The position numbers were made by a program, and so were the translations under genes. The notes beneath the pieces are model-generated. The model was not told the DNA's origin, searched no databases, and worked only from the letters and a program-made list of their open reading frames with translations. Positions 1-64,000 of a DNA stretch of 64,000 nt are shown here, piece by piece; position 1 is the first letter of the stretch, and each line of letters begins with the position of its first letter. The DNA is from Tabrizicola sp. (GTDB taxonomy: Bacteria > Pseudomonadota > Alphaproteobacteria > Rhodobacterales > Rhodobacteraceae): NCBI RefSeq assembly GCF_030373185.1, contig NZ_JAUCZH010000003.1, positions 1 through 64,000 of the forward strand, given 5' to 3'.

Positions 1-4
1 CGCA

Positions 5-208
5 ATGACCGTCACAAGACCCAGACGCTTGACGAGCGTCGTCACAGAGCCGATGCTGCTGCCGATCCAGACGCCCCCGGCGCCGGCGGAGCATGTCGTT
101 GCAACGGCACCAGAAGACCCACCAGAGCCTTTGCCCCTGGCAGAGCCGCCGGCGGAGAATTTGTCCGAAGTGCGGATGCGGCCACGGCGCGTTATCGTCG
201 TGAAGTGA
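5..208 (+). CDS. C-terminal fragment of a Pro/Glu-rich protein, probably truncated by the window edge
   Basis: The visible reading frame is 67 residues if read from the first ATG, but it is open back to the window edge, so this is probably the tail of a longer gene. It is rich in Pro, Ala and Glu and ends in a basic stretch (RMRPRRVIVVK). No domain is recognisable. The stop lies 3 nt before the ATG of the next GTPase gene, which suggests co-transcription with the GTPase cluster. The composition resembles the disordered linker of the downstream 790-aa GTPase. Function unknown. Confidence 0.45.
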   Translation: MTVTRPRRLTSVVTEPMLLPIQTPPAPAEHVVATAPEDPPEPLPLAEPPAENLSEVRMRPRRVIVVK

Positions 209-211
209 GAC

Positions 212-2584
212 ATGATTGAAGAAGACGGTGAACTGACGGTCGCAGAGCGGCTTGGTCGTCTTTTGGACCGAGGGCTTTTGCCTGCTGGTGGCCCGGCCGA
301 GGCTGCGGAACGGCTGATCGAACGCCTTGAACGACCGGCGCGCGTGGCTTTGCTGGGCTTGCCGGGCGCTGGGAAGTCTTCGGTTCTCAACCTGCTTGCC
401 GGTACCGTGGTCGTTCCCGAGACGCTTCGGCTGCCAACGATGGTCGTGCAGCATGGCTCAGAGGCCCGAATGCTTTGCACCCTTGCCGATGGCCGGGTGG
501 AAGATGTTCCAGGCACGAACCTGGAACAGGCGCTGAGGTTGAACCCGGCACTTGTGACTGTCGAGATGGACCTGCCTTCCCTGAAGGTCATCAGCCTGCT
601 GGAGGTCGCCGCCGGGCCGATGGAGACCGAACAGCGCCGGGCCGCAGTCTGGGCCAGCAAGCGCGCCGATATCCTGATCTGGTGTACGACTTCATTTCTA
701 CCCAAAGAGCAGATGGTGTGGGAAAGCATGCCCGACTCGGTGAAGGACAACGGGTTCCTGTTCCTGACCAAAGTAGACTTGCTTGGCAGCCCCGAAGCTG
801 CGCAGGGCATGCTTGAGCGTGTGGAACAGCGCGCAGGCGAAGATTTCCGGCAAGTCCTGTCGATTTCCACAAAACAGGCACGGGCGGCGATGCCTCCGGG
901 CGGACCGATCGACCGGAATCTTTTCCGGGACAGTGGTGCCGCAGCCGTGATCACGACAATCAAGGCCCGGGTGCAAATGGCGCAGCGCGCTGACACCGAC
1001 ATGGCGGAACTCTTGCTGGCGCGGCACGTCGAAGCTGGCGGCATCGTTGCACGCCGCTTTGCAGATCCGGACCCGGCGGCCGCCACAGAGGCGGTTGCCG
1101 GACAGGCAGATGCGTCGACCGAGCCAGCGACACCCCCAGCCAGCACCGAGCCCGAAAAGGTGCCAGAGCCGGAGCAGGTATTCAGGCTGGAACTTGTGGC
1201 CAAACCCGAACCAGCGCCGGAACCAGCCCTCGTCGAAGATCCCGCCCCGGAGCCGGATCAGGTTGCAGGCCTGCTTTCAGCGCTCAGGCTGGAGCCTGAG
1301 TTGGAAGCTGCCGTCGAGCCGCAACAAGAGAGTGCAGCAGAGGGTGTTGCAGAGATTGCCGAAGGGCCGGACTCGCAGCCGGAGCCGGAAATTGAGCCGG
1401 AACCGGAAGATCAGGACGATCTTCCGGCTGACGCCGCTTCCAATGAACCAATGGACGCAGAACCACTGTCAGCGGCGGGGGCAAAACGCTTCTCGGACCG
1501 GATCAGGCAGGCCGCACCTGCCACCGACGCAGGCGCCGCGCCGCCCGTGCCATTGCGAACAACCTGGAAATCACGGAACGAGCCTGCAGAAACGTCCGCC
1601 GCTGCGCCGAAGCCAACTCTGACGCCACGGAAAGACATTCCGAAGACCCCTCCCCCGCCGCGTGGCAAAGTGCTCGAGACCCCCGCCCGACCCGCCGATA
1701 CATCGACCGACGCCGGGCCTGACGATGCGGCGATTGCCGCAATGCTTGCAGCGGCTGCCGCCCCCCCGAGAGAACCGCGCACCCCCCGCGACCGGCAATC
1801 GCAGTCGGCGTCCACCGCGCCAGTTGGGCCAGCAGCAAGTGACCGCGCCCAGCGGACCCGGCTGTTTGGCGCCCGCAAACCTGCCGCCCCGGAACTTGAA
1901 CCCCCGGAACTTGCGCCCGCAGAAATTGCTCCCGCGGCCGAAGCGCCTGTCGAACCGGTTCAGCCTCAGGATGAGGCCGTTGACCTGGCCGAGGCACCCG
2001 CACCGGCCGCGACCCCGGTCGAACAGCTGACCGATCTGCCCGAAGACCAGCCGACCGCCCCATCAGCGCCGCCTGCGGTGCCGGAAACCCGTCGGTTTGT
2101 GGCTGCGCGAGCCGCCGGCGCTGAAGACATGCCTTCACCCCGGGTTGCGGTGTTGCGCGAACGCAGGGCTGACGCTCCCACTGCCGAACGCCGCGAACGA
2201 CCGCGGATCGCCGCCCGCGTCGTTGCCGCCGCACCGGCACCTGAGGCTGGCCCCAGGGCCGTTCCTGCCTCCGAACATGGAATTCTGAATCAGGCTGTTG
2301 CGCTGATCATCTCGCGGGCTGCCGATCTTGAACGTCTGGTTGATCCCACTGAAAAACCACCGGTCGACCTGATCCTTGACCACGGTCGGGAAACCACCGA
2401 GCAAGTGATCGAGGTTCTGTCGCAGGCATCTTCCGCCGAGTTGCGCCGAATCAACCATGACCTGAGTGAGGTTCAAGACCTGATCATGCTGATGCAGCTG
2501 GAGAAGGGACATGCCCCAGCCGACGACGCAATGACGCTTATCTTGCAGATTCGTCGCGATCTGGAAACATTGCGTGCGGCGTGA
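212..2584 (+). CDS. GTPase-domain protein with very long Pro/Glu/Ala-rich linker
   Basis: A 790-aa protein. The N-terminal ~270 residues look like a dynamin/Era-type GTPase: Walker A GLPGAGKS at residues 49-56 and a G4-like TKVD at 186-189. The G3 region is degenerate: where DxxG is expected the sequence reads EVAAGP. Residues ~285-690 are low complexity (Pro, Glu, Ala and later Arg), probably disordered. The last ~90 residues (from about GILNQAVALI) are predicted helical and may mediate oligomerisation. It is the first complete gene of a co-directional cluster with two further GTPases. No close named family is recognised. A scaffold or membrane-remodelling role is inference only. Confidence 0.7.
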   Translation: MIEEDGELTVAERLGRLLDRGLLPAGGPAEAAERLIERLERPARVALLGLPGAGKSSVLNLLAGTVVVPETLRLPTMVVQHGSEARMLCTLADGRVEDVPGTNLEQALRLNPALVTVEMDLPSLKVISLLEVAAGPMETEQRRAAVWASKRADILIWCTTSFLPKEQMVWESMPDSVKDNGFLFLTKVDLLGSPEAAQGMLERVEQRAGEDFRQVLSISTKQARAAMPPGGPIDRNLFRDSGAAAVITTIKARVQMAQRADTDMAELLLARHVEAGGIVARRFADPDPAAATEAVAGQADASTEPATPPASTEPEKVPEPEQVFRLELVAKPEPAPEPALVEDPAPEPDQVAGLLSALRLEPELEAAVEPQQESAAEGVAEIAEGPDSQPEPEIEPEPEDQDDLPADAASNEPMDAEPLSAAGAKRFSDRIRQAAPATDAGAAPPVPLRTTWKSRNEPAETSAAAPKPTLTPRKDIPKTPPPPRGKVLETPARPADTSTDAGPDDAAIAAMLAAAAAPPREPRTPRDRQSQSASTAPVGPAASDRAQRTRLFGARKPAAPELEPPELAPAEIAPAAEAPVEPVQPQDEAVDLAEAPAPAATPVEQLTDLPEDQPTAPSAPPAVPETRRFVAARAAGAEDMPSPRVAVLRERRADAPTAERRERPRIAARVVAAAPAPEAGPRAVPASEHGILNQAVALIISRAADLERLVDPTEKPPVDLILDHGRETTEQVIEVLSQASSAELRRINHDLSEVQDLIMLMQLEKGHAPADDAMTLILQIRRDLETLRAA

Positions 2585-2640
2585 CACTATTACTCATCGA
2601 AGAATCGACAAAAACCTGCCCAATTCGGACCACTTTCCCA

Positions 2641-2690
2641 ACTTATGTCATGATCACGGGGACTTGCGCCGTTTTATGTGCGACATAAGT
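2641..2690. promoter_or_regulatory. Inverted repeats upstream of the dynamin-like gene (candidate operator)
   Basis: In the 134-nt gap before the dynamin-like gene, ACTTATGTC (2641-2649) is repeated in inverted orientation as GACATAAGT (2682-2690). The right arm is also half of a compact palindrome, TTATGT-GCG-ACATAA (2674-2688), ending about 30 nt before the ATG. This looks like a dimeric regulator site. I do not recognise the regulator; it does not match FNR, LexA or Fur consensus sequences. Confidence 0.4.
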
Positions 2691-2718
2691 GGTTTGGGGC
2701 GGAGGTTGTGAGGTTATC

Positions 2719-4785
2719 ATGGGACTTGGCGCCATAGTTCAGAGCGATGAACAGGCAGTCGACGCTGCCGCTGGACCAGCACCTGAAGTTGCGCTTGAAC
2801 GCAGCTTCCCGGGCCTTGGGCGTATTGCCGAAGCAACCCAGCAGTTCGAGGACGTTCTGCGCGACTTCGTGACGATGGCAGACCCCGACACGTCGAAGAA
2901 GGTCACGCGGATCCTGCAACAGGTGCGCGACGTTGAACCTTCGGTAACGGTCATCGGCCAGATCAAGGCTGGCAAGACCTCGCTGATCAACGCGATGATC
3001 GGCGCGCCGAACCTGCTGCCGACGGACGTGAATCCCTGGACGTCGGTCGTCACGTCGCTGCACATCAACACCCCCAGCCCGGAACTGAACGTCAAGGCGA
3101 AATTCAAGTTCTTTGACGGCGCAGAATGGGACAAGCTGGTCTCGAACGGTGGCCGGATCGGCCAGCTTGCGGCGCGTGCGGGTGCCGATGACGAACTGGA
3201 AAAGCTGCGACTGCAAGTCGTGGCCATGCGTGAAAAGGCGCAGGCCCGGCTTGGCCGCAAGTTCGAGATGCTGCTTGGCACCGAACACCGCTATGGCGCG
3301 GTCGATGATGCGCTTTTGCGCCGCTATGTCTGCGTTGGCGACGAAGAGGCAGGTTCCGCCGATCAGGGCCGCTTTACCGACATCACCAAATCGGCCGATC
3401 TTTACATCGAACGTGATGACATTCCGGTCATGCTTTGCGTGCGCGACACGCCCGGCGTGAACGACACCTTCATGATGCGCGAACAGATCACGATCAACGC
3501 CGTGCGCGACAGCCGGTCCTGTATCGTCGTGCTGTCTGCCCATCAGGCGCTGACGACGATGGACATGGCGCTGATCCGCCTGATCGCGCACCGCCAATCG
3601 CGTGAGATCATCATTTTCGTGAACCGGATCGACGAACTGCCTGACCCGGGGACACAAGTGCCGGAAATTCACCGGTCCATCCTTGAGACGCTGGAAAAGA
3701 ACAACGCGCCACAGGATATCGACATCATCTACGGCTCGGCGCACTGGGCCAATGCCGTGCTGCTGGGTCAGATCGACGAGATGACCGACGACAGCACGGA
3801 ATCGGCGATCAACTGGACCCGCGCTGCCTTCGCCGACAAGATGGACAGTTGGTCAGCCGAACAGCTTGTCTGGCATGCCTCGGGCGTGCCAGCGCTTCTG
3901 GATGCGCTTGGGCAGCGGATGTATGAAGGCCCGGTGCAAGAGGCGTTGCAAAAGTCGGCCCGTCAGGCGCTGAACCTTGCGCAAAGCCTTGATGTGGTGG
4001 ATCAGGTCCGCATCCTTGAATCCGACGGCCAGCTTGACCGGACGATGACGCCCGGGCAGCTTGACTCCGAACTGCGCCAGATCGAGGTCGCGGCGGTGGA
4101 AAAGCTGACCCACCTTACCGACAATGCCTGCAAGGACTTCACCAACCGGATCGACCAGTCCTACGAACGCTTTCTGGAGCGCGCAACGAATTCGCTGATC
4201 GAACATCTTCAGGCCAATGGCGAAGATGCGACCTGGCATTACAGCCCGCTTGGGCTGCGGATGCTGCTGTCTTCCAGCTATCAGGTGGTGCTGAAGAAGA
4301 TGCACGTCATCGCCGCCGACGTGAACAATGAGACCGCTGTCAGGATTGCCGATCTTTACGGCAAGACCTTCTCGATCACGGTCGAAGGCTTCAAGATTGA
4401 AACCCCCGTCGTTTCCTACATCCCGCCGCCGATCAACCTTGGCCAGACCATCGCGCTGGACCTTCAGGTTGGCTGGTGGAAGGGCTGGTGGCAGCGCCGG
4501 CGGGGCTACAAGGCCTTTGCGCAGGATTTCTACAAGTTGATCCGCGCCGAGACTGACCCGATCATCAATGATCTCAAGACAATCCAGATCGGCCTGTTCC
4601 GCGAAAGGACACAGAACACCCTGCGCGACTTCCTGCAAGAACAGCGGGAACTTCTCATGAGCGCGCTTGCAAGCTCGGAAATCTCGATGGAAGAGATGAA
4701 AGAGTTGTTCGGCGTCAACGCCTGGGAAGACAGACAGGAATGTCTTGCGTCGATCATGGACGAACTTGGCGCCTATGCCGAGTAA
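2719..4785 (+). CDS. Bacterial dynamin-like GTPase
   Basis: A 688-aa protein with all main motifs of a large dynamin-family GTPase: G1 GQIKAGKTS at residues 80-88, a G2-type Thr in PWTSVV, G3 DTPG at 243-246 and G4 NRID at 302-305, followed by a long alpha-helical region typical of dynamin middle/stalk domains. Around residues 585-595 lies an unusual aromatic/basic patch (GWWKGWWQRRR) that could insert into or bind a membrane. The frame is open from 2689, but the ATG at 2719 is preferred: it has GTGAGG 5 nt upstream and the extra N-terminal residues look untranslated. The stop is 30 nt before the next GTPase gene. Membrane fission, fusion or stabilisation is the family role; the role here is unknown. 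Confidence 0.82.
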   Translation: MGLGAIVQSDEQAVDAAAGPAPEVALERSFPGLGRIAEATQQFEDVLRDFVTMADPDTSKKVTRILQQVRDVEPSVTVIGQIKAGKTSLINAMIGAPNLLPTDVNPWTSVVTSLHINTPSPELNVKAKFKFFDGAEWDKLVSNGGRIGQLAARAGADDELEKLRLQVVAMREKAQARLGRKFEMLLGTEHRYGAVDDALLRRYVCVGDEEAGSADQGRFTDITKSADLYIERDDIPVMLCVRDTPGVNDTFMMREQITINAVRDSRSCIVVLSAHQALTTMDMALIRLIAHRQSREIIIFVNRIDELPDPGTQVPEIHRSILETLEKNNAPQDIDIIYGSAHWANAVLLGQIDEMTDDSTESAINWTRAAFADKMDSWSAEQLVWHASGVPALLDALGQRMYEGPVQEALQKSARQALNLAQSLDVVDQVRILESDGQLDRTMTPGQLDSELRQIEVAAVEKLTHLTDNACKDFTNRIDQSYERFLERATNSLIEHLQANGEDATWHYSPLGLRMLLSSSYQVVLKKMHVIAADVNNETAVRIADLYGKTFSITVEGFKIETPVVSYIPPPINLGQTIALDLQVGWWKGWWQRRRGYKAFAQDFYKLIRAETDPIINDLKTIQIGLFRERTQNTLRDFLQEQRELLMSALASSEISMEEMKELFGVNAWEDRQECLASIMDELGAYAE

Positions 4786-4815
4786 GCCCGTGCTGCGCAA
4801 AAGAGGACCAGACCA

Positions 4816-5769
4816 ATGCCTTTGACCCGCAAACCCCGCATCGCCATCATGGGCGAGTTCAGCTCGGGAAAAAGCACACTCTGCAATGTGTTGATGGGTG
4901 CGCGCCCCCTGCTGGAAAAGGTGACTGCCACCCAGTTGCCGCCCGTCTGGCTGTCCTACGGGCCGGATGATGCCTACACGATGGGGCTGGACGGCGTGGC
5001 CTATGATCTGGACGTCGCCGATCTGGAATCCGTTTCGCTGGAAACGACGGAACATGTCCGCATCTTCATGCAAAGCGACATCCTGCGCTACTGCGACCTG
5101 ATCGACATGCCCGGCATTTCCGACCCCAGCATGTCACCCGAAGTGTGGGAGCGGATGGCCCACCTTGCCGATGGCGTGTTGTGGTGTACCCATGCAACGC
5201 AAGCCTGGCGTCAGTCGGAATCCGGGGTCTGGTCGACATTCCCTGCCGAACTGCGCCGCAACAGCCTGCTTCTGGTCACCCGGTTCGACAAGATCGTCAA
5301 CGAAAGCGACCGCGCCAAGGTGCTGAAGCGGGTGGTCGCCGAAACCAGTGACCTGTTCGCCGAGATCTTGCCGGTCTCGCTGCTCCGGGCGATGAACGCC
5401 GGGGATGACGAACAGAAATGGGCCGACAGCGGCGCGCAGGCCCTCACGTCTGCTCTGTTTGACATCGTCCACCGCGTGATTGACGAAGGCCACCCCGAGC
5501 CGGGGGCGGAATTGTCTGCGCCCATTCAGCCGGAAGCCGTTGAAAATCCGGAAATTGGCCAAAGCCTGATCGCCAGAGCCTTTGAACGGTTGACGACCAT
5601 TCGCCGCACGCCCGTGGTAAAGGTCATGCCGCGTCGGGTTGCTGCGGGTGAGCGTCTGCTGCGCACCGAGCGGCCAACGGGGGAAACCGGTCCTGCCGTG
5701 GTGTCCTTCTCGGATGGGCCCGTGGAAGAAGATGCCCTGCTTGCCCTGACCCGGGCGCCGGGCCGCTAA
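4816..5769 (+). CDS. Third GTPase of the cluster, dynamin/Era-like G domain
   Basis: A 317-aa protein, almost entirely a G domain: G1 GEFSSGKST at residues 13-21, G3 DMPG at 97-100 and G4-like TRFD at 155-158. It lacks the long helical stalk of its neighbour, so it may act as a partner or regulator. The C-terminal ~80 residues are basic and Pro-rich (RRTPVVKVMPRRV) and recall the tails of the other cluster proteins. GAGGACC lies close upstream of the ATG. It follows the dynamin-like gene by 30 nt in the same direction. Exact family and substrate are unknown; nucleotide binding is well supported by the motifs. Confidence 0.75.
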   Translation: MPLTRKPRIAIMGEFSSGKSTLCNVLMGARPLLEKVTATQLPPVWLSYGPDDAYTMGLDGVAYDLDVADLESVSLETTEHVRIFMQSDILRYCDLIDMPGISDPSMSPEVWERMAHLADGVLWCTHATQAWRQSESGVWSTFPAELRRNSLLLVTRFDKIVNESDRAKVLKRVVAETSDLFAEILPVSLLRAMNAGDDEQKWADSGAQALTSALFDIVHRVIDEGHPEPGAELSAPIQPEAVENPEIGQSLIARAFERLTTIRRTPVVKVMPRRVAAGERLLRTERPTGETGPAVVSFSDGPVEEDALLALTRAPGR

Positions 5770-5799
5770 CGGGCGCCAGAGCCGGGAAGGATTCATGGA

Positions 5800-6171
5800 T
5801 TGGGCGTGAACGAAACACTCGGTGCTGTGATCACGGCCCATCCGCAGGCGCGGGTGGTGGCCTTCGCCGACCTGTCTGCCAGCATGATACTGGCGAGCCA
5901 AGGCAGGGATGATATCACGCAGGAACATCTTGACCGGCTGTGCCTTCAGGCGCGCGCAAGTTTTGACGATCCGCTCTTTTCGCTTTCGGTCGAAGCCTTC
6001 GGCGAACCGCACGGCGCTGTTGTGATGGGTGCGGATGGCATCCGGGTTTTCCTGCGTTCGGAAAGCGAACCCGCCGACGCATTGTGCTGCATTTGCGATC
6101 ATGGCATTGACCTTGCGGCGTTTGTGGCCAAGATCCGCGTAACACTTGAGAGCATCACCTCCGGTGGGTGA
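5800..6171 (+). CDS. Small Roadblock/LC7-like protein
   Basis: A 123-aa protein read from a TTG; GGGAAGG at 5784-5790 gives a suitable spacing. GTG at 5806 is the alternative, and an ATG at 5795 is in another frame and stops at once. The pattern resembles the Roadblock/LC7 fold used by MglB-type small-GTPase regulators: a strand pair (ARVVAFADLSASMILAS), a helix, then GAVVMGADGIRVFL and ADALCCICDHGIDL, with a final helix. Because it sits directly behind three GTPases, a role as GTPase-activating or scaffold partner is an attractive inference. The fold call rests on pattern only. Confidence 0.5.
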   Translation: MGVNETLGAVITAHPQARVVAFADLSASMILASQGRDDITQEHLDRLCLQARASFDDPLFSLSVEAFGEPHGAVVMGADGIRVFLRSESEPADALCCICDHGIDLAAFVAKIRVTLESITSGG

Positions 6172-6204
6172 CGGGGCAGGTTCAAGTCAGGATCGGGCAA
6201 GCCG

Positions 6205-7155
6205 TTGAACAGAGGCACTCTTCCTATCATATCCCGTTTGCAGTCCTTGCAGGCACCCGCGCATGTGGCGCCGGGCGGGGCGCGTATCATTGCTGCGGCT
6301 TCGGATCCGAACCCGCTTGCCGCGCTGCTGCGCGAGGTGAACGAAACAATGCTGGGCCGCGCCCTCACCTTTGAGTCGCGCATCGGCACCAATCTTACGC
6401 TGGAGGTTTCCGGGCGCCGGGTCTTGCGGTTGACGGCGGCCAGCGGGCTTGCCGGGGCTGAAAGCTGTCTGTCCGAACCAGCGCTGGAAGACGCGCACAA
6501 GGATGACCTTATCAAGTTGCTGCAAGCACTTGCGGTCCCAAATCAGGAATTGCGGGTCACCACGACCCCGATCGACCGCGAGCGGGAAGGGGTCAGCGTC
6601 GGCTTGCCCGTTGCGTTGCTGGCTGATCTGCTGCTGGTCGATCTGAACCCGCTTGCGGCGACCGAGTTTACTGCGCTCGAGGCCATGCCGACAACCGCCC
6701 CCTCTCCAAAGGTCGCACCCGAGGCAAGGCTTTTCGCAGTGCCAGATCCGCCTCCTGTCGCTGTCCGCCCCCCGGCAACCGCGCCGGTAGCGCCCGAGGC
6801 AGCCACCTACAAGACCGCAAGTGCCGATTTTCTGGGTCGCTTTGCGCGGGGAACGGGGCCTGTGCTGATGGCGTGGCTGATCACCGGCGGCGATGAGGAT
6901 GGCACCACCGAAGGCCCGGATGAGATGGTTTCGCATCTGCAAGGCTTTCTGGACGATGAGGCTGAGGCTGTTTCGCATCAGCTTGACCAGATTTCCACCG
7001 CTCCCGATGGGCCGATCTGCATCGTGCTGGGCGCGACCCTTGTCGAAGGTCACAGCGTGCTTTGCGCCCGGTCGGGTGAAGGTGTTCTGCTGGGCGTCAT
7101 CGAAGGGGATGGAACCCAGACCCTGATGCAGGCGTGGTCCGCCGCCTTTGCCTGA
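6205..7155 (+). CDS. Unknown 316-aa protein closing the GTPase cluster
   Basis: Read from a TTG, 33 nt after the Roadblock-like gene, same strand. It has an N-terminal region with alternating strands and helices (residues ~1-165), a Pro/Ala-rich linker (~170-205) and a C-terminal domain (~210-316) ending in a beta-rich stretch (ICIVLGATLVEGHSVL). No signal peptide or membrane segment is visible. I recognise no family. Its position and linker composition tie it to the GTPase cluster. It ends just before the convergent ABC ATPase gene. Confidence 0.6.
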   Translation: MNRGTLPIISRLQSLQAPAHVAPGGARIIAAASDPNPLAALLREVNETMLGRALTFESRIGTNLTLEVSGRRVLRLTAASGLAGAESCLSEPALEDAHKDDLIKLLQALAVPNQELRVTTTPIDREREGVSVGLPVALLADLLLVDLNPLAATEFTALEAMPTTAPSPKVAPEARLFAVPDPPPVAVRPPATAPVAPEAATYKTASADFLGRFARGTGPVLMAWLITGGDEDGTTEGPDEMVSHLQGFLDDEAEAVSHQLDQISTAPDGPICIVLGATLVEGHSVLCARSGEGVLLGVIEGDGTQTLMQAWSAAFA

Positions 7156-7158
7156 CGG

Positions 7159-8157
7159 TCAGCGCCGCCTCTGACCCTCGGGGTCGAACAGGAATATCCG
7201 ATCACGCGACAGCGACAGATGAACCGTTTCGGAAACGGCGTAGTCATGTTCGCCAAACAGCCGCACGGTCAAAAGCCCGTGCTGCGGATGGCGGGCATAG
7301 ACCAGCGTTTCCCCACCCAGCTTTTCAATATGGCTGACCTCGGCGGCAAATTCACCGCTCTCGCGTGAGATCATCAGGTGTTCGGGCCGGATACCCACCT
7401 GCCCCGGCGGAAAGCCAAGTGCGGCGGCATCAAGAAAGTTCATCTGCGGGCTGCCGATGAACCCGGCGACGAAGGTGTTCGCCGGGTCGTTGTAAAGTTC
7501 CATCGGAGAGCCAACCTGTTCCACCTTGCCCGCGCGCAAGACGACGATCCGGTCGGCCAGCGTCATCGCCTCGACCTGATCATGGGTCACATAGATCATC
7601 GTGGCCTTCAGGTCGCGGTGCAGGCGCGCAATTTCGATCCGCGTGGCCACGCGCAGGGCGGCGTCAAGGTTCGACAGCGGTTCGTCGAACAAGAACAGCT
7701 TCGGGGTCCGCACGATGGCCCGGCCAATGGCAACACGCTGGCGTTGGCCGCCGGAAAGTTCCGCCGGACGTCGGTCCAGCAATGGCCCCAGCTCCAGCAT
7801 CGCCGCAGCCTTGTCGGTCGCCGCCATGATTTCAGCCTTGGGCTTGCCCGCCTGTTTCAGCGCCAACCCCATGTTGTCACGCACGGTCAGATGCGGATAA
7901 AGCGCATAAGACTGGAACACCATGGCCAGTTCGCGTTTGGCCGGGGCCACGTCATTCATCCGCCGCCCATCCAGCAGGATGTCACCATCGGTCGCATCCT
8001 CCAGCCCCGCGATGATACGCAAAAGCGTGGATTTCCCACAGCCTGACGGGCCGACAAAGACGCAGAATTCGCCGTCCTTCACCGACAGGTCAACGCCCTT
8101 GATCACCTCGGTCGCGCCGAAGTTCTTGGTGACGCCTTTCAGTTCCAGCGCGCCCAT
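7159..8157 (-). CDS. Sugar ABC transporter ATP-binding protein (UgpC/MsmK/MalK family)
   Basis: A 332-aa ABC ATPase, the family's usual size with a C-terminal TOBE region. It shows Walker A GPSGCGKST, Q-loop VFQSYALYP, signature LSGGQRQR, Walker B LFLFDEPLSNLDA and switch YVTHD. It energises import through the two permeases encoded upstream in the same operon (9184-10940). It is the last gene of the minus-strand murQ / binding protein / permease / permease / oxidoreductase / ATPase unit, 7 nt after the oxidoreductase gene. ATPases of this clade are often shared between sugar importers, so specificity comes from the binding protein. Family assignment is secure; the substrate is inferred from neighbours as an amino sugar. 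Confidence 0.93.
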   Translation of the reverse strand: MGALELKGVTKNFGATEVIKGVDLSVKDGEFCVFVGPSGCGKSTLLRIIAGLEDATDGDILLDGRRMNDVAPAKRELAMVFQSYALYPHLTVRDNMGLALKQAGKPKAEIMAATDKAAAMLELGPLLDRRPAELSGGQRQRVAIGRAIVRTPKLFLFDEPLSNLDAALRVATRIEIARLHRDLKATMIYVTHDQVEAMTLADRIVVLRAGKVEQVGSPMELYNDPANTFVAGFIGSPQMNFLDAAALGFPPGQVGIRPEHLMISRESGEFAAEVSHIEKLGGETLVYARHPQHGLLTVRLFGEHDYAVSETVHLSLSRDRIFLFDPEGQRRR

Positions 8158-8164
8158 ACGGCCC

Positions 8165-9187
8165 TCACAATTTCACAGGATGGCCGGACCGGACGCTTTC
8201 GTCCGCGGCAAGACAGATGGCAAGCGACTGCACGGCGTCTTCCATATGCCGCGTCAGATCGAGATCTTCCGTAATCGCGCGGGCCACGAAGGCCTGTTCG
8301 CGTTCGCACAATTCCTGATGGCCGGGTTCATCCGCCATGCTCAGATCCTGATCCGGCTGGCCGACGCGATGCACGCGGATGGTCTGGGTCATCGTGTGGG
8401 TGGAATGGTCATCCGACCTGGCGCTTTCCGGCATCTTGATCGACACCGCCCCGTTCGGGCTGACCACATCCTTCACGAAGAACGCGGTATCCGACATCAT
8501 CGGACCCCAGCCAGCCTCGTACCAGCCGACCGAGCCGTCCTCGAACAGCACCTGGAAATGGCCGTAGTTGTACATGTCCGGCGCGATTTCATTGGACAGT
8601 CGCAGCCCCATGCCGCGCACCTCGACCGGCTTGGCATCGGTGATCTGGCACATGACATCGACGTAATGCACCCCACAATCCACCAGCGGACTGGTGGTCT
8701 GCATCAGGGTCTTGTGAACCTCCCATGTCGGGCCGGATGACTGCTGGTTCAGGTTCAGCCGGAAGACATAGGGACCGCCCAAGGCCCGCGCCTCGGCGAT
8801 CATGCGCATCCATGACGGGTGATGCCGCAGGATATAGCCGACCACGACCTTTCTGCCGTTGGCCTTGGCGCAATCGACCACGCGACGGGCATCGGCCACG
8901 GTTGTCGCCAGCGGCTTTTCGACAAAGACATGCGCCCCCGCCTCCATCGCCGCCACGGCATAATCGGCATGGCTGTCGGAATAGGTGGACACGTTCACAA
9001 GGTCCGGCTTCAACCGGGTCAGAGCCGCATGGAACACTGGCTCGACGACATATCCGTCCAGCGCCGGGTCCAGCTTCGGCGTCGAGCGGTTGACCAGCCC
9101 GACCAGATCGAAGGCCGGGTTGCGGTGGTAGGCCAGCGCATGGCTGCGGCCCATGGTGCCAAGACCTGCGACCATCACACGGATCAT
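8165..9187 (-). CDS. Gfo/Idh/MocA-family NAD(P)-dependent oxidoreductase
   Basis: A 340-aa protein with an N-terminal Rossmann motif (VAGLGTMGRSHALAY) and the family hallmark EKP in HVFVEKPLATT, followed by the usual C-terminal substrate domain. These enzymes oxidise or reduce sugars and related polyols. The start overlaps the stop of the preceding permease gene by 4 nt (ATGA), so it is translationally coupled to the importer. In an amino-sugar operon it may act on an imported sugar or glycoside, but the substrate cannot be read from sequence alone. Confidence 0.88.
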   Translation of the reverse strand: MIRVMVAGLGTMGRSHALAYHRNPAFDLVGLVNRSTPKLDPALDGYVVEPVFHAALTRLKPDLVNVSTYSDSHADYAVAAMEAGAHVFVEKPLATTVADARRVVDCAKANGRKVVVGYILRHHPSWMRMIAEARALGGPYVFRLNLNQQSSGPTWEVHKTLMQTTSPLVDCGVHYVDVMCQITDAKPVEVRGMGLRLSNEIAPDMYNYGHFQVLFEDGSVGWYEAGWGPMMSDTAFFVKDVVSPNGAVSIKMPESARSDDHSTHTMTQTIRVHRVGQPDQDLSMADEPGHQELCEREQAFVARAITEDLDLTRHMEDAVQSLAICLAADESVRSGHPVKL

Positions 9188-10020
9188 TTCACGGCTCCTG
9201 CGGTGATCCCGCGGATCAACTGCCGCGAGAAGATGAGGTAAAGGACCAGGACCGGAATGATCGCCAGCGACAGGGCCGCCAGAACGGCATTCCAGTTGGT
9301 CACGAACTGCCCGATGAACACCTGCGCACCCAGTGTCACGGTCTTGGTGTGTTCAGCCGGGGCAAGGATCAGCGGAAACCAAAGGTCATTCCAGATCGGG
9401 ATCATGGTGAAGACCGCAACCGTTGCCATCGCCGGGCGCACAAGCGGCAGAACAAGGCTGAAGAAGATACGGTATTCCGACAGCCCGTCGATCCGGCCCG
9501 CGTTCTTCAGATCATGCGACACGGATTTCATGAACTCGGACAGGATGAACACCGCCAAGGGCAACCCCTGCGCCGTGTAGACCAGAATAAGCGCGGTCAG
9601 CGTGTTCACCAGACCGGTGGCCACCATGATCTCCAGAATGGCAACGGTGCCAAGCCGGATCGGAATCATGATCCCCAGCGCCAGATAAAGGCCCATCAGC
9701 GTATTGCCCTTGAACCGGTATTCCGACAGCGCAAAGGCTGCCATCGCGCCAAACAGCAGCACAAAGAACAGGCTGACAACGGTGACAATCAGACTGTTCT
9801 GAAAATACAGGAAGAAGTCCCCTTGTTTCAGCACCGTCTGGTAGCCCACCAGATCAAAATTCTCCGGCCACGGCAGCGCCAGCGGGTCGGCAAAGATCGC
9901 CTTGCGGGTCTTGAAGCTGTTGATGACGATCACGAAGACCGGGAACAGCGCGATCAGCGTATAGGTCAGCAGCACCGCATGGGCTGCAATGGTTCTCCCG
10001 GTGGACATGCGCGCGCTCAT
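9184..10020 (-). CDS. Sugar ABC transporter permease, MalG type
   Basis: A 278-aa inner-membrane permease with about six hydrophobic segments, starting with HAVLLTYTLIALFPVFVIVI. The cytoplasmic EAA loop that docks the ATPase is seen as NAGRIDGLSEYRIFF in the second half. It pairs with the MalF-type permease encoded immediately upstream: the partner's stop and this ATG share one base (TGATG). Length and topology are typical of the carbohydrate uptake CUT1 group. Confidence 0.92.
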   Translation of the reverse strand: MSARMSTGRTIAAHAVLLTYTLIALFPVFVIVINSFKTRKAIFADPLALPWPENFDLVGYQTVLKQGDFFLYFQNSLIVTVVSLFFVLLFGAMAAFALSEYRFKGNTLMGLYLALGIMIPIRLGTVAILEIMVATGLVNTLTALILVYTAQGLPLAVFILSEFMKSVSHDLKNAGRIDGLSEYRIFFSLVLPLVRPAMATVAVFTMIPIWNDLWFPLILAPAEHTKTVTLGAQVFIGQFVTNWNAVLAALSLAIIPVLVLYLIFSRQLIRGITAGAVK

Positions 10021-10940
10021 CAGAACTGATACCTCCGCAGCCGGGTCTGGATACCGAACAGATAGACACAGACGCCAATCAGGATGATCCCGAACATCGA
10101 CCCGGCAATGGCCGACCCCATGTAGGGATCGCCCAGTTGCAGCTGAAAGCCAAAGAAGGTGCGATAGAGGAAGGTGCCAAGGATATCGGTGCTGTAATCC
10201 GGCCCGGCCAACGCACCTTGCGCCACATAGATCAGGTCGAACGCATTGAAATTGCCAACGAATGTCAGGATCGAGATGATCCCGATGGATGGCAGGATCA
10301 AGGGCAGCTTGATCTTCCAGAACTGCGAGGCACCAGTGATTCCGTCCATTTCGGCGGCTTCCAGAACCTCATCGGGGATCGACAGGAGGGCCGCATAGAT
10401 CAGCATCATCGGGATGCCGACAAACTGCCAGACCGATACCAGCGCCAGCGTGGTCAGCGCGTATTCCTCGCGGCCCAGCCACGGCGCGAACAGGGATTTG
10501 AGGCCAACCGCGTCCAGCATCCCCGGCGCGATGCCCCAGATCGGCGACAGGATCAGCTTCCAGACAAAGCCGACGATCACGAAACTCAGGATCGTGGGGA
10601 TGAAGATCGCGGTCCGGTAAAAGGCCGCCATTCGCAAGCGAGGTGTGGAAAGGATCGCCGCCAGCGCAATGCCGATCGGGTTTTGCACCAGCATATGCAC
10701 GACGAAGAACCAGGCGTTGTTGCCCAGCGCGTTCCAGAACGCGTCAGACCAAAGGGCATTGCCAAAGAGCGTGGCAAAGTTCTGCAAGCCGACGAAGACC
10801 CGCTCCCCTGCCGCGCCCTTGTTGAACAGCGATTGGAGCAGCGTCCCGAACAGCGGGATGATCATCAGCGCGGTGTAAACCAGCACCGCCGGGGCCAGAA
10901 ACACGCCGATATGCCAACGCACGGGCTTGCGCGAAGCCAT
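10020..10940 (-). CDS. Sugar ABC transporter permease, MalF type
   Basis: A 306-aa permease read from MASRKPVRWHIG. The frame extends a further 38 residues upstream, but that part is translated palindromic repeat DNA and is unlikely to be protein. It has six hydrophobic segments and the EAA loop EAAEMDGITGASQFW. It forms the heterodimeric channel with the MalG-type protein. A strong intergenic hairpin (10988-11010) separates it from the upstream binding-protein gene and may lower its expression relative to the binding protein, as is common in such operons. Confidence 0.9.
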   Translation of the reverse strand: MASRKPVRWHIGVFLAPAVLVYTALMIIPLFGTLLQSLFNKGAAGERVFVGLQNFATLFGNALWSDAFWNALGNNAWFFVVHMLVQNPIGIALAAILSTPRLRMAAFYRTAIFIPTILSFVIVGFVWKLILSPIWGIAPGMLDAVGLKSLFAPWLGREEYALTTLALVSVWQFVGIPMMLIYAALLSIPDEVLEAAEMDGITGASQFWKIKLPLILPSIGIISILTFVGNFNAFDLIYVAQGALAGPDYSTDILGTFLYRTFFGFQLQLGDPYMGSAIAGSMFGIILIGVCVYLFGIQTRLRRYQF

Positions 10941-10970
10941 GGTCTTCCCCTTCCTGCCTGCTCTTTTCGG

Positions 10971-11010
10971 AAATACTCCGCGGGGGTCCGGGGGGCGCGA
11001 AGCCCCCCGG
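10971..11010. repeat. GC-rich palindromic intergenic repeat, copy 1
   Basis: Contains a 9-bp perfect stem, CCGGGGGGC (10988-10996) with GCCCCCCGG (11002-11010) and loop GCGAA, preceded by AAATACTCCGCGGGGGT. A closely similar element lies at 51531-51572. Here it sits between the binding-protein and permease genes. In the mRNA it would form a stable hairpin without a following U-run, so it more likely stabilises or attenuates the transcript than terminates it. Confidence 0.7.
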
Positions 11011-11025
11011 TTCCGTCGGTTCAGC

Positions 11026-12273
11026 TTACTGCTGCGGCGCGTACCAGCTGGCAAGACCAGCTTGCAGACGCTCGGCCGCAGCCTCGGGCGCTTCGGACCC
11101 GCGGATCACGTTGGCCGAGGCGTTCCAGGTCTCGTTTTCAAGGTTCGGGGTGCCACGCGACAGGATCTGGTAGGTGGACCGGATCGTCGATTCGCACTTG
11201 CCGCGCCACGACACGAACTCTTGCGCCAGCGGGTCTTCCATCGCCACCGGGGTGGAATTCAGGCTGAAGAAGCCTGGCAGGGCGTTGGCATACATCGTCG
11301 CAAACTCGGGCGAGCCGACCCAGTCAAGGAACACACGCGCCGCATCGGCATTGGGCGAAGCCGCGTTCAGGCCGATGGCAATGTCGGTGTGATCGCTGAT
11401 ATAGCAGGTGTCACCTGCTGCCGCGACCGGCGGCGGGAAGGCACCCATCTTGAACTCGGCCTGTGCGTTGAAGCCCGAGATTTCCCACGAACCTGCCGGA
11501 TAGATCGCGGCGCGGCCAAGGGTGAACAGGTTCTGGCTGTCGGGGTAGGTCTGCGCCTCGAAGCCGTCGCCCAGATAGTCCTTCCACTTTGCCAGTTCGG
11601 CAAATGGTGCGACCCATGCGTCATCGGTCAGCTTCTGTTCGCCCTTGATCAGCGCCAGACGGCCCTCCTCGCCCTTCCAGAAGTTCGGCCCGATGTTGTT
11701 ATACCCCATCGTAGCGGCTTCCCACTGGTCGTTCGTCCCCATCGCCATCGGGATATAGGTGCCATCGGCCTTGATCGCGTCCAGAGCGGCGTAGAATTCG
11801 TCGTTCGTCGTTGGAACCGACAGGCCCAGCGCCTCGAAAGCGTCAGCGTTGTAGATGAAGCCGTGGATCACCGAAGCCATCGGCACGCAGAAGGTGGCGC
11901 TGCCGTCATCGGTCTGCCACGCCGATTTCGCCACCGGCGAGAAGTTCGCCATGCTTGCCAGATCGGACAGGTCGGCCAGATGGCCCTGATTGTAGAGCTC
12001 AAGGCTGGCATCGAACGGGCGACAGGTGATCAGGTCGCCCGCTGACCCGGCCGAGAGCTTCGAGTTCAGCACCGCGTTGTATTCTGCCGGGGCGCTGGGG
12101 GCGAAGATCACCTTGATATCGGGATGCTGGGCCTGAAACGCCGGAATGATCGTGTCCTGCCAGATGGTCAGGTCGTCATTCCGCCAGCTTTCGATGGTCA
12201 GCGTGGTTTCGGCCAAGGCCGGACCGGCAAGCAGCGTGCTGGTCAGAAGGGCGTAGCGGATGGTTCTTGTCAT
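11026..12273 (-). CDS. Extracellular sugar-binding protein of the ABC importer
   Basis: A 415-aa periplasmic solute-binding protein (family 1, MalE-like). The start MTRTIRYALL gives a clear signal peptide with the likely cut after ALA (PALAETTLTIESW); an in-frame ATG 45 nt upstream would bury the signal peptide and is rejected. The mature part begins with the typical strand TLTIESWRNDD and contains the DAIKADGTYIPMAM-type hinge region seen in this family. It would capture the sugar and hand it to the permease pair encoded downstream. The substrate is inferred as an amino sugar or a small glycoside containing one, from linkage to murQ and nag genes. Confidence 0.9.
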   Translation of the reverse strand: MTRTIRYALLTSTLLAGPALAETTLTIESWRNDDLTIWQDTIIPAFQAQHPDIKVIFAPSAPAEYNAVLNSKLSAGSAGDLITCRPFDASLELYNQGHLADLSDLASMANFSPVAKSAWQTDDGSATFCVPMASVIHGFIYNADAFEALGLSVPTTNDEFYAALDAIKADGTYIPMAMGTNDQWEAATMGYNNIGPNFWKGEEGRLALIKGEQKLTDDAWVAPFAELAKWKDYLGDGFEAQTYPDSQNLFTLGRAAIYPAGSWEISGFNAQAEFKMGAFPPPVAAAGDTCYISDHTDIAIGLNAASPNADAARVFLDWVGSPEFATMYANALPGFFSLNSTPVAMEDPLAQEFVSWRGKCESTIRSTYQILSRGTPNLENETWNASANVIRGSEAPEAAAERLQAGLASWYAPQQ

Positions 12274-12314
12274 TGCAGTCTCCCTGTTGGGGCAGTTCGC
12301 CCGGTTGGTTCTTG

Positions 12315-13199
12315 TCAAATCTTCATGGCCTCGGCCAGATGCCCACCTGCACGGGCCAAGTTTTCAGATGCATCCTTCGGTGTTGCGCCGCGCGCCACCA
12401 GAACAGCAGGTTTCACCGCGCCATCGGTGATGTCCAGAGCCATGCGGGCGGCGCTGGTTTCCACCCCCGCGATCCGCGCCACGATCCGGGCGGCGCGGTC
12501 GCGCAGCTTGGCGTTGTCGGCAATTACATTCACCATATTGCCATCATGCACATGGCCAAGCCTCACGCCAACCAGTACCGAAATCAGGTTCAGCGCCACC
12601 TTCTGCGCCGTTGCCGCCCCCAGCCGCGTGGACCCGGCGACGATTTCGGCTCCGGTATCCAGCAAGACAGGCACATCGGCCATTTGCAGCAGGGCGGAAC
12701 GCGGCACATTCGCAATCCCGATCACCGTCGCCCCCGCCCGCGCGGCATGTTCGGCCACGACCAGGGTGTAAGGGGTGGACCCCGAGGCGGAAATGCAGAT
12801 CACCGCATCCCCCGCCCCAAGACCTGCGCTGGCAAGATCGGCAAGGGCAAGCGCCGGGTCATCTTCGACCCCGCCGGTCATCTGCAAAAGCGCCTCCGCT
12901 CCACCGGCAAACAACATCGGCGTGCGCGCTGTCGGAATCCCGAAAGTCCCCAGAAGCTCCAGACAGTCGGCCAGCGCCATCAGGCCGGACGACCCCGCCC
13001 CGGCATAGGCCAGCTTGCCGCCACCCCGCAGCGCGGCAACGGCCAGTTCCGCCGCAGATTCAAGCGCCGGAAGGATTGGCCGGACTGCCGCCAGTGCCGC
13101 TTCCTGCGCGGTCAATGCGCGCGACAGCACGTCAATAGCCGGGGCCAGATGCAACCCGGCAGACAATGGATGCAGCGCCTCTGTGGGACGTTCGGTCAT
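12315..13199 (-). CDS. murQ: N-acetylmuramic acid 6-phosphate etherase
   Basis: A 294-aa SIS-domain protein that cleaves the D-lactyl ether of MurNAc-6-P to give GlcNAc-6-P. Supporting features are GAGSSGLMALADC (phosphosugar loop), a glutamate in GGVEDDPALAL, ICISASGSTPY, and the family block VAGSTRLGAATAQK. It is first in the minus-strand operon, diverging from nagK across a 151-bp control region. The start is taken at MTERP; an in-frame upstream ATG at 13277 lies inside the operator region and is not preferred. The product feeds the NagA and NagB-II steps encoded opposite. The etherase call is good; close SIS relatives are the only alternative. Confidence 0.87.
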   Translation of the reverse strand: MTERPTEALHPLSAGLHLAPAIDVLSRALTAQEAALAAVRPILPALESAAELAVAALRGGGKLAYAGAGSSGLMALADCLELLGTFGIPTARTPMLFAGGAEALLQMTGGVEDDPALALADLASAGLGAGDAVICISASGSTPYTLVVAEHAARAGATVIGIANVPRSALLQMADVPVLLDTGAEIVAGSTRLGAATAQKVALNLISVLVGVRLGHVHDGNMVNVIADNAKLRDRAARIVARIAGVETSAARMALDITDGAVKPAVLVARGATPKDASENLARAGGHLAEAMKI

Positions 13200-13350
13200 T
13201 TGATTCCCCCTGACATCAGACAATGCCAAAACAATACCACTTGTAAAGAAGGAAGTATCACATGGCACTATTTTCACTTAAATGCCGCTCCGAGAGATAC
13301 CACTTTCCAAATGGTCTTGTTTTGGTATTATTTCAAACAGGAGGATTCGC
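13200..13350. promoter_or_regulatory. Divergent murQ/nagK control region with repeated ATACCACTT motifs
   Basis: This 151-bp gap holds ATACCACTT twice in direct orientation (13234-13242 and 13297-13305). An inverted TGGTATT lies at about 13323-13329 (TTTTGGTATTATTT), mirroring AATACCA at 13233-13239. ACCA and TGGT half-sites also flank TTTCCAA within 13300-13316. Such repeated half-sites suit a dimeric GntR/HutC-family repressor, and one is encoded at 14196. AACAGGAGG just before 13351 is the nagK ribosome site. The motif is seen; the regulator pairing is inferred. Confidence 0.55.
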
Positions 13351-14199
13351 ATGGCGCTTTTCTTGGGCATCGACGGCGGGGGAAGCGGCTGCCGCGCGGC
13401 GGTGGCCGATGCGTCGGGTCGTATCCTTGGCGAAGGCCATTCAGGCCCGGCCAATATCGCGAGCGATCTGTCGACTGCCCGCTTGAACATCCTTGCCGCC
13501 ACCACCTCGGCCCTGACCAAGGCTCTTGGTGCCGATCAGGTGGCACACGCCTTGCCAACCCTGTCTGCCGGGCTTGGCCTGGCTGGGGCAAATGCTGCCG
13601 GGGCGGCAGAGGGTTTGCGCGCGGGCCTGCCCTTCGCCCGGATCCGGGTGGAAACCGACGCCATCGCCGCCGTGAAAGGCGCGCTGCGGGGCCGGGACGG
13701 GATTGTCGCGGCCATTGGCACCGGGTCGGTCTATGCCCGACAACTGGGCGGCGTGATCCGCCAGATCGGGGGCTGGGGGCTGGTTCTGGGCGATGACGGC
13801 AGCGGCGCGCGCCTGGGGCGCAGCCTCTTGGCCGAAGCGCTTGGCGCGGTTGACGGGTTCCGCCCGATGACCCCCTTGCTGCAACAGGTGCTGGATGACC
13901 ATGGCGGAACCGAAGGCGTGATCGCCTTTTCCCTGTCGGCGCGACCAGCGGATTTTGCCAGACTTGCCCCCCGCATCCTTGCCGCCGATGATCCGGCCGC
14001 AGCGGGTCTTCTGGCGCAGGCGACCGCCGATGTCGCCGCATCCATCGCGGTGCTGCAAACCGACCCACCCCTGCCGGTCACCTGTATCGGCGGCCTTGGC
14101 GCGGCCTATGCCCGGCGCCTTTCCGACCGTTGGCCAGTTGCCCCGGCGCTTGGTTCGGCGCTGGACGGCGCGCTTTTGCTGGCAAGAGAGGCGGCATGA
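13351..14199 (+). CDS. nagK: N-acetylglucosamine (or N-acetylmuramic acid) kinase, BadF/BadG ATPase family
   Basis: A 282-aa sugar kinase. The ASKHA phosphate-1 loop is LGIDGGGSGCRAAVAD at the N-terminus and the phosphate-2 motif is AAIGTGSVYA. ATG at 13351 is chosen because AGGAGG lies 6-7 nt upstream; the frame is open 69 nt further back through the operator. It would phosphorylate the imported amino sugar at C6. Because murQ is divergently encoded and no anmK is visible, the kinase might accept MurNAc as well as GlcNAc, like clostridial MurK. That specificity is inference. Confidence 0.85.
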   Translation: MALFLGIDGGGSGCRAAVADASGRILGEGHSGPANIASDLSTARLNILAATTSALTKALGADQVAHALPTLSAGLGLAGANAAGAAEGLRAGLPFARIRVETDAIAAVKGALRGRDGIVAAIGTGSVYARQLGGVIRQIGGWGLVLGDDGSGARLGRSLLAEALGAVDGFRPMTPLLQQVLDDHGGTEGVIAFSLSARPADFARLAPRILAADDPAAAGLLAQATADVAASIAVLQTDPPLPVTCIGGLGAAYARRLSDRWPVAPALGSALDGALLLAREAA

Positions 14200-14966
14200 T
14201 GGACGCGCTGTTTTCATCCGAAGGTTTCGCAACCGGGGCCGGGCCGCTTTACCTGCAACTGCAACGCCGGATTGCCGACGGGATGGCGCGCGGCGTGCTT
14301 GCCCCCGGGTCCAGCCTTCCGGCGGAGCGCGACATTGCGGCGATGACCGGCCTGTCGCGTGTCACCGTCCGAAAGGCGATCGAGGCGCTGGTCGCCTCGG
14401 GGCAACTGGTGCAGCGGCGCGGGTCCGGCACCTTTGTCGCGCCAAGGGTGGAGCGGCTGGAGCAGGCGCTGTCCTTGCTGACCTCGTTCACCGAAGACAT
14501 GTCCCGGCGTGGCAAGTCGGTGGAATCGGTCTGGATATCGCGCAGCGTGCAAGCCCCCACCCCCGAAGAGGTCATGGCCCTTGGTCTTGGCGCGGGTGAC
14601 AGGGTGGCCCGGCTGGAACGGGTGCGCAGGTCTGACGGCGTGCCGTTGGCGATCGAGCGCGCCTCGATCCCGACGCAGGTTCTGCCAGACCCGGAGGCGG
14701 TCGGGGATTCGCTTTACGCCTTGCTTGAAACCCATGGCTTCCGCCCCGTCCGCGCCGTTCAGCGTATCTCGGCCGCCAATCTTGGCCCGAAGGACGCCGA
14801 GCTTCTGGGCGTTCCCCCCGGTGCGGCCGGGTTGCGGATCGAACGGATCGGCTATCTGCCCTCGGGTCGCGTCGTGGAATTCACCCGGTCGCTCTATCGC
14901 GGCGATGCCTATGACTTTGCAGTGGAGCTGAAACTGGCCCCCGAACCCGAAAGGCCTGCACAATGA
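14196..14966 (+). CDS. GntR-family transcriptional regulator, HutC/UTRA type
   Basis: A 256-aa regulator. The N-terminal winged helix contains LAPGSSLPAERDIAAMTGLS and VTVRKAIEALVASGQL with the wing RRGSGTFVA. The C-terminal UTRA ligand domain includes MSRRGKSVES and RVARLERVRRSDGVPLAIER. The ATG overlaps the nagK stop by 4 nt; ATG at 14199 is an equally possible start. It most likely senses a phosphorylated amino sugar (GlcN-6-P or GlcNAc-6-P, as NagR relatives do) and represses both arms of the cluster from the 13200-13350 region. The target is inferred. Confidence 0.9.
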   Translation: MMDALFSSEGFATGAGPLYLQLQRRIADGMARGVLAPGSSLPAERDIAAMTGLSRVTVRKAIEALVASGQLVQRRGSGTFVAPRVERLEQALSLLTSFTEDMSRRGKSVESVWISRSVQAPTPEEVMALGLGAGDRVARLERVRRSDGVPLAIERASIPTQVLPDPEAVGDSLYALLETHGFRPVRAVQRISAANLGPKDAELLGVPPGAAGLRIERIGYLPSGRVVEFTRSLYRGDAYDFAVELKLAPEPERPAQ

Positions 14967-15988
14967 CGCAATCCCACATGTCCCGCGAAGTGGCGGAAAT
15001 CCCCGAAGCCGCGCGCCGGTTTCTGACGCTTTCCGCCGACGCCACCGCAAGCGCGGCGGCGTCGATGCGCAAAGCCGACCCCGCGCTTGTCGTCACCGTG
15101 GCGCGGGGGTCATCCGACCATGCCGCGACCTATCTGAAATACGCGGTGGAACTGCTTGCGGGCGTTCCCGTTGCATCGGTCGGGCCGTCCGTCGCGTCAA
15201 TCTACCACCGGCCCCTGAAGCTGGGCCGCGCCGCCTGCATCGGCATTTCGCAATCCGGTCAAAGCCCGGATATCGTCGAGATGATCCGCGCGGCGGGCGA
15301 AGGTGGCGCGCTGACGGTGGCGATCACCAACCACGCGGCCAGCCCGATGGCCGCAGCTTCGGCACATTGTCTGGCGCTTCAGGCGGGGGTTGAACACAGC
15401 GTTGCTGCGACCAAGACATTTGTGTCTTCGGTGCTTGCGGGCCTTGCGCTGCTGGCGGAATGGCAGGAAGACGCAAGCCTTCGCGCCGCCGTCGCCGCGC
15501 TGCCGGAGGCCTTTGCCGAAGCCTTGTCGATGGATTGGGCACCCCTTGCCGCGCGGCTGTCCCGGGCGCAGTCGCTTTACGTCATTGGCCGTGGCCCTGC
15601 CTTTGCCATCGCCAACGAGGCAGCGCTGAAGTTCAAGGAAACCTGCGGGCTGCACGCCGAAAGCTATTCGGCCGCCGAAGTCCTGCACGGGCCATCGGCC
15701 ATCGTGCAGGCCCAGTTCCCGGTCTTTGCCCTTGGGGTCGAGGATGCCGCCCTGCCGAAGCTGACCGAAACCGCCATACGTCTGGTCGCGCAGGGGGCCG
15801 ATGTGTTCCTGACCGGGGCAGATGTGCCGGGGGCGACACGGCTGCCCTCGGTTTCCGGGCTGCATCCGCTATGTGCGCCACTGGTGCTGTCGGTGTCGTT
15901 CTACGCCTTCATCGAGGCTCTTGCCCGCCGCCGGGGCTTTGACCCCGACATCCCCCCCCATCTGCGCAAGGTGACGGAGACGGTGTGA
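14963..15988 (+). CDS. SIS-domain glucosamine-6-phosphate deaminase (NagB-II type)
   Basis: A 341-aa protein made of two SIS domains, related to the isomerase half of GlmS but without the glutaminase domain. Motifs are RGSSDHAATYLKYAVE, ISQSGQSPDIVEMI, and SAAEVLHGPSAIV near the second site. In nag operons such proteins deaminate GlcN-6-P to fructose-6-P. It overlaps the regulator gene by 4 nt and the nagA gene by 1-4 nt, so the genes are coupled. An AgaS-like role on galactosamine-6-P is a less likely alternative given nagA and murQ nearby. Confidence 0.85.
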   Translation: MTQSHMSREVAEIPEAARRFLTLSADATASAAASMRKADPALVVTVARGSSDHAATYLKYAVELLAGVPVASVGPSVASIYHRPLKLGRAACIGISQSGQSPDIVEMIRAAGEGGALTVAITNHAASPMAAASAHCLALQAGVEHSVAATKTFVSSVLAGLALLAEWQEDASLRAAVAALPEAFAEALSMDWAPLAARLSRAQSLYVIGRGPAFAIANEAALKFKETCGLHAESYSAAEVLHGPSAIVQAQFPVFALGVEDAALPKLTETAIRLVAQGADVFLTGADVPGATRLPSVSGLHPLCAPLVLSVSFYAFIEALARRRGFDPDIPPHLRKVTETV

Positions 15989-17148
15989 TGCCCCAGCTTT
16001 TTACCGGTGCCGCTGTCTTTGACGGAACCACGTTGACCGAAGGCGCAAGCCTGCGGGTGGAAGATGGCCGTGTCGCCGCGCCAAAATCAGGGCCAAAATC
16101 AGGGCCAGAATCAGGGCCAGAATCAGGGCCGGTGCCGGGTGATGAAGTCCGACTGGGTGGCGGCATCCTTGCGCCCGGCTTTCTGGACCTTCAGGTCAAT
16201 GGCGCCGGCGGGCGCATGGTCGATGGCAGTTGCACCGCCGACATGCTGGCCGAGATGTGCGCCACGCATGCACAGCTGGGTGCCACGGGCATCCTGCCCA
16301 CCCTGATCACTGACACAGCCGAGGCGACGGCCAACGTGATTGCCGCAGGCATTGCAGCGGCGCAACGGCAGGTGCCGGGCTTTCTGGGCCTGCATCTGGA
16401 AGGCCCGCATCTTGATCCGCGCCGCAAGGGCGCGCATGACCCAAGCCTGATCCGCCCGATGACCGAGGCTGACCTGACCCGCCTGCTGGATGCTGCGGGC
16501 AGGTTGCCCTCGCTCATGGTGACGCTTGCGCCGGAAAGTGCGGCACCGGAGCAGATCGCCCGGCTTGCCGCAGCCGGGGTGATCGTCAGCCTTGGCCACA
16601 GCGATTGCAGCCATGCCCAGGCAGCGGCAGCCATTGCCGCAGGCGCATGCTGTGTGACCCATCTTTTCAACGCGATGAGCCAGCTTGGCAATCGTGACCC
16701 CGGCCTTGTCGGCGCGGCCCTGACGCAGCCTGTCCATGCCGGTCTGATCGCCGATGGCATCCACGTCGCACCCGAAACGATCCGCGTTGCGATCGCTGCC
16801 AGTGACCGGCTGTTTCTGGTGTCCGACGCGATGGCCGCCGCGGGCAGCACCCTGACCGAGTTTACCCTGAACAACCGTCGCATCCTGCGCCGCGACGGCC
16901 GGCTGACGCTGGAGGATGGCACGCTGGCCGGGGCCGACCTCACCCTGCCACGCGCGGTGGGCGTGATGATCGGTTTTGGCACCCGGCCCGAGGTGGCGCT
17001 GTCGATGGCAACGTCGCGCCCTGCCGCCTGCCTTGGGCGGAGCGACCAACTGGGCCACCTGACACCCGGGCGGGTTGCGGACATGGTCCACCTTTCAGCG
17101 GATGGCACCTTGCAAGGCGTCTGGCGAGCGGGCCAGAGGATCCTTTGA
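15988..17148 (+). CDS. nagA: N-acetylglucosamine-6-phosphate deacetylase
   Basis: A 386-aa amidohydrolase-fold enzyme giving GlcN-6-P plus acetate. Metal and catalytic motifs are present: HLEGPHLDP (Glu ligand), VSLGHSDCSHAQA and CVTHLFNAM (His ligands), and LVSDAMAAAG (catalytic Asp). ATG at 15988 shares a base with the previous stop (TGATG); GTG at 15985 is the alternative. Near residues 30-48, between VEDGRVAA and EVRLGGG, lies an in-frame tetrapeptide repeat (SGPK/SGPE) from a 12-bp DNA repeat, in a loop of the small beta domain away from the active site. The enzyme call is secure. Confidence 0.94.
   Translation: MPQLFTGAAVFDGTTLTEGASLRVEDGRVAAPKSGPKSGPESGPESGPVPGDEVRLGGGILAPGFLDLQVNGAGGRMVDGSCTADMLAEMCATHAQLGATGILPTLITDTAEATANVIAAGIAAAQRQVPGFLGLHLEGPHLDPRRKGAHDPSLIRPMTEADLTRLLDAAGRLPSLMVTLAPESAAPEQIARLAAAGVIVSLGHSDCSHAQAAAAIAAGACCVTHLFNAMSQLGNRDPGLVGAALTQPVHAGLIADGIHVAPETIRVAIAASDRLFLVSDAMAAAGSTLTEFTLNNRRILRRDGRLTLEDGTLAGADLTLPRAVGVMIGFGTRPEVALSMATSRPAACLGRSDQLGHLTPGRVADMVHLSADGTLQGVWRAGQRIL
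16081..16128 (+). repeat. 12-bp tandem repeat, four units, inside nagA
   Basis: Two units of CCAAAATCAGGG are followed by two units of CCAGAATCAGGG. The 12-bp period keeps the frame and encodes (GPK/E S) repeats. Units differ only by A/G at one position, so the array looks recently expanded and may vary in copy number between strains. Confidence 0.9.
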
Positions 17149-17261
17149 CCCTGGGCCAACTGTGACCGGCCTGCGGCCTTTCCCTAAAACCTGACAGGTT
17201 AAGCAGGTGTAAAGGCAGCAGGTGCTATGTCTGATCCCGGGTAAATATACGGGTGTATGGG

Positions 17262-18107
17262 ATGGCAGCGCAGGGCAACGCCGCGCCGGTCATCATCAAG
17301 CGCAAGAAGGTCGTCCAGGGCGGCGGTCACCACGGCGGGGCATGGAAAGTGGCCTACGCCGATTTCGTGACCGCGATGATGGCGTTCTTTCTCTTGATGT
17401 GGCTGTTGAACGCGACAACGGAAAAGCAGCGAAAGGGGATATCGGACTATTTCAATCCGACGATCCCGGTAAACCGCATTTCAGGCGGGGGTGATGGCGC
17501 CTTTGGTGGCGACAGCGTCTTTTCGCAGGAAACCATGGCCCATACCGGAACCGGTGCAGTGGATCGCAAGACCGCCGCCGCCTCGGCCGAGGCTGAAGGT
17601 CAGGGCGCAGGCCAAGGCACCGCGGGGGAAGGGCGCGCGCAATCGGAACTGGAAGATGTGGAAAAGGCGCTTCTTGCCCGTGGTGGCGAAAGCAACACGA
17701 TGGAACAGTTGTTGCGCCATGTCGTCACCAAGGTCACCGACGAAGGCCTTGTGATCGAGATTTTCGATCTTCCGGACGCCCCCCTGTTTGATGGCGAAAC
17801 GGCGGAACCCTTGCCCGTTGCTCTTTCCATGGCAGACCTTCTGGCCGAGGTCCTGAACCTGACCACCAACAAGATCGCCGTGAACGGCCACTTGCGCGCC
17901 TATCCGGTAACCCTGATTGAAAATCCCGTTTGGAATCTGTCGGCTGATCGCGCCCAATCCGCCCGGATCATGCTGGAAACCGCAGGCATTGCGGCGGAAC
18001 GGATGCAGCGTATCGGCGGATTTGCAGACCGCAAGCCCGCGACATCAGACCCCGCCGCCCCGCGCAACAACCGGCTGGAGATTGTCCTGCTGCGGCGGGA
18101 CCGCTGA
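17262..18107 (+). CDS. motB: Flagellar motor stator protein MotB
   Basis: A 281-aa protein. The N-terminus has a basic cytoplasmic patch (IIKRKKVV) and a single membrane helix carrying the invariant proton-site Asp in AYADFVTAMMAFFLLMWLL. A Gly/Glu-rich linker follows, then an OmpA-like peptidoglycan-binding domain (WNLSADRAQSARIML). ATG at 17262 fits family starts; an in-frame GTG at 17253 is the alternative. It would anchor the MotA/MotB stator to the wall. motA is not in the window. It is followed by the hook gene flgE after 96 nt. Confidence 0.93.
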   Translation: MAAQGNAAPVIIKRKKVVQGGGHHGGAWKVAYADFVTAMMAFFLLMWLLNATTEKQRKGISDYFNPTIPVNRISGGGDGAFGGDSVFSQETMAHTGTGAVDRKTAAASAEAEGQGAGQGTAGEGRAQSELEDVEKALLARGGESNTMEQLLRHVVTKVTDEGLVIEIFDLPDAPLFDGETAEPLPVALSMADLLAEVLNLTTNKIAVNGHLRAYPVTLIENPVWNLSADRAQSARIMLETAGIAAERMQRIGGFADRKPATSDPAAPRNNRLEIVLLRRDR

Positions 18108-18130
18108 TGAAATAGGTCGAACTTTATGCG

Positions 18131-18146
18131 TTAGGTCAATGTTAAG
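18131..18146 (+). promoter_or_regulatory. CtrA-like site upstream of flgE
   Basis: TTAG-N7-TTAAG (TTAG at 18131-18134, TTAAG at 18142-18146) resembles the alphaproteobacterial CtrA box TTAA-N7-TTAA with one mismatch. It lies 58 nt before the flgE ATG. CtrA control of flagellar genes is established in several Rhodobacterales; binding here is inferred. Confidence 0.35.
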
Positions 18147-18203
18147 CGCCCAGAGTGCAGGTTCAGGCAATCAAGGCCCGAAGCATCAGAAAGGCGCTTT
18201 CTC

Positions 18204-19511
18204 ATGACAATTTCATCCTCGCTCAGTGCGGGCGTGGCCGGCCTCAACGCCAACGCGACCCGGCTTGCCGCGATTTCGGACAACATCGCGAACTCTGGCA
18301 CTTACGGCTACAAACGCGCCTCTACGGAATTCGCCAGCATTGTCGTCACCTCGTCGCGCGGGTCAGGGGCGTATTCCGCTGGCGGGGTCCGCGCCTCAAC
18401 CGTGCGGCTGGTCGAAGAACGTGGCGATCTGGTCGGCACCGGCAACGCGCTTGACCTTGCCATCGCCGGACGTGGCATGTTTCCAGTCATAAATGAGGTG
18501 TCGCTTGCCAACTCGCTTGGCAATACGCCACTTCTGATGACCCGGACCGGCAGCTTTCGCGCCGACGCCGATGGCGTGCTGAAGACGGAATCCGGCCTTG
18601 TGCTGATGGGATGGCCTGCCGATGGCGATGGGACCATTCCCGCCAATCCGCGCGACTCGATCACCGGACTGGTTCCGATCGTCATCAACACCAACCAGAC
18701 GGCGGCCGATCCGACAACGGCGATGAACCTCGGCATCAACTTGCCTGCGACCTATACCGTTGCCGGGTCCACGGCCGTGCCACCGCCATTGTCGGTGGAA
18801 TATTTCGGCAACCTTGGCACCTCGGAATCGCTGGAAATCAGCTTTGCCCCGGTCGTTCCCGCGACCGGATCCTCCAATCAATGGACGATGCAGATCCGCG
18901 ATGGCGCTTCAGGCGGGGCCTTGGTCGGTGAATACACCCTGACGTTTGACGATACCCGTGGTGCAGGCGGCACCTTGGCGGCGGTCTCTGTGGTGTCGGG
19001 CGGGGCCTACAATCCGGCTGATGGCACGCTGGCCCTGACGGTTGCCGGTGGCCCGATGTCGGTTGGTATCGGCCGCGTGGGCGATCCGAACGGCCTGACC
19101 CAGCTTTCTGATACCTTTTCCCCGGTCGCGATCACCAAGAACGGCTCTCCCGTCGGGACCCTGACCACGATCGAGATTGACGAAAGGGGCTATTTCAACG
19201 CCACCTATGACACGGGCTTCACCCGCCGCCTGTACCAGATCCCAATCGTCGATGTGCCAAACGCCAACGGTCTTGTTTCACTGTCGAACCAGACCTACCA
19301 GGTTTCGCCGGATTCGGGCGCGTTCTTCCTTTGGGACGCGGGAACCGGTCCGACGGGATCGATTCAGGGCTATTCCCGCGAGGGATCGAAGACCGATGTG
19401 GCTGCAGAGCTGACCAATCTGATCCAGACCCAGCGCGCCTATTCCTCCAACGCCAAGGTCATTCAGACCGTGGATGAAATGTTGCAGGAAACCACCAACA
19501 TCAAGCGGTGA
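18204..19511 (+). CDS. flgE: Flagellar hook protein FlgE
   Basis: A 435-aa axial protein. It opens with the rod/hook N-terminal helix containing LSAGVAGLNANATRLAAISD and NIANSGTYGYKR, and ends with the matching C-terminal helix (AAELTNLIQTQRAYSSNAKV), which pack together in the filament core. The middle is the variable surface domain. It builds the hook joining basal body to filament. It lies 6 nt upstream of flgK in the same operon. Length and both terminal signatures are normal for alphaproteobacterial FlgE. Confidence 0.94.
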   Translation: MTISSSLSAGVAGLNANATRLAAISDNIANSGTYGYKRASTEFASIVVTSSRGSGAYSAGGVRASTVRLVEERGDLVGTGNALDLAIAGRGMFPVINEVSLANSLGNTPLLMTRTGSFRADADGVLKTESGLVLMGWPADGDGTIPANPRDSITGLVPIVINTNQTAADPTTAMNLGINLPATYTVAGSTAVPPPLSVEYFGNLGTSESLEISFAPVVPATGSSNQWTMQIRDGASGGALVGEYTLTFDDTRGAGGTLAAVSVVSGGAYNPADGTLALTVAGGPMSVGIGRVGDPNGLTQLSDTFSPVAITKNGSPVGTLTTIEIDERGYFNATYDTGFTRRLYQIPIVDVPNANGLVSLSNQTYQVSPDSGAFFLWDAGTGPTGSIQGYSREGSKTDVAAELTNLIQTQRAYSSNAKVIQTVDEMLQETTNIKR

Positions 19512-19517
19512 TAGGCG

Positions 19518-20981
19518 ATGAGCATTACCTCCGCCCTCGGATCGGCCCTGACCGGGCTTTCGGCCGCCTCGCGGCAGGCTGAAATCCTGTCGTCGAATGT
19601 AGCCAACGCCTCGACGCCCGGCTATGCCCGGCGCGAAGTCGGGCTGAGCGCGGCCATCCTTGCGGGGTCCGGGCAAGGGGTATCGGTCACCGGGATCACC
19701 CGCGAGGTGGACCGTCAGCTTCTCGCCGAACGCCGCCTTGCGCAGGCGGGCGACGGGGACCGCAGCACCCGCAGCGACTTCTTGCGCCTGGTGGAAACGA
19801 CCATCGGCTCGCCTGACAGCGCGGGCTCACTTGCCGCCCGTCTTGCCGCCTTTGATCAGGCCTTGATCGAGGCGGCCGGGCGGCCCGATTCCCAGACCCG
19901 GCTGCAAGGCATTGTTACCACCGCTCGAAGCCTTGCCGATGGTCTTGCCAGCGCCACCGCCAACATTCAAACCGCGCGCGCCACCGCAGACCGCCAGATT
20001 TCCACCGAAGTCGGCAGGCTGAATTCCACGCTGGCCCAATTGCAGGAGCTGAACGTCGAACTGCGGTCCTTTTCCGGCGCCGGCCGCGATGTCTCGGCGC
20101 TGCTGGATGAACGGCAGCGGCTGGTCGATACGATCTCGGCCATTGTTCCGGTCCGCGAAATCCCGCGCGACCTGAACCAGATCGCGCTGTTCACCACGGG
20201 AGGGGTGATGCTGCTGGAGGGTTCCGCCGCAGTCCTTGGCTTCACCTCCAGCAACACGATCACGCCAGAGATGACACAGGCGCTTGGCGGCCTTTCCGGC
20301 CTTACGATCAATGGCCGCCCCTATGACACCGCCGGAACTGCCAGCCCGATCCTTGGCGGGACGCTTGGTGCGCTGTTTGCGGTGCGCGATGATCTGGCCA
20401 TCACCGCGCAGGGCAAGCTTGACGCCATCGCCCGCGACCTGGTCGACCGCTTTTCGGCCACCGGCCTTGACCCCAGCCTTGCGCCGGGGGCGCCGGGCCT
20501 GTTCACCGATGCAGGTACCGGCTTTCTGCCGGTGAACGAAACCGGGCTTGCCGGGCGGCTGCGGCTCAACGCCGCGGCTGACCCGGAACAGGGCGGCGCG
20601 CTTTTCCGCCTGCGCGACGGGCTTGGTGCGACCAGCGAAGGCCCGCCCGGCAATGGCACGCTGCTGTCAGCGCTGCATGCCGCCCTTTCCGCCGCTGGCC
20701 CGCTTGCATCGCCGGGGTTCACCCAAGGCAACCGCAGCTTTGCCATGCTGATCGGTGATCTGCACGCCGACGCTTCGGCCCACCGCCTTGGCGCCCAGTC
20801 AGAGCAATCTTTCGCCGCCGCCCGCCTGACCGCCCTGACCGATCTTGAGGCGCAGAACGGCATCGACACTGACAGGGAAATGCAGTCGCTGTTGGTGATC
20901 GAAAAGAACTACTCCGCCAATGCACGGGTCATCCAGGCGGCGAGCGACATGATAGACACGCTGTTAAGGCTTGGAAGATGA
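19518..20981 (+). CDS. flgK: Flagellar hook-associated protein 1, FlgK
   Basis: A 487-aa junction protein. N-terminal signature LTGLSAASRQAEILSSNVAN followed by ASTPGYARREV; C-terminal helix LLVIEKNYSANARVIQAASD. The length is near the family norm. FlgK and FlgL form the ring connecting hook and filament. The flgL start overlaps the stop by 4 nt. Annotation is secure. Confidence 0.94.
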   Translation: MSITSALGSALTGLSAASRQAEILSSNVANASTPGYARREVGLSAAILAGSGQGVSVTGITREVDRQLLAERRLAQAGDGDRSTRSDFLRLVETTIGSPDSAGSLAARLAAFDQALIEAAGRPDSQTRLQGIVTTARSLADGLASATANIQTARATADRQISTEVGRLNSTLAQLQELNVELRSFSGAGRDVSALLDERQRLVDTISAIVPVREIPRDLNQIALFTTGGVMLLEGSAAVLGFTSSNTITPEMTQALGGLSGLTINGRPYDTAGTASPILGGTLGALFAVRDDLAITAQGKLDAIARDLVDRFSATGLDPSLAPGAPGLFTDAGTGFLPVNETGLAGRLRLNAAADPEQGGALFRLRDGLGATSEGPPGNGTLLSALHAALSAAGPLASPGFTQGNRSFAMLIGDLHADASAHRLGAQSEQSFAAARLTALTDLEAQNGIDTDREMQSLLVIEKNYSANARVIQAASDMIDTLLRLGR

Positions 20982-21979
20982 CCCGGATTTCCGTTGGCGA
21001 TGCCAGCCTGAGCAATATCCTCGCCCGGCAAGGTGCCGAAATGCGCGCTCTGGTCCAGCGCGCCTCGGCCGAGGTTACGACAGGCCGCCACACCGATATC
21101 GCGGGTGCCTTGCGTGGCGATGTCTCGCCGCTTCTGGCCATTGATGCCAGCCTGTCGCGCCTTGCCGCCTACAAGACCACCACCACCGACGCCGCCCTCC
21201 AGACGGCGGCCCAGCAGTCAGCCTTGGCGGGCCTGTCGTCGCTGGCGACGGGGATCACGACAACCCTGCTTGGCGCGCGCGATTTTCCGACGCCCGTGCA
21301 GGTAAATTCGGTTGCGGCGGATGCCCGTGGCCGGCTGGCCACCGCGATCGGCCTTTTGAACACGCAGGTTTCAGGCCGCGCGGTCTTTGCCGGGGTAGCG
21401 ACGGACAGGGTGCCGCTTGGGTCGGGCGATGACCTCTTGTCTGCGTTGGAGACCGCCGCGGCGGGGGCCACAACGGCGGGGCAAGTGGCCGCCGCAGTGA
21501 TGAACTGGTTTGCCGATCCGCTTGGTTTCGGGGCGTTCTATCAAGGTGGCGCGCCACTTTCCCCCACCCCCATCGCGCCGGGGGAGACTGCCGAAATTTC
21601 GGCCACCTCGATGGACCCGGCCATTCGAGACACGCTTGCAGGCTTTGCCATGGCGGCGCTGATCGACCGGGGCATCCTGCCCGGCAACCCCGAAGAACGT
21701 GCGCGGCTGGCGCAGATGGCGGGGCAGACCCTTCTGACCAGCGAAGATAGCCGGATCACCCTTGCCGCCCGCATCGGCACCGTCGAAGCCCAGATCGAGG
21801 CCGCCCGCAGCCGCAACGGGGCCGAGATGACCGCCCTTGGCATCCTGCGGTCCGACATCGGGTCGGTTGACCCATATGAAGCCGCGACCCGGCTGGAAAC
21901 CGCCCGCGCGCAGCTTGAATCGCTTTACCTTGTCACCGCCCGCGTCTCGCGGCTTAATCTTGTGGATTACCTCCGATGA
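20978..21979 (+). CDS. flgL: Flagellar hook-associated protein 3, FlgL
   Basis: A 333-aa flagellin-related protein whose N-terminal helix (AEMRALVQRASAEVTTGRHTD) and C-terminal helix (YEAATRLETARAQLESLY) match the FlgL/HAP3 family. It forms the junction layer adjoining the filament. It is coupled to flgK by an ATGA overlap and overlaps flgI by 4 nt. The flagellin gene itself is not in the window. Confidence 0.9.
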   Translation: MTRISVGDASLSNILARQGAEMRALVQRASAEVTTGRHTDIAGALRGDVSPLLAIDASLSRLAAYKTTTTDAALQTAAQQSALAGLSSLATGITTTLLGARDFPTPVQVNSVAADARGRLATAIGLLNTQVSGRAVFAGVATDRVPLGSGDDLLSALETAAAGATTAGQVAAAVMNWFADPLGFGAFYQGGAPLSPTPIAPGETAEISATSMDPAIRDTLAGFAMAALIDRGILPGNPEERARLAQMAGQTLLTSEDSRITLAARIGTVEAQIEAARSRNGAEMTALGILRSDIGSVDPYEAATRLETARAQLESLYLVTARVSRLNLVDYLR

Positions 21980-23067
21980 TCCGTTTCCTGATCGCCCTTT
22001 TTCTGACCGCGACCCTCGCCGTGGCCGAACCGATCCGCATCAAGGATCTTGTCGAGTTCGACGGCGTTCGCGGCAACGATCTGGTGGGCTATGGCCTTGT
22101 TGTCGGCCTGAACGGCACTGGCGACGGTATCCGAAATGCGCCCTTCACCGAAGAGATCATGGCCAATCTTCTGGAACGTCTGGGGGCCAATGTCACGGGC
22201 GAAGAGATCCGGCCCAAGAACGTGGCGGCGGTTTTCGTGACGGCGGCGCTGCCGGCCTTTGCTCGCGCCGGGGGGCGGATCGACGTGACCGTGTCTGCCA
22301 TTGGGGATGCGAAAAGCCTGTTGGGCGGGACGCTGATCATGACCCCCCTGAACGGAGCGGACGGGCAGATCTACGCCGTGGCGCAAGGCACCATCATCGC
22401 TGGCGGCATTTCGGCCGAGGGCGACGCTGCCCGCGTCGTGCAAGGGGTGCCAACCGCCGGTGTCATCCCCTCGGGCGCACGGGTGGAACGCGAGGTGGAG
22501 TTTGATTTCGCCGGGCTGCCGGTGCTGCGGCTGGCTCTGAAATCGGCCGATTTCACCACGGCCGAACGGATCGAACGCGCGGTGAATGCAGAATTCGGAT
22601 CGCGGATCGCACTGATGCAGGACGCAGGCACCGTTGCCATCGACATTCGCGCAGCAGGGATGCGGTCGCCCGCCCATGTGTTAAGCCGGGTCGAGAAGAT
22701 CATGGTGGAACCGGAAACCCGGGCGCGGGTGGTGGTGGATCAGCGGTCAGGCACCATCGTGATGGGCGCAGACGTGCGGATCAGCCGGGTCGCCGTGGCG
22801 CAGGGCAACCTGACCTTGCGGGTCGAGGAAACCCCGCTGGTCATCCAGCCCAATCCATTCAGCGACGGCGAAACGGTGGTTGTCCCCCGCAGCAACGCCG
22901 AGATCGACAAGACGGGAACCGGCCTTGCCGAGGTGCGTGGCGGCACCGATCTGGCCGAGGTTGTTGCGGGGTTGAACGCGCTGGGCGTGGCCCCGCATGA
23001 CATGATCGACATCCTCAAAAGCATCAACGCGGCAGGGGCGCTGCATGCAGAGTTTCTGGTGAACTGA
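21976..23067 (+). CDS. flgI: Flagellar P-ring protein FlgI
   Basis: A 363-aa periplasmic protein with a signal peptide (MIRFLIALFLTATLAVAEP) and the family's conserved start RIKDLVEFDGVRGNDLVGYG and LVVGLNGTGD. Later blocks include VFVTAALPAFARAGGRIDVTVS and the C-terminal LNALGVAPHDMIDILKSI. It assembles the P-ring in the peptidoglycan layer around the rod. It is the last gene of the visible flagellar block; the next gene is convergent. Length is standard. Confidence 0.96.
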   Translation: MIRFLIALFLTATLAVAEPIRIKDLVEFDGVRGNDLVGYGLVVGLNGTGDGIRNAPFTEEIMANLLERLGANVTGEEIRPKNVAAVFVTAALPAFARAGGRIDVTVSAIGDAKSLLGGTLIMTPLNGADGQIYAVAQGTIIAGGISAEGDAARVVQGVPTAGVIPSGARVEREVEFDFAGLPVLRLALKSADFTTAERIERAVNAEFGSRIALMQDAGTVAIDIRAAGMRSPAHVLSRVEKIMVEPETRARVVVDQRSGTIVMGADVRISRVAVAQGNLTLRVEETPLVIQPNPFSDGETVVVPRSNAEIDKTGTGLAEVRGGTDLAEVVAGLNALGVAPHDMIDILKSINAAGALHAEFLVN

Positions 23068-23076
23068 CCCGGCCCC

Positions 23077-23889
23077 TTAGGCGGCTTTCGGGACAAGGCT
23101 GATCATCGTCCCCCAGGGGTCGGACATTTGGTCCGCGCCGCCTGCGGCATGAATGGCCGCCCGTGCGTTGGCATCGGTTGCCAGAACCAGTTCGGCAAAG
23201 CCCGTCGCCGGATAGCTGCGCGCACCCGCTCCCCGGCTGTTCCAGACGTTCGTCGCGATGTGGTGGTGATACCCGCCCGACCCGTAGAACGCCGCGCCGG
23301 GGTAGCGTGCCATCACCGACAAACCAAGGGTGCCGGCATAAAAGGCCTCTGCTTCTGGTACCGCGCCGACTTGCAGATGCACATGGCCCAGAACCATCCC
23401 TTCCGGCGCGCCGGTCCACGGGGCATCGGCATCGCGGACAAGGGCGTTCAGGTCCAAAGGCTCGGTCGCCATCTTCACGCTGCCGTCGGCTGCGTGCCAT
23501 GTGCTGCGGGGGCGGTCGACATAAACCTCGATCCCGTTGCCCTCCGGGTCGGCCAGATAGATCGCTTCACTGACCAGATGGTCCGAGGCTCCTTGCAGCC
23601 GCAAACCGCTGTCGGCCGCATGGCGCAACCAGCGCGCCAGGGCGGCGCGGTCAGGCATCAGAAAGGCGTTGTGAAACAGCCCGGCCTCTTGCGGGCTGGA
23701 TTTCCGGGCCGCGCGATCCTCACGCAGGTCCAAGAGGGTCTTGTCGCCAACCCCAAGCCTGATCTGGCCGGGCGCGGCTGACACTTCGTCGAGACCCAGC
23801 GCCTTGGCGTAAAAGGCAGCCATGCCGCCAAGATCATGGACCGTCAGGGCAACGTGGGCGATTTCAACCGGTGCGGATGCAGTGGACAT
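23077..23889 (-). CDS. VOC-family protein, catechol 2,3-dioxygenase/glyoxalase-like
   Basis: A 270-aa protein with two vicinal-oxygen-chelate modules: IAHVALTVHDLGGMAAFYAKALGL at the N-terminus and LGHVHLQVGAVPEAEAFYAGTLGL after residue ~150. Metal-ligand His residues lie in HVAL, HNAF and HVHL, and Glu in the DPEGNGIEVY block. It resembles CatE-type extradiol dioxygenase homologues, but the substrate is unknown. ATG at 23889 is preferred because AAGGAG lies 6 nt upstream of it on this strand. Transcribed alone, convergent to flgI. Confidence 0.82.
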   Translation of the reverse strand: MSTASAPVEIAHVALTVHDLGGMAAFYAKALGLDEVSAAPGQIRLGVGDKTLLDLREDRAARKSSPQEAGLFHNAFLMPDRAALARWLRHAADSGLRLQGASDHLVSEAIYLADPEGNGIEVYVDRPRSTWHAADGSVKMATEPLDLNALVRDADAPWTGAPEGMVLGHVHLQVGAVPEAEAFYAGTLGLSVMARYPGAAFYGSGGYHHHIATNVWNSRGAGARSYPATGFAELVLATDANARAAIHAAGGADQMSDPWGTMISLVPKAA

Positions 23890-24180
23890 CGGAGGCTCCT
23901 TCAAGATCCGGTCTACCTGACTCCAAAGATGGACCCGGTGACGGCTTGGCGCAATTGACCCATGCGAACAGTGAGTCTCTCAAATACCGCAGCCAAGGCT
24001 GAACCCGGCGCGACAGACCCGCCCGGGGGCCAGCCCACCGCCTGCACCGGATCGGGCGACCCCGGCCACCTTCCGCTTCGCACCAATCCCCGCCAACCGC
24101 GACAGCCTGATCCGGCCCAAGGTTGACCCCAAGAGGTGCGGGGCGTAATCGGAAGGCGCATTCAGGAAAAGAGATCACCC
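23890..24180. other. 291-bp divergent intergenic region
   Basis: The gap between the VOC gene and ribonuclease D. I see the VOC ribosome site at its left edge and a modest AAAAGAG ribosome site before the GTG of rnd at its right edge, but no convincing promoter, hairpin or small gene. Open frames crossing it are overlapping, unsupported reading frames. Confidence 0.5.
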
Positions 24181-24795
24181 GTGGCCATTCACCTTCACAA
24201 GACCGACCTTCCCGATGGGCTGACCCTTGGCCCGGTGGTGGCGATTGATACCGAAACCATGGGGCTGGACCCGCGCCGCGACCGGCTTTGCGTGGTGCAG
24301 CTTTCCGATGGGTCGGGCGACGCGCATCTGGTGCAGATCGCGATAGGCCAGACCAGCGCGCCAAACCTGGAGCGGATGCTGGCCGACCCGGCGGTGCTGA
24401 AGCTGTTCCACTTTGGCCGCTTTGACATTGCGATGCTGAAGCAGGCCTTCGGTGTGACGGCGGCCCCGGTCTGGTGCACCAAGATCGCCTCGAAACTGGT
24501 GCGGACCTTTACCGACCGCCACGGCCTGAAATACCTGCTGGCCGATCTGGTCGGGGTTGATGTCTCCAAGCAGCAGCAGACAAGCGACTGGGGGTCAGAG
24601 GTTCTGACCGAGGCGCAGAAGGAATATGCGGCATCCGATGTCTTGTATCTGCACAGGCTGAAGGCCGAGCTTGAAGCGCGACTGATGCGCGAAGGGCGCC
24701 TGGAACTGGCGCAACGCTGCTTCGATTTTCTGCCAACGCGGGCCGAGATGGACCTGCTGGGTTGGGGCGATGCGAATGACATCTACCTTCACTGA
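24181..24795 (+). CDS. Ribonuclease D-type 3'-5' exoribonuclease
   Basis: A 204-aa DEDD-family exonuclease. It shows exo I VVAIDTETMGLDP (Asp, Glu), exo II FHFGRFDIAML (Asp) and exo III YAASDVLYLH (Tyr, Asp). It is the short single-domain form lacking the HRDC domains of E. coli RNase D, typical of alphaproteobacteria. A GTG at 24181 is taken as start, fitting the family N-terminus; a farther upstream ATG adds residues without similarity. It processes RNA 3' ends, probably tRNA. It overlaps kdsD by 26 nt. Confidence 0.88.
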   Translation: MAIHLHKTDLPDGLTLGPVVAIDTETMGLDPRRDRLCVVQLSDGSGDAHLVQIAIGQTSAPNLERMLADPAVLKLFHFGRFDIAMLKQAFGVTAAPVWCTKIASKLVRTFTDRHGLKYLLADLVGVDVSKQQQTSDWGSEVLTEAQKEYAASDVLYLHRLKAELEARLMREGRLELAQRCFDFLPTRAEMDLLGWGDANDIYLH

Positions 24796-25747
24796 CCCGA
24801 CCTCTGCCGATTTTCTGAGGACCGGACGCCGGGTGATCCAGCGTGAGGCGGGGGCGCTGGAGGCGCTTTCCGAGGCGATTGGTGAAAGCTTTTCCGCTGC
24901 GGCGGCGCTGCTGATGGCGGCCAGGGGGCGGGTGATCGTCTCTGGCATGGGGAAATCCGGGCATATCGCGCGCAAGATCGCCGCGACCTTCGCCAGCACC
25001 GGAACGCCGGCGCATTTCGTCCACCCGGCAGAAGCCAGCCATGGCGATCTGGGCATGGTGGCCGAAGGCGATGTGCTGCTGGTGTTGTCAAACTCGGGCG
25101 AGACGCCGGAACTGGCTGATATCGTCGCCCATTCGCGCCGCTTTGGCATATCTCTTATCGGGGTGGCCGGGCGGGCCGGGTCAACCCTGTTGCGGCAGGC
25201 GGATGTTGCGATCCTGCTGCCAGAGGTGCCAGAGGCGTGCGAAACGGGGATCGTCCCCACGACATCCACCACGATGACGCTGGCCCTTGGCGATGCCTTG
25301 GCAATTGCATTGATGGAACATCGCGCCTTCACGCCCGACCATTTCCGCATGTTCCACCCCGGCGGCAAGCTGGGCGCGCGGCTGTTGCGGGTGCGTGATC
25401 TGATGCACGATAACCCCCCCCTCGTGCCGGAAGACCTGGGCATGGGCGAGGCCCTTCTGGCCATCACGCGCAGCGGTTTCGGCGTGGTGGGCGTGACCGA
25501 TGCCGAAGGGCGGCTGGCGGGGATCATCACCGATGGCGACCTCAGGCGGCATCTGGATGGGCTGATGTCTCATACCGCAGGCGAGGTGATGACGCGAAAC
25601 CCGCGGACGATTGGCACCGACGTTCTGGCGGGGGAAGCGCTGGCGGTGATGAATGATCGCAAGATCACCTGCCTTCTGATCACCGAAGACAGCACCGCGA
25701 TCGGCATTCTGCATGTGCATGACTGTCTTCGCGCAGGCGTGGTATGA
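24770..25747 (+). CDS. kdsD: D-arabinose 5-phosphate isomerase (KpsF/GutQ family)
   Basis: A 325-aa protein with an N-terminal SIS domain (VIVSGMGKSGHIARKIAATF, LVLSNSGETPELADIV) and a C-terminal CBS pair (VRDLMHDNPPLVP, GIITDGDLRRHL). It interconverts ribulose-5-P and arabinose-5-P, the first step of Kdo synthesis. Start is ATG 24770 or ATG 24776; both overlap the exonuclease gene. It heads the conserved block kdsD-lptC-lptA-lptB, and kdsB lies further on at 35222. Confidence 0.92.
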   Translation: MRMTSTFTDPTSADFLRTGRRVIQREAGALEALSEAIGESFSAAAALLMAARGRVIVSGMGKSGHIARKIAATFASTGTPAHFVHPAEASHGDLGMVAEGDVLLVLSNSGETPELADIVAHSRRFGISLIGVAGRAGSTLLRQADVAILLPEVPEACETGIVPTTSTTMTLALGDALAIALMEHRAFTPDHFRMFHPGGKLGARLLRVRDLMHDNPPLVPEDLGMGEALLAITRSGFGVVGVTDAEGRLAGIITDGDLRRHLDGLMSHTAGEVMTRNPRTIGTDVLAGEALAVMNDRKITCLLITEDSTAIGILHVHDCLRAGVV

Positions 25748-26352
25748 TCATGGCTCGGGCTGATGCGCATACACGGCTGGTAAACTGGCTGAAGGTTGCC
25801 CTGCCCTTGATTGCGCTGGTCCTGCTTGCGACGCTGTTCTTGCTGGCCGACCGGATCGACCCCGAAGATGCGCTTCCCTATGCCGAGGTTGATGTGGAGG
25901 CCCGGGCGCGCGAACCCCGGATGACCGCGCCGACCTATGCGGGAACAACTTCTGACGGGGCGGCACTGACCCTTGCGGCCGATGAGGCGCGGCCTGCGGC
26001 CGAAGGCACCGCTGCAAAGGCGCAGGGTCTGCGCCTGCAACTGGACACGCCTGACGGCAGCCGGACGGAATTGCTGGCACCCTCTGCGGTAATGGATCAG
26101 ACCCAGCGCGAGATCGTGCTATCCGGCGGCGTAATCGTCACCACCTCGTCCGGCTATCGTCTGGAGACCGCAGAGGTCGCGGCAAAGCTGGACCGGTCTG
26201 GGCTGGAAAGCCGCGCTTCGGTATCGGCCACAGGGCCGGGCGGAGAGATCGAGGCAGGCAGCATGTCCCTTGGTCAGGACAACCAGACTGCGGGGGCCTA
26301 TGTTCTGGTTTTCAAGGATGGGGTCCGGCTGATATACCGTCCGGGCGGCTAG
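25744..26352 (+). CDS. lptC: LPS export protein LptC
   Basis: A 202-aa bitopic inner-membrane protein: one N-terminal membrane helix (LKVALPLIALVLLATLFLLA) and a periplasmic beta-jellyroll. It passes LPS from the LptBFG extractor to the LptA bridge. Sequence conservation is low in this family, but the helix, the length and the position between kdsD (4-nt overlap) and lptA support it strongly. A second ATG at 25750 is also possible. Confidence 0.85.
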   Translation: MIMARADAHTRLVNWLKVALPLIALVLLATLFLLADRIDPEDALPYAEVDVEARAREPRMTAPTYAGTTSDGAALTLAADEARPAAEGTAAKAQGLRLQLDTPDGSRTELLAPSAVMDQTQREIVLSGGVIVTTSSGYRLETAEVAAKLDRSGLESRASVSATGPGGEIEAGSMSLGQDNQTAGAYVLVFKDGVRLIYRPGG

Positions 26353-26371
26353 ACGCCGAGAGGTTCAACGA

Positions 26372-26866
26372 ATGGCATTCAAGTTTTGGTCTTTTGGTGT
26401 TGCGGCGACGCTCATCTGCGTTGCGGCTGCGGGCTTTGCGCAAGAGGCAAAGATCGCATTTGGCGATCTTGATCAGGACACGACCCTTCCCGTCGAAGTG
26501 CAGGCTGACCAGCTGACGGTGAACAATGCCGATGGCATGGCGGTGTTCAGCGGCAATGTCCGGGTGGTTCAGGGCGAGATGGTGATGGCCGCCGCAGAAG
26601 TACAGGTGAAATACGCGGCCGACGAAAAGTCGATCGACCAGCTTGTTGCCTCGGGCGGGGTGACGATCACAAATCTGGGTGATGCGGCAGAGGCAAGGGA
26701 AGCGGTCTATACCATCGACAGCGGCGTGATCGTGCTGACCGGCGATGTCCTGCTGACGCAAGGCCCCTCGGCAATGGCCGGTCAAAAGCTGACGATCAAC
26801 CTGAAGACCGGAAGTGGCGTGATGGAAGGCCGGGTCAGCACTGTCTTCGTGCCGGGCGGCAACTGA
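26372..26866 (+). CDS. lptA: LPS transport periplasmic bridge protein LptA
   Basis: A 164-aa OstA-like protein with signal peptide (FGVAATLICVAAAGFAQEA) and the family pattern of short beta strands (VEVQADQLTVNNADGMAVFSGN; VQGEMVMAAAEVQVKY). It forms the periplasmic beta-jellyroll bridge for LPS. It lies 19 nt after lptC, and its stop overlaps the lptB start by one base (TGATG). Confidence 0.9.
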   Translation: MAFKFWSFGVAATLICVAAAGFAQEAKIAFGDLDQDTTLPVEVQADQLTVNNADGMAVFSGNVRVVQGEMVMAAAEVQVKYAADEKSIDQLVASGGVTITNLGDAAEAREAVYTIDSGVIVLTGDVLLTQGPSAMAGQKLTINLKTGSGVMEGRVSTVFVPGGN

Positions 26867-27627
26867 TGGCCATGAAACCGGAACTCACGATCACCGAAGG
26901 GGCGGGCGGGCTTCAGGTCCGGTCGTTACGCAAGAGCTACAAGAAGCGGCCGGTCATCCGCGATGTCAGCCTTGATCTGCGTCGGGGCGAGGTGGTGGCA
27001 CTTCTGGGGCCGAACGGATCGGGCAAGACGACCTGCTTTTATGCCATCGCGGGCCTGATCTCGCCGGAAGGCGGGCAGGTGTTGATCGATGGCAAGGACG
27101 TGACCGCCCTGCCGATGTATCGCCGGGCGCGGATGGGAATTGGCTATCTGCCGCAAGAGGTGTCAATTTTCCGAGGACTCAGCGTCGAAGACAACATCCT
27201 TGCCGTGCTGGAGATCGCGGTCGATGACCCGCACAAGCGGCGCGAGAGGCTGGAAGAATTGCTGTCGGAGTTCTCGATCACCCATCTGCGACGCACACCC
27301 GCCATGGCGCTTTCAGGTGGGGAACGGCGGCGGGTGGAGATTGCGCGCTGTCTGGCGGCCGACCCGAAATATCTGCTGCTGGACGAACCCTTTGCCGGGG
27401 TCGACCCGATTGCCGTGGGCGAAATCCGCCATCTGGTCCATGATCTGAAAAGCCGCGGGATCGGTGTTCTGATCACCGACCACAACGTGCGCGAGACGCT
27501 GGAAATCGTGGATCGCGCCTATATCCTGCATGATGGCAAGGTGCTGATGTCGGGAACCACGGACGAGGTTGTCCGGGATGAAACCGTTCGCCGCGTCTAC
27601 CTTGGCGAAAACTTCCGGATCATCTGA
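26866..27627 (+). CDS. lptB: LPS export ABC ATPase LptB
   Basis: A 253-aa ABC ATPase: Walker A GPNGSGKTT, signature LSGGERRR, Walker B LLLDEPFAGVDP, switch ITDHNVRETL. The sequence around FRGLSVEDNILAVLE is characteristic of LptB. It powers LPS extraction with LptF/LptG, which are not in the window. Coupled to lptA by TGATG. Confidence 0.96.
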   Translation: MAMKPELTITEGAGGLQVRSLRKSYKKRPVIRDVSLDLRRGEVVALLGPNGSGKTTCFYAIAGLISPEGGQVLIDGKDVTALPMYRRARMGIGYLPQEVSIFRGLSVEDNILAVLEIAVDDPHKRRERLEELLSEFSITHLRRTPAMALSGGERRRVEIARCLAADPKYLLLDEPFAGVDPIAVGEIRHLVHDLKSRGIGVLITDHNVRETLEIVDRAYILHDGKVLMSGTTDEVVRDETVRRVYLGENFRII

Positions 27628-27851
27628 CACATCTTCCCGCGCGGACCCATCGATTCGGTTGACAAGGGGCCATGGGCTGACGCCAAATACCCATGATGCG
27701 TGCGTTTGATGCCCTTGCCATGTTCCGGTTCGCCGCGGTGACCCCAGCCGGCAATCCCCTTCTGACGCAACGTTTTTTCCGTTCCAGACTGGAAGACCCG
27801 GACGGCCCGGGATGACCCGGCCCAACCGGCTGCATGAGAAAAGGAGAGGCC
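27628..27851 (+). promoter_or_regulatory. lptB-hpf intergenic region with a perfect -35-like TTGACA
   Basis: This 224-bp gap occupies the place where rpoN sits in many proteobacteria; no rpoN remnant is visible. TTGACA is present at 27659-27664, but at 17-nt spacing no good -10 follows (AAATAC lies at 20 nt), so the promoter is only tentative. A T-run (GTTTTTTCC) near 27772 has no strong preceding hairpin. AAGGAGAGG before 27852 is the hpf ribosome site. Confidence 0.35.
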
Positions 27852-28427
27852 ATGCGCTATCAGATCAGTGGAAAACAGATCGACGTCGGTGAGGCCCTTC
27901 AGACGCATGTAAAGGCGGAAATGGGCGAGGTGGTTGAGAAATATGCCCAACGACCAACAGAATGCATCGTGGTTTTTTCCAAGGTTGCGCATGAGTATGT
28001 CTGTGAAGCGGTGATTCATCTTTCCACCGGCCTGACAGCGCAGGCCAAGGGCCATGCGACCGAGATTTACGCCGCCTTCGAAAGCTGCCGCGAAAAAATG
28101 GACAAGCAGTTGCGCCGCTACAAGCGCCGCATCCGCAACCATCACAACCACCGTGCAACCCCGGTTGAATTCGGCGGGGCGGCCTCGTATATCCTCGCCT
28201 CGTCCGAGGATGCCGAGGATGTGGAGCCCGAAACGCTTCAGCCCATCGTGATCGCCGAGATGGAGACGAAGATTCCTTCGATCACCGTCGGCGAAGCCGT
28301 GATGCAGCTGGAACTGGCCGGGCAACGCATGCTGGTGTTCCGAAACGAAGGTCATGGGGGCGTGAACGTGGTGTATCGTCGGGAAGACGGCAACATCGGC
28401 TGGATCGACCCGCGCAACAGCAAGTAA
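27852..28427 (+). CDS. hpf: Ribosome hibernation-promoting factor, long form
   Basis: A 191-aa protein with an N-terminal RaiA/YfiA domain (YQISGKQIDVGEALQTHVKAE) and a C-terminal dimerisation domain (SITVGEAVMQLELAGQRMLVFRN, GVNVVYRREDGNIGWIDP). The long form dimerises 70S ribosomes into 100S in starvation. ATG at 27852 is chosen for its AAGGAGAGG site; an upstream in-frame ATG at 27834 precedes that site. It is followed by ptsN, as is common next to lptB. Confidence 0.94.
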   Translation: MRYQISGKQIDVGEALQTHVKAEMGEVVEKYAQRPTECIVVFSKVAHEYVCEAVIHLSTGLTAQAKGHATEIYAAFESCREKMDKQLRRYKRRIRNHHNHRATPVEFGGAASYILASSEDAEDVEPETLQPIVIAEMETKIPSITVGEAVMQLELAGQRMLVFRNEGHGGVNVVYRREDGNIGWIDPRNSK

Positions 28428-28463
28428 CAGACGCCATCTTCGGCGCGGGATCATCGCCCAGTC

Positions 28464-28928
28464 ATGGAACTTTCCAAGCTACTTACGCCAGGGGCCGTTC
28501 GGGTTGTCGGGCAGTTCACCTCCAAGAAGCGCCTTTTTCAGGAGCTGGGCGAAATCGCCGCGCAGGCTTACGGGCTTAGCGCGGCGGTGGCGATCGATGG
28601 CCTGCAAGAGCGTGAGACGCTGGGGCCAACCGGCGTGGGGCATGGCGTGGCCCTGCCCCATGCGCGGCTGGAAGACCTTAAAGGCATCGTAGGGGTGTTC
28701 CTGCGGCTGGAAAAGCCGCTGGATTATGACAGCGTCGACCGGCAGCCGGTGGATCTGGTGTTCGGTCTGTTCGCCCCGAAGGATTCCGGGGTCGATCATC
28801 TGAAGGCGCTGGCTCTGGTCAGCCGCACGATGCGTGATGCGGGTGTGGTGGCAAAGCTGCGGGCCAATTCCGATCCGGCGAAACTCCACGCGATCCTGAC
28901 CGAAAGCCGTGCGCCACAGGCAGCCTAA
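28464..28928 (+). CDS. ptsN: Nitrogen-PTS EIIA component PtsN
   Basis: A 154-aa EIIA-Ntr/fructose-type domain. The phosphorylated His is in GVGHGVALPHARLEDLKG. The N-terminus (ELSKLLTPGAVRVVGQFTSKKR) fits the family. It receives phosphate from NPr and regulates potassium, nitrogen and envelope functions by binding targets. It lies 36 nt after hpf on the same strand and is convergent with the sulfotransferase gene (4-nt tail overlap). Family membership is secure; local targets are unknown. Confidence 0.92.
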   Translation: MELSKLLTPGAVRVVGQFTSKKRLFQELGEIAAQAYGLSAAVAIDGLQERETLGPTGVGHGVALPHARLEDLKGIVGVFLRLEKPLDYDSVDRQPVDLVFGLFAPKDSGVDHLKALALVSRTMRDAGVVAKLRANSDPAKLHAILTESRAPQAA

Positions 28929-30322
28929 GGCCGCCAGCAGCCAAAGCCGAAACCTGTGTAATCGCGAGCATAAGCCTCGGCCGCGGCGGTCTCCAGCCTG
29001 TCATCATGAATCGCAGCAAGCGCCTGGGCCGCAGCATCATCAGCCGGGACAGGCGACGCAGGAAGCCCGATTTCCGCTGCAAGAAAGCCAAGGCCTTCGC
29101 CCAGCCGGTCTTCCCGGATCACCAGATCAAGAGGCCGGAACGTTGCGAAACCCTGCACGATTGCAGTCTGGGTCGCCCAGCTTGGGTTGACCCGCTGCCC
29201 GGTCTGGCCCGCCGTGGCCAATTGGGCATAGCGCAGAAAGATCAGGAACGCCGCGCGTTCCGATGCGGCATCGGGGAAAGGCTGACCTGGTTCCGGCAAC
29301 TCGGCCTTGTAGGCGCGGATCAGGATGCGGCGATGGTCGGCAAGTTGACCGGACACGATCCTTTCCCGAAAAGCCACATGGGCGCGCAACAGCGGATGGC
29401 GGATCACGGTAAAGCTGCGATGCCCCGGATGGTCACGCATCCACTGGCGCAAGGACTTCTGCCCGAACTCATCGACCAGCCCACCATGGCCGGCAAGCCA
29501 GTTGCAGATTCCCGTATCGGGGGCTGAACGGACAGGAAAGAACAGTATCGGCGCATCCCGGGTAGCGACGACATTCGGGATCGCGGCAGGTCGGCGCGGC
29601 TCAAAGTTCGGCGGGCGGGACAGGGCGAACAGATCAATCCGCTGCAACGCGACAGCCAGCGCCTCGGGATTTTCCAGCTTTGCTTCGATGGGTTCGGGAT
29701 TTTGCTTCTTAAGCGTATCGTCCACCGCCTTCAGCCGCCCCTCAACCCCAAGAAAGGCAGCAAGACCGTTCAGAACCTCGACCGAGGAAAGGTCTTCATA
29801 ATCCAGGTAGAAGGCCGTCTGGCCTGTGGTCTGTAGCCGGTTTAGAAGCTGAAGCTGAAACCCTTGCAGCGTTGCAAGATGTCTTTGAAATTCGTCCGCA
29901 TCAAAACGGGCCTTGGCGGATTTCAGCCCTTTTGCATCGGTCAGCTTCCACTGGCCGGTCGCGCCGGCGATCTTCCAGCTTACATAGCTTTCCAGCGGGT
30001 TGCGGGTCAGGATGATCTTGGCGCAGCCCGGATCATCCATGACCAGATCAAGCACCCGCGGATCGTGGTCGTGAAAGAAGCGAAACCCCGAAAGACCCAC
30101 GGTCTCGGACCGCAACCTGCGCAGCATCCGCTTCGGATTGGCTTCACGCTCGTCAATCGAGATGCCGAACAATTCCAACTGGTCTTTCCGGCCGATGAAG
30201 TGCGGGTTGAACACCTCGCCATGGCTGGTAACGCCGGCAAGCGCATTCAGGTTGGACTCAAGGAAGTTGGATCCGGTGCGCATCTCGGCGAAAAGAACGA
30301 AGCTGTGGAAAGAGCCTGCCAC
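28925..30322 (-). CDS. Sulfotransferase, apparently two modules
   Basis: A 465-aa protein read from GTG at 30322, just past the upstream stop. The frame is open to an ATG at 30397, but that would overlap the previous gene by 71 nt. The N-terminal half has a PAPS-binding loop (FVLFAEMRTGSNFLESNLN) and the 3'-phosphate motif (KIILTRNPLESYVSWKIA), like NodH-type sulfotransferases. The C-terminal half again resembles a carbohydrate sulfotransferase, with FFPV and SFTVIRHPLLRAHVAFRERI. It would sulfate a glycan made by the three upstream glycosyltransferases. cysQ nearby would remove the PAP by-product. The double-module reading is inference. Confidence 0.75.
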   Translation of the reverse strand: MAGSFHSFVLFAEMRTGSNFLESNLNALAGVTSHGEVFNPHFIGRKDQLELFGISIDEREANPKRMLRRLRSETVGLSGFRFFHDHDPRVLDLVMDDPGCAKIILTRNPLESYVSWKIAGATGQWKLTDAKGLKSAKARFDADEFQRHLATLQGFQLQLLNRLQTTGQTAFYLDYEDLSSVEVLNGLAAFLGVEGRLKAVDDTLKKQNPEPIEAKLENPEALAVALQRIDLFALSRPPNFEPRRPAAIPNVVATRDAPILFFPVRSAPDTGICNWLAGHGGLVDEFGQKSLRQWMRDHPGHRSFTVIRHPLLRAHVAFRERIVSGQLADHRRILIRAYKAELPEPGQPFPDAASERAAFLIFLRYAQLATAGQTGQRVNPSWATQTAIVQGFATFRPLDLVIREDRLGEGLGFLAAEIGLPASPVPADDAAAQALAAIHDDRLETAAAEAYARDYTGFGFGCWRP

Positions 30323-30326
30323 CCGA

Positions 30327-32024
30327 TCACCGCGCCAACTGCGGACGGACCATGCCCCGCCCGATCCGATCCATCTCGATGACTGCCGGGAATTCACCCA
30401 TCAGCACCGGCTGCATCCCCTGATTGCGCAGTTCTTGCAGGAAGCCGCCGAAACCGGACAGATCCACCATGCGCGGCAATTCCGTCATCCGGTGCGGCGC
30501 CCGGGGGTTCAGATCGTCAACGATCTGGTGCAGATGTTCCACCGGATCCTCGACAAAGTCAGCCAGCGTCCAGACGCGGGTACGGGCCTTGGTTTCGGGG
30601 CCTTGCAGCAGGGCAATGAAATCCGCCTCGATCTTCTGAAGCCGCGCCGCCTCGGCCCGGATCTCGGGAACGCTGCGACCCGAACGCCAAAGCGGAATCG
30701 CAAAGGCACCCGACACGATCGCGATGCTGGCGTTCGGGTCGCCTGCAAGAAACGGTGCTATATCCTGGACATCGCCGGGACCGAACTGAAAGCACTGCCG
30801 TTCGCCGCGTGTGTTCCAGATCAGGCTGGTCAGGAAGCTGCGCGGGTTATAGTCGCGCAGGCTGGCACTGTCAGACAATCCACCCTTGAACACCGGTTCG
30901 CCGCCCGAAAACTGCGCACGGTCCGGGGCAAACAGATGGCCATGCACCCGGGCCTCGGCAACTCGGGCCAGCCAAGGGTGAAAATCGCTGAAAAGGTCGT
31001 CAAGGCCTTCAAAAACCCCATAGGGCGCCGCGGCGCGATTGGCGCCGCGCGCCTTCGAGGGAAACCGGCTTTGCATGTAAAGCCCCGGGCGGCCTCGGGT
31101 GCGGCGTTCCACGGCCTTGGCGAACAGGCGGTCAATCTTGCCCGGGTTGGGTTCCGGCCGACTGGCGGTCTCAGTCGCAGGCGCAAGGTAGGTGTCGTAA
31201 AGCTGGTCCGCCTGCGGCCAGATCTTGCGGGCGACGAATGCTTCCGTCCGACGCAACAGATGCATGTGATCGTCATAAAAGACGTAGGGACGGCCCTGAA
31301 AATCGAACTTCGACAGGGTCAGTGACCGGCTTTCGACACGGGTCGACAACTGACGGACAATCGTCTGAAAATAGCTTTCATCCGGAATCCAGACCCTGCG
31401 GAAATAGCGGTCATGCCGCGCGCGGTCCGGGTGATGCAGGATCGCCTGCAAAGTGGGGCGGGTCAGGCACCACCACTGGCTGCCAAGATGCGGCACAATG
31501 CCTTCGGGGATACGGCGCTGAAATCCCAGACGGCGTTGCAGGCGAACATAGCGATCAAAGAACTGACGCTGCTTCTTCCACGAAAAGGGAAAGCGCAGCG
31601 TGAAACGTTCTTTGTTCAGTCCGCCGACGGTCCAGCCGACATCGGCCGTTGTGACGCTTTCGATGAAATCAGTGTGCGGATGGGCGGCAAGATGGGCCTC
31701 CAATTCCGCTACTGGGCGGATGGGCAGGCACGACCCGGAGGCAAGGTAGACATGCCCCGCCTGTGGAAAGTCCTGCAACATGCGGGTGGCGGCTTCGATC
31801 GTCGCCTGAACCAGGCTGAAGGTTCCCCATTCACAGGCAATGCGGCGGGAAAACCGCACGTCCGGCAGATCGGCCAGAGCGGCGGCAAAGTTGGCCCGAT
31901 CCGCTTCGGCAACCCGGCGGTCAAGGTGGATCACCACCGGGCAGCCAGCCTGCGCCCAATGCCGGGCAACCTGGGCTGCGCGGTGCAGCGAGGCATGGCA
32001 AAGCATCACGACGCCAACGGTCAC
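30327..32024 (-). CDS. GT14-like beta-1,6-N-acetylglucosaminyltransferase with DUF5928 C-terminus
   Basis: A 565-aa protein. The first ~270 residues match the core-2/I-branching glycosyltransferase pattern: MTVGVVMLCHASLHRAAQVA, HVYLASGSCLPIRPV, GSQWWCLTRPTLQAIL, and WIPDESYFQTIV with the catalytic-region Glu. The remaining ~290 residues correspond to the DUF5928 region found in Rhodobacterales proteins (HGHLFAPDRAQFSGGEPVFKG). It probably makes a branching GlcNAc-type linkage on a surface glycan. It overlaps the upstream glycosyltransferase gene by 4 nt. The acceptor is unknown. Confidence 0.82.
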   Translation of the reverse strand: MTVGVVMLCHASLHRAAQVARHWAQAGCPVVIHLDRRVAEADRANFAAALADLPDVRFSRRIACEWGTFSLVQATIEAATRMLQDFPQAGHVYLASGSCLPIRPVAELEAHLAAHPHTDFIESVTTADVGWTVGGLNKERFTLRFPFSWKKQRQFFDRYVRLQRRLGFQRRIPEGIVPHLGSQWWCLTRPTLQAILHHPDRARHDRYFRRVWIPDESYFQTIVRQLSTRVESRSLTLSKFDFQGRPYVFYDDHMHLLRRTEAFVARKIWPQADQLYDTYLAPATETASRPEPNPGKIDRLFAKAVERRTRGRPGLYMQSRFPSKARGANRAAAPYGVFEGLDDLFSDFHPWLARVAEARVHGHLFAPDRAQFSGGEPVFKGGLSDSASLRDYNPRSFLTSLIWNTRGERQCFQFGPGDVQDIAPFLAGDPNASIAIVSGAFAIPLWRSGRSVPEIRAEAARLQKIEADFIALLQGPETKARTRVWTLADFVEDPVEHLHQIVDDLNPRAPHRMTELPRMVDLSGFGGFLQELRNQGMQPVLMGEFPAVIEMDRIGRGMVRPQLAR

Positions 32025-33031
32025 GCCCAGTTTCCCTTCGACATCAGACCCAGAATCTCAAGCTGGCGCCAATTGATGTATTTCTCGCTCCAATTGCACC
32101 ACAAATCGCGTTCACGCGCGATTCCTTCGCGATAGGCGCGATACTCGTGACTTTCAGCATAGTGCTGGCCGCGCCGGAGTTCTTCTTCTGCCTTGGCAGC
32201 GAATGTGTCCAGAAACTTGGCGTGCAGAAGACAGCCGGAAGGTTTTTCGCCGCCACCGCTTTCATAGGTCAGGTTCAGCCCCCGCGGCAGCATCATGTGT
32301 GTTGAACTGACATAGGCATAGCCCGGATCCCATTTGACCAGCGGGATCTTGTTCATCGCCGGCGCCTTCTTCGGGGCATCGGCAAAGAAGACCCGGGCGC
32401 GGGGGCCACCTTGGATCCAGAGGTTCAGATAGGGCCAGTTGCGCTTTATGGTGTAGTTGCCGCTGTCGAAATACTGGGCAATCTCGAACGGGTTCTGGCC
32501 CTCTCGGTAGGGCTGCTCATGCATCGCGCCTTTTGGATACATGTCCAGAAGCATTGCCGCAAAAGCACGCGATCCGGCGCTGTCCAGCCAGTCGGTCAAG
32601 GCACGCAGGGGGCGCGTTTCGCAGAACGGATAGACCAGAAATTCATCTACATCGACGGTAAGACACCAGTTGCCGGTGCCATGCCGACGCAGAAGATGCA
32701 TCAGCCAGTCCATGCCAAAGCGCGACTGCTTGTAGCCGGCGCCTGTGGTCCAGAGCGATACGTCCTTCTGTTCGGCCAGATATTCGCGGGTGCCGTCATC
32801 TGAACCGTTGTCGACGATCAGGAAGTGATCGACCCCAAGCTTGCGATAATAGTCCAGAAAGAAGGGCAGCCGCACCCTTTCGTTGCGCATCGCGGAAAAC
32901 AGCAGGATCGGCTGCGCGCGCAGACCAACCATGCGATTGGCAATCTGGCTCAATTGACGGCGGCGGCGAAAGGCGCGCAGCAACAGCCGCTTGCGCTGCA
33001 AGCGCAGTCGATAGACCGAGATCAGCCCCAT
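32021..33031 (-). CDS. Glycosyltransferase family 2/92-like protein, paralogue B
   Basis: A 336-aa predicted cytoplasmic glycosyltransferase. GT-A features: AMRNERVRLPFFLDYYRKLGV, DHFLIVDNGSDDGT and the metal-binding triad WCLTVDVDEFLVYP. A basic N-terminus (YRLRLQRKRLLLRAFRRRRQL) may attach to membrane lipids. The ATG at 33031 follows the previous stop by 13 nt; an upstream start at 33061 would overlap that gene. It is clearly paralogous to the next gene upstream, sharing blocks such as RFGMDWL, GNW/GHWCLT and the FFADAPKKAP/FFADSPRKAP region. Confidence 0.82.
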   Translation of the reverse strand: MGLISVYRLRLQRKRLLLRAFRRRRQLSQIANRMVGLRAQPILLFSAMRNERVRLPFFLDYYRKLGVDHFLIVDNGSDDGTREYLAEQKDVSLWTTGAGYKQSRFGMDWLMHLLRRHGTGNWCLTVDVDEFLVYPFCETRPLRALTDWLDSAGSRAFAAMLLDMYPKGAMHEQPYREGQNPFEIAQYFDSGNYTIKRNWPYLNLWIQGGPRARVFFADAPKKAPAMNKIPLVKWDPGYAYVSSTHMMLPRGLNLTYESGGGEKPSGCLLHAKFLDTFAAKAEEELRRGQHYAESHEYRAYREGIARERDLWCNWSEKYINWRQLEILGLMSKGNWA

Positions 33032-33044
33032 GGAGCCCACCCCG

Positions 33045-34136
33045 TCATATCCAGCCACCACGTGACATCAGGCCAAGCGCCTCCATTTGCCGCCAACCGG
33101 TGTAACGGGTGGATCGCGCGCAATGCAACACCGGGTCCGCGGCAAGCCGATCATAGTAGGCTGCGTATTGCGCACCATCGGCGAAATGTTCGCCGCGCGA
33201 CTTTTCCTCGGCCGAACGGTCAAGGATTTCGGGCAGAAACTTGGTATGCAGCAGGACGCCGGACGTGCGTTCACCGCCCGTGGTGTCATAAACCTCGTTC
33301 AGGTGGGGCGGCAGCAAGGCATGTGTGGAGTTCACATAGGCATAGCGCCAGTGCCAGCGGACCAGCGGCGTCTTGTTCAGCGTCGGGGCCTTGCGCGGGC
33401 TGTCGGCAAAGAAGGCGCGCGCCCGAGCGCCGCCCTGCACCCAAAGATTGCGCATCCTTGGCTGGACCTGCACCTGATAATTGCCGCTGTCGAACCAGCC
33501 CAGCCGGTCAATGGGGTCGTCCCCCGGGGTATGGCCCGCCTGCGACACCGCCCCTTCAGGATACATGTCCACCGTCAGCGCGCCAAAAGACGCATGACCT
33601 TGCCGGTCAAGCCATTCTGTCAGCGCGGCAAGCGGACGGCTTTGCCAGTAGGGGTAGATCAGGATCTCGTCGGCATCCAGCGTCAGGCACCAATGGCCAT
33701 GCCCGTGCCGCAACATCAGCCATGTCAGCCAGTCCATCCCGAAGCGCGCGGCCTTGTAGCTTGCACCGGTGCGCCAAAGCGAAACATCCGGCTGGCTGGC
33801 CAGCAAAGCAGACGTACCGTCAGTGCTGGCGTTGTCCACGATCAGGAAATGACGAACTCCAAGGCGGCGGTTGTGGTTCAGCGCGAAGGGAAGGCGCGAA
33901 GCCTCGTTCCGGACGCACATGAAGCAAAGGACATCTTCGGGGGTGATTTCTGCCGTCCGGTCGGCAACCGGCACCAATTGCCCGCGACGGCGTGCCGCGC
34001 GCAACAGAAGCGCCCGGCGCCGCAGGCGCAGCCGATAGGCTTGCCAGGGCGACCACGCCCCAAGGCCCGGTTCCGGCAATTGTCCGATCGGGCAGGCACT
34101 GGGCAGGCGTTGTCTTGGGGCGGTGGCAGGCTCCAA
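33045..34136 (-). CDS. Glycosyltransferase family 2/92-like protein, paralogue A
   Basis: A 363-aa protein with the same architecture as its downstream paralogue: CVRNEASRLPFALNHNRRLGV, HFLIVDNASTDGT and WCLTLDADEILIYP (DxD-type site). It carries a ~20-residue longer N-terminus before the basic WQAYRLRLRRRALLLRAARRR segment. Both likely transfer sugars onto the same surface glycan. It lies 3 nt after galU in the operon. A tandem duplication followed by divergence is the simplest explanation. Confidence 0.82.
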   Translation of the reverse strand: MEPATAPRQRLPSACPIGQLPEPGLGAWSPWQAYRLRLRRRALLLRAARRRGQLVPVADRTAEITPEDVLCFMCVRNEASRLPFALNHNRRLGVRHFLIVDNASTDGTSALLASQPDVSLWRTGASYKAARFGMDWLTWLMLRHGHGHWCLTLDADEILIYPYWQSRPLAALTEWLDRQGHASFGALTVDMYPEGAVSQAGHTPGDDPIDRLGWFDSGNYQVQVQPRMRNLWVQGGARARAFFADSPRKAPTLNKTPLVRWHWRYAYVNSTHALLPPHLNEVYDTTGGERTSGVLLHTKFLPEILDRSAEEKSRGEHFADGAQYAAYYDRLAADPVLHCARSTRYTGWRQMEALGLMSRGGWI

Positions 34137-34139
34137 GGC

Positions 34140-35036
34140 TTACTGCGCCGCCTTCTGCATGGACATCAGCTCGTGCAGGAAAGTCTCAAACTCCACTCCG
34201 AATTCCGGGCGCGACAGGCCAAACGCAACCGTCGCCTGAAGAAAGCCGATCTTGGACCCGCAGTCATAGCGCTGACCCCGGAACCGCAGACCATGAACAC
34301 CGGCCTTGCTTCCGGTTTCCTCGGCAATCGCATCGGTCAACTGGATTTCCCCGCCTGCACCCTGCTTCATCCGATTGAGGTTGGTCAGGACTTTCGGTGT
34401 CAGGATGTAGCGACCGATGACGGCAAGGTTCGATGGTGCTTCACTTGCCTTCGGTTTTTCGACCATGCCCCTGACCTTGACGACGGAACCTCTCTCATCC
34501 TCCACATCCAGCACACCATAGCTGGAAATGCGTTCTGGCGTTACCTCCATCGCGGCAACCATGCAGCCGCCGGTTTCGGCATGCGCCTCAACCATCTGTT
34601 GCAGACAGGGGCGTTCGGCGGCAATCACGTCATCAGGAAGCAGGACCGCAAAGGGTTCGTTGCCGATCAGACGGCGCGCGCACCAGACGGCGTGACCAAG
34701 ACCCAACGGCCGGTTCTGCCGGACATAGGCGATTGCGCCCGAATCCATGTTGGTGCCTTTCAGCACCTCAAGCAGTTCGTCCTTGCCCGATCGGCGCAGG
34801 GCGCTTTCCAGTTCGGGAGCGTGGTCAAAATAGTCCTCAAGTGCAGATTTTCCGCGTGAGGTGACAAAGATGAACTCCTTGATCCCGGCAGCGCGGGCTT
34901 CGTCGATTGCGTATTGGATCAAGGGGCGATCAACCAGCGTCATGATCTCTTTCGGGATCGACTTGGTTGCCGGAAGGAACCGCGTGCCAAGACCCGCCAC
35001 AGGAAATACGGCCTTGGTGATTTTCTTCGTCTTCAT
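34140..35036 (-). CDS. galU: UTP-glucose-1-phosphate uridylyltransferase
   Basis: A 298-aa nucleotidyltransferase that makes UDP-glucose. It shows the signature loop AVFPVAGLGTRFLPATKSIP, the lysine region DRPLIQYAIDEARAAGI, and FAVLLPDDVI. ATG at 35036 is chosen because the extra upstream residues (MRRNGSN) are not family-like. It supplies the nucleotide sugar for the glycosyltransferases that follow in the operon. Confidence 0.95.
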   Translation of the reverse strand: MKTKKITKAVFPVAGLGTRFLPATKSIPKEIMTLVDRPLIQYAIDEARAAGIKEFIFVTSRGKSALEDYFDHAPELESALRRSGKDELLEVLKGTNMDSGAIAYVRQNRPLGLGHAVWCARRLIGNEPFAVLLPDDVIAAERPCLQQMVEAHAETGGCMVAAMEVTPERISSYGVLDVEDERGSVVKVRGMVEKPKASEAPSNLAVIGRYILTPKVLTNLNRMKQGAGGEIQLTDAIAEETGSKAGVHGLRFRGQRYDCGSKIGFLQATVAFGLSRPEFGVEFETFLHELMSMQKAAQ

Positions 35037-35221
35037 GTTCGATCCGTTCCTGCGCACAAAGGGCCGACGCTGCGGCCCGAACTTTTGTCAACAGCACACT
35101 TAGAGCAGGTGAATCTGACCTTATCCGGGCAAGCGCGCGGCAACATCGCCAATTTGCACGGCATAATCCCGCTACGCACGAAAAATATTCATGACATGCC
35201 GGCGCAGGACGCCAGAAGCCG
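35037..35221 (-). promoter_or_regulatory. kdsB-galU intergenic region, likely promoter of the glycan operon
   Basis: A 185-bp gap. On the minus strand TTGACA occurs at 35091-35086, 50 nt before the galU ATG, but no clear -10 follows at standard spacing. A hairpin GGGCCG-CAGCGT-CGGCCC (35061-35078) lies between this and the gene. It may be the promoter/leader of galU and the four following genes. Confidence 0.35.
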
Positions 35222-36022
35222 CTACTCTCGCGCCGCCGCCTGCTTTGCGAGCATCGCTTCGATCACCTCAACATCCGAAGGGTTGTTCAGCTCCCAGAAC
35301 TCGCGCCCCTGCGATTCCACCTCGACGCAAAGTACGTTCCGGCCGTTTTCCAGAAAACGAAGCTGTTCCAGACCCTCCAGCGTCTCCAGCGGGCCAATTG
35401 GCCAGGCGCTGTAGGCGGCAAGTGCGGCCGGGCGGTAGGCGTAGGCGCCGACGTGGTGGAAGACGGGGGTTGGCTCATCCGGGGCATAGTCGCGACCGGT
35501 GTAGGGAATCACTTCCTTGGAGAAATACAATGCTCGGCCACCGGCACCGAAGACCGCAGTCGTGCCACCTACACGCCCTGCGCGGCGATCGGCCAGAAAG
35601 CCTGCCACGGCGCGGCCATCGCAGCGCAGTACCGGGGTGGCGATGTCGGCGGCCGGGTTGGCGGCAAGGCCCTTGACCAGCGCCTCGACAAACCATGCCG
35701 GCGTGAGCGGGGCGTCACCCTGAAGGTTCACGATGACGTCGAAACCAGGAAGGACCGCGGCAACCTCGGCGCAGCGTTCGGTGCCGTTGCGCGCAGCGGG
35801 CGAGGTCATCACGACCTCGGCCCCGAACTCTGCCGCATGGTCGGCGATTCGGGCATCATCCGTCGCCACGACCACTCGGTCGACGCCACGCACCGACATC
35901 GCTGCCTCCCAACTGCGGCGGATCAGGGTCTTTTCCCCATCCGGCCCACGCAACGAGACCAGCGGCTTGCCGGGATAGCGGGTCGAGGCATAGCGGGCAG
36001 GAATGGCAACAAGGGTCTTCAT
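35222..36022 (-). CDS. kdsB: 3-deoxy-manno-octulosonate (Kdo) cytidylyltransferase
   Basis: A 266-aa enzyme that activates Kdo to CMP-Kdo. Motifs are VAIPARYASTRYPGKPL at the N-terminus, VVVATDDARI, NLQGDAPL and HVGAYAYRP. Length is typical. It acts downstream of KdsD (24770) and supplies Kdo for LPS, and possibly for a Kdo-linked capsule given the ABC-2 exporter gene nearby. It overlaps the cysQ gene by 4 nt. Confidence 0.94.
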   Translation of the reverse strand: MKTLVAIPARYASTRYPGKPLVSLRGPDGEKTLIRRSWEAAMSVRGVDRVVVATDDARIADHAAEFGAEVVMTSPAARNGTERCAEVAAVLPGFDVIVNLQGDAPLTPAWFVEALVKGLAANPAADIATPVLRCDGRAVAGFLADRRAGRVGGTTAVFGAGGRALYFSKEVIPYTGRDYAPDEPTPVFHHVGAYAYRPAALAAYSAWPIGPLETLEGLEQLRFLENGRNVLCVEVESQGREFWELNNPSDVEVIEAMLAKQAAARE

Positions 36023-36810
36023 TTCAACACCACCCCCGGGGCATGGGCGATGAAGAACGGATTGTCCCAGCCGCGCTTTCCATAGCCCAGCGGAGAGTGG
36101 TCATCAAAGCGCACCACATGCCCGCCAGCCCCGCGCAATACGGCGTCACCGGCTGCCGTGTCCCATTCCATCGTGCGGCCAAGGCGGGGGTAAAGATCAG
36201 CCTCACCCGTGGCGACAAGGCAGAACTTCAGACTGGAGCCGGCAGATTTCATGTCCCTGACCGCATAGCGCGAAATATAGTCGTCCGTCGCCTGATCACG
36301 GTGCGACTTCGAGGCCACGACCATAAGCGCCGCATTGTCCGGGCGCGAAACGCGCAGCGGCCGGGTCTTGCCCGGCGTCGCCTTGTCGAAGGGGCCGGTT
36401 TCCTCCACGGCAGTTCCATCGGCAAGGGTGTAAAACAGACGCTCCTGCGCCGGGGCATAGACAACACCGCTGACCGGCACCCCGTCTTCCACATAGGCGA
36501 TGTTGACCGTGAAATCGCCACGCCGCTGGACGAATTCCTTGGTGCCGTCCAAGGGATCGACGATCAGGAAGGTCCGGGCGATCAGGGAATGACTGTCAGC
36601 CTGCTCCTCGGTGATCAGCGGCACGTCCGGAAAAGCCGCACGCAGCCCGGCCGAGATCACGGCATCTGCGGCTTCGTCGGCCTCGGTCACCGGGCTGGCA
36701 TCACCCTTGGCGCGTACCTCGAATTCGGGGCCGTTATAGACCTGCATGATACGGTCGCCCGCCTCCAGCGCGAGTCGGCGCATGAGTGGCACCAGAGTTG
36801 CACGGTTCAT
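36019..36810 (-). CDS. cysQ: 3'(2'),5'-bisphosphate nucleotidase CysQ
   Basis: A 263-aa inositol-monophosphatase-superfamily enzyme hydrolysing PAP to AMP. Motifs are the metal site EEQADS, FLIVDPLDGTKEFVQR, and the C-terminal MEWDTAAGDAVLRGAGG. ATG at 36810 is preceded by AGGAGAA on this strand. PAP is the by-product of PAPS-dependent sulfation, so its placement in a locus with a sulfotransferase (28925) makes functional sense. It also protects cells during sulfate assimilation. Confidence 0.93.
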   Translation of the reverse strand: MNRATLVPLMRRLALEAGDRIMQVYNGPEFEVRAKGDASPVTEADEAADAVISAGLRAAFPDVPLITEEQADSHSLIARTFLIVDPLDGTKEFVQRRGDFTVNIAYVEDGVPVSGVVYAPAQERLFYTLADGTAVEETGPFDKATPGKTRPLRVSRPDNAALMVVASKSHRDQATDDYISRYAVRDMKSAGSSLKFCLVATGEADLYPRLGRTMEWDTAAGDAVLRGAGGHVVRFDDHSPLGYGKRGWDNPFFIAHAPGVVLK

Positions 36811-36931
36811 TACTTCTCCTGTCGGAACGATCACGGCGATTGAACAACTTGTCCGCCGCCTTTATCCTTCGGCACTAACGGATCGGCAAGGTTTCCCTGC
36901 ACAAGGTGCGAAAGCTGACAGGATTGATCAG

Positions 36932-37756
36932 ATGTTCCGCCACGCAAGCCGCAGGAAGACAACATTCGGGACGGGGTTCGAAACCCTTGAACTGATCTTC
37001 CATGCCGCCGTCCGCGACATGCGCAAGACCAACGGAAATGCGGTTCTGGGCCTTGTGCTGACCATCATCCAGTCGCTTCTGATGGTCATCATCATGTATA
37101 CGATGTTCGAACTTCTGGGCCTGCGCCGCATCGCGGTGCGCGGCGACTTCATGCTTTATGTTATGTCGGGCGTCTTCATGTTCATGACGCATATCAAGTC
37201 CATCGGCGCGGTTGCCGGTGCGGACGGGCCGACATCGGCGATGATGATGCATGCTCCGATGAATCCGATCATCTCGATCTGCGGGGCGGCTCTGTCCACG
37301 CTGTACAAGCAGACGCTCTCGGCGGCGGTGATCCTGTTTACCTATCACGCGGTCTTCACGCCGATCTCTATCGATGAACCGGTGCAGCTTCTTGGCGTCT
37401 TCCTGATTTCGTGGATTTCCGGCGTGGGGATCGGCATGGTCCTCTTGGCGGCGAAACCCTGGCAGCCGGAACTGATTGGCATCCTGACCATCATCATCAT
37501 GCGGGTGAACATGATTGCGTCGGGCAAGATGCTTCTGGCCAACAACACCCCGGCAAGCGTACGCGCGATGTTTGACTGGAACCCGCTGTTTCACACCATA
37601 GATCAGGGGCGGGGTTACATGTTCCTCAACTATGCCCCACGCTACACGTCGATCGATTACCCGCTTTATGTGGCCATGGTCTGCATCATGATTGGCCTGA
37701 TGGCGGAATTCTTCACCCGCCAACATGCCTCGGCAAGCTGGAACAAACGCCGTTGA
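36932..37756 (+). CDS. ABC-2 type polysaccharide export permease (KpsM-like)
   Basis: A 274-aa inner-membrane protein with about six hydrophobic helices (AVLGLVLTIIQSLLMVIIMY, MLYVMSGVFMFMTHIKSI, ISWISGVGIGMVLLAA, YVAMVCIMIGLMAEFF). The N-terminal cytoplasmic segment ELIFHAAVRDMRKTNGN is typical of capsule/O-antigen exporters. ATG at 36932 is used; longer frames run into the divergent cysQ gene. No partner ATPase (KpsT) or KpsE/D gene is adjacent, so the rest of the exporter must be encoded elsewhere. The substrate is inferred to be a surface polysaccharide. Confidence 0.83.
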   Translation: MFRHASRRKTTFGTGFETLELIFHAAVRDMRKTNGNAVLGLVLTIIQSLLMVIIMYTMFELLGLRRIAVRGDFMLYVMSGVFMFMTHIKSIGAVAGADGPTSAMMMHAPMNPIISICGAALSTLYKQTLSAAVILFTYHAVFTPISIDEPVQLLGVFLISWISGVGIGMVLLAAKPWQPELIGILTIIIMRVNMIASGKMLLANNTPASVRAMFDWNPLFHTIDQGRGYMFLNYAPRYTSIDYPLYVAMVCIMIGLMAEFFTRQHASASWNKRR

Positions 37757-38361
37757 TCCGCACTTCCCTTCTGCTTTTCCTCCTTTTCGCAGGCGTTTTG
37801 CCCAGCCCGCTTGCGGCGCAGGACTTTCCGGCGCTGTTTTCTGTTTCGGGTGTTGCCCCGGATGACAGCCTCAACATCCGGGCCGCCCCCGATCCTGCCG
37901 CGCCGATCATCGGGACGCTTCCGTTCGACGCCTCCGGAGTCGAGGTTGTTTCGGTCACCGACGGCTGGGCGAAGATCAACAGCGGCGAAGGGACAGGGCA
38001 TGTGGCGCTGTCCTACCTCATGCGGGACGATGGGGCTGCCTGGTTCACCCTGCAACAACCATTGTTCTGTTTTGGAACCGAGCCGTTCTGGTCGCTGGAA
38101 CTTGATGCCGCCAACGGTCTGATCACCCGAAAAAGTCCGGAAGTCCCGGCCCCCCTGATTGACCGGATCGGTGATACATGGCCCGGAAAACCCTGGTCCC
38201 CCGCTGCGGCGATTGCCTTGCCGGATGGTCTGGCCGTGCTGCGTCCGGCCGATTGCAGCGACGGCATGTCGGACATGACCTATGGCATTGCGCTGGACGT
38301 CTTCCTGAACGGCCCCGACGGCAGGCGCCTTTCGGGCTGCTGCACACTGGCGCTTCGCTGA
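37753..38361 (+). CDS. Secreted SH3-domain protein of unknown function
   Basis: A 202-aa protein read from a TTG that overlaps the previous stop by 4 nt. It has a signal peptide (LLLFLLFAGVLPSPLAAQD), a bacterial SH3 module (DDSLNIRAAPDPAAPIIGTL to DGWAKI), and a C-terminal region with several Cys (LFCFGTEPFWSLEL, ADCSDGMSDMTYGI, SGCCTLAL) that resembles a small beta-barrel seen with envelope stress proteins. It is probably periplasmic, possibly wall-binding. Function not established. It is coupled to the exporter permease gene. Confidence 0.75.
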   Translation: MIRTSLLLFLLFAGVLPSPLAAQDFPALFSVSGVAPDDSLNIRAAPDPAAPIIGTLPFDASGVEVVSVTDGWAKINSGEGTGHVALSYLMRDDGAAWFTLQQPLFCFGTEPFWSLELDAANGLITRKSPEVPAPLIDRIGDTWPGKPWSPAAAIALPDGLAVLRPADCSDGMSDMTYGIALDVFLNGPDGRRLSGCCTLALR

Positions 38362-38440
38362 TGCAGGCTGCCAACGGTACGCTTTGGCCGAATTTGCAGC
38401 AGGCGCGATGAAGATTCACCACAGACTGTGTATTGCAGAC

Positions 38441-38472
38441 GTTGCAGGGGCATTTGCACCTGCCTATATACG
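38441..38472 (+). promoter_or_regulatory. Sigma-32-like heat-shock promoter of dnaK
   Basis: GTTG (38441-38444), an 18-nt spacer, then CCTATATACG (38463-38472). This matches the alphaproteobacterial sigma-32 consensus CTTG-N17/18-CYTATNTNNG with one mismatch in the -35. Transcription would start about 7 nt downstream, leaving a leader of roughly 100 nt before the dnaK ATG. No CIRCE element is visible. Confidence 0.6.
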
Positions 38473-38576
38473 GCTGGCACGACGGCAGGCCGCCAGACCT
38501 GTCGCCTCATCATGGCGGGGATGCCGATATGCACGGGTCCGCGCCGGAACATCGCCTGAAGTAAAGGGATACGCAT

Positions 38577-40484
<1,908 letters not shown>

Positions 40485-40504
40485 CACCGCGTGAACCGGA
40501 AAAG

Positions 40505-40532
40505 GGGGCGGTCCGGCAACGGACCGCCCCCC
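40505..40532 (+). terminator. Strong hairpin between dnaK and dnaJ
   Basis: A 12-bp perfect stem, GGGGGCGGTCCG (40505-40516) with CGGACCGCCCCC (40521-40532), and a GCAA tetraloop. There is no long U-run afterwards, so it may act as a partial terminator or 3'-end stabiliser that keeps DnaK above DnaJ, rather than a full stop. Confidence 0.7.
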
Positions 40533-40557
40533 TCCGGTTCGGTTTGGGGGTTTTGCC

Positions 40558-41712
40558 GTGGCAAAGCGCGATTATTACGAAGTCTTGGGTGCCAGTAAGG
40601 GTGCTTCGGCTGATGAGTTGAAGAAGGCCTATCGCCAGAAGGCGAAAGAGCTGCACCCTGACCGCAACTCTGACAATCCACAGGCCGAGGCCCAGTTCAA
40701 AGAGGTGAACGAGGCTTATGAGGTTCTGAAGGACGAACAAAAGAAAGCCGCCTATGACCGCTTTGGTCATGCGGCCTTTGAGGGCGGCATGGGCGGCGGG
40801 CCGCGCCCCGGTGGCGGCTATGGCCAGCAGGGCGATTTTGCTTCGGCCTTCTCGGATGTGTTCGAAGACCTGTTCGGGGATTTCATGGGGGGCCGTGGGG
40901 GCGGCGGCGGCGGCCGCAGCCGGGCTCAGCGTGGGTCAGACCTGCGCTATAACCTGCGCGTGACGCTGGAAGAGGCGTATAACGGCATCCAGAAGACCAT
41001 CTCGGTTCCCACAGCCGTCACCTGTGACGTGTGCAGCGGGTCCGGCGCGGAAGGCGGGGCTGAACCTGTCACTTGTCCCACCTGCTCGGGCATGGGCAAG
41101 GTTCGCGCCCAGCAGGGCTTTTTCACTGTGGAACGCACCTGCCCCACCTGCAACGGCATGGGCCAGATCATCAAGAACCCCTGCCGGAACTGCGGCGGCC
41201 ATGGCCGGGTGCAGAAGGAGCGCACCCTTTCGGTCAACATCCCGCAGGGGGTGGAAACTGGCACCCGTATCCGGCTTGCGGGTGAGGGGGAGGCAGGCCT
41301 GCGCGGTGGCCCGAACGGTGATCTTTACATCTTCATCGAGGTCAAGGACCACGCGATCTTCCAGCGCGACGGCGTGCATCTGTTTTGCCGCGTCCCCGTT
41401 TCCATGCCCACAGCCGCCCTTGGTGGCGAGGTCGAGGTGCCGACGATTGATGGTGGCAAGGCCAGGGTCAAGGTTCCGGCAGGCGCCCAGACCGGCAAGC
41501 AGATGCGGTTGCGACTGAAGGGCATGCCTGCCCTGCGCAGCAACAACACCGGCGATATGGTGATCGAGCTTGCCGTGGAAACCCCGGTCAACCTGACCAG
41601 CCGCCAGCGCGAGCTTCTGCGCGAATTTGAAGCGCTGTCGGAAGAAAACAACCCGGAATCCTCGTCCTTCTTCTCGAAGGTGAAGGGGTTCTGGGACGGG
41701 ATGAAGGGCTGA
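40558..41712 (+). CDS. dnaJ: Chaperone DnaJ (Hsp40)
   Basis: A 384-aa class A J-protein read from GTG ([10 protein letters not shown]). It has a J domain with the HPD motif ([12 protein letters not shown]), a Gly-rich linker ([16 protein letters not shown]), four zinc-finger repeats ([32 protein letters not shown]) and a C-terminal substrate domain. It stimulates DnaK ATPase. It lies 73 nt after dnaK, beyond the intercistronic hairpin. Confidence 0.97.
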
Positions 41713-41729
41713 TCTTCCCCGACAATGGC

Positions 41730-41754
41730 ACCGGACCCTGACAATGGGTCCGGT
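41730..41754. terminator. Hairpin between convergent dnaJ and DUF475 genes
   Basis: A 9-bp stem, ACCGGACCC (41730-41738) with GGGTCCGGT (41746-41754), between two convergent stops. No U-run is present on either side, so termination efficiency is uncertain. Confidence 0.5.
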
Positions 41755-41772
41755 TGCCGTGCATCCTGCGGC

Positions 41773-42843
41773 TTACGGGGACTGGTCGGCGATCAATTCG
41801 TCGTGGCTATCCCCGTTCAGGCGACGCCAGCGGATCGAAGACCAGAACGCCACCGCGATGAACCCCGCGCCAAGCAGACCGGTGATAACCTCGGGAATAT
41901 GGGCAAGCGTCTGGCCGAACATCACGCAAGCCAGCACGAAGATCGACCAGAAGGCCCCGTGTTCCAGATAGCGAAACTCTGACAGGGTCTTGCGCTCGAC
42001 CAGCATGATCGTCATCGACCGGACATACATCGCGCCGACGCCCAGACCGATGGCGATCAGAAACAGGTTCTGCGTAAGGGCGAAGGCCCCGATCACGCCG
42101 TCAAAGCTGAACGAAGCGTCAAGCACCTCAAGGTAAAGAAACGCCCCGATCCCGCCCTTGACCGCAAGGTCGGCGGCCTTGTCGGCCCGGTCAAGGATAT
42201 GGCCGATGACATCGACGATCAGGAAGGTGACCAACCCGGCCACAGCCGAATAAAGGAAGGTCGCCAGAACCGCTTCGGGCATGATCGTGGCGAAGATCAG
42301 GATGATCGTCAGAACGATGGCCAGCTCCAGCCCCTGCACCGACGAAAACCGCGACATCGCCCGTTCGATCATGGCGATCCAGTGGATATCCTTGCCTTCG
42401 TCAAAGAAGTATTTAAGCGCGACCATCATCAGGAAGGCCCCGCCAAAGGCCGCGATGGACAGATGCGCCTCGCCCACGATGCGGGAATACTCCTCGGGTT
42501 CCGAGGCCGCCAGCCGCAAGGCCTCGATCGGGCCGATCTTGGCGGCGAAGACCACGATCAGGACCGGAAAGACGATCCGCATGCCGAAAACGGCAATCAG
42601 GATGCCCCATGTCAGGAAACGGCGCTGCCAAAGCGGTGTCATTTCCTGCAACTTGTTGGCGTTCACAATGGCGTTGTCGAAGGAAAGGCTGATCTCAAGC
42701 ACCGAAAGGACCACGCCGATGAACAGGAAACCAAGCGCACCTGACAACGTGCCGCTATAGGCAAAGCCCAGCCAGACCGACAGAAGCAGGCCGACCCCGG
42801 TGACAAGGAAGGCCCAGCGGAAGTAATGCATCGCGGTTGACAT
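41773..42843 (-). CDS. DUF475/TerC-family integral membrane protein
   Basis: A 356-aa protein with about eight or nine membrane helices (FLVTGVGLLLSVWLGFAY, GALGFLFIGVVLSVLEISLS). The TerC-superfamily acidic membrane motifs appear as SLSFDNAIVNANKL and ASFSFDGVIGAFAL. TerC relatives are linked to tellurite resistance and metal (Mn) export at the membrane. The start is taken at MSTAMHYF with GGGGGAAA upstream; the longer frame is not hydrophobic or family-like. It is a single gene, convergent to dnaJ. Precise function unknown. Confidence 0.85.
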   Translation of the reverse strand: MSTAMHYFRWAFLVTGVGLLLSVWLGFAYSGTLSGALGFLFIGVVLSVLEISLSFDNAIVNANKLQEMTPLWQRRFLTWGILIAVFGMRIVFPVLIVVFAAKIGPIEALRLAASEPEEYSRIVGEAHLSIAAFGGAFLMMVALKYFFDEGKDIHWIAMIERAMSRFSSVQGLELAIVLTIILIFATIMPEAVLATFLYSAVAGLVTFLIVDVIGHILDRADKAADLAVKGGIGAFLYLEVLDASFSFDGVIGAFALTQNLFLIAIGLGVGAMYVRSMTIMLVERKTLSEFRYLEHGAFWSIFVLACVMFGQTLAHIPEVITGLLGAGFIAVAFWSSIRWRRLNGDSHDELIADQSP

Positions 42844-42951
42844 CGGTTTCCCCCGGCTGACCAAGCCCTGCTCTAGGGCCAAGCAGGGAAATCTGCAAGC
42901 AATCGGGCGGTATTTACCATTCATTCACAGTTGCGGCGGCAGGGTCTGTCC

Positions 42952-43722
42952 ATGGCATTACCTTCCGGCTTCAGCGATTCCCTGTTTCCGCAGCTTTCCC
43001 CGCCAGTTGACGGGGACGAAGCTGCCTTTGCACCCGTGATGGCCAGACTTCCCAGCTACATCGCGGATCACCGCACCCGGCTGCGGGCGCGGTTTCTTGA
43101 AGGTGGCGCCGCTGCCATGCCGGATTATGAGCTGCTGGAACTGGTCCTGTTCCGCGCCATTCCCCGGCAGGATGTGAAACCCCTTGCCCGGCTGCTGCTG
43201 GACACGTTCGGCGACTTCAACCGGGTCATCACCGCCTCCCCTGCGCGGCTACAGATGATCAAGGGCGCAGGCCCCGCCGTGGTGCTTGAATTGAAGCTGG
43301 TCGAAGCCGCCGCCCAACGGATGATGCGGGCGCGGGTGATGCAAAAGCCGCTTCTGTCCAGTTGGGACGCGCTTTTGGATTATTGCCACACCACGATGGC
43401 GCACCGCGAAACAGAACAGTTCCGCGTGCTGTTCCTTGACCGCAAGAATGTGCTGATCGCCGATGAGGAACAGGCCAAAGGCACGGTGGACCATGTGCCT
43501 GTCTACCCGCGAGAGGTGGTCAAGAGGGCGCTGGAACTGAACGCGAGCGCCTTGATTCTGGTCCATAATCACCCTTCCGGCGACCCGACGCCTTCCGAAG
43601 CCGATCTGTCGATGACCCGGCAGGTGCAAGACGCTTGCGCCGCGCTTGGGCTTGTCCTGCATGACCATCTGATCATCGGCAAATCCCGCGAGCTCAGCTT
43701 TCGGTCCAGCGGCTATCTTTGA
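42952..43722 (+). CDS. radC: RadC/JAB-domain protein
   Basis: A 256-aa protein with an N-terminal helix-hairpin-helix-like part (DFNRVITASPARLQMIKGAGPA) and a C-terminal MPN/JAB domain carrying the metal motif LVHNHPSGDPTPSEAD. The name RadC comes from an old DNA-repair assignment now doubted; the biochemical role is unsettled. ATG at 42952 is preferred over a TTG 21 nt upstream. Divergent from the DUF475 gene. Confidence 0.9.
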   Translation: MALPSGFSDSLFPQLSPPVDGDEAAFAPVMARLPSYIADHRTRLRARFLEGGAAAMPDYELLELVLFRAIPRQDVKPLARLLLDTFGDFNRVITASPARLQMIKGAGPAVVLELKLVEAAAQRMMRARVMQKPLLSSWDALLDYCHTTMAHRETEQFRVLFLDRKNVLIADEEQAKGTVDHVPVYPREVVKRALELNASALILVHNHPSGDPTPSEADLSMTRQVQDACAALGLVLHDHLIIGKSRELSFRSSGYL

Positions 43723-43765
43723 GCGGTCGCCTCGGCTACAGGCACGCCCTGCCACGGCAACCAGA

Positions 43766-45292
43766 TCAAGGGGTGGCCGGATCAGCGCTGACTGACGGTA
43801 GCCCGAAATCTGGCACCAGCCACAACTCCACCCGGCGGTTCAACTGGCGACCAATCGCGGTTTCATCGCAGGCCATGGGCAGCGCTTCACCAAAGCCTTC
43901 GATGGCTGGCAGGGCTGAAACTGGCAGATCGGGGGCAATGACGGCCAGTTCCTGCGCCACCTTGGCCGCACGTTCCACCGACAGCGCCAGATTGGCCGCC
44001 GCCGGACCAGAGCCGTCCGAAAACCCTGCCAGCACCATGCGTTGATTGCGGAATCGGCCCGATGCAATCAGTTGCGCCAGATCGGCAAGGTTATCACGGG
44101 ACTGGGCATCGAGCGTTGACGATCCATCTTCGAACCGGAAGGTCAGCGAAAGCCTGTCCGCGCCATCCATCAGGTTCACCAGCCGCTTCAGATCGGCCAA
44201 GGTGATGTCGTCGCCTGCGCCTTGAATGGCGTTGATCAGGCGCAGACCGTCCGCCGTCATCGGCTGGCTGGAGGCGGAACGATCGATATAGCCGCTGGCG
44301 GAAATCACGGATTGCGCAGCCGGGGTGCGCAGAAAATCCAGAAACTCCCGCGCCAAAAGCGGCAAGCGCCGCTGCGGGGCCAGAAGGATGACCGGCAGCG
44401 AAAGCGGGTAGTCCTGGGCCTTGACGGCAAGCGGAGTGGGCAGCAACGGAAAACCGCAACTGTCGGTCAGCGGAATCTGCCGGGCCGGCAGGCTGGTGGA
44501 CCTGCCGGTGATCCCGATGGCCCAAGGGTCTTTGGCAACGGCGTCGGCCAGACTTTGCTGGTCAAGGTGCAGGGTTGCGGCAGCAACGGGCGCGCCAAGC
44601 CGTGCTGACAGGGCTTGCTGTAGTTCCGTTTCGGGCCTGAGGGCATGCAGGACGATGGGCATGTCGGGTCCGCCAATGGCCGACCAGTTGTCGACCTCGC
44701 CCGTCAGGACGCGGGCAAGATTGACTGTCGAAATCTGCGGTGTCGGATTGTCCGGGGCAACGATGGCAACAAGCGCATCCATCGCAACGCTGTGGGTGCC
44801 AAATCCGCGCTCGGAAAGAAACGACAGCTTCAGATCCGCATCGCCAGACGAAAGGGCAGCCGTCGCGGCGCCGGGCGGCATGGCGCGAAAGCTGATCACC
44901 GCCAGCTCATTGCGGCTGTCGGGGTCAAGAATCCGGGCTTGAAAGCCATCCCCCGGGGTTGTCTCGTAGATCAGGCCGCGTCGCTCGGCAAAGCTGCGAA
45001 ACAAGCTGGGCAACAGGGCCGCTGCGGGGTCGGCTGCACCAACCACCCGGATCACGGCCTTCGGCGCGGCAAGGTCCGGGCAGGCCGGGCCTTCGCAGAT
45101 CACGCCCTGGCCATCAACAGTCAGCATCCCGTATGAGGTTTCGATCCGGTAGAATTCGCCATCATAGGCCTGAAGCGAGCCGGTCAGCACGATGCCCCCT
45201 TCGCGCGCCACAAGTGTCACGTCCTGCGCAAAGGCCGAATTTATGCAAAAAATGGCGGCAGATGCTGCCGCGACTGCCGCCTTGAAACCCAT
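43766..45292 (-). CDS. PstS-like binding domain fused to an OmpA-like domain
   Basis: A 508-aa exported protein: signal peptide (AAVAAASAAIFCINSAFAQ), a small beta domain with a CxxxxC-type pair (ICEGPACPDL), then a phosphate-binding-protein-like domain (~residues 80-345, including TVNLARVLTGEVDNWSAIGG), and a C-terminal OmpA-like peptidoglycan-binding domain (LTFRFEDGSSTLDAQSRDNL; LSVERAAKVAQELAV). It would be a wall-anchored periplasmic receptor or sensor. No ABC permease is adjacent, so transport is doubtful. Ligand unknown. Confidence 0.82.
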   Translation of the reverse strand: MGFKAAVAAASAAIFCINSAFAQDVTLVAREGGIVLTGSLQAYDGEFYRIETSYGMLTVDGQGVICEGPACPDLAAPKAVIRVVGAADPAAALLPSLFRSFAERRGLIYETTPGDGFQARILDPDSRNELAVISFRAMPPGAATAALSSGDADLKLSFLSERGFGTHSVAMDALVAIVAPDNPTPQISTVNLARVLTGEVDNWSAIGGPDMPIVLHALRPETELQQALSARLGAPVAAATLHLDQQSLADAVAKDPWAIGITGRSTSLPARQIPLTDSCGFPLLPTPLAVKAQDYPLSLPVILLAPQRRLPLLAREFLDFLRTPAAQSVISASGYIDRSASSQPMTADGLRLINAIQGAGDDITLADLKRLVNLMDGADRLSLTFRFEDGSSTLDAQSRDNLADLAQLIASGRFRNQRMVLAGFSDGSGPAAANLALSVERAAKVAQELAVIAPDLPVSALPAIEGFGEALPMACDETAIGRQLNRRVELWLVPDFGLPSVSADPATP

Positions 45293-45310
45293 TGCCTGCC
45301 AGATTGGCCC

Positions 45311-46228
45311 CTATCTTGGAGCGGCGAGTGTCAGGTCGCGGAGAAGATTCTTCAACAGCAGAATGTCACCAGAAGTGCCGCAAAGTGGCACTTCCACGGC
45401 CAGTGTCGCCAAGGTCACTTTTCCACCACGGGCAAGGATCGTTTCGACCGGCAGCGTCCGCCCGCAGGTTTCAGGCGTGATCCGAAGTTCGACCGTAAGA
45501 TCGGCTGACGAAGGGTCGTCAGCCGGCAGGGTATAGACCTGAGCCAGCAACGGCTGGGCGACCTTGGCCGTTCCCAGCAAGGCGATCTTGCGGAGGCCGC
45601 CATCCGCAGTCCTTCCCCCGCTGCTGCCGGAAAAGACCTGACCGTTCTCTTCCGCGCGCAGATCGAATTGTGCGGGCAGATGCATTTGAACCCCAAAGCG
45701 GACATGCGCGGCAGCGTCAGGAACCGACACGGTCGCAAGTGTCATCTCCGACCCGTCAAAATAGGCGGCAACAAGGGCGTCGGCCTCCAACGCCGGAATT
45801 TGCAGGCGCAGTTGGCCCTCAGGGGGGGTGACTGCAGTAAAGGACAGGCCAGAGTGGCGGATCACGACACGTTCGCCGCGATGGCAAGGCGCCGACAGTG
45901 CAAGGTCGATCATCGCCCCGGCCGCCGCCGTAAGGCCCAGCGCCACATCACAGGCCTGCGGTCCCCGCCCCTCGGCCGTAGCGGCAACGGGGGTAATGCC
46001 GGTCAGTCTTGGCAGGCCATCGCCCGTTCCGTCGTCAAGCGACGCGGATCCGGGAAGGCTGTTCCCCGGAGTGCCGATTGCGGCAGTCAGTTCTGGCTGG
46101 CCAACCGAAACGGCCGCCTCCAGACGTGCAGTTGCAACTGTGGGACGCAGGGTTTCCACCAGTTCGCCAGCCGCTACAGCGACAGACAACACAGCAACAA
46201 CCCGCAAAATCCGCTTACGGCCGATCAT
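45311..46228 (-). CDS. Hypothetical envelope protein
   Basis: A 305-aa protein beginning MIGRKRILRVVAVLSVAVAAG, a membrane anchor or uncleaved signal. The rest is predicted to be periplasmic and rich in short beta strands (GLSFTAVTPPEGQLRLQIPAL, VSVPDAAAHVRFGVQMHLPAQ). It carries four Cys (QACDVAL, APCHRG, ETCGRT, PLCGTS) that could form disulfides. It lies 18 nt upstream of the PstS-like/OmpA gene in the same direction, so the two are probably co-transcribed. No family recognised. The start at residue 9 of the longest frame is preferred because it places the basic segment first. Confidence 0.65.
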   Translation of the reverse strand: MIGRKRILRVVAVLSVAVAAGELVETLRPTVATARLEAAVSVGQPELTAAIGTPGNSLPGSASLDDGTGDGLPRLTGITPVAATAEGRGPQACDVALGLTAAAGAMIDLALSAPCHRGERVVIRHSGLSFTAVTPPEGQLRLQIPALEADALVAAYFDGSEMTLATVSVPDAAAHVRFGVQMHLPAQFDLRAEENGQVFSGSSGGRTADGGLRKIALLGTAKVAQPLLAQVYTLPADDPSSADLTVELRITPETCGRTLPVETILARGGKVTLATLAVEVPLCGTSGDILLLKNLLRDLTLAAPR

Positions 46229-46339
46229 TCCAGCCACCTCAACTCGAATCACTTCTGAGACACTTAAGGGGCAAACCGGGCGATGCGGTGGCTTTTTTGC
46301 GCTAAGATTCTTCGTCTTGCCACTAATTTGCCACAGATG

Positions 46340-46358
46340 GCCCGGGCCTGACTGGCCC
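46340..46358 (-). terminator. Hairpin downstream of secA
   Basis: CCGGGCC and GGCCCGG separated by about 5 nt form a short GC-rich stem, 20-40 nt after the secA stop on the minus strand. No U-run follows directly. Probably a transcript end or processing signal. Confidence 0.45.
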
Positions 46359-46375
46359 GGATGAGCCGCAAACAG

Positions 46376-49108
46376 TCAGACAAGACGTCCGTGGCAGTGC
46401 TTGAACTTCTCACCCGATCCGCAGGGGCAGGGATCGTTGCGCCCCGGATTTCCCCAAGTGGACGCGTCTGCCGCATCAAAGCCAGCCAGTGCCGCGCCAA
46501 CCGCTGCCGCAGGGGCCACACCCGCCATTGCAGGTTCGGGTGTTTCGGCCGCAGCCGTTACCGTAGCTTGCGGTGCCTGCTGCTGCGCCAGCATCTGCCG
46601 CATCATCGCCTCTTGTTCTTCCTTGGTGACCGGACGGATGCGTGAAAGCTGCTGGGTCACCTGCTCACGCAAAGAGTTCAGCAGGGTCTCGAACAGCTGG
46701 AACGCCTCGGTCTTGTATTCGTTCAGCGGGTCACGCTGCGCATAGCCACGGAAGCTGACGACCGACCGCAGATGTTCCAGCCGCAGAAGATGTTCGCGCC
46801 ACTTGCTGTCAATCGCCTGCAACAGCACCTGCTTCTCGATCGTTTCCATCGTCGAGGTGCCAAAGCCTTCGGCCTTTTCGGCCATCATCTTGTCGGACGC
46901 CTCGATGATCCGCTCCATCACGCCAGACTGGTCAACGCCTTCCTCGGCGGCCCAATCGGCAATCGGCAGGTCAAGGTTCAGCATGTCCTGGCAAGCGGCC
47001 TTCAGCCCCGCCACGTCCCACTGATCGGGGTAGCTTTTCGGCGGCATGTTCAGATCGACCAGATCCTCGACAAGCTGATGCCGCATGTCGGTGGCGATAT
47101 CAGACACATGTTCGGCCAGCATGATCTCCATCCGCTGACCGAAGATGGCTTTGCGCTGGTCGTTCATCACGTCGTCGAACTTCAAAAGCTGCTTGCGGAT
47201 GTCGAAGTTGCGGCCTTCAACCTTGGCCTGCGCCTTTTCCAGGCTCTTGTTGACCCAGGGGTGAACGATGGACTCTCCGTCCTTCATGCCCAGCGTCGAA
47301 AGAACCTTGTCCAGGCGTTCCGACCCGAAGATGCGCATCAGGTCGTCTTCCAGCGACAGGAAGAATGCCGAACGCCCCGGGTCACCCTGACGGCCCGACC
47401 GGCCGCGCAACTGGTTGTCGATCCGGCGGGATTCGTGGCGTTCGGTGGCAAGGACGAACAGACCGCCAGCGGCCTTCACGGCCTCTTCCTCGCCGGTATG
47501 GGCGGCTTCGATGCGGGCGCGGATGGCGACATGGTCACCTTCCGGGTCAGCCGCGATGGCTTCCAGCACCTTGAATTCCACGTTGCCGCCAAGCTTGATG
47601 TCGGTTCCGCGGCCCGCCATGTTGGTGGCGATGGTCACCGCCCCCAGCTTGCCGGCGTCAGCGATGATCTTGGCTTCCTGTTCATGCTGACGGGCGTTCA
47701 GCACGTTATGGGTGATCCCGGCCCCCTTCAGCAGGGCGGAAAGCTGTTCCGACTTTTCAATCGAGGTGGTGCCGACAAGGATCGGCTGGCCCTTGGCATG
47801 CGCCTCCTGAATGGATTTCAGGATGCCGTCAGACTTTTCGCGCGCGGTGCGGTAGACCTGATCATGTTCATCAATCCGCTGCACCGGGCGGTTGGTCGGC
47901 ACTTCGACCACGCCCAGACCGTAGATTTCGGCAAACTCCTCGGCCTCGGTGGAGGCGGTGCCAGTCATGCCGCCAAGCTTTTCATAAAGCCGGAAGTAGT
48001 TCTGGAAGGTGACGCTGGCATAGGTCACGTTTTCAGGCTGGATCTTCACGCCCTCCTTGGCCTCGATCGCCTGATGCAACCCGTCCGAAAGGCGGCGGCC
48101 TTTCATCATGCGGCCGGTGAATTCGTCAATCAGCATCACCTCGCCATCGCGGACGATATATTGCTGGTCCTTGTGAAACAGCTTGTGCGCCCGCAGCGCC
48201 TGATTGACGTGGTGAACGATGCTGGTGCTTTCGGTGGCGTAAAGGCTTTGGCCTTCGGGCAGGATCCCGGCCTGCAACAAAAGGTCTTCAATCGCCTCGT
48301 TGCCTTCTTCGGTGAAGGTCACGTTGCGGGCCTTTTCGTCCAGCTTGTAATGGTCTGGCTGCAAAAGCGGGATCACCGTGTCGACCGACTGGTAAAGCGG
48401 GCTGCGGTCCTGACTTGGGCCAGAGATGATCAGCGGGGTCCGCGCTTCGTCGATCAGGATCGAGTCGACCTCGTCAACGATGGCGTAGAAATGCCCGCGC
48501 TGCGACATCTCTTCGATCGACGACTTCATGTTGTCGCGCAGGTAGTCGAAGCCAAGTTCGTTATTGGTGGCATAGGTGATATCGGCGCGGTAAGCGGCGC
48601 GCTTTTCATCATCCGGCTGGTGCGCGTAGACAACACCCGTGGTCATGCCCAGCTGCGCATAGACCTTGCCCATCCAGTCCGAGTCACGCTTGGCCAGATA
48701 GTCGTTCACCGTCACCACATGCACGCCCTTGCCGGTCAGCGCGTTCAGATAGGCGGCAAAGGTGGCGACAAGGGTCTTGCCCTCGCCGGTCTTCATTTCG
48801 CTGATGTTGCCCTGATGCAGGAAGATCCCGCCCATCAACTGCACATCAAAGGCACGCAGGCCCAGCGCCCGCTTTGCAGCCTCGCGGCAGTTGGCAAAGG
48901 CTTCTGGCAGCACCGCCTCAAGGCTTTCGCCACCTTCCTGCACGCGCTTTTGCAAATCACGGGTGCGGGCGATGATCTCGTCATCCGTCAGCTTCTGGAA
49001 CTCGGGCTCCAGAGCGTTGATCTGCGCCACCAGCGGACGGACGGATTTCACCTTGCGGTCGTTCGGTGACCCGAAAACCTTCCGCGATAGCGCACCAATT
49101 CCCAGCAT
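46376..49108 (-). CDS. secA: Protein translocase ATPase SecA
   Basis: A 910-aa motor of the Sec pathway. Walker A is [13 protein letters not shown], the DEAD-box-like motif is [20 protein letters not shown], and the HWD/IRA2 region includes [14 protein letters not shown]. The C-terminus ends with the zinc/SecB-binding motif [17 protein letters not shown]. Start at [10 protein letters not shown] fits all SecA proteins; 37 further upstream codons are open but unrelated. It drives preproteins through SecYEG. A 765-codon frame on the opposite strand is a shadow. Confidence 0.98.
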
Positions 49109-49297
49109 GTTTTCTCCGTGGGGCGACGTTCCTGACAGCAACGTGTGGCTCTCGGACTTGCCCGCCCTCAACGCCTTCCATAGAAGAGCCAAGTAGAAGG
49201 CCGGACGGCCCCGCCTCACGCGACTGTCGCGATGTAAGGGGTCGGCCCGGCATAGTCAACGTGGCAGGCCTGTCCCGCCCGATCAGGAGACGGTGAA

Positions 49298-50140
49298 ATG
49301 CTGAAACAAGCGCGTATCTGGCCGGGCCTTGCGCTGATGGCTGCCCTTGCAACCCCGGTCTGGGCCGAAGGCGAAACTGCCGATACCGTCGTGTCGACGG
49401 TAAATGGCGTGACGATCACGCTTGGCCACATGATTGCCCTGCGTGAAAGCCTGCCGCCGCAGTATCAGTCTCTGCCCGATGATGTGCTGTTCAACGGCAT
49501 CCTGGACCAGTTGGTCCAGCAAGAGGTGCTGCGCCAGTCGGTCAAGGATCTGTCGCCGCGCCACGCCGCCACGCTGGAAAACGACACTCGGGGCTATGTA
49601 TCCGGTGTTGCGATCGAAGCCATCGTCCTCGATGCGGTGACGGACACGGCCTTGCAGGCCGCCTATGATGCGCGCTTCATGGATGCAGCCCCACAAACCG
49701 AATACAACGCCGCGCATATTCTGGTCGTAACGCTGGAAGAGGCTGAACAGCTGAAGTCCGATCTGGCCGGCGGTGCCGATTTTGCCGAACTGGCCAAGGC
49801 CAACTCCATCGACACCGGGTCAGGCGCCAATGGCGGCGAACTTGGCTGGTTCGGGGTTGGCGTCATGGTCAAACCCTTCGAGGAGGCTGTCCTTGGTGCC
49901 ACGGTTGGTGAAGTGGCAGGCCCGATCCAGACCGATTTCGGCTATCACCTCGTCCTGGTCAAGGAAACGCGCAACGCTGAGAATCCGCCGCTCGACCAGA
50001 TCCGCGACGAACTTGCCGCAGAGATCGAGAATGCCGCAATCGAAGCCCGGTTGAAGGAACTGACAGATGCCGCAACGGTCACCCGGGAAGGCGAGGGGAT
50101 TGATCCGACGATCCTGAAGAACGTTACGCTGATCGACTGA
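49298..50140 (+). CDS. Periplasmic parvulin-type peptidylprolyl isomerase
   Basis: A 280-aa protein with signal peptide (ARIWPGLALMAALATPVWAE), an N-terminal SurA-like chaperone region (LPDDVLFNGILDQLVQQEVLR) and one parvulin domain (AAHILVVTLEEAEQLKSDL through GELGWFGVGVMVKPFEEAVL and TDFGYHLVLV). AGGAGACGG precedes the ATG. It probably assists outer-membrane or periplasmic protein folding after Sec export, fitting its position divergent to secA. PrsA/PpiD/SurA subfamily not resolved. Confidence 0.88.
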   Translation: MLKQARIWPGLALMAALATPVWAEGETADTVVSTVNGVTITLGHMIALRESLPPQYQSLPDDVLFNGILDQLVQQEVLRQSVKDLSPRHAATLENDTRGYVSGVAIEAIVLDAVTDTALQAAYDARFMDAAPQTEYNAAHILVVTLEEAEQLKSDLAGGADFAELAKANSIDTGSGANGGELGWFGVGVMVKPFEEAVLGATVGEVAGPIQTDFGYHLVLVKETRNAENPPLDQIRDELAAEIENAAIEARLKELTDAATVTREGEGIDPTILKNVTLID

Positions 50141-50179
50141 CACTTCAACCTGCAGCGCAGGCCAAATGGGGGGCGCGGA

Positions 50180-51514
50180 ATGGGCAAGACCGACTGGAAG
50201 GCCGAAGCAAAGGCCTTGAAGCAAAAGCTGCGCAAGCTGAAGGCAGCGCCGGAAGGCAAGGCAAAGGCGGGCAAGGCAAAGGCGGCAAAAGCCGTCTCGC
50301 CCCTTGCCCCGGCTGCCTTTCCGGCGCTTCCCCCGATCCGCGGTGTGGAATTCGCCGCGGTCGAGGCCGGGGTGCGGTATCAGAACCGCAAGGACGTGAT
50401 GCTGGTCCGCCTTGCGCCCGGCACGGCGATGGCCGGGGTCTTCACCCGGTCTTCCACTCGGTCGGCCTGCGTGCGCGACTGTCAGGCGAAACTTGCGCTG
50501 AAGGCCGGGGCCGAGGGCGCGGCAATCATCGTGAACTCGGGCAATTCCAATGCCTTTACCGGCAAGATCGGCGACGAGGCCGTTGCCGCCGTGACCGGCG
50601 CCGTGGCCGAGGCGCTGTCGATACCCACCGCGCGGGTGTTTTCTTCCTCTACCGGTGTGATCGGTGAACCCCTGCCCCATGACAAGATCACCGCCGTTGT
50701 CCCCGCTCTGGTGGCAGACCTGCGCGAAGACGCCATCGAAATGGCCGCCCATGCGATGATGACCACCGACACCTTCCCCAAGGGCGCTGCGGCTACCGTG
50801 CAGGGCGAAGGTGGCGTGATCCACATCGCGGGCGTCGCCAAAGGGTCAGGCATGATCGCGCCGGATATGGCGACGATGCTGGTCTACATCTTCACCGATG
50901 CAAGGATCGCGCCCGCAGCATTGCAAAAGATGCTGTCGCGCAATGTGGATGCCACGTTCAACTCGATCACCGTCGACAGCGACACCTCCACCTCCGACAC
51001 GCTTCTCCTGGCCGCCACCGGCCAGTCCGACGCGGCCGAGGTGAAAGGCCCGGTGGCCAAGGCTTTCGAGACCGCACTCCATGGTGTGATGCGCGACCTC
51101 GCGCTGCAAGTGGTCCGCGACGGCGAAGGGGCAACCAAACTGGTCGAGGTGCGGGTGACCGGCGCGGCAAATGACGCAGACGCCGCAAAGGCCGCCTTCG
51201 CCATCGCCAACTCCCCCTTGGTGAAAACCGCCATCGCCGGGCAAGACCCGAACTGGGGCCGGATCGTCGCCGCCATCGGCAAATCCGGCGCCACGGCCGA
51301 GCGTGATCTGCTGACCATCCGCTTCGGTGATATCCTGGTGGCCGAAAAGGGCTGGCGGAACCCGGATTACAGGGAAGAAGACGGGGCTAACTACATGCTT
51401 CGGCCCGAACTGCTGATCCATGTCGATCTTGGCCTTGGCAAGGCCAGACGCTCGGTCTGGACCTGCGATCTGACCGCCCGCTACATCGAGATCAACGCAG
51501 ACTACCGCTCCTGA
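50180..51514 (+). CDS. argJ: Bifunctional ornithine acetyltransferase/N-acetylglutamate synthase
   Basis: A 444-aa enzyme recycling the acetyl group in arginine synthesis. The self-cleavage site is the Ala-Thr in MIAPDMATMLVY, whose Thr becomes the nucleophile of the beta chain. Other motifs are SGNSNAFTGKIGDE, SSTGVIGEPLP, and GQDPNWGRIVAAIG. The first ~45 residues are an unusual Lys/Ala-rich extension (KAKAGKAKAAKA) before the normal start near LPPIRGVEFAAV. The stop is followed by palindromic repeat copy 2 and mutT. Confidence 0.95.
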   Translation: MGKTDWKAEAKALKQKLRKLKAAPEGKAKAGKAKAAKAVSPLAPAAFPALPPIRGVEFAAVEAGVRYQNRKDVMLVRLAPGTAMAGVFTRSSTRSACVRDCQAKLALKAGAEGAAIIVNSGNSNAFTGKIGDEAVAAVTGAVAEALSIPTARVFSSSTGVIGEPLPHDKITAVVPALVADLREDAIEMAAHAMMTTDTFPKGAAATVQGEGGVIHIAGVAKGSGMIAPDMATMLVYIFTDARIAPAALQKMLSRNVDATFNSITVDSDTSTSDTLLLAATGQSDAAEVKGPVAKAFETALHGVMRDLALQVVRDGEGATKLVEVRVTGAANDADAAKAAFAIANSPLVKTAIAGQDPNWGRIVAAIGKSGATAERDLLTIRFGDILVAEKGWRNPDYREEDGANYMLRPELLIHVDLGLGKARRSVWTCDLTARYIEINADYRS

Positions 51515-51530
51515 TCCTTCCTCTCTGCAA

Positions 51531-51572
51531 AAATATCCCACGGGGGGTCCGGGGGGGTGTGAAACCCCCCGG
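51531..51572. repeat. GC-rich palindromic intergenic repeat, copy 2
   Basis: AAATATCCCACGGGGGGT is followed by an 8-bp stem, CCGGGGGG (51549-51556) with CCCCCCGG (51565-51572). It matches copy 1 (10971-11010) closely along its whole length and has the same strand orientation, but opposite orientation relative to the flanking genes. It lies between argJ and mutT. Confidence 0.7.
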
Positions 51573-51592
51573 CGCCGCAGCAAAGGCCACGC

Positions 51593-51991
51593 ATGAAGAT
51601 CGTCCTCGTCTCCGCCGTCGCGCTGATTGATGCTGATGGCCGCGTGCTTCTGGCCCAGCGCCCCGAGGGTAAATCGCTTGCGGGCCTTTGGGAATTTCCC
51701 GGCGGCAAGGTCGAACCCGGCGAAACGCCCGAGGCCGCCCTGATCCGCGAGCTGAAAGAGGAACTGGACATCGACACCTGGTCCTCCTGCCTTGCACCCC
51801 TGACCTTCGCCAGCCACAGCTATCCCGATTTCCACCTCCTCATGCCGCTTTTTGCCTGTCGCCGCTGGCAAGGCACCGCACGCCCGACCGAGGGGCAGAA
51901 GCTGGCCTGGGTGAAGCCCGGCGCCCTGCGGGATTATCCGATGCCCCCGGCCGATTTGCCGCTCATTCCGATCCTGCGCGACTGGCTTTGA
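51593..51991 (+). CDS. mutT: 8-oxo-dGTP pyrophosphatase (MutT-type Nudix hydrolase)
   Basis: A 132-aa Nudix protein with a complete Nudix box starting GGKVEPGETPEAALIREL and ending KEELDID. The flanks (VAVALIDADGRVLLAQRP-like start, WVKPGALRDYPMPPADLPLI end) match the MutT family. It would remove oxidised dGTP. It lies downstream of argJ on the same strand, separated by the palindromic repeat. Other Nudix substrates are possible. Confidence 0.9.
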   Translation: MKIVLVSAVALIDADGRVLLAQRPEGKSLAGLWEFPGGKVEPGETPEAALIRELKEELDIDTWSSCLAPLTFASHSYPDFHLLMPLFACRRWQGTARPTEGQKLAWVKPGALRDYPMPPADLPLIPILRDWL

Positions 51992-52082
51992 GCCCGGTCT
52001 GAACATCTCGTGAAGGGGCCTTGCACTTTATCCGTGATCGCCACATCTTTTCTTTCAACCTGAAGCTGCAAGGAGTGCCCTG

Positions 52083-52223
52083 ATGTTGCGCACCATAAAG
52101 GTCGGAAGCAGCCTGCTGATCCAAGGCGTTTTCATCGGAACAACCGATGACGGCAAGCTGCTCATTCGGGTTGGTGACAAGACCTTCGCGGGAATACCCG
52201 TGCCAAGGCTTCGCGCCGCATGA
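52083..52223 (+). CDS. Small 46-aa protein of unknown function
   Basis: An ATG frame of 46 codons with an excellent ribosome site, AAGGAG at 52070-52075, 7 nt before the start. The product starts MLRTIKVGSSLLIQGVFIGT and ends VGDKTFAGIPVPRLRAA: a compact alternating strand pattern with basic ends, no Cys and no membrane helix. It is followed 16 nt later by a strong terminator hairpin, so gene, ribosome site and terminator form a complete unit. No family recognised; small DNA/RNA-binding or regulatory peptides are possible. Confidence 0.65.
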   Translation: MLRTIKVGSSLLIQGVFIGTTDDGKLLIRVGDKTFAGIPVPRLRAA

Positions 52224-52239
52224 GCCCCCCCATAACGAA

Positions 52240-52266
52240 GAAGGCCGGGCATCACGCCCGGCCTTC
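52240..52266. terminator. Bidirectional terminator between the small ORF and infB
   Basis: An 11-bp stem, GAAGGCCGGGC (52240-52250) with GCCCGGCCTTC (52256-52266), and loop ATCAC. It is followed by CTGTTT on the plus strand and TTCGTT on the minus strand. It sits between convergent stops and can serve both the 46-aa gene and the rimP-nusA-ylxR-infB operon. Confidence 0.8.
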
Positions 52267-52286
52267 CTGTTTGATCGATGCCGAAA

Positions 52287-54872
52287 TCAGGCCAGCGTGC
52301 GCTGGATTTCTTCGCGCTCGAAGATCTCGATCACGTCGCCGGGGCGGATGTCTTCATACCGTTCGAACGCCATACCGCATTCCTGACCGGACTGGACTTC
52401 CTTCACCTCGTCCTTGAAGCGCTTCAACGTCTTCAGCGTGCCTTCGTGGATCACGACCGAATCGCGAAGCAGGCGAACCCCGGCAGACCGGCGCGCCACA
52501 CCTTCGGTGACCAGACAGCCGGCAACATGGCCAACGCCGGTAACCTTGAAGACTTCCTTGATCGTCGCATAGCCGATGAAGTTCTCCCGAACCTCGGCCT
52601 TGAGCAGGCCGGACGCTGCGGCTTTGATGTCATCCACCAGATCATAGATGATCGAGTAATAGCGGATCTCGACCCCTTTCTGGTTGGCAGACTGCCGGGC
52701 GCTGGCATTGGCGCGGACGTTGAAGCCGATGATCGGGGCTTTTGACGCCTCGGCCAGACCCACATCCGTGTCGGTGATCGCGCCAACGCCGGAATGCAGC
52801 ACGCGGACGCGCACTTCGTCGTTGCCGATCTTTTCCATCGCCTGAACGATGGCTTCGGCGGAACCCTGCACGTCGGCCTTGATAAGGATCGGCAGTTCGG
52901 CAACCGAGAGGTCAGCCTTGGCCTTGGCCATCAGCTGTTCCAGCGTGGTTGCGGCACCTGCGGCAGCGCGCTTGTCCTTGGCCGCTTTCTCGCGGTAGTC
53001 GGCGATTTCACGCGCTTGGGCTTCGGTTTCCACGACGTTCAGCGTGTCGCCGGCCGAGGGCGTGCCGGACAGGCCCAGCACTTCGACCGGAACCGACGGC
53101 CCCGCTTCCAGCACGGTTTCGCCCTTGTCGTTGATCAGCGCGCGCACCTTGCCCCACTGCTCGCCGACGACAAAGATGTCGCCTTTGCGCAGCGTGCCGT
53201 TCTGAACAAGAACGGTGGCGACAGGGCCACGGCCCACATCCAGCTTGGCTTCGATCACGGCACCGCTTGCCGCCCGGTTCGGGTTGGCCCGCAGTTCCAG
53301 AAGTTCGGCCTGAAGCGCAATCGCCTCCAGCAGGTTATCGATGCCCTTGCCGGTCTTGGCCGAAACCTCGACATCCTGCACGTCGCCCGACATGGCTTCG
53401 ACCACGATCTCATGCTGCAACAGATCCGTGCGGACCTTCTGCGGATCGGCATCGTGCTTGTCGATCTTGTTGATCGCCACGATCATCGGCACCTTTGCCG
53501 CCTTGGCATGGGCAATCGCCTCAACCGTCTGCGGCATCACGGCATCATCTGCCGCCACGACCAGAACGACGATATCCGTCACCTGAGCCCCGCGCGACCG
53601 CATCGAGGTAAAGGCCGCGTGGCCCGGGGTATCAAGGAAGCTGATCTTGGCCCCGGTATCCGTGGTTACCTGATAGGCGCCGATGTGCTGGGTGATCCCG
53701 CCAGCTTCACCGGACACGACATTGGCCTTGCGAATCGCGTCCAGCAGGCTGGTCTTGCCGTGGTCGACGTGGCCCATGATCGTGACGATCGGCGGGCGCG
53801 GCGCCAGATTTTCATCCGTGTCCTTCACCGTGTCGATGACCTGCTCCACGTCGGCATCCGACACGCGAACCGCCTTGTGGCCGAATTCCTCGATCACAAG
53901 TTCGGCGGTGTCGGCGTCGATGGACTGGTTCATCGTGACCATCATGCCCATCTTCATCAGCGATTTGACGACATCGGCGGCGCGTTCGGCCATCCGGTTT
54001 GCCAGTTCGCTGACCACGATGGTTTCCGGCAGCTGCACGTCGCGCACCTGCTTTTCGGCCTTCTGACCCAGACCAAGCGCCTTGGCGCGGGCCTTTTCCT
54101 GCTTGCGCTTCATCGCGGCAAGGCTGCGTTGCCGCCCGCCTTCACCTGCCAGCGCGTCATTCAGCGTCAGCTTGCCAGTGCGGCGCGCATCGTCGCCTGC
54201 GGTCCGCTTGGCACCACGGTCGGCGCGGTCATCACGGTCACGGTCAGTCTTGCGCGGCGCGAGGCCGGGCTTGGCCGAGGCCGGGCCGCGCGGATCACCC
54301 CCCGGAGTGGCAGTTGCCGGGGCCTGCTTGGCCTGCGCCTCGGCGGCAGCTGGTGCTGGCGTGGCGGAACGCGGGCGCGTGCCAAGCACATCGGCGCGGC
54401 GGGCTTCGGCGGCAGCCAGCTTGGCGGCGGCTTCGGCCTTGGCGGCACGTTCCTCTTCCTCGGCCTTCAGGCGAAGGGCTTCGGTGCGTTCGCGATCTTC
54501 ACGTTCTTTCGTCTCGATCTCTTCGCGGCGGCGGGCGCGGTCTTCTTCGCGCAGGCGGTCTTCCTCGGCGCGGCGCACCGCGTCTTCGGCTTCGCGGGCC
54601 TTGGCGGCACGAAGGGCAGCCATCCGCCGGTCCATTTCGGCATCAGAGATGCCGGCAGGCCGCTTTGACGGGTCGCCGTAAATGGTGGGCGCTGCCGACT
54701 GGCCAGCGCCGGGGGTTCCCGGCTTGGGTGCGGCGGTCGGAACGACCACGCGCTTTCGTTTCGTTTCGACCACGACGCTCTTGGTGCGGCCATGGCTGAA
54801 GCTTTGCTTCACCTGTCCGGAACGGGGCGCGCCCCCGAGGCCAAGAGGTTTCTTGCCGTCTGTATCGCTCAT
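52287..54872 (-). CDS. infB: Translation initiation factor IF-2
   Basis: An 861-aa GTPase that brings initiator tRNA to the 30S subunit. The N-terminal ~300 residues are a charged Lys/Arg/Glu/Ala-rich region with long helix ([20 protein letters not shown]). The G domain shows [22 protein letters not shown] and NKIDK, followed by domains II-IV ending in [17 protein letters not shown]. It is the last gene of the rimP-nusA-ylxR-infB operon, 5 nt after ylxR. Length is normal for alphaproteobacteria. Confidence 0.98.
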
Positions 54873-54877
54873 GCGTC

Positions 54878-55513
54878 CTACGTATCCTTCATGGCGGTAT
54901 CACCGCCGTCATGCCCGCCTGTCTGCCCACGCAGACCAGCAAGCTTTGCCGCTTCCTCTACAACACGGGTTCTGAGTCCACCAGCGGCAAGCGCGGCGTG
55001 TATCGCACGTTCGCGGCCGAATGCCAAACCCATTTCCCCTGCGCTCAAAACACCGATGAAACCGCGCGCGCCTTCCGGCGGGTGCAGTTTCGTCTTGCCG
55101 CGTTCCGACCCGTCGCTGGCCTGGATCAGCGTTGCCGCCTTGCCCTTGACCAGCCAGTCCTTCACCTTCTCATAGCCCATCACGGCATCACCTGCCTTGC
55201 GAGCCATGCTGAGAAGGTCGATCACCCGCTGGGTGATCAGTCGCTCCACCAGATCGGCCAGACCATCCGGCACCTTGACAGGCTGGCGTGCGGCGCGAGA
55301 GAAAAGCCCCTTCTTCGCCGCCTTCTCGATCAGTTCCCGGTCGGCCGAGACATAAATCCCGCGGCCCGGCAATTTGCCAAGCACATCTGGCACCACCACG
55401 CCATCGGGACCAACGCAAAAGCGGATCAATCCCGCCTTTGGCTGGCTTTCCCCGGTCGCAATGCACTTGCGTTCCGGTTCGTCCTGATCCTTTTCCCGAC
55501 CGCCGCGCGTCAT
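54878..55513 (-). CDS. YlxR/L7Ae-like RNA-binding protein
   Basis: A 211-aa two-domain protein. The N-terminal YlxR (DUF448) part reads [20 protein letters not shown] and [20 protein letters not shown]. The C-terminal part resembles ribosomal L7Ae-type folds ([43 protein letters not shown]). The start at [11 protein letters not shown] lies 25 nt after the nusA stop; the longer frame is the out-of-frame end of nusA. It is a conserved member of the nusA-infB operon, assumed to act in RNA or ribosome function or transcription control. Confidence 0.88.
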
Positions 55514-55538
55514 GCGCCTGGGGTTCCGAGGTCTGAAA

Positions 55539-57152
55539 TCAGACCTCGGCCTCCGAGTCTTCGGCCGCGTCGTCTTCGACGGGCTGTTCCAGATCGGCGG
55601 GGTCCACCCAGCCAAGCATGACACGCGCGGTCATGATCAGGTGCTGCGCTTCCTCAAGCGACATGTCGAATTTCTCAAGGACACCTTCGTCCTTCTTGCG
55701 CTGGCCGTTTTCGGTCGTCCAGCCGCCAGCAAGTTCCCAGTCGGCGCAGGTGGCAAAGTCTTCCAGCGTCTTGATGCCGTCCTCGCCCAGTGCTTCCAGC
55801 ATCTGCGGGGTCAGACCTTCAAAGCCGACAAGGCTGTCTTCCACACCCAGGGTGCGGGCGTTTTCCATGGCCTTGGCGTTGGCGGCTTCCAGATAATCCC
55901 GCGCGCGGGCCTGAAGTTCACCCGCGGTGCCTTCGTCAAAGCCGTCGATGGACAACAGCTCGTCCAGATCGACATAGGCGACTTCTTCAAGGTTGGTGAA
56001 GCCTTCCGCGACCAGAAGCTGCGCCATCATCTCGTCCACGTCGAGCGTATCCATGAAGAGCTTGGTGCGTTCGGCGAATTCCGCCTGGCGACGCTGCGAT
56101 TCTTCGGCTTCGGTCAGGATGTCGATATCTAGGCCCGTCAGCTGGCTGGCCAGACGCACGTTCTGGCCACGACGGCCGATGGCCAGCGAAAGCTGTTCGT
56201 CCGGCACCACGACTTCGATCTTGCCGGCCTCTTCGTCGATCACGACCTTGGACACTTCGGCAGGCTGCAGCGCGTTCACAAGGAACGTCGCCTGATCCTG
56301 GTTCCACGGAATGATGTCGATCTTTTCGCCCTGCAGTTCATTCACCACGGCCTGCACGCGGCTGCCGCGCATACCGACGCAGGCGCCCACGGGATCAATC
56401 GAGTTGTCGTAGCTGATCACCGCAATCTTGGCGCGGCTACCCGGGTCACGGGCGACGGCCTTGATTTCAATGATGCCGTCATAGATTTCAGGCACTTCCA
56501 TCTTGAACAGTTCCGCCATGAACTGCGGGTCGGTGCGCGACAAGAAAACCTGCGGGCCGCGCGGTTCGCGGCGGACGTCCTTGATGTAGCAACGGATGCG
56601 GTCGCCGATCCGATAGCTTTCGCGACCGATCTTTTCGTTCCGGCGCAGGATCGCTTCGCCACGGCCGATGTCGACGATGACATTGCCGTATTCCTCACGC
56701 TTGACCGCGCCGTTGATGATCGTGCCTTTGCGGTCACGGAATTCTTCATACTGGCGGTCACGTTCCGCCTCACGGACCTTTTGCAAGATCACCTGCTTGG
56801 CCGATTGCGCGGCGATGCGGCCAAGATCCACCGGGGGAACCTCGTCCACGATTTCGTCCCCGATCTGGGGATCGGCAAGGTAGGATTTGGCCTGCTTGAC
56901 CGTCACCTGGGCGTGGTGGTTTTCCACCGCGTCATCTTCAACCACGGTGCGGACGCGGGTGAACGAAGCGCGGCCGGTCTTGCGGTCAATCTTCACCCGG
57001 ATGTCCATTTCCGCGCCGTAACGCGACTTTGCGGCCCGGGCGAGGCTGTCTTCCATCGCCTGGATCACCAGTTCCGGGTCGATCATCTTTTCGCGCGCCA
57101 CCGCCTCGGCGGTTTGCAGCAGCTCCAGCTGGTTGGCCGATGTGATTGCCAT
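55539..57152 (-). CDS. nusA: Transcription elongation/termination factor NusA
   Basis: A 537-aa protein: an N-terminal RNA-polymerase-binding domain ([22 protein letters not shown]), an S1 domain ([21 protein letters not shown]), two KH domains ([37 protein letters not shown]) and C-terminal acidic repeats ([17 protein letters not shown]) ending in an acidic tail. It controls pausing, termination and antitermination. It lies 18 nt after rimP. NusA could act on the intrinsic terminator located in this operon's own leader. Confidence 0.97.
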
Positions 57153-57170
57153 GGGTCTTGACTCCCGCCC

Positions 57171-57776
57171 TTAGTGTTTCGTCTCGGGGGTAGGCTCTTC
57201 GTCCTCGTCCCCGTCAATTTCTTCAATCTCGTCAAACTGGCCGTCAGCCGGTTCCTGCACCTTCTTCTGGCGCAGCATTTCGCTGATCAGTTCATCCGTC
57301 AGGATCAGCTTGGCGTCGGACAACCAGTCAAACTTGAGCCCGATGGTCAGATCTGCACCGGCTTCTTCGATCGTGATCAGCACTTCATCATCTTCGACAC
57401 CGGCCAGCGCACCCTTGAAGCGGCGGCGGCCGTCGATCAGTTCGGTCGTCTCGATCCGGGCCTCCCAGCCCTTCCACATCTCGAAATCCTTGAGCCGCGT
57501 CAGAGGCCGGTCGATCCCGGGGGATGAAACCTCAAGAACGTAATTTTCCTCGATCGGGTCTTCCACGTCCAGCACAGCCGAAACGGCGGTGGAGATCGCA
57601 CCGCATTCGTCAACGCCAATGCCGCCATCAGGCCGGTCAGCCATGATCTGCAAGACGCGAGTCCGCCCCCCCATCAGCCGGACGCGCACCAGTTCGAATC
57701 CCAGCCCCTCGATCACGGGGGTGATGATGTCGGCCAGCCGGCGGTCGATGGCAGTCTTGGCGATCAGATCGGACAT
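57171..57776 (-). CDS. rimP: Ribosome maturation factor RimP
   Basis: A 201-aa protein needed for 30S maturation. Family blocks are [39 protein letters not shown] and [21 protein letters not shown]. The C-terminal ~40 residues are an acidic extension. It is first in the operon. Its ribosome site is weak (GGAAC) and directly follows the U-run of a leader terminator, so translation initiation and attenuation could be linked. Confidence 0.95.
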
Positions 57777-57785
57777 TCAGGTTCC

Positions 57786-57813
57786 AAAAACAAAAAACGG
57801 GCCAAGCGGCCCG
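57786..57813 (-). terminator. Intrinsic terminator/attenuator in the rimP leader
   Basis: On the minus strand CGGGCC-GCTT-GGCCCG (57813-57798) is followed directly by TTTTTTGTTTTT (57797-57786), the classic form of a Rho-independent terminator. It ends only about 10 nt before the rimP ATG, so every transcript from the proposed upstream promoter must read through it to express rimP, nusA, ylxR and infB. Confidence 0.75.
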
Positions 57814-57831
57814 CCCGTGACGATCGGTAGC

Positions 57832-57850
57832 TTCGAGTGTGGACCTCGAA
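57832..57850 (-). ncRNA. Leader hairpin upstream of rimP (part of a short structured leader RNA)
   Basis: TTCGAG (57832-57837) and CTCGAA (57845-57850) form a 6-bp stem with a 7-nt loop, extendable by GGT/ACC. With the terminator hairpin it would make an ~80-nt structured leader starting near 57858. It is not a tRNA: no T-arm or acceptor stem can be formed. It could be an attenuator element or a short terminated RNA. Confidence 0.4.
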
Positions 57851-57865
57851 ACCGCTGTTGCAAGC

Positions 57866-57894
57866 GATATACGCCGCAGGGGATGAGTCTGCAA
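57866..57894 (-). promoter_or_regulatory. Candidate promoter of the rimP-nusA-ylxR-infB operon
   Basis: On the minus strand TTGCAG (57894-57889), a 17-nt spacer, and TATATC (57871-57866) give a sigma-70-like promoter. It would produce an 80-nt leader that includes both hairpins. Confidence 0.45.
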
Positions 57895-58057
57895 GGGGCA
57901 GACTGACCCTTGCGAAACGTGGGTTTGAGATCCTTGGCAAAGCTGCGCCCAAGGTTCACATTCTTGTCCAACCCGCGCGCCCAAGATTGCCCCGGTCCGG
58001 TCAAGCTGCGATAGTCAGGCTGCAACCCCGAGAAACCCGAAGGAGGGGCCTGACCTG

Positions 58058-59878
58058 ATGCCCGCCTTGCGTGGAAATCTTCGGATCCTTCAGGCAATCG
58101 CCGTGATCGGCCTTTGCCTTTGCGCCCCGCAGTCCTGGGCGCTTGAGCAGCTCGATTTTCGGGTTTCCGGCGGGGACGAAGCCGTGGCCGAGGCGGTCAG
58201 AACGGCGTCGCTGGTCCGGTCGCTGCAAGCGCAGGGCCAGAACGTCCCGCAAGATCTTCTGGCCGCCGCCCGCGCCGACTACGGGCGGATTCTGGCAGCC
58301 CTTTACGCCAAGGGGCATTATTCGGCGGTCATCCAGATCAAGATTGACGGGCGTGAGGCCGCCGATATCCCGGCGCTGAACGTTCCCGTGACGATCTCGT
58401 CGATCGTGGTCATGGTCGACCCCGGGCCGCCGTTCCGCTTCAACGCGGCAAGGGTTGACCCGCTGGCCCCCGGAACACCCCTGCCCGACGGCTTTCGCAC
58501 CGGTCAGATTGCAGAAAGCGGGCTGGTAAGCGACGCCGTCGAGGTGTCTATCCGTGCTTGGCGCGAGGTCGGGCATGCCAAGGCGGCCATTGCGGACGAA
58601 ACCGTCGTCGCCGACCATCGAGCGGCGTTGCTGGATGTCGATCTGCGCCTTGCCCCCGGGCCAAGGCTGCGTTTCGGGCCGCTTGCGGTGGAAGGTGAGG
58701 CCCGAATGCGGGAACGCCGGATCCAGAAAATCGCCGGGCTACCCGAAGGCCGGGTCTTCAGCGAATCAGACCTGCGCCGGGCCGAAGAACGACTGCGCCG
58801 CACCGGCATTTTCAGCACGGTGGTCTTGACCGAGGATGATTCCATCACCGCGCCCGACCTTCTGGGCGTGACCGCCACGGTCGTTGAACAGAAGCCGCGC
58901 CGCTTTTCCCTTGGCGCGGAAATCGCCAGCCTTGACGGCGTGTCGCTGACCGGATCATGGCTGCACCGCAACCTTCTGGGTGGCGGTGAGCGGCTCATGC
59001 TGGAAGGGTCGATCACGAACATCGGGTCCGGGGCCAGCGGGATCGACTATGCCTTTGGCGTCACGCTTGACCGCCCTGCCACGCTTACACCCGATACGAC
59101 AGCCGGGCTTCTGTTCAATTTCTCCCATCTGGATGAGGTGGACTACTTCTCCGATACCTTGGAGTTCGGGCTTGCCTTCTCGCATATCTTCTCGGAGCGG
59201 CTGACGGCGCAGGCAGGCCTGACCTATTCCGACCAGAATGGCCGCGATCCCGGCGGGGATTTCAATTTCCGCAATCTGTCGCTTCCCGTCGGCTTCACCT
59301 GGGATCGGCGCGACGATCCGCGCAATGCGACACGCGGCACCTATCTTGATGCCACGGTGATGCCGTTTCTTGGCTTCCAGACAACGGGGTCCGGCGTGCG
59401 AGGCACCCTCGATGGCCGGGCCTACCGCAGCCTTGGCACCCCGGGCCGGTTCGTGATTGCGGTGCGGGCGCAAGGCGGCGTTGTCCTGGGGCCTACCCTT
59501 CTGCAGACCCCGCGTGATCTTCTGTTTTTTTCCGGTGGTGCCGGGACGGTCCGGGGCCAACCCTATCGATCCCTTGGCATCCCGGTCACCCGGATGATCG
59601 GACCCGAGTTTCAGATCGGCGGCCAGTATTTCCTTGCCGGATCACTGGAACTTCGGGCCAAGGTAACGGACCGGATCGGTGTCGTCGGCTTTGTCGATGC
59701 GGGCAGTATCGGGCTTGAGGGGTTCTTTGACGACTTCTCGAAACCGCATGCCGGGGCGGGGCTGGGCTTGCGCTATGATACCGGCTTTGGTCCGATCCGG
59801 CTGGACATCGCAGCCCCGGTCAGCGGCACCACTGGCGACGGCGTGCAGGTCTATATCGGACTGGGGCAGGCGTTCTGA
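58058..59878 (+). CDS. tamA: Outer-membrane translocation and assembly module protein TamA
   Basis: A 606-aa Omp85-family protein: signal peptide (IAVIGLCLCAPQSWALEQ), POTRA domains across residues ~30-260 (e.g. GPLAVEGEARMRERRIQKIAG), then a 16-strand beta barrel with the Omp85 features GAGTVRGQPYRSLG (conserved loop 6 VRG-type motif) and the terminal strand VQVYIGLGQAF ending in Phe. AAGGAGGGG precedes the ATG. It inserts autotransporters and other barrel proteins with TamB, whose gene overlaps its stop by one base (TGATG). Confidence 0.93.
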   Translation: MPALRGNLRILQAIAVIGLCLCAPQSWALEQLDFRVSGGDEAVAEAVRTASLVRSLQAQGQNVPQDLLAAARADYGRILAALYAKGHYSAVIQIKIDGREAADIPALNVPVTISSIVVMVDPGPPFRFNAARVDPLAPGTPLPDGFRTGQIAESGLVSDAVEVSIRAWREVGHAKAAIADETVVADHRAALLDVDLRLAPGPRLRFGPLAVEGEARMRERRIQKIAGLPEGRVFSESDLRRAEERLRRTGIFSTVVLTEDDSITAPDLLGVTATVVEQKPRRFSLGAEIASLDGVSLTGSWLHRNLLGGGERLMLEGSITNIGSGASGIDYAFGVTLDRPATLTPDTTAGLLFNFSHLDEVDYFSDTLEFGLAFSHIFSERLTAQAGLTYSDQNGRDPGGDFNFRNLSLPVGFTWDRRDDPRNATRGTYLDATVMPFLGFQTTGSGVRGTLDGRAYRSLGTPGRFVIAVRAQGGVVLGPTLLQTPRDLLFFSGGAGTVRGQPYRSLGIPVTRMIGPEFQIGGQYFLAGSLELRAKVTDRIGVVGFVDAGSIGLEGFFDDFSKPHAGAGLGLRYDTGFGPIRLDIAAPVSGTTGDGVQVYIGLGQAF

Positions 59879-62800
59879 TGCGGCGGGTTCTTCTTCTTGC
59901 GGCGGCTTTGGCGGTGGGTCCGGCGCATGCTCAGGACAGCGACCAGGGCTTTCTGGCCGCCTTTCTGGAAGACAGCCTGTCCGATGCCGGACGGCAGGTC
60001 ACCATCACCGGCTTTGCTGGCGCCCTTTCCGCCCGCGCCACGATCGAGACGCTGACGATTGCCGATGACACGGGCATCTGGCTGACCGTCGAGGGTGTGA
60101 CACTGGACTGGAGCCGGTCGTCGCTTCTGTCCGGCGCGCTGGAAGTCAGCGAGCTTTCCGCCGCCAGCATCACCATGTCCCGCCTGCCCGACACCGGCGA
60201 CAGCTCCCTGCCCTCGCCCGAAGCGTCAAGTTTCAGCCTGCCGGAACTGCCGGTTTCCATCGACGTGGGCCGGATTGCCGCCGGCCAGATCGTCTTGGGC
60301 GAAGGGGTCTTGGGCCAGCCGGTCACAGGCAGCCTTGAAGCCACGCTGCGGCTGGCCGAAGGGGCCGGGCGGGCCACGCTGGACCTGATCCGCAGCGGCG
60401 AAGGGCCGGAAGGCGAGATCATCCTTGACGCCGCCTACGACAACACCAGCCGCAATCTGGACCTGTCGCTGACGGCAGGCGAAGGAGCTGGGGGCGTGGT
60501 CGCCAGCCTTCTGGGCATCCCGGGCGCGCCGGCCACCGAATTCCGGCTGGAAGGGACCGGGCCGGTCGAGGCGTTCGCGGCCGATATCAGCCTTGCCACG
60601 GATGGCGAAGACCGGCTGTCCGGCAAGATCACCCTGATCGGCGAGGCCGGGGCGGACTATCGTTTGCAGGCGGCGGTAGCGGGCAACCTTGCCCCGCTTC
60701 TGGTGCCGGAACATGTGGATTTCTTCGGAACCAATGTCAGCCTGACGCTTGATGCCCAAAGGTCCGCCATCGGGCGGGTCACGGTGAACAGGTTCTCGGT
60801 GCAGGCGCAATCGCTTGCACTTGACGGCGCGGCCGTGCTTGCCGCCGACGGCCTGCCCGAAGAAATTTCCGTCAGCGGGTCACTTGCCGCGCCTGACGGG
60901 TCTGCGCTTCTGCTGCCCTTTGGCGACACCCCCACACGGATCGACCGGGCCGAATTCCAGCTTGATGCGGACCTGGCTACGGGGATGGGCTGGAGGGCGT
61001 CTGCTCTGGTTCAGGGCCTTGACCGCGAGGAATTTCAGGCCGCGCGTCTGTCCCTGACCGGGTCGGGACGGATCGGGCGCACACCGGCTGGAAACAGCCT
61101 TGGCGGTACGCTGGCCCTTGATGCAACCGGGCTTTTGCCCAAGGATGCGGCGCTGTCGGCAGCACTTGGGCCATCGCTTGCGGGTGGTCTGAAGCTCCAC
61201 TTCCTGCAAGGCGGCGGCGCGGTCAGCCTGTCAGACATGCGTCTGGATGGGGAAGGTTTTTCAGGTGGTGGAGCCTTGCGGATCGAAGGTCTCGTCACCG
61301 GGTTGCGCACAACCGGACGACTGGCAATCACCGCCGAAGACCTTTCGCGCTTTTCGCTTCTGGCCGGGCGCCCGCTTGGTGGCAGCGGCACCATAAGCCT
61401 TAACGGCAGCGCCACCGGTCTGTCCGGCTTTCTGGACGGCACCGCCGAGGTGACAGGCGAAGACCTGCAAGTCGGGGTAGATCAGATCGACCGGCTGATG
61501 TTGGGCCAGTCGCGCGCGGCTCTGTCCGTGTTTCGGGACGAGACGGGAACGACCATCCGATCCTTCGACCTTGCCGCCGGAACGCTGTCGGCCACGGGTG
61601 AGGGCAGGCTGACCTCTGCCGGGTCAGATCTTCGCGCCAGCGTGACGCTTTCAGATCTGTCCGGCCTTGATCCGGGTTTCGCAGGGTCGGCAGGCATTGA
61701 GGCGGAATTCAGCGGAACCGCCGACCTTGCCGGACTCCAGATCACCGGCACCGCAAACCGTCTGCAATTGGGCAATCCGACGGTTGACAGCCTGCTTGCC
61801 GGCGAAAGCGGCCTTTCCGCTGATCTGCAACTTGCGGACGGACGCCTGCGGATCACTTCTGCACGCCTTGCCAACCCCCAGCTTGAAATATCAGCCGAGG
61901 GGGAACTGGCCGAAACCACCCGCAGGCTGGTGATCGAGGCGCGGTTGGCGAACCTTGGTCTCTTGATCTCCGATTTGCAGGGGCCGCTGACGGTGGCCGG
62001 ACAGGCCACCGAAGATGCATCGGGCTACGAAATAGACCTTGCCGGTCGGGGGCCGGGGCAGGTGAACGGACAGATTACAGGGCGGATCGCGGCCAACCTT
62101 GCCTCGGCCGATCTGGTGATTTCCGGCACCGGACAAGCGGGGCTTGCCAATCTCTTCATCGCGCCGCGCGCCGTTGACGGGCCGATCCGCTATGACCTGC
62201 GGCTGGTCGGGCCGTTTCAGACCTCATCGCTTTCCGGGCGCGTCACCTTGTCCAGCGGGCGGCTGAGCGACCCCGCTCTGGGATTTGCGCTGGAAGGGAT
62301 CGAGGCCTTGGCTGATGTGCAGGGCGGGCAGGCGCGGCTTTCCGCCACCGCGGGTCTGTCTACCGGCGGCATGGTGCGGGCCGATGGCTCGATCGGCCTT
62401 TCGCCGCCCTTTCCGTCAGATCTTTCGGTGAACTTCGACCGGGTCCGCCTCTTCGACCCCGAGCTTTACGAAACAACAGTTGGTGGCAACATCCGTGTAA
62501 GCGGCCCACTTGTGGGCGGAGCAACGGTAAACGGTGCGCTCCTTTTGTCAGAGACTGAACTGCGCGTCCCCGAATCCGGCTTCGGTTCGGCAGAGACGCT
62601 GCTAGAGGTGACCCACCTGAACGAACCGGCGGCAGTTCGGGCGACGCGCGTCCGGGCGGGGCTTCTTGACGGGCCGGGCAGCGCGGCAGGCGCCCCCCGT
62701 GCGACGGCACCATTCGGACTTGACCTGACCATTTCGGCACCAAGCCGCATTTTCCTGCGGGGCAGGGGCATCGATGCCGAACTCGGCGGGACAATCCGGC

Positions 62801-63405
62801 TTACGGGAACCAGCGCACAGATCGTGCCAGCCGGTGCCTTCAACCTCATTCGTGGCCGGATGGACATTCTGGGCAAGCGACTGGTGCTGGCAGAAGCCAA
62901 CCTGCAACTGGAGGGCAGCTTTGTGCCAATCCTTCAGGTCTCTGCCAGCAACGCAAGCGATGGAATCGTCAGCTTTGTGACCATTGCCGGCCCTGCCGAT
63001 GATCCCGAGGTGTCCTTCACATCGGTCCCGGCCCTGCCTCAGGAAGAAGTGCTGGCACGGCTGCTTTTCGGAAGGGGATTCGACAACATCTCGGCCCTGC
63101 AAGCCGCGCAACTTGCCAATGCGGTCGCAACGCTGGCCGGTCGCGGTGGCGCAGGGCTGGTCAACCGCCTGCGGCAAAGCTTTGGCCTTGATGATCTGGA
63201 TCTGACCACCGCCGAGGACGGATCAACCGCACTGACGGCGGGCAAATACATCGCCAGGAACGTTTATACCGAAGTCGAGATCGAACAGGGTGGCAAAAGC
63301 CGGATCAACCTGAACCTTGATCTGCGGCCCGGCGTGACGGTCAAGGGCCGGGTGGGTGCCGACGGTGAAACCGGCATCGGCGTCTTCATCGAACGGGATT
63401 ACTGA
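59878..63405 (+). CDS. tamB: Translocation and assembly module subunit TamB
   Basis: A 1175-aa protein with an N-terminal signal anchor (LLLAAALAVGPAHAQ), a long periplasmic beta-helical stretch of repeated strand pairs (e.g. ISVSGSLAAPDGSALLLPFG, GSGTISLNGSATGLSGFL), and the conserved C-terminal TamB (DUF490) domain (LLFGRGFDNISALQAAQLAN, TEVEIEQGGKSRINLNLDL, ending GVFIERDY). It spans the periplasm, may guide lipids or proteins to the outer membrane, and partners TamA. Length is typical of the family. Confidence 0.94.
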   Translation: MRRVLLLAAALAVGPAHAQDSDQGFLAAFLEDSLSDAGRQVTITGFAGALSARATIETLTIADDTGIWLTVEGVTLDWSRSSLLSGALEVSELSAASITMSRLPDTGDSSLPSPEASSFSLPELPVSIDVGRIAAGQIVLGEGVLGQPVTGSLEATLRLAEGAGRATLDLIRSGEGPEGEIILDAAYDNTSRNLDLSLTAGEGAGGVVASLLGIPGAPATEFRLEGTGPVEAFAADISLATDGEDRLSGKITLIGEAGADYRLQAAVAGNLAPLLVPEHVDFFGTNVSLTLDAQRSAIGRVTVNRFSVQAQSLALDGAAVLAADGLPEEISVSGSLAAPDGSALLLPFGDTPTRIDRAEFQLDADLATGMGWRASALVQGLDREEFQAARLSLTGSGRIGRTPAGNSLGGTLALDATGLLPKDAALSAALGPSLAGGLKLHFLQGGGAVSLSDMRLDGEGFSGGGALRIEGLVTGLRTTGRLAITAEDLSRFSLLAGRPLGGSGTISLNGSATGLSGFLDGTAEVTGEDLQVGVDQIDRLMLGQSRAALSVFRDETGTTIRSFDLAAGTLSATGEGRLTSAGSDLRASVTLSDLSGLDPGFAGSAGIEAEFSGTADLAGLQITGTANRLQLGNPTVDSLLAGESGLSADLQLADGRLRITSARLANPQLEISAEGELAETTRRLVIEARLANLGLLISDLQGPLTVAGQATEDASGYEIDLAGRGPGQVNGQITGRIAANLASADLVISGTGQAGLANLFIAPRAVDGPIRYDLRLVGPFQTSSLSGRVTLSSGRLSDPALGFALEGIEALADVQGGQARLSATAGLSTGGMVRADGSIGLSPPFPSDLSVNFDRVRLFDPELYETTVGGNIRVSGPLVGGATVNGALLLSETELRVPESGFGSAETLLEVTHLNEPAAVRATRVRAGLLDGPGSAAGAPRATAPFGLDLTISAPSRIFLRGRGIDAELGGTIRLTGTSAQIVPAGAFNLIRGRMDILGKRLVLAEANLQLEGSFVPILQVSASNASDGIVSFVTIAGPADDPEVSFTSVPALPQEEVLARLLFGRGFDNISALQAAQLANAVATLAGRGGAGLVNRLRQSFGLDDLDLTTAEDGSTALTAGKYIARNVYTEVEIEQGGKSRINLNLDLRPGVTVKGRVGADGETGIGVFIERDY

Positions 63406-63466
63406 CGAAGCCCGCTTGCCGCATCCGTTGTCGCTCAAGCGCCCAGTGCAGGCTTTCAGTCCCGCC

Positions 63467-64000
63467 TCAGTCCACCACACGCTCAAAATCGATGAAGCCG
63501 GTTCCACCGCTTGCCAATTGGCGCGATTTGCGGATCAGCGGGCCTTCGACCCAGTAATCATTGGTGATCTTGCCCTGCGGCCGCACACATTCTTCCGAAA
63601 TCCGGGTGACGGCGTGCGCCCGCGCAAACACCTCGATCGTCTCTTTGCCAACGACAGAAACCGTGCAGTCATAGGTGCGACGGGTGGTCTGATCATCTTC
63701 GCCAAGGAAGAAATAAATCCGCTGATGCGTGCCACCATCTGTCAGCAGGGCCGCAAGCGAAGGTGCCTGCGCCGACATCAGATCAGGTCCAAGACCGCGC
63801 GTCTGGATCAGGATTCCGTCGCGCAGCGTGAAGGTGGTGGCGTCGGTCGTGGCCCATGTCACGACATTGCCCTTGGTATCGCTGACCGTCAGGAACGCAT
63901 CTGCCCCCCGCGCCTTGATGGTGGCGCGCAGAATCGGCAGGTTGAACTTCTCCAGGTCTGCCCGGGTCACCGGGGCCGGGGCGGCAGCGGCTGTGCCGGC
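63467..64000 (-). CDS. YjbF/GfcB-family lipoprotein, C-terminal part (cut by window edge)
   Basis: At least 178 codons are open to the window end; the true start lies outside. The visible sequence matches the YjbF (group 4 capsule GfcB) family: NLPILRATIKARGADAFLTV, TFTLRDGILIQTRGLG, DLMSAQAPSL and YDCTVSVVGKETIEVFARAH. A GTG at 63970 is internal to this frame and preceded by an Ala/Pro-rich linker, so it is unlikely to be the start. The full protein should be an exported lipoprotein of exopolysaccharide synthesis. Confidence 0.8.
   Translation of the reverse strand, partial: AGTAAAAPAPVTRADLEKFNLPILRATIKARGADAFLTVSDTKGNVVTWATTDATTFTLRDGILIQTRGLGPDLMSAQAPSLAALLTDGGTHQRIYFFLGEDDQTTRRTYDCTVSVVGKETIEVFARAHAVTRISEECVRPQGKITNDYWVEGPLIRKSRQLASGGTGFIDFERVVD

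Follow-up and report, generated by a model that had tools for sequence, protein, structure and literature searches.

A conserved eight-gene operon of the Rhodobacteraceae links a predicted kinase, phosphatase and phospho-reader to a predicted dynamin pair, a degenerate GTPase and a roadblock-type protein, a class that controls GTPases in other systems. To our knowledge, most bacterial dynamins are known only as gene pairs, and how they are turned on and off is the mechanistic question that this operon addresses, since it places candidate regulators (kinase, phosphatase, phospho-reader, roadblock platform and pseudo-GTPase) beside a dynamin pair. Many environmental bacteria carry these candidates, cultured strains among them, so that dynamin control becomes directly testable. 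The preliminary description had recognized a unit of five genes, here called A to E; that cluster is real, but the whole operon has eight genes, including a kinase/FHA/PP2C module (K, F and P) that lay outside its view. The assignments of kinase, phosphatase and reader, of the dynamin pair B and C, of the degenerate protein A and of the roadblock-fold protein D are based on sequence and synteny. We lean modestly towards reading A to E as the downstream part of an operon that encodes one phospho-regulated dynamin machine. The broader proposal, a new kind of signalling machine in which reversible Ser/Thr phosphorylation governs the regulation of a dynamin pair by a roadblock-fold protein and a pseudo-GTPase, is put forward more tentatively.

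The window, the whole stretch of 64,000 nucleotides analysed, is contig C3:1-64000 of a Tabrizicola sp. assembly, and the contig start truncates the cluster. All five predicted open reading frames were confirmed on the + strand between positions 212 and 7155. They are preceded by the 3' end of a PP2C gene, P (5..209, + strand, stop codon at 207-209), whose remainder lies beyond the contig start; C3:5-205 was the sole match in this genome to the T. aquatica (L036) PP2C, with 55% identity over residues 278-359 (E 3.8e-4). A kinase (Pkinase, 5.5e-27) and the start of F sit at the end of contig C5, and we infer that C5 and C3 adjoin across an assembly gap and carry one operon in this genome. The F fragment breaks off at the expected start of the FHA domain, has no Pfam match and was assigned through alignment to relatives, and the catalytic part of the PP2C is missing from the assembly. 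Genes within the window do not overlap; the P-A, A-B, B-C, C-D and D-E gaps measure 2, 134, 30, 30 and 33 bases.

Gene order was examined in 70 loci, the best locus from each of 70 of the 72 C-positive genomes (the Tabrizicola genome and G703 were left out), with gene content read by domain bounds. The order K-F-P-A-B-C-D-E on one strand was present in 48 of the 70 loci and in 23 genera, although related genomes are not independent and one genus supplies 13 of the 48. All five window genes were thus conserved together in a neighbourhood scan that could have contradicted the preliminary description. Median junctions between open reading frames in these standard clusters were -4 bases for P-A, -4 for B-C and -1 for D-E, overlaps that are upper bounds because starts were set at the first possible codon. 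Other arrangements preserve the association. Nine loci from one genus have the order B-C-D-E-B-A-K-F-P, five of them carrying 1-3 extra S genes, and on a Leisingera plasmid the K-S-S-F-P-A genes are opposite in strand to B-C-D-E, so the link between the genes survives rearrangement. Three same-genus genomes have F-P-A-B-C-D-E with K not adjoining F, which weighs against the joining of C5 and C3. C was detected in 72 of 196 genomes with a patchy distribution, and D in 66 of the 196, all of them C-positive (threshold E <= 1e-4, with up to 22 candidates per genome scored). In wider draws, 2 of 385 genomes from the class and 9 of 398 from the phylum were positive, eight of these nine from the same family and the other with a B-C-like pair. 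The 80 titled loci overlap the genome set, G191, G713 and G716 being strains of L045, L056 and L036, and are not independent of it.

It could be argued that two independent neighbours, a signalling unit (K-F-P-A-D-E) and a dynamin pair (B-C), were brought together by chance or genome economy. B-C or B-C-B-C clusters lacking K, F, P, A, D and E make up 6 of the 70 loci, indicating that the pair can exist without their control, and one genome holds a variant K-F-P-A-D-E cluster with no B or C nearby, which suggests that A with D/E forms a submodule. A non-coding block between A and B (2617..2668, no strand assigned) would also fit two units. It is conserved in close relatives, aligning in 14 sequences including the window, and its 24-base core has one copy in this genome with up to 3 mismatches allowed; no conservation was seen in 10 more distant loci aligned. 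The block may act as a promoter or operator for B-C-D-E within the operon, and promoter and terminator scans yielded no more than shuffled sequences did. Against separate units, A and C are paralogues, D was found in 0 of 124 C-negative genomes, and the genes remain together across three arrangements. We therefore regard a fortuitous union as improbable and retain the reading of one operon.

The upstream module comprises, as predicted from conserved motifs, a Hanks-type kinase (K), an FHA phospho-threonine reader (F) and a PP2C phosphatase (P). Of 60 K copies, 54 carry HRDISPDN and 59 carry DFG, the PP2C motifs DGMGGH, SDG and QDN are conserved across 51 P copies, and 50 of 63 F copies have a KTR-x-x-GF segment with a conserved Thr. 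GarA and OdhI, FHA switches whose partners differ from those of F, likewise place a conserved Thr segment before the FHA domain. An envelope signal cannot be general, since 32 of the 60 K copies show no hydrophobic stretch past the kinase domain (19-mer mean >=1.5). The same three protein classes make up the PpkA-Fha-PppA pathway of type VI secretion, as far as the accounts consulted describe it, which raises the idea that K-F-P is a secretion control module. In the present operon, however, the neighbours are GTPases, and the sheath gene VipA (PF05591) is missing from the Tabrizicola genome (96% complete) and from 46 of the 72 C-positive genomes (26/72 with the gene versus 29/124 among the others, p 0.07). 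The annotated plasmid regions read contained no T6SS gene. With no sheath gene in its own genome and no significant association over 196 genomes, a role in type VI secretion was rejected as very improbable.

B and C, in the preliminary description a dynamin-like protein and a compact G-domain protein, were both identified as dynamin-type G-domain proteins by Pfam Dynamin_N matches above cut-off (4.6e-11 and 1.4e-8, respectively) and by their P-loops, GQIKAGKTS in B and GEFSSGKST in C. B (2719..4785, + strand) encodes a 688-aa dynamin-like protein from an ATG, with an alternative GTG start at 2689 also open. It contains G1, G3 (DTPG) and G4 (NRID), about 340 residues C-terminal to the G-domain, and a Trp-rich loop, WWKGWW, at residues 586-591; DTPG and NRxD are kept in 83 of 83 aligned copies and the Trp motif in 69 of 82. 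C (4816..5769, + strand) encodes a compact 317-aa GTPase consisting of a G-domain and a disordered tail. Of 74 copies, 67 have the G1 sequence GEFS[AS]GKST and at least 62 have DxPG, counting the motif types listed, and the tail has a PRRV motif conserved in 15 aligned copies. Among solved structures, B was closest to 5owv_A, the 732-residue chain of Cj-DLP1 (1.3e-7), followed by the Nostoc BDLP 2j68 (1.6e-6), and the C profile (A3) was closest to 5owv_C, the 614-residue chain of Cj-DLP2 (1.5e-14). B and C are thus predicted to be a heterotypic dynamin pair related to Cj-DLP1/Cj-DLP2 of Campylobacter (5owv/5oxf, PMC6104087), whose genes are also adjacent. The operon described here differs from that pair, as presented in the sections of the source consulted, in that C is usually a G-domain plus tail and that a further degenerate G-domain protein, a roadblock protein, a kinase, an FHA protein and a PP2C are present. 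C has a median length of 306.5 aa in 54 standard clusters, compared with 614 aa for 5owv_C, and by its length probably lacks the Cj-DLP2 trunk.

One possible function of such a pair is envelope-stress or anti-phage membrane defence, in which B/C would seal inner-membrane damage, as proposed for DynA, with K-F-P as the sensing arm. The patchy distribution and plasmid carriage favour it, as do the partners with weak LysM/SBP-like matches that some variants encode, PADLOC matches linking B with LeoA (4e-9) and C with LeoBC (5.9e-6), and the membrane-repair role discussed for DynA of B. subtilis and for Cj-DLP1/2 in the part of PMC6104087 consulted. In the other direction, these PADLOC matches span no more than a portion of the G-domain (B 50-97; C 8-129), short of full-length agreement with LeoA or LeoBC, and the scanned F, P, A, D and E copies match no PADLOC model at 0.01. 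LeoABC (PMC4159319) resembles the operon in having more than one dynamin-type GTPase and gives weak profile matches; as far as the available text of that source goes, the Leo system has no roadblock/kinase module. Known defence systems were rejected as an identification, the Leo similarity being confined to the G-domain and K, like Hanks kinases generally, matching numerous kinase models. A defence function is in our view rather unlikely. It would be the same machine as in our main proposal, with its job specified. The name 'Eleos' we take to refer to the LeoABC dynamins.

A (212..2584, + strand, 790 aa) appears to be a degenerate dynamin-type G-domain protein, or pseudo-GTPase. It was recovered as a paralogue of C by the C profile (E 1.6e-22) and gave sub-threshold P-loop matches to Pfam. 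G1 (GLPGAGKSS) and G4 (TKVD) are present, and the G3 position reads LEVAAG. In aligned columns, DxxG is missing from 54 of 55 standard A copies, the window included; the 54 other than the window comprise 41 with a P-loop and no DxPG, 12 without a P-loop and one with a chance-like DNAG. The P-loops seen earlier in A, B and C are thus genuine, but the label of three GTPases is too strong because A lacks the G3 motif and is degenerate in standard clusters. In the K-F-P-A-D-E variant, A retains a P-loop and DMPG. A long disordered linker follows the G-domain and leads to a conserved C-terminal segment (LMQxEK...); the roughly 400-aa linker first described is not general, A having a median of 440.5 aa in 54 standard clusters (308-837 aa by longest open reading frame).

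D (5800..6171, + strand, TTG start) encodes a 123-aa protein whose predicted structure is a roadblock/LC7 fold, a check that could have overturned the earlier Roadblock-like reading. D has no Pfam match, a Robl_LC7 search of its own genome misses it, and phmmer and profile searches against solved structures gave chance-level matches, so the putative assignment rests on fold. The analogy to MglA/MglB drawn in the preliminary description falls short on the GTPase side, as the operon has no MglA and the GTPase partners are dynamin-type. This, together with the failure of Robl_LC7 to find D, also separates it from MglA/MglB as portrayed in the accessible part of PMC6785124. E (6205..7155, + strand, TTG start, 316 aa) is a two-part protein that remains without a known family or Pfam match, as first described; its C-terminal domain (about 206-316) is roadblock/profilin-like at a weak level. 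E was not accepted as a second roadblock given this weak similarity, and hhalign found no D-E link. The combination had been noted as matching no named system, and a search of titles and abstract openings, covering few subscription journals, likewise returned no description of a roadblock-dynamin operon. Streptomyces conservons have a roadblock in a GTPase operon, but with Ras-like GTPases and histidine-kinase-like proteins.

In the mechanism that we propose, an envelope or cytoplasmic signal would lead K to phosphorylate F and maybe also A or C. The target in F may be the conserved Thr of KTR-x-x-GF, which fits a pT-x-x-(L/I) FHA ligand, and phosphorylated F would assemble the complex. D, together with E, would provide the platform to which A and/or C bind and from which the nucleotide cycle of B/C is set. 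Through its Trp-rich tip, B would bind the inner membrane and remodel or seal it, and P would reset the system. A, with catalysis lost in standard clusters, would serve as a regulatory partner. If correct, bacterial membrane remodelling would be switched by a logic otherwise belonging to MglAB or Rag/Ragulator, and roadblock proteins would extend from Ras/Rag-type GTPases to dynamins. The membrane concerned might instead be the intracytoplasmic photosynthetic membrane, in its formation or maintenance. Reaction-centre genes (PF00124) are carried by the Tabrizicola genome and by 42 of 72 C-positive genomes compared with 40 of the 124 remaining genomes (odds ratio 2.9, p 5e-4, uncorrected for relatedness), but they are missing in 30 of the 72, which rules out photosynthetic membranes as the sole role and makes this connection quite improbable.

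Two minor observations concern the partners of the dynamins. First, the S proteins of one variant gave weak LysM and solute-binding matches. Second, another roadblock-like family (A4) was detected near dynamin clusters. One of its five members matched Pfam at E 0.08, and hhalign found no link to D. It was absent from the multi-pair loci L124 and L126 (L143 being outside the seven examined) and was not seen ahead of the single B-C pairs inspected. In L130, L134, L214, L215 and L221 it lies upstream of the first dynamin, that is, before five of the seven multi-pair clusters examined; if A4 is a true roadblock, dynamin control by roadblocks would be general and have multiple origins.

The window spans bases 1–64,000 of contig C3. 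The five consecutive open reading frames of the preliminary description were found as noted on one of its strands: A (212–2584, +), B (2719–4785, +), C (4816–5769, +), D (5800–6171, +) and E (6205–7155, +). Three of them had been described as GTPases, which held for the dynamin-like proteins B and C, both passing the Pfam Dynamin_N cut-off, while A gave P-loop matches only, all sub-threshold, and has lost G3. Neither D, a protein with a predicted roadblock/LC7 fold, nor E, a two-part protein, matched any Pfam family. The best solved relative of B was 5owv chain A, Cj-DLP1 (1.3e-7), and the profile of C matched 5owv chain C, Cj-DLP2 (1.5e-14), so B-C looks like a pair of the heterotypic Cj-DLP1/2 type. 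C is shorter. Its median length, from longest open reading frames, was 306.5 aa in 54 standard clusters (kinase K, FHA protein F, PP2C phosphatase P, then A to E); for the nine B-C-D-E-B-A clusters the median was 576 aa, and for nine copies taken from BC or BCBC clusters it was 442 aa.

A is a paralogue of C (the C profile matches the window's A at 1.6e-22) and keeps the WCT region. DxxG was absent from the aligned columns in 54 of 55 standard A copies, and the window's A reads SLLEVAAGP at the expected G3 position. Among the 54 standard copies other than the window's, 41 had a P-loop but no DxPG, 12 had no P-loop and one had DNAG, which looks like chance. P-loop and DxPG were both kept in all nine copies of the B-C-D-E-B-A arrangement, and the A of one genome's K-F-P-A-D-E cluster, with neither B nor C nearby, carried GLPGSGKSS and DMPG. 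Long open antisense frames lie opposite A in T. aquatica (L036:7340–9601, −) and in the window (1–1203, −), probably a product of GC-rich, repetitive codons.

The co-occurrence of A to E across relatives was borne out by gene order. Within the order, the C profile was positive in 72 of 196 genomes and 33 of 87 genera, and the best locus was read for 70 of these genomes (all except our own and G703). Exactly KFPABCDE was present at 48 of the 70 loci, from 23 genera. The other loci read FPABCDE (3/70), PABCDE (1/70, on a short contig), KFPABCD (1/70), KSSSFPABCDE (1/70; S, extra LysM/solute-binding-like genes), KFPBC (1/70, on a 15-kb contig), BCBC (3/70), BC (3/70) and, within a single genus, B-C-D-E-B-A-K-F-P plus 0 to 3 additional S genes (9/70); G703 was BCBC. 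With the earliest possible start codons, the median junction in the 48 KFPABCDE loci was −4 bases for both P-A and B-C; the gaps in the window, P-A through D-E, were 2, 134, 30, 30 and 33 bases. A Leisingera plasmid has B-C-D-E on one strand and K, S, S, F, P and A on the other, and the one Ruegeria plasmid read carried B-C-D-hypothetical-B-A-K-F-P with two substrate-binding-domain genes. In wider sampling, the C profile found 2 of 385 genomes in a class draw, both Rhodobacteraceae, and 9 of 398 in a phylum draw, eight being family members and one a B-C-like pair outside the family.

Several side observations concern these clusters. G620 has two clusters with no B or C near either: one reads K-F-P-A-D-E (L224:9975–16708), and in the other (L223:2822–12204) two periplasmic binding proteins stand between K-F and A-D-E. 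In the B-C-D-E-B-A-K-F-P genus, the gene of a conserved 134–163-aa protein, whose family is unknown, stops 3 bases short of the first dynamin gene (L120:4974–5465; L203:3634–4050; L206:3713–4117; L202:13410–13832, −). A Photobacterium plasmid has three annotated dynamin genes within a conjugation gene block (L144:5189–11962).

The window does not hold the whole operon. Among the titled relatives (the best 80 of 265), those nearest to the source genome are strains and MAGs of Rhodobacter and Tabrizicola, and the titled loci with enough flank carry A–E in succession on one strand with further genes 5' of them; in Yoonia vestfoldensis the added genes encode a Ser/Thr kinase of the Hanks type, an FHA protein and a PP2C phosphatase. 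P, B and C occurred at all 49 loci that span 21 kb or more, A, D and E at 48, K at 37 and F at 33, the last an under-count. In our own genome a PP2C gene was found only as its last codons (C3:5–205), and the end of contig C5 has a 583-aa kinase (C5:260236–261987) and, after it, the initial 178 codons of a gene truncated by the contig end, which align with F of three relatives (L041, L043, L045). This fragment matched nothing in Pfam because it ends where the FHA domain should start. The simplest reading is a single K-F-P-A-B-C-D-E operon split by an assembly gap of ~1.2 kb, as estimated from T. aquatica; since all three same-genus genomes examined have FPABCDE without a kinase adjoining F, this continuity is one that we infer. 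Our genome has another kinase of this family on contig C1 (L151:4221–9624), which adjoins two S-profile genes, as in the Ruegeria variant.

Sought alone, by scoring the best 22 first-look candidates per genome, D was found in 66 of 196 genomes (E ≤ 1e-4), all among the 72 C-positive; the six C-positive genomes lacking it were five with BC or BCBC clusters, plus G641. A different roadblock-like protein lies directly 5' of the first dynamin in five of seven multi-pair clusters examined (L221:14763–15119, −; L130:7068–7427; L134:14651–15067, −; L214:10342–10716, −; L215:5733–6119) and was not found in the other two, L124 and L126. Robl_LC7 matched one of its five members at E 0.08, and hhalign gave no link between this family and D.

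HRDISPDN was present in 54 of 60 K copies. The long form of K has a clear hydrophobic segment, mostly absent from the shorter form: 28 of 60 copies had a 19-mer of mean hydropathy at least 1.5 past the kinase domain, and that of our own kinase was borderline (1.79). The proteins added in some variants gave weak LysM and solute-binding matches. Upstream of its FHA domain, in an otherwise variable stretch, F has a segment whose consensus over 51 copies is R-x-KTR-x-x-GF; KTR-x-x-GF was present in 50 of 63 copies. FHA ligands follow the pT-x-x-(I/L) rule, which this threonine, if phosphorylated, would fit. PRRV (window 5629–5640) is invariant or nearly so in the otherwise variable tail of C (15 copies), and the PP2C tails of the window (5–206) and T. 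aquatica end in the similar RP(R/K)RVIVxK; this could be a shared docking motif.

The analysis shows the gene content, the motifs, the fold predicted for D and the co-occurrence; in the model that we propose, every interaction and the membrane step are inferred. K and P would set the phosphorylation state of F, possibly of the GTPases too; F and D would assemble or dismantle a complex holding A and C; and the state of that complex would gate the B/C pair, whose Trp-rich loop would touch the inner membrane. By analogy with DynA and Cj-DLP1/2 as discussed in PMC6104087, the specific job would most likely be membrane repair or anti-phage activity. Kinase-FHA-PP2C modules are already known in T6SS, and a role in T6SS control fits less well than membrane repair or anti-phage activity, as does one in photosynthetic membranes. 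Dynamin pairs in operons (PMC6104087) and roadblock-GTPase pairs (PMC6785124) are likewise known. Among the titles and abstract openings listed by a search with most subscription journals outside its reach, none joined roadblocks with bacterial dynamins and none treated Rhodobacteraceae dynamins, though a few of the listed papers contain both words; heterotypic dynamin pairs are a known kind, and no description of this control layer was found there. If the roadblock protein is shown to regulate the dynamins, this would be a new kind of system.

Two observations concern neighbouring DNA. In 14 close loci, the window's among them, about 50 non-coding bases before B (window 2617–2668) show strong conservation; a 24-base core of this block is unique in our genome, and the block is a possible internal promoter or operator. 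The operon is adjoined by a sugar ABC transporter locus (window 7159–14199) with an N-acetylmuramic acid 6-phosphate etherase (12315–13277, −) and an N-acetylglucosamine-kinase-like gene (13282–14199, +; below cut-off), which we read as an amino-sugar or wall-recycling locus.
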